In this document: one piece after another, positions 1 through 25,351 of the stretch | Numbering within the stretch: the stretch's first letter is position 1 | Layout of the letters: every line of letters starts with the position of its first letter | Source of the DNA: a virus | IMG/VR virus record: IMGVR_UViG_3300011114_000435 | Span: 1 to 25,351 of that record | DNA length: 25,351 nucleotides | Direction: 5' to 3' (one strand) | Position numbers and translations under genes: made by a program | Notes under the pieces: model-generated | What the model saw: the letters and a program-made list of their open reading frames with translations, nothing else | Database searches by the model: none | What the model was told of the DNA's origin: nothing

Positions 1-71
1 CAATTGGCGCTACGGCTGGCACGGCGAGCGATCTTGTGGTGAATGCGTCTTGGGAAGAAATCAATTCCTGA
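1..71 (+). CDS. 3' end of an upstream gene, product unknown
   Basis: An open frame enters from the window edge in frame 3 and ends at TGA 69-71, giving the tail IGATAGTASDLVVNASWEEI followed by NS. The end lies 12 bases before the next gene, in the same direction, so it is probably in the same operon. The Gly/Ala/Thr-rich composition would suit a fibre or other structural protein, but only 23 residues are visible and no family can be assigned. Confidence 0.5.
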   Translation, partial: IGATAGTASDLVVNASWEEINS

Positions 72-83
72 TAGGATTGCCAG

Positions 84-1280
84 ATGCCCCTACGTCCTCC
101 GGCTGGCTTTAGGTCTGCGTTTTATGATCCACTGAAGGTTGCTGATGCGCCGACCATTGGCACGGCTACGGCTGGCGACGCGCAGGCTTCTGTGACGTTT
201 ACAGCGCCTTCTAACGTGGGTGGCAGCGCAATTACGCAATACTATGCTGTTTCTGATCCTAGCCAGATTACAGGTAATGCAGCGTCTTCTCCGGTTACTG
301 TCACGGGGCTGACGAACGGCACGCCATATACGTTCCGCGTCTGGGCGCTGAATAGCTACGGGCCTTCGCCTTATAGCGCAGCGACAGGAAGTGTGACGCC
401 TGCGGAAATTAGGGGCATTTTTGCTGGAGGAACAAATCAATCGGCCTCTTATGTTAATGTTATTGATTATGTGTTAATAAGCACTTTAGGAAACGCGACA
501 GATTTTGGGGATTTAACAACCGAAACTTCATATTTAACTGCATGCTCTTCTTCTGTAAGGGGGGTTTTTGGCGGCGGAATTACTAACGTTTCTACCACCA
601 ATGTTATTCAATATGTTACCATAACTTCAAATGGCAATGCTACAGATTTTGGTGATTTATTAAATACAGTTTACAGTTTAGCGGCTTGTTCATCAAGCAC
701 GAGAGGGGTTTTTGGGGGTGGTGTCAATATAAATGTGCTTCAATATATTACTATTTCATCTACTGGCAATGCCACAGATTTTGGAGATTTAAATGTTCAA
801 GTTTATGCATTAGCTGGAACATCTTCAACAACTAGAGGGTTGTTTGCTGGCGGGCAAGATTCATCTGGATTGATTAACATTATTAATTATATAACCATAG
901 CGTCTACAGGGAATTCTTCGGATTTTGGAGATTTAACTATAGCCAGAAATAATTTAGGGGCCTGCTCGTCCGCTACGAGAGCAGTTTTTTGTGGTGGGAA
1001 TACTGGCGGCCTTGGCGATCCAAATGTGCTTGATTATGTCACTATAGCTTCTACTGGCAACGCTGTAGATTTTGGTGACTTACCCAATGCTTTGATAGAG
1101 TTGGCTGCGACCTCTTCTTCAACACGAGGAGTAATAGGTGGTGGGTACAATGCCACTACATGGACAAATGCAATTAATTATATAACAATTTCATCAACAG
1201 GAAACGCTACAAATTTTGGACAATTAACTGTTAGAAGGAATAACCTTGCCGCCTGCTCTAACGGTCACGGAGGACTTTAA
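84..1280 (+). CDS. Tail fibre-like protein: FN3 domain plus six kelch-like repeats
   Basis: A 398-residue protein. Residues 1-21 form a short N-terminal segment. Residues about 22-106 are a fibronectin type III domain with the usual VTVTGLTNGTPYTFRV core strands. From R110 to the end there are six repeats of about 44-49 residues with consensus R-G-V-F-G-G-G, a variable loop, NVIxYITIxSTGNATDFGDL, then xxxxLAACSSST. The R..GG, aromatic and D-G spacing resembles kelch motifs, so a six-bladed beta-propeller is inferred. The protein is probably a virion surface protein that binds a receptor or glycan, but nothing in the sequence shows the ligand. The start ATG has AGGA seven bases upstream. The repeat part is AT-rich (23 G+C of 60 at 481-540), unlike the FN3 part. 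The chain ends in SNGHGGL, an ending shared with the next two genes. No catalytic motif is seen. Confidence 0.8.
   Translation: MPLRPPAGFRSAFYDPLKVADAPTIGTATAGDAQASVTFTAPSNVGGSAITQYYAVSDPSQITGNAASSPVTVTGLTNGTPYTFRVWALNSYGPSPYSAATGSVTPAEIRGIFAGGTNQSASYVNVIDYVLISTLGNATDFGDLTTETSYLTACSSSVRGVFGGGITNVSTTNVIQYVTITSNGNATDFGDLLNTVYSLAACSSSTRGVFGGGVNINVLQYITISSTGNATDFGDLNVQVYALAGTSSTTRGLFAGGQDSSGLINIINYITIASTGNSSDFGDLTIARNNLGACSSATRAVFCGGNTGGLGDPNVLDYVTIASTGNAVDFGDLPNALIELAATSSSTRGVIGGGYNATTWTNAINYITISSTGNATNFGQLTVRRNNLAACSNGHGGL
411..1277 (+). repeat. Six protein-level kelch-like repeats, propeller 1
   Basis: Six successive repeat units are visible by their DFGDL-type cores (TDFGDL x3, SDFGDL, VDFGDL, TNFGQL), each preceded by an R-G/A-V/L-F-x-G-G start. 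The DNA copies have diverged and are not exact tandem repeats. Each unit has one Cys or small residue at the same place before the R..GG motif. Confidence 0.85.
1269..1273 (+). promoter_or_regulatory. Shine-Dalgarno GGAGG inside the HGGL codons
   Basis: GGAGG lies in the codons CAC GGA GGA of the upstream gene's C-terminal His-Gly-Gly and is nine bases before the ATG at 1283. The same arrangement and spacing recurs at 2231-2235. Confidence 0.75.
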
Positions 1281-1282
1281 TC

Positions 1283-2242
1283 ATGCCATCTTACAGCGGC
1301 GTCTGGAACCTCGTGGCGGTGTATCAGGCGGTGGGGGCGGGGCAGTGGAACCCGCCAGTAGGAGATCGTGGTCTTTTTGGGGGTGGTCAGCTTGCATCTT
1401 CAAGCTACTCTAACACCATTGATTATATAGCAATCGCCACTACCGGAAACGCTGCTGATTTTGGTGATTTAACTGTTATTGAATCTTTTCCAGCTTCATG
1501 CGCTTCAGCAACAAGGGCGCTTTTTTATGCTGGATATGATGGCGCGGCCAACAATACAATTTCTTATGTTACTATTGCTTCAACAGGGAACGCATTAGAT
1601 TTTGGAGATATTTATAATAACACTTATGTTGGTTATGGTTGTTCAAATTCAACAAGAGGTTTAATGGGTGGTGGTTATAGTGTTTCAACGCCAACTAATG
1701 TAATTAGTTATATGACTATAGCTACTACGGGAAATTCAACAGATTTTGGTGATATGACAGTTGCAAGATATGGCACGCAATCTTGCGCGTCGTCTACTAG
1801 GGCGGTTTTTGGGGCTGGTTACGTAGATCCACCGTCAACAAATGTTATGGATTATGTGACTATTGCAACCACGGGCAATGCAATTGATTTTGGCGATTGC
1901 GAACCTAGACAATTACTTGGCGGCGGGTGTTCATCTGCAACCAGAGGATTGTTTGGGGGAAGTAATGATAGCACCAACGTGATCCAATATATTACAATAG
2001 CTTCTACGGGCAACACCACTGATTTTGGTGATCTTATTAATGCTATGGGTAGAAATTGTGGAACATCAAATTCTACTAGAGGTGTTTTTGCTGCTGGCTC
2101 TACAAGCGCAACCACAAGCACCGCTTTTAACGCTATTAACTATGTAACCATTGCGACAACTGGTAATGCCACGGATTTCGGGGATACTAGCGTTGCGCGA
2201 CTTGGATTGACTGGCACATCTAACGCCCACGGAGGATTGTAA
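1283..2242 (+). CDS. Kelch-like six-repeat tail/receptor-binding protein
   Basis: A 319-residue paralogue of the preceding gene without the FN3 domain. Residues 1-28 include SGVWNLVAVYQAVGAGQW. A similar GVW-L...W motif starts the next gene and may be the docking segment to the virion. Six repeats run from R29, marked by ADFGDL, LDFGDI, TDFGDM, IDFGDC, TDFGDL and TDFGDT, and the protein ends in SNAHGGL. A single six-bladed propeller is inferred. The start is ATG, two bases after the previous stop, with GGAGG nine bases upstream. The repeats are AT-rich compared with the short N-terminal part, which is G-rich. Host binding is an inference from repeat type and tandem position; no ligand site can be named. 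Confidence 0.75.
   Translation: MPSYSGVWNLVAVYQAVGAGQWNPPVGDRGLFGGGQLASSSYSNTIDYIAIATTGNAADFGDLTVIESFPASCASATRALFYAGYDGAANNTISYVTIASTGNALDFGDIYNNTYVGYGCSNSTRGLMGGGYSVSTPTNVISYMTIATTGNSTDFGDMTVARYGTQSCASSTRAVFGAGYVDPPSTNVMDYVTIATTGNAIDFGDCEPRQLLGGGCSSATRGLFGGSNDSTNVIQYITIASTGNTTDFGDLINAMGRNCGTSNSTRGVFAAGSTSATTSTAFNAINYVTIATTGNATDFGDTSVARLGLTGTSNAHGGL
1367..2239 (+). repeat. Six protein-level kelch-like repeats, propeller 2
   Basis: Six units of about 45-52 residues, each with an R/G-x-F-x-G-G/A start and an STGNxxDFGD core. The unit number equals that of propeller 1. Confidence 0.8.
2231..2235 (+). promoter_or_regulatory. Shine-Dalgarno GGAGG inside the HGGL codons
   Basis: GGAGG in the codons CAC GGA GGA of the upstream gene's last residues, nine bases before GTG 2245. 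This supports GTG as the start of the next gene. Confidence 0.75.
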
Positions 2243-2244
2243 CC

Positions 2245-4164
2245 GTGTCCATCAAGAACTGGAACGCCGGGATTATTCGTCCTGTAGCTGTCGCGCCTGC
2301 TGGCCCCTATCAGGATGGCGCCGCGAAGGGCGTGTGGACATTGGATCAGGCGGCGTTTTGGCAGAAGCAAGGGCTGTGGCCGATTGCGGGGAATGTTGCG
2401 CCGACTGGTTTGTTTGGGGGAGGCTATACTGGAAGTAGCTATGTAAACACAATAGATCGTTTGATCCTTAATACAGCAGGCAATGCAACTGACTTTGGTG
2501 ATTTGCTTCAAAGTTTGTATGCGACAGCCGCTTGCTCGTCTTCTACTAGAGGAATTTTTGCTGGCGGATTTACAGGGTCAGTCCGTGTAAATGTTATTCA
2601 ATATGTGGCTTTTTCTACATCAGGTAACTCTGTAGATTTTGGCGACTTATCTCAAACAAAAATGGCATTTGGTGGCGCCTCTAATTATGTGAGAGGTGTA
2701 TTTGGTGGTGGCGATGATGGGGTAAATAATGTTAATGTAATAGAGTATATCACTATTGCTTCCACTGGAGATTCTACTGATTTTGGTGATTTGACAATTT
2801 CTGTGTCTAGCAATACCGCATGCTCTTCTTCTGTTCGCGCTGTTTTTGCTGGAGGATTAAGCCCAAATTCTAATGTTATTGGGTACATTACAATAGCATC
2901 AACTGGAAATGCTACAGATTTTGGCGATTTAACTGTCGCTAGATACAATCTTGCGGGCTGCTCCTCTGCAACTCGCGGGATTTTTGGCGGAGGAAACTCC
3001 GGTTCAAATTCAAATGTAATTGATTATATTACCATTGCAACCATTGGAAACGCTTTAGATTTTGGCGATTTATTGTCTGCTACCAATGCTATAAGCGCCT
3101 GCGCATCAGACACCCAGGGGTTTTTTGCTGGCGGTGTTATTTCTGGTGTTGCAACAAATGTTGTTCAGTATGTGACTATAGCTTCAACAGGAAATGCTGT
3201 AGATTTTGGAGATTTAACTCAAGCACGCTCTGGCGCTGCCGCCTGCTCATCTACTGCGGCTGCTGTCCAGCCTACTCCGACAAGTTCTGCAACTGCCCTG
3301 TTTGCTGGATACTACGGCCCCGCTAATTATTACTTTATCCAGTATTTGAATATTGCCACGACAGGTTATCAGAACTATTACTTTGGGAATCAGTTCGACA
3401 ACCGCTACGGTTTGGCCGGGTTTGGTTCTTCAACTCGTGCGGTTTGGAGTGGTGGAGCAGGCACCCAAGACCCAAGCAACGTGATTGATTACGTCACAGT
3501 TGCTTCTACAGGCAACGCTTTAGATTTTGGTGATGCCACTCAAGCGCGCCGGTATGTAGCTGGACTTTCAAACGACACTCGCGGGCTTGCTTGCGGCGGG
3601 TACACCGGATCGGCGTACACCAACACGATTGATTACGTGACGATTGCGTCTGTTGGCAATGCCACGGACTTTGGCGATTTGACAGTCGCAAGAAACGGTG
3701 CCGCTGGTTGTGCGTCAACCACTCGCGGGTTAATTGGGGGCGGCTCCACTGGCAGTGGCAACTCTAATGTTGTTGACTACGTGACGATTGCATCTGCAGG
3801 CAACGCCACCGATTTTGGCGATTTAACAGCAGCCAGAAGCTCAGTGGCGTCATGTTCTTCCAGTACCCGTGGTATCTTTTCTGGTGGATTTAACGGCAGC
3901 ATATACACCAACATCATTGATTACGTAACCATCGCTTCTGTCGGAAACGCTGTTGATTTTGGAGATTTGACTTCGGGTTCTTATGGTGGTTCCGCCGCGT
4001 CATCTTCAACACGCGGAGTAATTTCAATTGGTGACAACGGATCACTTACTGCAAATATTGACTACGTGACCATTGCCAGCACGGGCAATAGCGCAAACTT
4101 TGGTTATTTGATCGTCCCAACTTCAAACCTTGGAGCTTGCTCCAATGCCCATGGTGGGCTCTAA
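2245..4164 (+). CDS. Double-propeller kelch-like tail/receptor-binding protein (12 repeats)
   Basis: A 639-residue protein starting at GTG, two bases after the previous stop. Residues 1-53 hold an N-terminal segment with GVWTLDQAAFWQKQGLWP, similar to the GVW motif of the previous gene. Two sets of six kelch-like repeats follow. The first (about residues 54-339) is AT-rich. Then comes a Thr/Pro/Ala-rich linker around AAAVQPTPTSSAT. The second set (from about residue 349) starts with a divergent unit (FGNQFDNRY in place of DFGDL) and is GC-richer (35 G+C of 60 at 3661-3720). The protein ends in SNAHGGL. Two linked propellers are inferred. It looks like a fusion of two single-propeller genes in which the HGGL end of the first was replaced by the linker. 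A surface role in host recognition is likely but not shown. Confidence 0.78.
   Translation: MSIKNWNAGIIRPVAVAPAGPYQDGAAKGVWTLDQAAFWQKQGLWPIAGNVAPTGLFGGGYTGSSYVNTIDRLILNTAGNATDFGDLLQSLYATAACSSSTRGIFAGGFTGSVRVNVIQYVAFSTSGNSVDFGDLSQTKMAFGGASNYVRGVFGGGDDGVNNVNVIEYITIASTGDSTDFGDLTISVSSNTACSSSVRAVFAGGLSPNSNVIGYITIASTGNATDFGDLTVARYNLAGCSSATRGIFGGGNSGSNSNVIDYITIATIGNALDFGDLLSATNAISACASDTQGFFAGGVISGVATNVVQYVTIASTGNAVDFGDLTQARSGAAACSSTAAAVQPTPTSSATALFAGYYGPANYYFIQYLNIATTGYQNYYFGNQFDNRYGLAGFGSSTRAVWSGGAGTQDPSNVIDYVTVASTGNALDFGDATQARRYVAGLSNDTRGLACGGYTGSAYTNTIDYVTIASVGNATDFGDLTVARNGAAGCASTTRGLIGGGSTGSGNSNVVDYVTIASAGNATDFGDLTAARSSVASCSSSTRGIFSGGFNGSIYTNIIDYVTIASVGNAVDFGDLTSGSYGGSAASSSTRGVISIGDNGSLTANIDYVTIASTGNSANFGYLIVPTSNLGACSNAHGGL
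2404..3260 (+). repeat. Six kelch-like repeats, propeller 3 (AT-rich)
   Basis: Six units with cores TDFGDL, VDFGDL, TDFGDL, TDFGDL, LDFGDL and VDFGDL. The last ends in AACSST and runs into the proline/threonine linker. Confidence 0.8.
3289..4161 (+). repeat. Six kelch-like repeats, propeller 4 (GC-rich)
   Basis: Six units. The first is divergent (YYFGNQF), followed by LDFGDA, TDFGDL, TDFGDL, VDFGDL and ANFGYL. The base composition is close to the phage backbone, unlike propellers 1-3. Confidence 0.78.
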
Positions 4165-4184
4165 CAACAAACAGGAGAAATCTT

Positions 4185-5015
4185 TTGTCTAATGACCTGA
4201 TTATCGGCAACATCAACACTGCTCTGGCTGTCAAGAAGCCGGAATACAATCTGATGTTGAAAAACATTCAGGACCGCATGCCTGCTGTCGTTCGCGACAC
4301 CAGCAACTTCCACAAGTCTCACTCCCAGTTCATGCAAGTAACGCTGGATGTCACCGCGATTACGCCGATCCGGTCCATCAAGCACACGCTTGCCGAGATT
4401 GACCGCACCCGGTCAGCCCTGCAGGAAGCCTACATTGGTCTGCGGAAGAAGCAGGTTGAACTGAAGCGCAAGCAGGCGGAATTGGAAAAGGCAGAGGATG
4501 CTTTTGACCGCGAGATGCTTGAGATCGAAATTCTGGAACTGAACAGCCACATCGAGGGCACCCAGAACCACGTCAACGGCGCAATCCGTAAGATGAATTT
4601 CTTTGTCAACCAGCACAAGCAGTTGCTGGAGAAGATTGGCAAGGAAGAGATTACCGAGGAAGACTACGAGCGCGAAGAAGCCAAGTATCATATCATGACG
4701 GCGATGAAGCAGGGTCTGACCGCTGCCCGCAGCCGGAATGGCATGATTGACGAGGGTAATTTCATCTACCTTTTTGACCTCGGCATTAACGCCGCCCAGG
4801 CCCAGGCAGAAGTCTATGCTTACCTCCACATGGAGAACCAGCTTATCTCTGAGGGCAAGGCTCCCACGCATGAGATGACCATGCGGTGGCTGGAAGCTTG
4901 CGCCGACAAGTGGCTGGATTGCCCAGAGACGTTTGCCAAGCGCCGGGGCTTCAGCATCTTTGACAAGTCCAGCCTGACCAATGTGCCGCAAATTACGCAA
5001 GAGGCCGCCGAATAA
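4185..5015 (+). CDS. Coiled-coil phage protein of unknown function
   Basis: I start this gene at TTG 4185 (protein MSNDLIIGNINTALAVKK...), because AGGAG sits at 4173-4177, seven bases upstream. The only earlier ATG (4137) would overlap the preceding gene by 28 bases without a good ribosome site. The product is 276 residues, soluble and highly charged. Its middle (about residues 55-170) is Leu/Glu/Lys/Arg-rich with clear heptad character (LRKKQVELKRKQAELEKAED), so a long coiled coil is predicted. No family was recognised and no membrane segment or catalytic motif is seen. It lies between the repeat proteins and a glycosyltransferase, with a TAATG overlap to the latter. It may be a minor virion or assembly protein, but this is a guess from position. 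Confidence 0.7.
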   Translation: MSNDLIIGNINTALAVKKPEYNLMLKNIQDRMPAVVRDTSNFHKSHSQFMQVTLDVTAITPIRSIKHTLAEIDRTRSALQEAYIGLRKKQVELKRKQAELEKAEDAFDREMLEIEILELNSHIEGTQNHVNGAIRKMNFFVNQHKQLLEKIGKEEITEEDYEREEAKYHIMTAMKQGLTAARSRNGMIDEGNFIYLFDLGINAAQAQAEVYAYLHMENQLISEGKAPTHEMTMRWLEACADKWLDCPETFAKRRGFSIFDKSSLTNVPQITQEAAE

Positions 5016-5752
5016 TGCACCTCGTGATCGGCACGCCCTGCTACGGCGGCATGATGTGTACTGAGTACACCCAGTCGCTGCTGGCGCTGAAAGAGGCGTG
5101 CATGCAGTACAACATCAAGATGACGTGCATCTTCTTGGGCAATGAAAGTCTGATCCAGCGGGGTCGGAATACGATTGCCCATCTCTTCCTGAAGATGGAA
5201 GACGCCACGCATTTGATGTTTATTGACGCTGACCAGAAGTTTATCCCCAATGATATCGCCCGGATGATCAAGGCGGATAAGGGGATTATTGGTGGCGCGG
5301 TGCCCATGAAGGGCATCAATTGGAGCCGGGTAAAGATGGGCGCGCTGCTTAATCACCCGGATCTTGGCAAGCTGACGGGCATCTTCAACATCAACAAACT
5401 GCCCGGCCACGAGATGATCACGGCCGAAATGCCGTTCCAAGTGAAGCATGTTGGCACTGGGTTTATGCTGATCCGCCGGGATGTGTTTGAAGCCCTACAG
5501 GATCATGTCGGCTGGTATAAGAATGGCGGTGTTAGCATTCCGCCGGAAGACAAGGTTTACGACTTCTTTAAGGTCCAGAATGTGGACAATGAATTGTTGT
5601 CTGAGGACTACAATTTCTGTCACATGTATCGCGAGAATGGTGGGACTGTTTGGGTCGCGCCTTGGTGCGAACTGGGCCACTTTGGCGCGTATTTGTTCAG
5701 CGGGCAGTATGCCCAGAGCGGAGGGTTAGAAGATGGCGCATCATTGCATTAA
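5015..5752 (+). CDS. GT-A-like glycosyltransferase
   Basis: A 245-residue protein with a Rossmann-like N-terminus (MHLVIGTPCYGG) and the motif FIDADQ, where D71-A-D73 is the DXD-type pair that binds metal and nucleotide-sugar in GT-A enzymes. RGRN at 49-52 and the C-terminal ELGHFGAY, whose His is often a metal ligand in such enzymes, also fit. It would transfer a sugar from an activated donor to an unknown acceptor in the cytoplasm. Possible targets are the phage's own surface proteins, host surface polysaccharide or phage DNA; the sequence does not decide. It overlaps the upstream stop by one base (TAATG) and the next gene by 20 bases, so the genes are probably translationally coupled. It is the usual size for small phage glycosyltransferases with no accessory domain. 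Confidence 0.72.
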   Translation: MHLVIGTPCYGGMMCTEYTQSLLALKEACMQYNIKMTCIFLGNESLIQRGRNTIAHLFLKMEDATHLMFIDADQKFIPNDIARMIKADKGIIGGAVPMKGINWSRVKMGALLNHPDLGKLTGIFNINKLPGHEMITAEMPFQVKHVGTGFMLIRRDVFEALQDHVGWYKNGGVSIPPEDKVYDFFKVQNVDNELLSEDYNFCHMYRENGGTVWVAPWCELGHFGAYLFSGQYAQSGGLEDGASLH

Positions 5753-6080
5753 GTATCGGCTGGCGGCTGATGGGACGGTGCCGACGTTTCTGTGCCTCCA
5801 TCCCGAGGGTGTTGGCGGCGTGTTTGTGGTGGGTGATCCTGCTACTCCTAGCCCACGTGATATGGTGATGATCGGCCTGTCTGAGAATGACGACACGGGC
5901 GATGCCGAGGTGATCCCGACGCAAGCCGATCTGGAAGCCTATCTGGCGTCTGTGGGGGCGGATTGGTCCTCCCCTGATCCGGCCAATCCGGGCGATCCGC
6001 AGGCTACTGTGCCGTTTGATCCGGTGGCTGCAGCCCAGTGGGTGTGGGACCGCAAGGCGGCGCTTGACGCGGTTGGCTAA
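5733..6080 (+). CDS. Small phage protein of unknown function
   Basis: A 115-residue protein not recognised as a named family. The N-terminal half is predicted beta-rich (CIKYRLAADGTVPTFLCLHP). A Pro/Asp-rich middle (SSPDPANPGDPQATVPFDP) is followed by a short helix containing AQWVWDRKAAL. The ATG has GGAGG at 5720-5724, eight bases upstream, which supports a start inside the end of the glycosyltransferase gene. Its stop overlaps the next ATG (TAATG). No signal peptide or membrane span is seen. Its place just before the lysis genes suggests an accessory late protein, but no function can be stated. Confidence 0.72.
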   Translation: MAHHCIKYRLAADGTVPTFLCLHPEGVGGVFVVGDPATPSPRDMVMIGLSENDDTGDAEVIPTQADLEAYLASVGADWSSPDPANPGDPQATVPFDPVAAAQWVWDRKAALDAVG

Positions 6081-6544
6081 TGGAACTGCCCAAGCTTACC
6101 CCTATCGTTCAGTTTGCCACGGCCAGTTTTGCGCTGGCTGTCGGCGGCTACACGGCCGGCGAGAAGTTTGGCTGGTTTAAAAATGAGATCATTGCTTGGG
6201 CGCCGGAGCACTTTCGGATTGAGCCGGCCAAGATCGGGCAGCCTGTTACGGTAACAGTGGCCAGGATCAAGAAGCGGGATGATTGTTCGGTAGAGGGGTT
6301 TGAGGTCACGGTCAGGGATGGCGGTGGGGTGGTTCATCAGGCAACGCCCAGCATGACCCGGTTTACCGGCCCGGCTGGCCCGGAGGTGGATACGTTTACT
6401 TATCTTCTGACGATTGATGATAAGGAGACTATCAATCCTGGCCGGGCAACGCTGCTGGCCACGATCAAGTACAAGTGCCCGGAGGGGGAACGGACGGTAA
6501 CCTATCCGCGCCACCAGAACCTCACCTTCATGCTGGAGAAGTAA
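6080..6544 (+). CDS. Membrane-anchored Ig-like protein in the lysis cassette
   Basis: A 154-residue protein with one hydrophobic N-terminal segment (about residues 8-26) and no lipobox. A C-terminal domain rich in alternating beta strands follows (PVTVTVARI, GFEVTVRD, TFTYLLTI, TVTYP), as in Ig-like folds. Cysteines 69 and 133 could form a disulphide if the domain is periplasmic. The stop is one base before the holin gene. The position in front of holin and endolysin suggests a lysis-associated role, such as an inner-membrane spanin-like or regulatory protein. However, there is no coiled coil or proline-rich stretch typical of spanins, so this is only positional inference. Confidence 0.65.
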   Translation: MELPKLTPIVQFATASFALAVGGYTAGEKFGWFKNEIIAWAPEHFRIEPAKIGQPVTVTVARIKKRDDCSVEGFEVTVRDGGGVVHQATPSMTRFTGPAGPEVDTFTYLLTIDDKETINPGRATLLATIKYKCPEGERTVTYPRHQNLTFMLEK

Positions 6545-6545
6545 G

Positions 6546-7064
6546 ATGGAGCAGTTGCTTAATCTGGTCAGGACGGTGGCGCCGAGCATTGCCAGCGCGG
6601 TGGGTGGCCCGCTGGCTGGCATGGCCACCAAGGCGATTTCTGAGGCGCTGTTGGGTAAGCCAGACGGTACTGAGGAAGAATTGGCCCAGGCGGCTACCAA
6701 GGCAACGCCGGAGCAATTGCTGGCACTGAAAAAGGCAGAGAATGACTTTGCTTTGCAGATGCGCGAGTTGGACATTGATCTAGAGCGGATTGCTGGTGCC
6801 GATCGAGACAGTGCCCGCAACCGGGAGATTAAGACCAAGGACTGGACGCCCAAGATCCTGGCTGGCGGTATTACTGTCGGTTATTTCGGGGTGCTGTTCT
6901 ACATGCTGACGCACGGCCTGCCGACCACGGGCGGGTCTGAAGCCATGTTAGTGATGCTGGGTACGTTGGGCACTGCCTTTGGCGGTGTCATGGCCTATTA
7001 TTTTGGCTCGTCTGCCGGCAGCAAGGAAAAGACCGAGGCGATGAACAGGATGGTCAGCAAATGA
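6546..7064 (+). CDS. Holin, GTA-type 3TM family
   Basis: A 172-residue protein. An N-terminal hydrophobic/amphipathic stretch rich in Gly and Ala (about 11-37) precedes a charged helical region. That region carries ADRDSARNREIKTKDW (85-100), the signature seen in the 'holin of 3TMs, for gene-transfer release' family. Two clear membrane spans follow (about 103-121 and 132-153), then a basic/acidic tail. By family role it would sit in the inner membrane and make the lesion that lets the endolysin reach the wall. ATG follows the previous stop by one base with GGAG upstream. Its TGA overlaps the lysozyme ATG (ATGA at 7061-7064), a normal holin-endolysin coupling. Family assignment is by remembered motif, not search. 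Confidence 0.85.
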   Translation: MEQLLNLVRTVAPSIASAVGGPLAGMATKAISEALLGKPDGTEEELAQAATKATPEQLLALKKAENDFALQMRELDIDLERIAGADRDSARNREIKTKDWTPKILAGGITVGYFGVLFYMLTHGLPTTGGSEAMLVMLGTLGTAFGGVMAYYFGSSAGSKEKTEAMNRMVSK

Positions 7065-7588
7065 GCAATTTCCCCAAGATATTGGCGAACACCCTTCACC
7101 ACGAGGGGTTGTGGTCCGACCACGTGAAAGATCCCGGCGGTGCGACTATGAAAGGGATCACCCTGAAGACCTATTCGGATTTCCTTGGTCGCCCGGCCAT
7201 GAAGGATGAGTTGCGGCGCATCCCCGACGATCATGTTGAGACGATTTACCGCAAGGGCTATTGGGACAAGATCAAGGGTGACGAGCTTACTGCTATCTGT
7301 CCTGGGCTTGCTGCGGCGGTCTTTGACTTTGCGGTAAACAGCGGCCCAGGTCGGGCTGCTAAGGCACTTCAGGGCCTCTGCGGGGCCGTTACGGATGGCG
7401 GCATTGGCCCCAATACCCTGAAGCAGGTGAAGGCTTGGGTAGAGATTATGGGGCCGCAGGGGGCGATTGATGCGTATCAGGCTCTTCGCCAGCACTATCT
7501 GGAGAGCTTGGATACCTTTGCGACGTTCGGTAAGGGCTGGACTCGGCGTATTACGGAAATGACCGTTTTCGCCAAGGATATGGCTTGA
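7061..7588 (+). CDS. Endolysin: GH108 N-acetylmuramidase
   Basis: A 175-residue protein. The N-terminal part has HHEGLW..HVKDPGGATMKGIT, the hallmark of glycosyl hydrolase family 108. Glu15 is the expected catalytic acid, and the DPGGAT-KGIT signature is intact apart from Met for the usual Asn. The C-terminal part, with AVFDFAVNSGPGRAAKALQ and GGIGPNTLKQV, matches the peptidoglycan-binding domain normally fused to this family. It should cleave the glycan strands of the host wall. There is no signal peptide, so export would depend on the preceding holin. The length is typical. A gap of about 100 bases follows, the first real gap after the kelch genes. Confidence 0.92.
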   Translation: MSNFPKILANTLHHEGLWSDHVKDPGGATMKGITLKTYSDFLGRPAMKDELRRIPDDHVETIYRKGYWDKIKGDELTAICPGLAAAVFDFAVNSGPGRAAKALQGLCGAVTDGGIGPNTLKQVKAWVEIMGPQGAIDAYQALRQHYLESLDTFATFGKGWTRRITEMTVFAKDMA

Positions 7589-7608
7589 GTGCTTGGCTGT
7601 GAATTGCC

Positions 7609-7638
7609 TTGCCTTGGCTTTAAGGGGCGGTATATATT
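7609..7638 (+). promoter_or_regulatory. Possible sigma70-type promoter before the tail gene block
   Basis: TTGCCT at 7609-7614 is followed after 18 bases by TATATT (7633-7638), or after 16 by TATATA (7631-7636). It lies in the only sizeable intergenic gap of the late block, upstream of the adaptor gene. The -35 matches four of six consensus bases, so the call is weak. The rest of the 7589-7689 gap shows no clear terminator or small gene. Confidence 0.35.
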
Positions 7639-7689
7639 CAAGAAACGGGCGCAAGCTGAACCAGCGGCGGAAATAGGTCTGGAGACAGC

Positions 7690-8322
7690 ATGTCCTACAC
7701 TATGACGTATGACAGTCTGCTGGTCGATCTTCGTCGCTACCTTGAGCGTGGTTTCACCGAGGAAAGCGACCAGATTGTTTATGACCAGTTGCCTCGCCTG
7801 ATCACGTTGGGCGAGCGTAGGATTGCGCGTGAACTGAAGATTGAAGGTTTCATTCGCGCCGTTCAGACGCCGCTGCAGGTTGGCGTTGCAGTGTATCTGA
7901 AGCCAGACCGCTGGCGCGATACGGTCAGCATGACGGTGAACGGTTCTCCGATCTTTGCCCGGTCTTATGAGTATTGCCGCAACTATTGGCCTGATGAAGC
8001 GCAGACGGCAGCGCCGCAGTTTTATGCGGATTATGATTATCAGCATTGGCTGATCACGCCGACGCCTGATGCGACGGATACTCTGGAGATTTTGTATTAC
8101 GAACAGCCTGCGTTGCTGGGTGATGATTTTCAGACCAATTGGCTGACGGAATATGCCCCTGACTTGTTGTTGTATGCGGCCTTGTTAGAGGCCACGCCCT
8201 TCTTGAAGAAGGATGAGCGCATTCAGACTTGGCAGGCTTTGTATGATCGTGCGGCGCAGGCGATTAGCGGCGAGGATTTGAAGCGCATCTTGGATCGTAG
8301 CGCCAATAGGAGTGAAGCGTAA
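7690..8322 (+). CDS. Head-tail adaptor protein (SU10/P22 gp4-like)
   Basis: A 210-residue mostly helical protein. Its opening, YDSLLVDLRRYLERG...D..VYDQLPRLITLGERRIARELKI, is the pattern of phage adaptor proteins of the SU10 group. Later features of the family, such as a SYEYCRNYWPD segment, the WLITPTP turn and the C-terminal YAALLEATPFLKKDERIQTW helix, are also present. In the virion, copies form a ring joining the portal to the nozzle/tail hub. GGAG lies five bases before the ATG. The stop overlaps the next ATG (TAATG). The adaptor usually follows capsid genes; here it follows lysis genes, so the head genes must lie elsewhere. Confidence 0.8.
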   Translation: MSYTMTYDSLLVDLRRYLERGFTEESDQIVYDQLPRLITLGERRIARELKIEGFIRAVQTPLQVGVAVYLKPDRWRDTVSMTVNGSPIFARSYEYCRNYWPDEAQTAAPQFYADYDYQHWLITPTPDATDTLEILYYEQPALLGDDFQTNWLTEYAPDLLLYAALLEATPFLKKDERIQTWQALYDRAAQAISGEDLKRILDRSANRSEA

Positions 8323-9524
8323 TGCCGATCTATACGGATGTCTTTGGTGGCGCGAACATTTATCCGAGCGAGATCAGCTACAGTTCGCTGACCCTGACGG
8401 TTGACGTAACACTAAGCTGGCCGGAAGAAACGTCCACGAGCGTTAATCTTGCCACCAGAATTATTGATATCTCAGCATCTAGCGCGGGGCTGAGTATTTA
8501 TCTGCCGGACGCCAATAAGACTGGAACGGGCAATACAATCCTGTTCAATAATATTGGCGCGCAGACCATTACGGTTCGTAATGCTGGCGGCACTCAGGTT
8601 GTCACGGTTGCGCCGGGAACGCTCTGGCAGGTTTACCTGACCAACAATTCCACGGTTAATGGCACGTGGCGGTCTTTGCAGTATGGCGCGTCTATCAGTC
8701 AGGCCAATGCTAGTTCCTTGGCTGGCACGGGTATTGTGGCGGTTGGTACGCTGCTTAGTCAGTCTGTTCCGGTTACTTCTTTCAATACCAATTACACGGC
8801 TGGCGTGAATGACCGCGCCAAGATGTTTAATTGGACCAGTGCGGGCGGTACGTTTACGCTGCCTGACCCCACGACTGTTGGCGACAACTGGTTTGTTTAT
8901 CTTCGCAATTCCGGGTCTGGCGCCATTGTGGCTGATCCGCCTGGGGTGATTACAATTGATGGCTTGATGTCATTGAGCTTCCAGCCAGACGAGTCAGCTA
9001 TTATTGTTTCCGACGGCACTAATTTCTTCACTATTGGTTTTGGGCAATCTGCGACGTTTGCCTTTGACTATACGGTGATCAATGTTCCTGGCACTGGCAC
9101 TTACACGCTGACTGGTTCTGAATTGAACCGGGTGGCTTATCGTTTTACGGGCGCGCTGACAGGCAATCGAACGATTGTCATTCCAGCAACGGTTCAGCAG
9201 TATTGGGTCGATAACCAGACGACTGGCGCCTATACGTTTACCATTTCGCCATCTGGTGGCGGCACGTCGTTCAATGTAACTCAAGGCTCGCGGGTTATTC
9301 TGTATTGCGACGGCACTGACGTTTTGAATGCTGCAACGCAGGGTGTTTCTTTTCCGATTTCTGTTGCCCAGGGTGGCACGGGGGCTACGACTGCCGGCGC
9401 GGCTTTGATCAACCTTGGTGGCACGTCTACGGGTATTGCGCTGTTTACGGCGGCAAATCAGGCGGCGGCTTGGTCTGCATTGGGTGTAGCGCAGGCTGGC
9501 AACATTGACGGCGGGGCGTTCTAA
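8322..9524 (+). CDS. Tail fibre-like/beta-rich virion protein
   Basis: A 400-residue protein dominated by Thr, Gly, Val, Asn and Ser in alternating beta-strand patterns. It has at least three similar modules in which a strand pair, a 'pG.y/w.v.l' turn and a short FTLPD or IVIPA strand recur (around residues 40-125, 155-240 and 250-335). Near the C-terminus is ISVAQGGTGATTAGAALINLG, the widespread GGTG(A/a)TTa motif of phage tail fibres. It probably projects from the tail, perhaps as the attachment point for other fibres. The gene lies between adaptor and nozzle with one-base TAATG overlaps on both sides. AGGAG is nine bases before its ATG. No enzyme motif or receptor site can be identified. 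Confidence 0.7.
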   Translation: MPIYTDVFGGANIYPSEISYSSLTLTVDVTLSWPEETSTSVNLATRIIDISASSAGLSIYLPDANKTGTGNTILFNNIGAQTITVRNAGGTQVVTVAPGTLWQVYLTNNSTVNGTWRSLQYGASISQANASSLAGTGIVAVGTLLSQSVPVTSFNTNYTAGVNDRAKMFNWTSAGGTFTLPDPTTVGDNWFVYLRNSGSGAIVADPPGVITIDGLMSLSFQPDESAIIVSDGTNFFTIGFGQSATFAFDYTVINVPGTGTYTLTGSELNRVAYRFTGALTGNRTIVIPATVQQYWVDNQTTGAYTFTISPSGGGTSFNVTQGSRVILYCDGTDVLNAATQGVSFPISVAQGGTGATTAGAALINLGGTSTGIALFTAANQAAAWSALGVAQAGNIDGGAF

Positions 9525-11362
9525 TGCCTGTAACGACTGTCGTTCTCAAATCTCAGCCGGGCATTAAACGCGACGGCACGCGGTTTGAGGGCGATAATTA
9601 TGTTGACGGTCAGTGGGTGCGTTGGCAGCGTGGCTTGCCGCGCAAGATGGGCGGCTATCGGTCAACGCAAAAGTATTTGCAGGAAATCAGCCGGGGCTTT
9701 TCCACCTTTACCCAGATGAATTTTGTTTATTGCCATTCTGGCGGGGCAAGTACCCTGGATAGATTTACAATTGACAGCACCGGCAATTCATCAATTGTGA
9801 CTGACCGGACGCCTGTGGCGGTGGCTGCTACGGCAACTGTAACATTGACTGGCGGCGCGGCTGGATCGGTTGACATGATCACGGTTGACGGCGTGAATAT
9901 TATGTCAGGGTCAGTTGCGTTTACGACTGACTTACCGACGACTGCCGCTGCTGTTGCGTCTAACATTAATGCTCACACATCTTCGCCGGAATATACGGCG
10001 GCTGCGGTTGGGGCCGTTATTACTATCAGTGCGGCGATCGGCGTTGGTTCAGACCCGAATGGGTATCAATTGGTTGTTACCACGACCACGATCACGGCCA
10101 CTGACACTAATATGTATGGCGGGTCTTTTGCGCTCACGACTTCTGCTGAAAACATGTGGATGTTTGATTATCAGTATGATTCATCCACAAATCAAAATTA
10201 CCTTCTTTCGCATGTAGCGCCTAATCGCGACTGCATCTGCAATGATGCTGGCGGCCAGATTTTCTTTGGCGAGGTGCTTGGCACTGGCGACTTGAAGTCT
10301 GTCAGCCTGCCGCCAGATGCCAATGTTACTGGCGGTATTGTCTCTCTTCACCCCTATTTGTTCTACTATGGAACGGATGGGATTATTGGCTGGTCCAAAG
10401 AGGGCGAACCGACCAATTTGACTGGCACTGGCTCCGGTTTGGCGCGTGTGTGGGGGCAGAAGATCATCAAGGGCATGCCGTTGCGTGCTGGCTCTGGATC
10501 GGCCCCTGCTGGCATTTTCTGGGCGTTTGACGCTGTTATCCGTGCGACGTTCACTGGCGGCGCCACTGTGTTCCAGTTTGATGTGGTGGCGACGGATACT
10601 TCCATCATCTCCCCGCAGTGTGTTGTGGACTATGATGGCGTTTTTTTCTGGTGCGGTGTCGATCGGTTCTTGATGTTCAACGGTGTGGTGCGTGAAGTGC
10701 CAAATCAGATGAACCTCAACTACTTCTTTGACGGCATCAATCAGCGCGCCAGGACTGAGGTTTTTGCTTTCAAGGTGCCGCGTTACGGTGAAATCTGGTG
10801 GTGCTATCCGCGTGGTGATGCAACGGAATGCACGCATGCGGTGGTCTATAATGTGCGTGAGAACACTTGGTATGACACGGAGTTGCCGAATGGCGGCCGA
10901 TCTGCCGGGCAGTTCAACAACTCGTTTGCTGCGCCAATCCTGACTGGGGTTGAAGATACCGGGTCCGGCTATCGGGTGTGGGTTCATGAGCAGCTTACCG
11001 ACGAATATGACGGGCCGAATATCCGACCAATTAAGTCATATTTTGAGACTGCCGACTTGTCTCGGTTGGTTGCTGGGCAGAATGAGTATTTGCGTATTAC
11101 GACGATTGAGCCTGACTTTGTGCAGTCTGGCCCGATGTCGGTGCAGGTGACTGGCCGGGCGAATGCTCGTGCGCCAGAGGTTTACAGCACAGTCTTTACG
11201 TTCCCTGAGACTGCCAGTGCGCCCTATGAGCAGATTGTTATGCTCAAGGAGCAGCGCCGTGAGTTGCGGGTGCGGTTTGAGAGCAATGCCGTTTATGGCG
11301 ATTACCAGATGGGGCAGATCATTGGCCACATTGATTCTGGTGACAGGACGGTGCTGGGATGA
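9524..11362 (+). CDS. Tail hub/nozzle protein, P22 gp10-like, with an inserted domain
   Basis: A 612-residue protein. The start PGIKRDGTRFEGDNYVDGQW followed by VRWQRGLPRKMGGYR is the conserved opening of P22 gp10-like DNA-stabilisation/nozzle proteins. The rest, with repeated beta-blade-like segments such as FWAFDAVIRATFTGG, CVVDYDGVFFWCGVDRFLMF and YGEIWWCYPRG, agrees. It would form the hexameric tube under the adaptor and keep packaged DNA in. Residues about 100-205 are unlike the rest: a Thr/Ala/Val-rich module (TATVTLTGGAAGSVDMITVD...TAAAVGAVITISA) that I recognise as an insertion module in other phage structural proteins. ATG overlaps the previous stop. The TGA overlaps the next ATG (ATGA). 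Confidence 0.8.
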   Translation: MPVTTVVLKSQPGIKRDGTRFEGDNYVDGQWVRWQRGLPRKMGGYRSTQKYLQEISRGFSTFTQMNFVYCHSGGASTLDRFTIDSTGNSSIVTDRTPVAVAATATVTLTGGAAGSVDMITVDGVNIMSGSVAFTTDLPTTAAAVASNINAHTSSPEYTAAAVGAVITISAAIGVGSDPNGYQLVVTTTTITATDTNMYGGSFALTTSAENMWMFDYQYDSSTNQNYLLSHVAPNRDCICNDAGGQIFFGEVLGTGDLKSVSLPPDANVTGGIVSLHPYLFYYGTDGIIGWSKEGEPTNLTGTGSGLARVWGQKIIKGMPLRAGSGSAPAGIFWAFDAVIRATFTGGATVFQFDVVATDTSIISPQCVVDYDGVFFWCGVDRFLMFNGVVREVPNQMNLNYFFDGINQRARTEVFAFKVPRYGEIWWCYPRGDATECTHAVVYNVRENTWYDTELPNGGRSAGQFNNSFAAPILTGVEDTGSGYRVWVHEQLTDEYDGPNIRPIKSYFETADLSRLVAGQNEYLRITTIEPDFVQSGPMSVQVTGRANARAPEVYSTVFTFPETASAPYEQIVMLKEQRRELRVRFESNAVYGDYQMGQIIGHIDSGDRTVLG

Positions 11363-11592
11363 GTGTTCAGGTTACGTTGCCGACTGGTATGGGCTTGCGG
11401 GATTGGGCCGATCAGATTGCGTTGGATTTGGACCCGTATGGCGCGTTTGGTCGGTTGGATGATGAGTCCAATTGGCAGAATTGGGCCATGCAGTTTTTGA
11501 ACAATATGACGTTAAGAGAAAACTTCCCTGTTCCCTACAATTTCGACAATTGGCGGGAATGGGCGGAGCGTTTCTGTCAGACCTTGGAGTAG
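11359..11592 (+). CDS. Small tail-associated protein, unknown
   Basis: A 77-residue acidic protein. Two similar halves can be seen: GLRDWADQIALDL and NWREWAERFCQTL, plus NWQNWAMQFL between them, all of the form W-x-x-W/D-A. Three Trp-rich amphipathic helices are predicted. No family name can be given. It starts with an ATGA overlap to the nozzle gene and stops five bases before the next ATG, so it is co-translated with tail and internal proteins and is probably a virion or assembly component. Confidence 0.7.
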   Translation: MSVQVTLPTGMGLRDWADQIALDLDPYGAFGRLDDESNWQNWAMQFLNNMTLRENFPVPYNFDNWREWAERFCQTLE

Positions 11593-11597
11593 AGAAA

Positions 11598-13472
11598 ATG
11601 GCGATCCGTGATCAGATCATGCAGATGGCGCAGAGCGATCCGAGGTTTGCTCAAGCTGTTGACGCCATGGAGAAGGCGGTCATTAACATGCCCGTCACTC
11701 CAGAGGATCTTGAAGAAGTCATTGAGCTTCTGGAAGTCGTTGTTCAAGATCCTTCCAAGTATGCCGAGATGCGGCAGGCTGCGATTGATGACGGCGAGAT
11801 TGATGAGAATGTCCTGCCGGCGCAGTTTGACATGGTTTATATCGTGTCGCTGCTGGTGGCCTTGTACGGGTTGCAGGACCGGCTTTCTGAGAAGGGGTAT
11901 GCTCGCGGCGGTCTGACTGTTGGCGCCCGTAGGTTGGCTGCGCAGGGCCGTGGCGGCGATACTGAGTTGGCGCATGTTAATCGGCGCGAGGCTGAGATGC
12001 TGCGCCGGGTTGGTGGTTCTGGTGGTATTAACCCGGCCACCGGGCTGCGGGAGTACAAGTTTAAGTGGGGTAAGATCCTCGCTGCTGCTGCGCCGATTGT
12101 GTTGACTTTGGTGGCGCCCGGTATTGGCACGGCGATTGGCACGGCGATTAGCGGCAGCCTTGGTTTAGGTTTAGGTACTGTTGGAGCAGGCATTCTTGGT
12201 GGTGCCGTTCTTGGTGCTGGTAGTTCTCTTTTATCTGGAGGCAATCCGCTTACAGGGGCTGTGGGCGGCGCCTTGGGCGGCGGGTTAGGCGGCCAGATTG
12301 GTGGCCTTATACCCGGATTGTCAGGAACCGGGTTTGAAAACATAGTTGGCACCAGCCTTGTTGGGGCTGGCACGGCTGCTGCCACTGGCCGTAATCCGTT
12401 CAGCGGCGCGCTGCGTGGGGCTTTGGGCGCTGCTGCTGGTGATCTTTCTGGTAAAGCTGCCAACGAGCTTGGCTTTGGTCCTGGCGCTACTAACGAGGGA
12501 TTGCAGCGCGGCATTGGCGCGGCAGGCAAAGGTTTCGGGATCGGCCTTGCGACTGGGATGGACCCAAAGGCTGCGGCAATTGCTGGTGGGTTGAGCGGGT
12601 TGGCTGCCGGTGTGATCAAGCCATCACAGGCTGTTGTGCAGAATATGCAAGGCGAAATCCCGTTAGCCCAACCTGTTACGCAACCTGATGGTACTTTAGC
12701 CCCCGCACCCGGATCTCGCGGGATGATGCCTGATGGTCGGCCTGCAACTTATGTTGCAGATCCAAGGACTGGATTTATTGAGTTGCGTCCTAATCCGGGC
12801 ACTTTTGAGTATAATCCTCAAGCTAGGGCTATGGAATTTAAACCGGAACAACCCGGTATTATGGAAAGCATACGCAACGCAATTGGCCTTGGTGGTGCGC
12901 CAACGACGACTACTGGTGCCCAAGGCGCCCAAGGTGGCTTGGGCGGTCTGCTTTCCAACCCGGCTGCTTTGCTTGCCGGTGCGGCGGCCCTGTCTAGTTT
13001 GAGGTCGGCCCCGGCCCCTGTGCAGCAGGCGGTAACTACGCTTCCTCCAGAACAGCAGGCGTATTTCAACCGACCCAATCAGACTTGGGATTGGAACCGC
13101 ATGCAGCGTGATGCTGCGGCGTCTGGCATGGGCTTGAGCCAGTACATGGCAACCAATTGGCCGCGCATTACCTCGGGGCAGTATAACACTCAGGCGATGG
13201 CCCAGGGTGGCGCGTTGAGTGCGGTGGCCCGGTTTGCTCGTGGCGCAGGCACTGGCCGGTCTGACGAAATTGATGCAAAACTCTCCGATGGGGAGTATGT
13301 AATTGATGCAGAGACTGTTGCCATGTTGGGCGATGGGTCTAGTAAGGCTGGCGCTGAAAGGCTTGATAAGATGCGGGAGGCAATTCGCTCACATAAGGGT
13401 AAAGCCCTTGCCAAAGGCAAATTCAGCCCTGACGCTAAGTCCCCTCTGTCATATCTGAAGGGAGCCGCGTGA
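11598..13472 (+). CDS. Large Gly/Ala-rich internal virion (ejection) protein
   Basis: I start at ATG 11598, which has GGAG eight bases upstream. An in-frame ATG at 11472 would overlap the whole end of the small upstream gene. The 624-residue product has a helical N-terminus (1-95) and a conserved segment RGGDTELAHVNRREAEML..GGSGGINPATGL (about 115-150). A long Gly/Ala-rich hydrophobic stretch (about 155-340) suits membrane insertion. The C-terminal domain RSDEIDAKLSDGEYVIDAET (about 550-624), ending AKGKFSPDAKSPLSYL, is one I know from many phage internal proteins. Such proteins are ejected into the host ahead of DNA and help it cross the envelope; this is inferred from composition and position. 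It overlaps the next gene by one base. Confidence 0.68.
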   Translation: MAIRDQIMQMAQSDPRFAQAVDAMEKAVINMPVTPEDLEEVIELLEVVVQDPSKYAEMRQAAIDDGEIDENVLPAQFDMVYIVSLLVALYGLQDRLSEKGYARGGLTVGARRLAAQGRGGDTELAHVNRREAEMLRRVGGSGGINPATGLREYKFKWGKILAAAAPIVLTLVAPGIGTAIGTAISGSLGLGLGTVGAGILGGAVLGAGSSLLSGGNPLTGAVGGALGGGLGGQIGGLIPGLSGTGFENIVGTSLVGAGTAAATGRNPFSGALRGALGAAAGDLSGKAANELGFGPGATNEGLQRGIGAAGKGFGIGLATGMDPKAAAIAGGLSGLAAGVIKPSQAVVQNMQGEIPLAQPVTQPDGTLAPAPGSRGMMPDGRPATYVADPRTGFIELRPNPGTFEYNPQARAMEFKPEQPGIMESIRNAIGLGGAPTTTTGAQGAQGGLGGLLSNPAALLAGAAALSSLRSAPAPVQQAVTTLPPEQQAYFNRPNQTWDWNRMQRDAAASGMGLSQYMATNWPRITSGQYNTQAMAQGGALSAVARFARGAGTGRSDEIDAKLSDGEYVIDAETVAMLGDGSSKAGAERLDKMREAIRSHKGKALAKGKFSPDAKSPLSYLKGAA

Positions 13473-15076
13473 TGAGTTTATTTGAGGGAACTCCCAGGAC
13501 TGCGACATCTTATGTGCAATCCACTACGGAAATGCCGAAGTGGATGCAGGACGCGGTTTATAACCAAATCCAAGTGGCGACTAATCTTGCTAATAGGCCT
13601 TACGAAGAATACCAGCTTTCTGGGGAAAGGGGTGTAGCGCAACTCACTCCGCTTCAGCAGGCGGCTTACAGCAAGGCTGCCACCAACGCTGGCGTTGGGT
13701 TTACCTATGACGCGCAGGGAAATGTAACCGGCACTCAGTTTGGCACTCCGGCCCATATGGGGACTTTGGGTAGTGCAATTTCTGGGATGGAAGGCTTTTC
13801 CACGCGAGGGACCGCTGATCAATTGCGCGCTGAACAAGCCAGATATTTGCGACAGGATTTGGTTAATAAAAATCTTGATGCTGGCCAGGAATTGTTTGGC
13901 CGCGCTGGTGCTATGGATGTCGTTGGTGCTGCCCAGCCTGCGCTTTCTCGGGCTTTTCAGCAGGACATTACTGGCGCCGCCCAGCCTTATCTTCAGCGTG
14001 CAGCGGCGCAAGATGTTATGGGGGCTGCCCAACCCTATTTGAGCCAAGCGGGCAGTACAACGGCCCAATCTTTGGCAGAGCGAGCGTTGACTGCCGCAGA
14101 CCCCTATTTGCGGGCTGCGGGGCAAACGTCAGCCTCTCAGGTTGGGCAGTATATGTCGCCCTACCAGCAAGGTGTCTTGGATGTAATCGCCAAGCAGGGT
14201 GCGCGTAATCTCAGCGAAAACTTACTGCCGCAAGTGTCTGATGCGTTCATCAAGGCTGGCCAGTTTGGTTCTAGCCGCATGGGCGAGTTTGGCAGCCGGG
14301 CAGTGCGTGACACGCAAGAGGCTATCCTCAACCAGCAGGCCCAGGCGGCGCAGCAGGGTTATGCCCAGTCGCTCCAGGCAGCCCAGGCGGATCTTGCCCG
14401 GCAAGGGCAATTGGCTGGCACGGTTGGAAGCATCTCTGGTGCGGATCTTTCACGCATCCTTCAAGGCGGCGCACAGTATGGCAATCTCGGCCAGACTGCT
14501 GGTCAGTTGACCGCGCAGCAGGCAAACATTCTGGCAAACCTCGGCCAGACCAGCGGGCAGTTGACTGCCCAGCAGATGGCGCAGTTGACCAATCTGGGTC
14601 AGACCCAAGGCCAATTGACCAGCCAGCAGATGCAGAATTTGGCCAACCTCGGTCAGATGCAAACGACGGCGGGTCAGGCGCAGCAGCAGTTTGGTCTGAC
14701 GGCAGCCCAGCAGGCGCAGCAGGCTCAAGCGCAGGATTATGCCCGGCAGATGTCTGCGTTGCAGCAGATGGCTGGCATGGCGCAGCAACAGCAGCAGATG
14801 GGCTTTGCTGACACGGCCGCGCTGGAATCGGCCGGCTTGGCGCAACAACGGCAAGGCCAGCGTAATCTTGACGCCGAGCGTGCTGAGTATGAGGCCCAGC
14901 AATTGTATCCGCGTCAGATGGCTGATTTCTTGTCAACGCAAATTCGCGGTATGGCGCCGATCACGCCGCAGGTTCAGACTGGCAGCCGTTCAACTTCTGG
15001 TGATCTGTACTCGCCTTCTCCGCTGTCAACTTTTGCAACGGGTCTTTATACTGCCAAGGGCCTTGGCGCTGTTTAA
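13472..15076 (+). CDS. Gln/Ala-rich internal virion (ejection) protein with tandem repeats
   Basis: A 534-residue helical protein. ATG 13472 is chosen over GTG 13469 because AAGGGAG (13458-13464) is seven bases before it and it forms a TGATG overlap with the previous stop. The N-terminus (MSLFEGTPRTATSYVQSTTEMPKW...) is followed by a 16-residue repeat with core GAAQPYL (about residues 149-196). Then come a conserved-looking middle (SPYQQGVLDVIAKQGARNLS..LLPQVSDAFIKAGQFGSSRMGE) and an 18-residue repeat with core NLGQTxGQLTAQQ (338-409). The last third is extremely Gln-rich. A long helical rod is predicted. It is probably one of the ejected core proteins. No lytic transglycosylase motif is present. 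Confidence 0.68.
   Translation: MSLFEGTPRTATSYVQSTTEMPKWMQDAVYNQIQVATNLANRPYEEYQLSGERGVAQLTPLQQAAYSKAATNAGVGFTYDAQGNVTGTQFGTPAHMGTLGSAISGMEGFSTRGTADQLRAEQARYLRQDLVNKNLDAGQELFGRAGAMDVVGAAQPALSRAFQQDITGAAQPYLQRAAAQDVMGAAQPYLSQAGSTTAQSLAERALTAADPYLRAAGQTSASQVGQYMSPYQQGVLDVIAKQGARNLSENLLPQVSDAFIKAGQFGSSRMGEFGSRAVRDTQEAILNQQAQAAQQGYAQSLQAAQADLARQGQLAGTVGSISGADLSRILQGGAQYGNLGQTAGQLTAQQANILANLGQTSGQLTAQQMAQLTNLGQTQGQLTSQQMQNLANLGQMQTTAGQAQQQFGLTAAQQAQQAQAQDYARQMSALQQMAGMAQQQQQMGFADTAALESAGLAQQRQGQRNLDAERAEYEAQQLYPRQMADFLSTQIRGMAPITPQVQTGSRSTSGDLYSPSPLSTFATGLYTAKGLGAV
13916..14059 (+). repeat. Three 48-base (16-residue) coding repeats, GAAQPYL
   Basis: Units at 13916, 13964 and 14012 encode D-V/I-x-G-A-A-Q-P-Y/A-L-x-x-A and are in register. 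A degenerate fourth unit (AADPYLRAAG) follows at about 14090-14120. Confidence 0.8.
14483..14698 (+). repeat. Four 54-base (18-residue) coding repeats, NLGQTxGQLTAQQ
   Basis: Units begin at 14483, 14537, 14591 and 14645. The first three are nearly identical at protein level (NLGQT-GQLT-QQ). The fourth is degenerate (NLGQMQTTAGQAQQQF). The period fits a heptad-like helical rod. Confidence 0.85.
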
Positions 15077-15090
15077 GGGAGTTTGAGGTT

Positions 15091-17679
15091 ATGGGTGCCA
15101 TCAGAGACTTTCTGGATAGTGTTGGCCGCACAAAAACTGGCTATGCTGGAACCAATATTCCAGGGCCGCCGCCTGTTGCGCCACCGGATCTAACGCCTAC
15201 ACAGATTACGGATGCACTGCGCGATGTTCTTAAAAAGAATATCGGTTTTGGCGGTGGAGATGGCACGTTTTCTAGCACTGGCACTAGTAAGGCAGGCAGC
15301 GAGCAAACGGCTGCTGAAAAGTATGCTGCTGACAAGGCCGCTTTTGACGAGACACTCAGGAAGTATCAGCTAGACCGCAGGGCGTATGAGCAATATCAGG
15401 GCGACGTTAATGCTCGTCTTCGCAGTTTCAATCCTTACGCTGACGCGCAATATCGGATTATGCCGACCAACACGGGTGCGCCCGTTCCCACGCCAACAGC
15501 GCCGGCTGCTCCAACGAAGTTGAATGCGCCCACTTACGGGGCAATTCCCATCACGATGTCTACGCCAACTGATCAGGGCGCTGCCTATAAGCAGATGCGC
15601 GACTTTGGCTACACGGATGCCGATATTCGTGGCGCAACTTCCAAGATTACTGGCAGCCCTACTGATCAAAAATGGGCCGATATCCTTTCGGCTGGCTATT
15701 CGCAGTATGCGCCGGCGGTGCAAGGTGCTTATCAGCAGCTTGGTCGATCTGGCTTTGGTGGTGGCGCCGAGCAGATTGACACGCCGGGCTATTCATATTG
15801 GCTGAACCAGTTGAGCAGCGGCGCGGTAAGGCCGGAAGATTTGAACCAAGCTGTTTTGACGGCCGGGCGCCCATCCAATTACGGTGAAATTCAAAACATC
15901 TACCAGCAATACTTCAACCGCACGCCGGATCCGAGCGGCACCCAATATTGGGGGCAGTCTGGCTTGACGGGCAGTGCTTTGCAGAATGCCATTATCGCTG
16001 GCGCGCAGGGGCCTGACCTTGCGTATTATCAGCAGAATTTTGGTGGCGGCACGCAGCAGCCAATCAATCAAGTGCCAGATCCATATTACGCTGGTGGGCC
16101 GGGTGAGGGTGGCGGTGCTGCCCGCGGTGGGTATATCAGCAAGTATGCTGAAGGCGGACGGGTGCGGACGCACTACCAGACGGGTGGTCGGGCTGATGAA
16201 GGTAACCTGGATGAGCTTGATGCGTTCTATCGCGATCCGCGCAATTTCACACGGCCTCAAAGCGCCCCAATTCGGCGCAGCCCTGCGGCGTCGCCTGTTA
16301 TGTCTCCATCTGATCCTGGGTATCTTGATAGGATAGTTTCTCAACCCATAGGTGCCAACCCTCGCAGCGAAAGAAACATTCTTGATCCAAATACAAGTTA
16401 TGGAAGAATGTATCCAGCAAACGCACCGCGCAGGGCACCCCCTGAAAATCTTATGCCAATTGAAGGCGTGGGGGCAGGTGCGGAAATAACCGGCGATGCT
16501 CCCCGTCGTCTTGAGGGGCTGATGCCTATTGAAGGTACTGGGGAAGGAATGCCTATAGTTGCTGCGGTTCCGACTGCTGAACCTACTGGCAGCACTCCAG
16601 GTGCGCCTACGCCAGCGGGCGGTGGTTCTTTGCAGGACATGCTGGCGCGCTACATGAGGGCATCAACTTCTGGTGGATCTGAATTGGCCGATGCCCGCCG
16701 TCGGTATCAAGCCGAGAGCGATGCATTTTATGGTTTGATCCGGCAAATGGCAGAGCGTGGCGAAAGCCCCACTTCGCGGTCTGAAATGTATTTCCGGCTT
16801 GCGTCTGCTTTTGGTTCGCCAACTCGCACTGGTTCTATGGGCGAAACGCTCTCCAAGGTTGGCGAGCAGATGAGCGAATACACTAAGGGGCGCCGGGCTG
16901 ACGAGGCAGAACGTCGCAATCTTATGGTCCAAGCTCAGCAGGCGCGCATGGCTGGGGCTCGTGAGGATCTTACGACAACCCGCGCCTTGGCAGCGCAGGA
17001 AGCCACAGAGCGTAGAACGCTCAATACTGCGCTTCTGCAAGAATACATCCGTTCTGGTCAGCCGCAGTCTAATGCTGGCCGGATGGCGCGGGATGCTGGT
17101 TTGACCCCTGGAACTCAAGCGTTCCAAGATTTTGTGACTAGACACGCTGAACTGGATGTGCAGCGAGCCCAGCAGTTAATCCAAGCGCAAAATGAAAATC
17201 TTACCTTGCGTAGGGAGGCTGCGGACAGGCTTTCTGCGACAGAGATTAAGCTTGCCGATGAAACCTCACAAAACATTTCATCTGCCAGAGACAATGCCAT
17301 TCTGTTAAGGGAAGCAATCCGACTTAATCCGAATGCTTCGCCAAGTAATTTGACGGAAGGCGTTATTACTGATCTGCGCCGTCGCCTTGGCAGTACTGAT
17401 CCGCTTGTTGTGAATACAGCTGACATTCGTAATATTTTGAGCCGCCTCACTTTGGGCAGCCTGAAGGAAACCTTCCCTGGCGCGATCAGTAACGATGAAC
17501 GCAGGGCGTTGGAGGCTGTCAGCGGCGTGACTGCAGCATCCCGCGAGGAGCGTGCGCGTATTATGCAGCGTGCCTCTGATGCTCTTGAACGCATTGTTGA
17601 ACGCAATGAAACGCAACTTCGTCGGATTAGGTCTGGCGCGTTTGGTCGGATTGAGCGCGAGCAAGGAGGCACACAGTGA
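15091..17679 (+). CDS. Large internal virion protein with DUF4214-like motifs
   Basis: An 862-residue protein. The N-terminus is disordered and Pro/Thr-rich (1-160) around a charged helix. Residues about 228-300 contain TPGYSYWLNQLSSGAVRPED and then IQNIYQQYFNRTPDPSGTQYW. These match the DUF4214 pattern (Y...L-R-x-P-D-x-x-G-x-x-Y-W), seen elsewhere in S-layer-like and phage proteins. At about 346 there is GGYISKYAEGGRVRTHYQTG, a Gly-rich tag I know from other phage internal proteins. A low-complexity Pro/Gly region (370-510) leads to a long helical C-terminus (510-862) with LGSLKETFPGAISNDERRAL near the end. Membership of the ejected core is inferred from position and composition. AAGGGAG lies nine bases before the ATG. 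The end overlaps the next start (GTGA). Confidence 0.7.
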   Translation: MGAIRDFLDSVGRTKTGYAGTNIPGPPPVAPPDLTPTQITDALRDVLKKNIGFGGGDGTFSSTGTSKAGSEQTAAEKYAADKAAFDETLRKYQLDRRAYEQYQGDVNARLRSFNPYADAQYRIMPTNTGAPVPTPTAPAAPTKLNAPTYGAIPITMSTPTDQGAAYKQMRDFGYTDADIRGATSKITGSPTDQKWADILSAGYSQYAPAVQGAYQQLGRSGFGGGAEQIDTPGYSYWLNQLSSGAVRPEDLNQAVLTAGRPSNYGEIQNIYQQYFNRTPDPSGTQYWGQSGLTGSALQNAIIAGAQGPDLAYYQQNFGGGTQQPINQVPDPYYAGGPGEGGGAARGGYISKYAEGGRVRTHYQTGGRADEGNLDELDAFYRDPRNFTRPQSAPIRRSPAASPVMSPSDPGYLDRIVSQPIGANPRSERNILDPNTSYGRMYPANAPRRAPPENLMPIEGVGAGAEITGDAPRRLEGLMPIEGTGEGMPIVAAVPTAEPTGSTPGAPTPAGGGSLQDMLARYMRASTSGGSELADARRRYQAESDAFYGLIRQMAERGESPTSRSEMYFRLASAFGSPTRTGSMGETLSKVGEQMSEYTKGRRADEAERRNLMVQAQQARMAGAREDLTTTRALAAQEATERRTLNTALLQEYIRSGQPQSNAGRMARDAGLTPGTQAFQDFVTRHAELDVQRAQQLIQAQNENLTLRREAADRLSATEIKLADETSQNISSARDNAILLREAIRLNPNASPSNLTEGVITDLRRRLGSTDPLVVNTADIRNILSRLTLGSLKETFPGAISNDERRALEAVSGVTAASREERARIMQRASDALERIVERNETQLRRIRSGAFGRIEREQGGTQ

Positions 17680-19778
17680 CGGATGAAGAATATGACCGCG
17701 CCCTACTTGAGCGTGATCCGTTTGCCGCTCCGCCATCCCGCCTTGGCGTAAGAAATGTCCCAACGCCGAGCAATGAGCCGCTAGACAACGAATACTACCG
17801 GGCGCTTGTTGGCCAAGGTTTGTTGATGGGCTGGGGCGATGAGGCGGAAGCTTGGTTGCGGTCTAAGCTTGGCAACCGCGCGTATGAAGATGAAGTGCGC
17901 GACATTCGCAAGCGGTACGCAGAGTTTCAAGAGCGCAACCCTACGGGCGCCAATGTTGCTGAGTTTGTCGGCGGCGCGTTGCCTGCTGTTGGCTCTTTGC
18001 TTGCCGTTCCCTTTACGGCTGGCGCTGCTGCCCCTGCGGCTGCGGCGGCCACGGCTAGGTCTGCTGGCGCGTTAGGGCGTCTGGCGGGGCGCTACGCGCC
18101 GTCTATCGGTATTGGCGCTGGCACTGGTGCGGTCACCGGCGCTGGTACGGCAGACGAAGGCGACAGGGTGAATGAGGCAATTGTCGGCGGCCTAATCGGC
18201 GCTGGGGCTGGTGCGGCCATTCCGGCGGCCATGCAGGGCGTTAGCGGTATCCGCAAGATGTTCCGTGATCGGTTTGCTCGCAGTGAACCTGCCGTTACGG
18301 ATGTTGCGGCCGAGCGGATTGGTAACGTCATGGAGCGGGCTGGGATTAGCCCGGCAGAGGCTGAAGCCAGGATTGCAGCGGATCGGGCGGCTGGTATTCC
18401 GTCAACTCTGGCTAATGTGGATCCCAAGCTTGCATCTGCTTTGGAGCGCGTTGCCGGGCGCAGTGAGGGTACGGAGCGTGAAGTAGTAGAACGCGTTGCC
18501 CCTCAAGTAGAAGGCTCTCGCTTCCGTGGGACGGTTCAGACCCAGCAGCGGCTACAGGCGGGTGACTTGTTCCAACAGGAAGAAGACTTGGCGCGTGATT
18601 TGCGGCGCCGAGCAAGCGAGAACTATCGGGCTGCATATGCAGTTGGCGATGTTGATGATGATGTTATTCGTCAATTGATGAATACAAAATCAGTCAGAGA
18701 AGCTTATAAAGACGCTCAAATTCTCGCGGAGCTTGACGCTGAAAAAGCTGCATCAAATGCCATTACATATGGCGGAAGAGTTGGAAACGCAGCCACCAGT
18801 CCGTCAGGTCAAGCCACATATGGTGGTTTGAGAGAGGCAGCACAGGGAGTTCAAGAATTTAATCCCGCTGATTTTGCTTTACGCCAAATTGGCGAAACTC
18901 CTGACGTTCGCACAATTGATTATTTAAAGCGTGCTATGGATGATAGGATTAGAGCATTACGTAGTTCGCCTGATACTACTGCTAAAGCACAGCTTGATGC
19001 TTTATCTACAATCCGAAACAATCTGCGTGATCGCACCAAAGAAGTTGTCCCTGAATATCGAAAAGCATTGGAGCAATATGCTGGCGATTTAGAAGTTCGG
19101 GATGCTTTGCGCCTTGGTTTTGAAGACTTCAACAAACTGCCACGCGAAGAAATTGAGAAGATGTTTAATCGTGCGCCAAATGCTGGCGGCATGAGTTCCG
19201 CTGAAAAAGATGCGTTCATCACTGGCGTCAATCGGTATCTATATGCTCGGATGATGGAAGCCCCAACGGGGCAAAATTCAGTTGGCAAACTGATTAGATC
19301 CCCGGAAATGGGCGCGAAGCTTCGCCCGTTATTTGGCAGCGATGATCGGTTTAATTTGTTTAAGGCTGCCTTAGAGCGTGAAGGCCAATTGTTTGAGCAG
19401 GGCACAAATGCGCTGAAGGCTGCGGTTCAAGGCGGCAGAATGCGCGCCGCTGGCGAAATCACTGATGATTCTGCGATTGGGCAAATGCTGGGCGATATGA
19501 TGCACCAAAGCGCAAGAGGGACTTTAACCAGCATGGCGGCTCGGGTTGCGCGTAATTCAACCATCAGTGACGAGGCCGCGCAGAGCATTACCAACATGCT
19601 CTTGTCTTCCAAACCCGAGGAAGTCGCGGCGGCAGTGCGCGCTATTGAAAACTACAATGAGCGTGCGGCCCGTAGTGAATTGACGGGCCGTCGCCGCGAG
19701 ATTGGCGCTGTTATGGGGTCGCAAACTTCAGCAACTCAAAGGTTGGAACCCCGAGAGGATGTTGAGCCTGTTAGGTAG
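17676..19778 (+). CDS. Large helical internal virion protein
   Basis: A 700-residue protein starting at GTG 17676, with AAGGAGG at 17663-17669, six bases upstream, and a GTGA overlap with the previous stop. The conserved-looking N-terminal part has GQGLLMGWGDEAEAWLRSKL followed by EDEVRDIRKRYAEFQERNPT. It runs into a hydrophobic Gly/Ala stretch (about 95-190) that could insert in membranes, then a long charged helical rod to the end. No protease or transglycosylase motif is seen. It is probably the last of the ejected proteins. The section from about 18640 to 19300 is much more AT-rich (19 G+C of 60 at 18661-18720) than the start (39 of 60 at 18121-18180), suggesting domain replacement. Its last eight bases overlap the end of a leftward gene. 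Confidence 0.68.
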   Translation: MTDEEYDRALLERDPFAAPPSRLGVRNVPTPSNEPLDNEYYRALVGQGLLMGWGDEAEAWLRSKLGNRAYEDEVRDIRKRYAEFQERNPTGANVAEFVGGALPAVGSLLAVPFTAGAAAPAAAAATARSAGALGRLAGRYAPSIGIGAGTGAVTGAGTADEGDRVNEAIVGGLIGAGAGAAIPAAMQGVSGIRKMFRDRFARSEPAVTDVAAERIGNVMERAGISPAEAEARIAADRAAGIPSTLANVDPKLASALERVAGRSEGTEREVVERVAPQVEGSRFRGTVQTQQRLQAGDLFQQEEDLARDLRRRASENYRAAYAVGDVDDDVIRQLMNTKSVREAYKDAQILAELDAEKAASNAITYGGRVGNAATSPSGQATYGGLREAAQGVQEFNPADFALRQIGETPDVRTIDYLKRAMDDRIRALRSSPDTTAKAQLDALSTIRNNLRDRTKEVVPEYRKALEQYAGDLEVRDALRLGFEDFNKLPREEIEKMFNRAPNAGGMSSAEKDAFITGVNRYLYARMMEAPTGQNSVGKLIRSPEMGAKLRPLFGSDDRFNLFKAALEREGQLFEQGTNALKAAVQGGRMRAAGEITDDSAIGQMLGDMMHQSARGTLTSMAARVARNSTISDEAAQSITNMLLSSKPEEVAAAVRAIENYNERAARSELTGRRREIGAVMGSQTSATQRLEPREDVEPVR

Positions 19779-19959
19779 TTTCGCCGGCATAGAACTTTTC
19801 CAAAATCGGAGCGAGGGCGGCGGCATCAAACTCGCCGCCTTCTTCTTTGTCCACTCGGCCGATATAGATTTTGCCGGGCTCTAGGTGCGTGGAGGGGGCA
19901 ATGAAGAGATTGCCGATGCGGATGTGCCAGATGCAAGCTGGCGCGTATTTCTGGGTCAT
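19771..19959 (-). CDS. Small protein, last gene of the leftward operon, unknown
   Basis: A 62-residue protein starting at the ATG complementary to 19957-19959 (MTQKYAPACIWHIRIGNLFI...). This start gives a four-base ATGA overlap with the gene before it; a longer in-frame start at 20043 would lie wholly inside that gene. Beta-strand-rich N-terminus (IWHIRIGNLFIAPSTHLEPGKIYIGR) and a short C-terminal helix with an acidic DKEEGGEFDAAAL segment. No family recognised. Its TAA lies inside the end of the convergent late gene. Confidence 0.6.
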   Translation of the reverse strand: MTQKYAPACIWHIRIGNLFIAPSTHLEPGKIYIGRVDKEEGGEFDAAALAPILEKFYAGETT

Positions 19960-20147
19960 TTTCGGCCTATTGTCTCGTTTTGTTGGATCCTGATGTCGCT
20001 GTTCCGGTAGGTCCAGCATTCGCGGGTATCGTCTTGGAAGCAAACCCAGAGAAGATCTGCCTCTGGCCCGTAATCAATCACAAGATGCGCCCAGGCTTTA
20101 CCTCTCGGTGTTATCACTGGAAGGGGCGGGTTCAGTTGTTGAATCAT
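19956..20147 (-). CDS. Small phage protein with a WVCFQDDTRECWTY motif
   Basis: A 63-residue protein. The core DYGPEADLLWVCFQDDTREC followed by WTYRNSDIRIQQNETIGR looks like a conserved small phage protein that I have seen among phages of Rhizobiales, but I cannot give it a function. The start lies 50 bases inside the end of the upstream regulator gene, with GGAAAG upstream. The stop forms an ATGA overlap with the next gene. A compact alpha/beta fold is likely. Confidence 0.65.
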   Translation of the reverse strand: MIQQLNPPLPVITPRGKAWAHLVIDYGPEADLLWVCFQDDTRECWTYRNSDIRIQQNETIGRK

Positions 20148-20403
20148 TTTGGCTTTCCATCATGGCGGCGGCCTTTTCGACTGAGATAATCAGGCTGGAG
20201 AGTTTGACGTTGCAGACGGTGGCGAAGGTCACGAGGTGGGCCCAGCTGGGTGATCCCCGGCCGTCCTCCCAAGATGCTACTGCCGATCGAGATACGTTCA
20301 CCTTCCGGGCCAACTCAGTCATGGACCAGTTGCGGTATTTACGCGCCGCGCGGAGGGAAACTCCCAACGCGCGTGCGTAAAGATCATTTTTTGCCCGTGG
20401 CAT
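20098..20403 (-). CDS. XRE-family helix-turn-helix regulator
   Basis: A 101-residue protein. Residues about 11-72 are an HTH of the XRE/Cro type: SMTELARKVNVSRSAVASWE (27-46) is the two-helix core, with W45 and E46 at the usual recognition-helix end, followed by DGRGSPSWAHLVTFATVCNV. The C-terminal 25 residues are polar and disordered. It should bind DNA as a dimer and may control this operon or the divergent switch. The target is not shown. ATG overlaps the upstream stop by one base (TAATG). Confidence 0.85.
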   Translation of the reverse strand: MPRAKNDLYARALGVSLRAARKYRNWSMTELARKVNVSRSAVASWEDGRGSPSWAHLVTFATVCNVKLSSLIISVEKAAAMMESQNDSTTEPAPSSDNTER

Positions 20404-20699
20404 TAAACGGCAAGCATCTTCTCAAGGAAGGCTGCCCCCTTGGAGGTGATTAAAATTTGGACCTCGCGCTTGTCGCCTTTCTGCTCGCGCACGCGCCGCA
20501 GGAGGCCCTTCTCTTCCAATTTGTTTACGGTGCGAGAGATTGCCGCCGCCGACACCTTCAGCGCCTTAGCTGTCTCGCTAATGAGGGGCGCATCGTCCAT
20601 GATGTCTGCGTGCAAGAGGATCTTGAGGCTCAGCGTGCCGAGTTTGCCGGCTTTGCTGAGTTGGTCAAACATGACGATTGCTCTGTCTAGGGTGTTCAT
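20403..20699 (-). CDS. MarR-like winged-helix regulator
   Basis: A 98-residue protein. A short helix (MNTLDRAIVMFDQLSKA) is followed by a winged helix-turn-helix: ISETAKALKVSAAAISRTVN is the recognition unit, then KLEEKGLLRRVREQKGDKRE as the wing turn and VQILITSKGAAFLEKML. This is the MarR-type arrangement, but shorter than normal MarR proteins (about 140 residues), so the dimerisation helices are reduced. It probably represses or activates phage or host promoters. The ribosome site AGGAG is formed by the last codons of the upstream gene, in the string AGACAGGAGATAAAAATG. Confidence 0.8.
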   Translation of the reverse strand: MNTLDRAIVMFDQLSKAGKLGTLSLKILLHADIMDDAPLISETAKALKVSAAAISRTVNKLEEKGLLRRVREQKGDKREVQILITSKGAAFLEKMLAV

Positions 20700-20701
20700 T
20701 T

Positions 20702-21061
20702 TTATCTCCTGTCTACGCGTCTGCTGACGCCTGTTATTACTTCGTAGGGGTTGATGCTGCGCTTGCTTTTGCAGTCACAGCAAAGACGGTTGTGATTACC
20801 TTCTGAGTCAAATTCTTTCCGGCAGCACATGCATGGCCTGGGGCGCAGCATGGGCTTTGGGGCAACGTGCAGCCCGGCTTGCTTGCGGGGCGCTTCTGGT
20901 GGCGCCGGCACTCTGTAAAGCTGCCGGTTCCTGATTGATCTGATGGTGCGATCAGAGACATCAAACCGCTTGGCTAGCTCGTGGCTTAACTCTGCGCTTT
21001 TGCGGATTTCATCCACCTGCTCATCCGTCAACTTTCTGTTGAAGTAAGCGGCCTTACTCAT
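20702..21061 (-). CDS. HTH plus zinc-ribbon DNA-binding protein
   Basis: A 119-residue protein. Residues about 9-48 form an HTH: KLTDEQVDEIRKSAELSHEL, AKRFDVSDRTIRSIRNRQLY. After a Pro-rich linker comes a zinc-ribbon-like part with C77-x-x-C80 (CMCC) and C94-x-x-C97 (CCDC) spaced by RKEFDSEGNHNRL. Such HTH-zinc ribbon proteins occur in phages of Alphaproteobacteria and are presumed regulators. No HNH catalytic residues are present, so a homing nuclease is unlikely. The ATG overlaps the stop of a 16-codon micro-gene (ATGA), with only a poor ribosome site of its own, so its translation may depend on that coupling. Confidence 0.72.
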   Translation of the reverse strand: MSKAAYFNRKLTDEQVDEIRKSAELSHELAKRFDVSDRTIRSIRNRQLYRVPAPPEAPRKQAGLHVAPKPMLRPRPCMCCRKEFDSEGNHNRLCCDCKSKRSINPYEVITGVSRRVDRR

Positions 21062-21108
21062 AAGCTCTTCACCACGTTGTAGAGAACCAGCAAGATCAGG
21101 TCGATCAT
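21058..21108 (-). CDS. 16-codon hydrophobic micro-ORF linking two genes
   Basis: The reading frame MIDLILLVLYNVVKSL starts inside the stop of the upstream gene (ATGA overlap) behind GGGGGAAAAGGA. It stops with TGA overlapping the ATG of the zinc-ribbon gene. The peptide is almost wholly hydrophobic. It may be a translated leader whose role is to carry ribosomes to the next start, or a tiny membrane peptide. Support comes from position and signals only. Confidence 0.45.
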   Translation of the reverse strand: MIDLILLVLYNVVKSL

Positions 21109-21305
21109 TCCTTTTCCCCCAGCAGCGCGCGTGTTTCCGGCTTCAGCTTATCCCAATCGCCGCGCCAGACATGCTTCGCCAAATCCTGCACAGCAGCGCG
21201 CAGCTTTTCGTTCTCGACTTGGATCATCTGCCCAATCTTTGCCGCCTCCTCTGCGCCGAGTGTCAGTCCGGTGGCAGCATAGATTTTATCTGCGATGTCA
21301 ATCAT
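21105..21305 (-). CDS. Small helical protein, unknown
   Basis: A 66-residue protein. The start at 21305 is chosen for the ATGA overlap with the previous gene and the AGGAG seven bases upstream; the longer frame from 21332 adds only basic residues antiparallel to nothing conserved. MIDIADKIYAATGLTLGAEE is followed by a helix (AAKIGQMIQVENEKLRAAVQ) of coiled-coil character and W55/W-containing GDWDKL. It ends in LGEKE, the same five residues as the gene before it. No family recognised. Confidence 0.62.
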   Translation of the reverse strand: MIDIADKIYAATGLTLGAEEAAKIGQMIQVENEKLRAAVQDLAKHVWRGDWDKLKPETRALLGEKE

Positions 21306-21799
21306 TCCTTTTCTCCTAGCGCGGCGCGGCATATATCATCTATATACCCAAGCGCGGCACTGCACTGGTCAAAGGTCCGATCCCCAGATCGCCCCATTGC
21401 GTGTCGATGCACAGCTTTTAATGCTAATTGCAATTCCGCGATGCGGGCGTTCAATTCTTTTATGCGATCATCTGCCTCTGAACAGATGCACCAAACAAGG
21501 CCACTACTCATCTTTCTTTCCTCCAGATGTGTTTCCAATTTCGCAATGCGGTCTGCGGCTTCTGGACCATCCGGTTTTAAATACCAGTATGTCTTTTCTC
21601 CCATGTGTCGCTTATCAATCAGCGCATCAAGGGCGGCAATCAGATTAGACGACGAAGGCGGGCAACCATTCATCACACACCATTGGTGATAAGCCATCAT
21701 CCATTTGGCGTCCTCTTTCCTAATTGCTTCCTGCTTTTCCAGCGCCTCTTCCAGTTCTGCGATGCGTCTCTTCAGCGCATCATACGTCACCTCGCTCAT
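21302..21799 (-). CDS. Coiled-coil early protein, unknown
   Basis: A 165-residue protein starting at ATG 21799, six bases after GGAGG (21806-21810), rather than the earlier in-frame ATG at 21829, which lies inside the previous gene. Two coiled-coil segments are visible: YDALKRRIAELEEALEKQEA near the N-terminus and DRIKELNARIAELQLALKAV in the second half. Between them are WWM/Cys-containing segments (WCVMNGCPPSSSN, SGLVWCICSEAD). Five cysteines are scattered without a zinc-finger pattern. It ends in LGEKE and overlaps the next start by four bases. Function unknown. Confidence 0.65.
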   Translation of the reverse strand: MSEVTYDALKRRIAELEEALEKQEAIRKEDAKWMMAYHQWCVMNGCPPSSSNLIAALDALIDKRHMGEKTYWYLKPDGPEAADRIAKLETHLEERKMSSGLVWCICSEADDRIKELNARIAELQLALKAVHRHAMGRSGDRTFDQCSAALGYIDDICRAALGEKE

Positions 21800-21800
21800 C

Positions 21801-21989
21801 TCACGCCTCCGATAATACTGCGACAACAATGCCGTATGCCTGGATCACTTCGCCTGCCTCTATTGCTGATCGGGCGTCCGCCAATGCCTGCCGCAACCTG
21901 CCATTCTCAGCCAACAGCAGCCGGGCTTCAGCTTTGGCCTGGACAGCCTCTGGGCTGGTGCTGGTGGTGGGTTGCGCTTCAATTAGCAT
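21801..21989 (-). CDS. Small helical early protein, unknown
   Basis: A 62-residue protein. A polar Thr/Ser/Pro N-terminus is followed by helices AKAEARLLLAENGRLRQALA and DARSAIEAGEVIQAYGIVVA, giving a short coiled coil. GGAGG lies seven bases before the ATG. Its start overlaps the end of the upstream 44-codon gene by 11 bases, and it stops one base before the next gene. No family recognised. Confidence 0.6.
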   Translation of the reverse strand: MLIEAQPTTSTSPEAVQAKAEARLLLAENGRLRQALADARSAIEAGEVIQAYGIVVAVLSEA

Positions 21990-22113
21990 GATGGGCCTCC
22001 ATGACCGCTGTTAGGGCTTCCTGGGCATCCTGGCGGGTGGGCCAAGGGTAGCCGTGAAATGCCCCCGAGGGGGCGTTGATGATGAACCAAAACTGTCCAA
22101 TAAGCTTGATCAT
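21979..22113 (-). CDS. 44-residue small protein, unknown
   Basis: A reading frame of 44 residues: MIKLIGQFWFIINAPSGAFH then GYPWPTRQDAQEALTAVMEA and HHAN. It shows beta strands at the front and a helix at the end, with the mixed composition of a real folded miniprotein (two Trp, three Pro, balanced charges). It fills what would otherwise be a gap in the operon. Its ATG overlaps the stop of the preceding 27-codon gene (ATGA) and its end overlaps the next gene. The pattern resembles small phage proteins of the 'GF.GYP.PTRQEA' kind, which is my impression only. Confidence 0.6.
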   Translation of the reverse strand: MIKLIGQFWFIINAPSGAFHGYPWPTRQDAQEALTAVMEAHHAN

Positions 22114-22193
22114 ATGACCAGATCCGCAAACAGGATCAGCATGATGACGGCCCCCATCAGGAGGCCGCCGCCGATTATCTTAAGAACTTTCAC
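22110..22193 (-). CDS. 27-residue single-span membrane peptide
   Basis: Starting at GTG 22193 the frame reads MKVLKIIGGGLLMGAVIMLI followed by LFADLVI. A short basic head (K2, K5) leads into one continuous hydrophobic helix, the topology of a small membrane protein. The GTG overlaps the previous gene's TGA (GTGA) with GGAGGG about eight bases upstream. Its own TGA overlaps the next ATG (ATGA). The signals on both sides make translation likely. Possible roles include a membrane-active peptide or superinfection factor, but nothing decides this. Confidence 0.55.
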   Translation of the reverse strand: MKVLKIIGGGLLMGAVIMLILFADLVI

Positions 22194-22447
22194 CGCCAAT
22201 CCCTCCGGATCTCGCGGGCTTCCGCACGAAATTCTGCCGCTAAGGCGAGATTAAATCCGCCAAGATCAGGAAAAAAACGGCGCAATTTCAAGCCTGTAGT
22301 TTGTAATTTACGCGCTCGCGTGATTAATTCGCGCCGCCGCGAAATTGCGTCATCCCGCTCCATCTCGTACCGATACCAATCCTCGGCGACCTGCCGGTCA
22401 GCCATGGCGTTGTCTGCGTCAATCAGCATGTCTTTCCACGCGCCCAT
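22190..22447 (-). CDS. Small basic helical protein, unknown
   Basis: An 85-residue, Arg-rich and entirely helical protein (WYRYEMERDDAISRRRELIT, RARKLQTTGLKLRRFFPDLG, FRAEAREIRRDWR). It could be a nucleic-acid-binding or partner-binding helix bundle; no family is recognised. It overlaps the first gene of the operon by 29 bases; a G-run precedes the ATG but the ribosome site is not strong. Part of the coding sequence carries AATT motifs spaced 21 bases apart, noted separately. Confidence 0.58.
   Translation of the reverse strand: MGAWKDMLIDADNAMADRQVAEDWYRYEMERDDAISRRRELITRARKLQTTGLKLRRFFPDLGGFNLALAAEFRAEAREIRRDWR
22284..22346. repeat. AATT motifs phased at 21 bases (cluster A)
   Basis: AATT at 22284, 22305 and 22326 (21-base spacing), then 22343. 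Each has a GCG-type neighbour on one side (for example GCGCGTAAATTAC and GGCGCGAATTAATC on the minus strand). It lies inside a coding gene, so a heptad coiled-coil could cause the phasing. Confidence 0.4.
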
Positions 22448-22757
22448 GGCTCAGGCCCCCCCGACGCAGGTCAGCGGCGGCGCAGGCGCGGTTCCAAGAA
22501 CCGTTGATGCGGTTATCTTCTTCCTCAGCAACCGCGCGGGCTACCAAATCACCAAGCAACTCGCGGATGCTGTTGATGATGTCGTCACATTCGTCGGTGC
22601 GGTGCATCTGGCGGATCTCAAGGAGGCGCTCCAGATAAGCCTGGGTGGCGAACACCGCGCGCTCTGCAATGGCAACGATGGGGTGATCGTCGGCAGCATC
22701 CAGCTTCGCCAGCTTGGCCTTGATGTCACCTTCGAGGTTGAAGTTACCGATACCCAT
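22419..22757 (-). CDS. First gene of the leftward early operon, unknown
   Basis: A 112-residue protein, acidic and helical: LEGDIKAKLAKLDAADDHPI, VAIAERAVFATQAYLERLLE, DECDDIINSIRELLGDLVAR. The last 20 residues are Arg/Gly-rich. The ATG has AGGAG six bases upstream in the leader AGACAGGAGATTAAAATG. It lies about 40 bases downstream of the leftward promoter described at 22805-22833. No family recognised. As the first gene read it is probably abundant early after infection or induction. Confidence 0.65.
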   Translation of the reverse strand: MGIGNFNLEGDIKAKLAKLDAADDHPIVAIAERAVFATQAYLERLLEIRQMHRTDECDDIINSIRELLGDLVARAVAEEEDNRINGSWNRACAAADLRRGGLSHGRVERHAD

Positions 22758-22804
22758 TTTAATCTCCTGTCTGTTTGCCGTTTCGGCTTGTTTGCAATGA
22801 CAGA

Positions 22805-22833
22805 ACTTTACTGTTGCGTTTCGCGACAGTCAA
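22805..22833 (-). promoter_or_regulatory. Leftward sigma70-like promoter
   Basis: On the minus strand TTGACT (22833-22828), a 17-base spacer and TAAAGT (22810-22805). The spacing is ideal and five of six -35 bases and four of six -10 bases match the consensus. The start should fall near 22798, giving a leader of about 40 bases before ATG 22757. The leader contains GCCG-TTT-CGGC (22777-22787) flanked by GCAAACA direct repeats. Confidence 0.7.
22811..22829. promoter_or_regulatory. Candidate operator palindrome in the leftward promoter
   Basis: CTGTTGCG-TTT-CGCGACAG is an inverted repeat with seven of eight arm bases paired. It fills the spacer between the -35 and -10 of the leftward promoter, so a protein bound here would block RNA polymerase. 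A further ACAG at 22800-22803 pairs with CTGT at 22811-22814 across the -10. Confidence 0.55.
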
Positions 22834-22869
22834 CATAAAAGATGGAAACTAATTTATTTTTTATGGGTG

Positions 22870-22891
22870 TTGACAGCCCGTCAAAATGACG
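22870..22891. promoter_or_regulatory. Candidate operator in the rightward promoter
   Basis: Two overlapping perfect inverted repeats: TTGAC-AGCCC-GTCAA (22870-22884), covering the -35, and CGTCA-AAA-TGACG (22879-22891), inside the spacer. The half-sites TTGAC/GTCAA also occur in the leftward -35, suggesting that one regulator could read both promoters. Confidence 0.5.
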
Positions 22892-22899
22892 ACTAGGAT
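22870..22899 (+). promoter_or_regulatory. Rightward sigma70-like promoter
   Basis: TTGACA (22870-22875), an 18-base spacer and TAGGAT (22894-22899). The -35 is perfect and the -10 matches four of six. The -10 ends six bases before ATG 22906, so the transcript would start at or beside the start codon. Confidence 0.65.
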
Positions 22900-22905
22900 G
22901 GGGCT

Positions 22906-23154
22906 ATGGCTATGCGCTCAACCCGAGATATTGTTGCCGCCCTAGGTGGCACTAAATATGTGGCAGATAAGATCTGTGTGGATCTACATATTGTAGATAA
23001 TTGGCTGCGCCCTGGCCGCAGGATTGGCGCAACCTATTGGCTTGATATCTTGGAGTTGGCGCGCCGTCAGAAATTATCTTGGATCACGCCGCAGCTACTT
23101 AGAAAAGCCCATGGCTCTTATTCGACAGGAAGGCCGCAACGTGAATCCATTTGA
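22906..23154 (+). CDS. Carph-isopro-like HTH regulator (repressor/Cro candidate)
   Basis: An 82-residue protein. The pattern STRDIVAALGGTKYVADKIC, then VDLHIVDNWLRPGRRIGATY and WLDILELARRQKLSWITPQL, is that of small HTH proteins called carph-isopro domain proteins in Alphaproteobacteria. They have a conserved D-I-x-x-A-L-G-G-T start, an N-W recognition helix and a Y/W-W-L-D-I motif. It should bind the operators just upstream and set the direction of transcription. Start: ATG 22906 with AGGA seven bases upstream, although that AGGA lies inside the promoter -10. ATG 22912 is an alternative. Its end overlaps the nuclease gene by 14 bases. Confidence 0.75.
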   Translation: MAMRSTRDIVAALGGTKYVADKICVDLHIVDNWLRPGRRIGATYWLDILELARRQKLSWITPQLLRKAHGSYSTGRPQRESI

Positions 23155-23890
23155 ACAGCATGGCATTAAGCATCTTAGCGCTTCGAGCCTCAACACTTGG
23201 GCAGCAGAGCCTGCCATGTGGGTGCTTCAAAAGCTGGCCGGCAAGCAAACGCCCGCAGGGTTCGCAGCGCATCGCGGCACCGCATCAGAAAGCGGCATTG
23301 TCAGCGGTCTTCTCAATCCTGACATGCCTATTGTTGAAGCGCAGCAGATTGCTTTGGACCAATACGACAATCTTTCGGGCATGAGTAAAAACCCCAAGGC
23401 AATCAAAGAGCGTGCTGCCATCCCAGGTATCGTGGAACAGGGGATCAAGAAGCTGCGCCCTGCGGGTATACCTGATGAAATTCAGCAGCGCATAGACGTA
23501 ACGCTGCCTGATATCCCGGTGCCTTTTATGGGGTTTGTTGATGTGGGCTGGACCAAAAAACATGGCATCCGCTTGGATATCAAGTCCAAAATCCGCATGC
23601 CGTCCGATATTGAGCAGGCTCACCGCCGACAAGTCGCTCTCTACATTCACGGCACAAATAACACCGGCCGCGTTGCTTATTTTACGCCAACACAAGAGAT
23701 GGTGTTCGCGCTGGAAGACGCGCCGCGATATGTTGAGGAGTTGCGTCAGATTGCAATTCGGTTACAGAATTGGCTTTCGCTGACCGACGACAAAGAGCGG
23801 CTCATCCGTTCATGCGTCCCGAATTACAACAGTTTTTATTGGGCTGATGAGTACACTCGCCAGCTTGGTAAAGAGGTTTTCGGTGTCTAG
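23141..23890 (+). CDS. PD-(D/E)XK nuclease (Cas4/RecB-like exonuclease)
   Basis: I start at GTG 23141 (MNPFEQHGIKHLSASSLNTW), where GGAAGG lies seven bases upstream. Earlier in-frame ATGs (23024, 23111) lie inside the regulator gene and lack such a site. The 249-residue product has RGTASESG (45-52) with Glu50, GFVD (131-134) with Asp134, LDIKSK (145-150) with D146-x-K148, and HRRQVALY (161-168) with the Q-x-x-x-Y motif. Together these make the PD-(D/E)XK exonuclease core. It would degrade DNA ends for phage recombination or replication, next to an ssDNA-binding protein. No FeS cysteine cluster is seen, so it is not a classical Cas4. Confidence 0.82.
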   Translation: MNPFEQHGIKHLSASSLNTWAAEPAMWVLQKLAGKQTPAGFAAHRGTASESGIVSGLLNPDMPIVEAQQIALDQYDNLSGMSKNPKAIKERAAIPGIVEQGIKKLRPAGIPDEIQQRIDVTLPDIPVPFMGFVDVGWTKKHGIRLDIKSKIRMPSDIEQAHRRQVALYIHGTNNTGRVAYFTPTQEMVFALEDAPRYVEELRQIAIRLQNWLSLTDDKERLIRSCVPNYNSFYWADEYTRQLGKEVFGV

Positions 23891-23900
23891 CCGAAAAGCG

Positions 23901-23918
23901 GTGCGGCGCTATCCGCAC
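23901..23918 (+). other. Perfect stem-loop before the ssDNA-binding gene
   Basis: GTGCGG-CGCTAT-CCGCAC: a six-pair stem with a six-base loop in the 52-base gap. No T-run follows, so it is not a standard terminator. It might protect the mRNA end or control the next gene. Confidence 0.45.
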
Positions 23919-23942
23919 ATCACGTCTTAAACGAGGTAAACG

Positions 23943-24542
23943 ATGTCAACGTCAATCACGATCAAAAACGTCCGTCTGGCTTACATGCACCTGATTGAAC
24001 CGCGTGCTGCGGCTGAAGGTGCTGAGAAAAAATACAGCGTCACGCTAATTGTTCCAAAGACCGATAAGGCAAATCTCACGGCGATTAGCGCCGCCTCAAA
24101 AACCGCAAAAGAAGGGCGTTGGGGCGCCAAGCCGCCGACAAATCTTCGTTCTCCAGTGCGGGATGGCGATGAAAAAGACGCTGAAGGTAATTTCGTGCGC
24201 GGCGAAGAGTTCCGCAATTCATATTACATTAACGCCTCAAGCAAAACACCCGTTGATGTTAAGATCATGATGGGTGGTCGGATTGTAAATTGCCCGCCAG
24301 AGCATCTTGTATCAGGGTATTATGGCAGTGCCCTTGTGAACTTTTACGCCTACGAAAACCCAATGAACAAAGGCGTGAGCCTTGGTCTGAACGGGCTGAC
24401 CATCACCAAGCGCGGCGAACCCCTCGGCCGTCGTTTGGATTGGGAATCGACGATGGAAGGCGCTGAAGATTTCGGCGGCGCGGCGGTCTCTGCCGGGATG
24501 GAAGATTTTGGCGCGCCTGCTGGCGACCAGATCCCCTTCTAA
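23943..24542 (+). CDS. ssDNA-binding protein, DUF2815 family
   Basis: A 199-residue protein. The opening ITIKNVRLAYMHLIEPRAA with EKKYSVTLIVPKTD matches the DUF2815 family of phage ssDNA-binding proteins. So do YYINASSKTPVDVKI, GRIVNCPPEHLVSGYYGSAL and a VNFYAYENPMNKGVSLGLNG-LTITKRGEPLG core. The C-terminus is acidic and ends DQIPF, as in SSB proteins that recruit partners through a terminal acidic-hydrophobic tip. It would coat single strands during phage replication and recombination. GAGG is six bases before the ATG. It is followed directly by a terminator. Confidence 0.85.
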   Translation: MSTSITIKNVRLAYMHLIEPRAAAEGAEKKYSVTLIVPKTDKANLTAISAASKTAKEGRWGAKPPTNLRSPVRDGDEKDAEGNFVRGEEFRNSYYINASSKTPVDVKIMMGGRIVNCPPEHLVSGYYGSALVNFYAYENPMNKGVSLGLNGLTITKRGEPLGRRLDWESTMEGAEDFGGAAVSAGMEDFGAPAGDQIPF

Positions 24543-24551
24543 GTAACGAAG

Positions 24552-24578
24552 CCCCTCCCTTCACGGGGAGGGGTCTTT
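24552..24578 (+). terminator. Rho-independent-like terminator after the SSB gene
   Basis: CCCCTCCC (24552-24559), loop TTCACG, GGGAGGGG (24566-24573): eight perfect, mostly G-C pairs, then TCTTT. The T-run is short, so it may be partial and let some transcription reach the primase gene. Confidence 0.65.
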
Positions 24579-24608
24579 CCCCAACAATAGAAGAGTTCTG
24601 GAGGGTCC

Positions 24609-25351
24609 ATGGCCGATATCTCAGCGTTCCCTGATCGCCTCAGGCCGAATGCAGACGCCATGTTTGACGCGCTGTCATTTTGGTTTGGGCTTTGCACTGA
24701 AGGCGAGATTGAGCTGGGTTGGCGTGACCCAGCGACGAAAACGCTCAATCGGTTCAAGCGCTTCCCCCTCACAGATATCGAACCCCTGGTGACATTCGCA
24801 TACGAGGTCAACATCCAGCCGGGCGCCAATGTGTATTTCAGGGTCTGCACCCTGAAAAGTTTGCCCGGTTCCACCACTGACGAGCACTTCCTGCAGGCCC
24901 CAGGCGCTCACATTGACCATGACGATGCGGCGAGCGTTGCCCGGCTGTCCAGCCACCCGCTTTCTCTGAAGCCCGCCTACTTGGTGATAACCGGGCGCGA
25001 CCCAGAAGTACGTGGTCAGACATTCTGGCCGGTGGATGAGCCCATCACAGATCCCGCCATCGTGCGCGAATTAAACGGCGGATTGGCGCAATTTTTCGGC
25101 GGAGATCCCGCCGTGGTCAATCCAACCCGCCTCATGCGCTTACCCGGCAGCATCGCATGGCCTGTGAAGAAGGGCCGGAAGGTTGCTGAAATCACACAGC
25201 TTTTATGGCCCGCAGATCAGCGCAGCAAGCGGCTACACGTTAATGTATTGCTGAACGTCATTCGCGCCGAAATTTCGCCGCTCGGCGTAAATTCTCAGCC
25301 GTCCGGCGTAAATTACGAAATGCCCGCCGCTAATTCGGCCGTCGGCGAAAT
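24609..25351 (+). CDS. Primase-polymerase (AEP/RepB-primase-like), 3' end outside the window
   Basis: The frame is open from ATG 24609 to the window edge (247 residues). GANVYFRVCTLK and the AHIDHDD segment (100-106, with D103 and D105 as the likely DxD metal pair) are as expected for an archaeo-eukaryotic-primase-like domain. PAYLVITGRDPEVRGQTFWP and VDEPIT, then FFGGDPAVVNPTRLMRLPGS with IAWPVKKGR, are conserved landmarks of phage primase-polymerases. It would make primers or copy DNA, and a helicase domain may follow outside. GGAGG is four bases before the ATG, rather close. Residues 220-247 form a linker with a near 7-residue repeat (SGVN-type), discussed as a possible iteron-like DNA repeat. 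Confidence 0.78.
   Translation, partial: MADISAFPDRLRPNADAMFDALSFWFGLCTEGEIELGWRDPATKTLNRFKRFPLTDIEPLVTFAYEVNIQPGANVYFRVCTLKSLPGSTTDEHFLQAPGAHIDHDDAASVARLSSHPLSLKPAYLVITGRDPEVRGQTFWPVDEPITDPAIVRELNGGLAQFFGGDPAVVNPTRLMRLPGSIAWPVKKGRKVAEITQLLWPADQRSKRLHVNVLLNVIRAEISPLGVNSQPSGVNYEMPAANSAVGE
25069..25351. repeat. AATT/GGCGnAAATT motifs phased near 21 bases (cluster B)
   Basis: AATT at 25069 and 25090 (21 apart), then 25271, 25290, 25311, 25332 and a cut copy at 25349 (19, 21, 21, 17 apart). CGGCGTAAATT occurs exactly twice at 25283 and 25304. The cluster lies in primase coding sequence and may continue beyond the window. Confidence 0.45.

Follow-up and report, generated by a model that had tools for sequence, protein, structure and literature searches.

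Three neighbouring genes of a phage DNA are likely to specify the adhesins with which a tailed phage recognises its host; each protein would combine an N-terminal module fixed to the virion with one or two Kelch-type six-bladed rings that hold the ligand and have been diversified by whole-ring exchange. A widespread, unnamed phage protein family gains a predicted fold and a likely function from this assignment, and the system it describes is one of host recognition in which the exchanged unit seems to be an entire closed ring whose size stays at six.

Ring genes of the window and their predicted fold

The source DNA is an IMG/VR virus record of 25,351 bases, referred to here in its entirety as the window. 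Genes 1, 2 and 3 carry 6, 6 and 12 repeats, respectively, and are arranged as follows.

84..1280, plus strand: gene 1, with an FN3 domain at about 150-383 and then one six-bladed ring at about 408-1277
1269..1273, plus strand: Shine-Dalgarno GGAGG of gene 2, within the His-Gly-Gly codons of gene 1
1283..2242, plus strand: gene 2, a short GVW..W anchor and one six-bladed ring at about 1367-2239
2231..2235, plus strand: Shine-Dalgarno GGAGG of gene 3, within the His-Gly-Gly codons of gene 2
2245-4164, plus strand: gene 3 overall, 12 repeats as 6 + linker + 6
2245..2397, plus strand: N-terminal anchor of gene 3, WNAGIIRP..GVWTL..QGLWPIAGN
2404..3258, plus strand: ring A of gene 3, six blades, from repeat calls and structure prediction
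3259..3294, plus strand: inter-ring linker of gene 3, AAVQPTPTSSA, from the sequence
3292..4164, plus strand: ring B of gene 3, six blades, with an HGGL end that lacks GGAGG
4179..5015, plus strand: conserved neighbour gene directly downstream of the ring array, marking the slot in related phages

Repeat counting confirmed the quanta of 6, 6 and 6+6, with a Pro/Thr linker, that had been proposed in a sequence-only reading of this DNA. That reading took DFGDL as the repeat core and counted the repeats correctly, but only 16 of the 24 cores are literally DFGDL. DFGD is found in 21, and the rest are NFGQ, YFGN and NFGY; the position after DFGD varies in gene 2 (I, M, C, T). Repeats in the three genes are 44-51 residues long, apart from one beside the linker that measures 59 as cut.

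AlphaFold2, supplied with an alignment of 58 proteins from the window and related loci, modelled gene 2 as a closed six-bladed ring with four strands per repeat (pLDDT 94.1, pTM 0.90). When this model was compared to solved structures using Foldseek, the matches included KLHL12 (E = 1.3e-21, target TM 0.89), KEAP1 and designed six-bladed SAKe6 rings, and solved Kelch domains gave TM values of 0.88-0.90. The prediction for gene 3 (pLDDT 81, pTM 0.50), whose best structural matches span one ring, fits two flexibly joined rings. Taken together, these models make a six-bladed Kelch-type propeller the near-certain fold of the rings, and they bear out the earlier suggestion of a constrained six-bladed fold. 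In the strand list of the gene 2 model, the sequence repeat runs from strand b through to strand a. Each repeat would contribute strands b, c and d, and the chain end would supply strand a of the first blade to close the ring. Closure by a C-terminal strand of this kind would account for the constant count of six.

Across 712 repeat units, the Gly-Gly doublet that follows strand b, a Kelch hallmark, is retained (Gly occupies column 6 in 89% of units and column 7 in 95%), and the other conserved columns are likewise structural Gly, Phe, Thr and Asn. The Trp that follows a Tyr at a set spacing in typical Kelch repeats is absent, with Phe-Gly in its place (97% and 100%). Pfam Kelch models gave no match for the three window genes at E values up to 10, nor for 58 relatives at E values up to 0.1. 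Because of the missing Trp, its replacement by Phe-Gly and the lack of an HMM match, the ring family has the Kelch fold yet lies outside the Pfam Kelch sequence families. Searches of Pfam, NCBIfam and PDB sequences returned no convincing relative of the ring proteins; scattered matches to OxoDH_E1alpha_N, acylphosphatase and ArfA were attributed to chance similarity of the repeats. A phage collection yielded nothing when searched with gene 2 and only S-SKS1 when searched with gene 3 and a ring protein from locus L009. Our literature search found no paper on the DFGDL ring family.

The N-terminal part of gene 1 contains the FN3 domain (PF00041, E = 1.1e-07) and matches the minor tail protein family phrog_6977. 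Elsewhere in the window, a conserved phage protein downstream of the rings (5015-5752, phrog_1574) by eye resembles a GT-A type glycosyltransferase, and two small ORFs on the minus strand (20098-20699) look by eye like helix-turn-helix and MarR-type regulators.

The placement of Shine-Dalgarno sites within the ends of genes 1 and 2 recurs among the relatives. We collected 105 genes ending in His-Gly-Gly or Asn-Gly-Gly, 61 of which have a gene start just downstream. The glycines are coded GGAGGN in 51 of these 61 and are coded otherwise in 35 of the 44 genes that have no such start (Fisher p = 1e-10). This bias indicates that the Gly-Gly codons double as a Shine-Dalgarno site. That His-Gly-Gly is conserved solely for this purpose was rejected, since the residues persist, written with other Gly codons, in the last genes, as at the end of gene 3.

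Six blades per ring across related loci

A repeat profile was run over 304 related loci (numbered with the prefix L), and distinct complete ORFs were counted. Exactly 6 (298 ORFs), 12 (71) or 18 (3) repeats were found in 372 of 395 ORFs; a first batch of relatives had given 115 of 129. The six-fold regularity is far beyond chance, and related phages, like the window, keep to multiples of six. Neither result that the sequence-only reading had named as a refutation, a predicted ring that does not close or a freely varying count in relatives, was obtained. The ORFs that break the rule are mostly split genes or genes with a broken frame, and their pieces together make six or twelve repeats. More than 560 matches to the ring family were obtained in one scan of viral contigs.

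Ring genes were also found on cellular contigs. L067-L072 obey the six-repeat rule, one ring of L070 being cut by the contig end; L073 is weak and L074 has no qualifying ORF. The assemblies carrying the ring genes of L067-L073 are labelled Parcubacteria, Epulopiscium, Pirellulales, Maricaulis and others, and these are possibly phage contigs binned with cells. Stand-alone ORFs with two blades only, at L030 2297-2689 and L034 369-992, are exceptions to six; deletions, or rings assembled from three copies, are speculative explanations. L009 (1-14642) holds at least 10 ring genes in 14.6 kb, with 58 blades counted and both ends cut, and its ring genes have a different type of N-terminal module, RFNTD..LEFYDG..W.

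Six rings are split into two ORFs (L059 at 6610 and 8296, L060 at 6583, L120 at 5381, L123 at 4107 and L126 at 5996), with pieces that add up to six blades. The stop lies in the b-c loop, at or just past the place of the Gly-Gly doublet, and an in-frame ATG is present at the stop. Five of the junctions overlap as TAATG or TGATG, and one has its ATG three bases past the stop. Both features occur together in 0.75% of out-of-frame stops in intact rings and in 6 of 8 breaks (binomial p = 5e-12, a rough value given that the null ignores how breaks arise). L005 and L015 contain other broken rings, that of L005 probably being a plain frameshift because the 99.8% identical L006 is intact. The proposal that the split genes form functional two-chain rings is fair but unproven; if functional, they would be natural two-chain propellers.

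A variable face and exchange of whole rings

Variation among the 712 units is concentrated in columns 8-14 (the b-c loop) and 36-42 (the d-a loop), and the a-b and c-d turns are conserved. In an antiparallel meander, the b-c and d-a loops share one face, and KEAP1 binds peptides with the face bearing these loops. With ring faces assigned by topology, the variable loops would lie together and probably contact the receptor, leaving the conserved turns on the opposite face. Loop identity was 17-18% in every comparison, including blades at the same position of the same slot in different phages, and core identity was 61-66%. In 17 pairs of near-identical rings, dN/dS was approximately 0.35 in the loops and 0.11 in the core, indicating relaxed purifying selection in the loops; positive selection in the loops was not found within these pairs.

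Anchors and rings differ in relatedness. Between phages, same-slot anchors share 71-79% identity and the rings that follow them 53-56%, with 54% for unrelated rings; by this sequence measure, rings keep no memory of their slot, same-slot rings being no more alike than different-slot rings. A tree of the 24 window blades, which the sequence-only reading had suggested for distinguishing clustering by propeller from clustering by position, showed none by propeller (14 label changes against a mean of 14.0 after shuffling); blade 6 was the one position that clustered. That reading had also attributed the array to gene duplication and fusion. Since the blades do not group by gene, rings resemble one another independently of slot and rings are exchanged between phages, the data do not support the idea that duplication and fusion within this phage gave rise to the array.

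Exchange is seen in five near-identical pairs. L002 and L003 share gene 2 (100% identical) and ring A of gene 3 (mostly 98-100%), but they have different rings in gene 1 and at ring B of gene 3, and the replacements start and stop where the rings do. L021 and L022 differ by the replacement of two rings, ring A in one gene and ring B in a second gene, and L044 and L046 by that of one ring; L090/L251 and L116/L202 are two further cases. The same ring also occurs behind different anchors, as in L008 slot 2 and L202 slot 3 (98.9%), L090 slot 3 and L217 slot 1 (97.2%), L080 slot 3 and L169 slot 1 (96.3%, in phages whose flanks are 94.7% identical), and L015 and L020 (89.4%). No shared segment of at least 120 nt at 90% identity or more covered only part of a ring; exchange thus appears to proceed ring by ring, not blade by blade. 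The exchange cases come from metagenome assemblies and are few because close contig pairs are rare; an automatic exchange scan was too strict and missed known pairs.

Anchors are re-used for other cargo as well. ORFs collected by the anchor signature GVW.L...W(P) comprised, as distinct cases, 46 with 12 DFGDL blades, 39 with 6 and 17 with something else. The non-DFGDL cargo includes Laminin_G_3 lectin domains (LamG; L217, 3.7e-50), DUF7483 (L200 and L026), SGL/lactonase-like propeller repeats (L293) and IFALG rings, which have no Pfam family (L222). In L217 and L090, the slot-3 anchors are 88% identical and the downstream DNA 95.5% identical, with a lectin in one versus a Kelch ring in the other. 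The IFALG..TTRNKYTYSG repeats form a second, sequence-distinct six-repeat family on the same anchors (L222 5307-6353, L212 1288-2325, L224, L226 and L229), with six per ORF in seven of eight complete ORFs. In the ring gene at L027 1884-4015, blade 4 is interrupted by a Peptidase_S74 (endosialidase chaperone) segment, which could be a recombination product.

N-terminal modules and neighbouring genes would fit a tail location for the rings. N-terminal modules of L016 match tail fibre and baseplate wedge families. Ring genes of L001 come after an SU10-type adaptor and small genes, and the genes between adaptor and rings gave no informative Pfam match; the window itself encodes an SU10-type adaptor at 7690-8322. 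The neighbour gene at 4179..5015 is 76-89% identical across 80 loci, most of which have a ring gene immediately upstream. A slot shared with lectins, N-terminal modules of tail families and the adaptor nearby together place the rings as putative exchangeable host-recognition heads.

These rings might instead be capsid decorations, structural spacers or intracellular proteins with no part in receptor recognition. Poxvirus Kelch proteins act within cells, and some phage Kelch proteins are virion structural proteins, CBB_552 being an example (PMC5259590). Such roles seem unlikely here, as neither wholesale replacement between near-identical phages nor slot sharing with lectin domains would be expected of them. 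Surface enzymes, either depolymerases or glycan-modifying, that act on the host envelope could undergo the same modular exchange: propellers serve as enzyme folds, SGL/lactonase-like propeller repeats sit behind the same anchor and phage tailspike depolymerases swap as modules on a conserved anchor (PMC12692247). However, the variable loops contain no invariant polar or charged residues of catalytic appearance, the conserved columns are structural and the loops lack positional identity even between same slots, making an enzymatic role quite unlikely.

Strongly variable loops on a constant frame could also be produced by a diversity-generating retroelement or another form of targeted hypermutation. 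We consider this origin highly improbable: none of 23 related records, a set that includes many fragments, contained a reverse transcriptase (PF00078), the loops of near-identical rings are under purifying selection, and close phages differ by whole rings, not by scattered loop positions.

We therefore favor the host-recognition reading, from which we infer a location in the virion and binding to a receptor; the latter, which the sequence-only reading had raised as a possibility, has good though indirect support. Each protein probably uses its N-terminal module for attachment to the virion, and its propellers, one or two six-bladed closed rings, would hold the ligand. Diversity would arise from the exchange of whole rings between phages and anchor slots rather than from hypermutation, probably through recombination in the conserved flanks, namely the anchor, the linker and the gene end. 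To judge from the sequences, such exchange most likely changes which bacterial surfaces the phages can hold. A broader proposal, which we put forward tentatively and do not yet favor, is that phages share a pool in which the inherited unit is a closed six-bladed propeller; whole-ring cassettes would move between slots and phages, some rings would be made as two translationally coupled chains, divided in the b-c loop and reassembling afterwards, and several interchangeable heads, two-chain rings included, would be displayed at once. The hundreds of natural rings on a constant frame would offer a ready test bed for phage host change.

Comparison with known systems

The six-bladed Kelch propellers of KLHL12 and KEAP1 share with the phage rings four-stranded blades, a closed ring of six and Gly-Gly after strand b. 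In contrast, the phage rings are only ~11-14% identical to them, have Phe-Gly for Trp and carry no BTB or other eukaryotic domains. Kelch-type rings are also present in jumbo-phage proteins (Pectobacterium phage CBB_552, phiPA3 and Noxifer virion proteins, BcepSaruman), to which the window rings are distant (~10-17% identity). Some of these proteins have been found in virions, and the accessible part of the same source does not describe arrays of exchangeable rings on shared anchors (PMC5259590). Synechococcus phage S-SKS1 encodes Kelch-like YFGGG repeats, in sets of six adjoining a linker GGASERIKGSR, but these are 25-30% identical and have a different signature, and several S-SKS1 ORFs are interrupted or run off the end of the record.

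Gp45 of Staphylococcus phage phi11 likewise uses a propeller as a presumed receptor-binding platform (PMC4901313). Gp45 is five-bladed and part of a trimer with stem and tower, whereas the rings described here are six-bladed and C-terminal to short anchors. Host-recognition genes in metaviromic islands of marine phages resemble the ring genes in having a conserved N-terminus and a C-terminal recognition domain that varies between close phages (PMC3909814); in our case, the exchanged unit is a closed propeller, fixed in size at six blades and present several times per phage. A conserved N-terminal anchor with an exchangeable C-terminal domain, as found in the ring genes, is a trait of modular phage receptor-binding proteins, and the best reading of what is new here is a variant of such proteins in which tandem exchangeable heads are built on Kelch rings.
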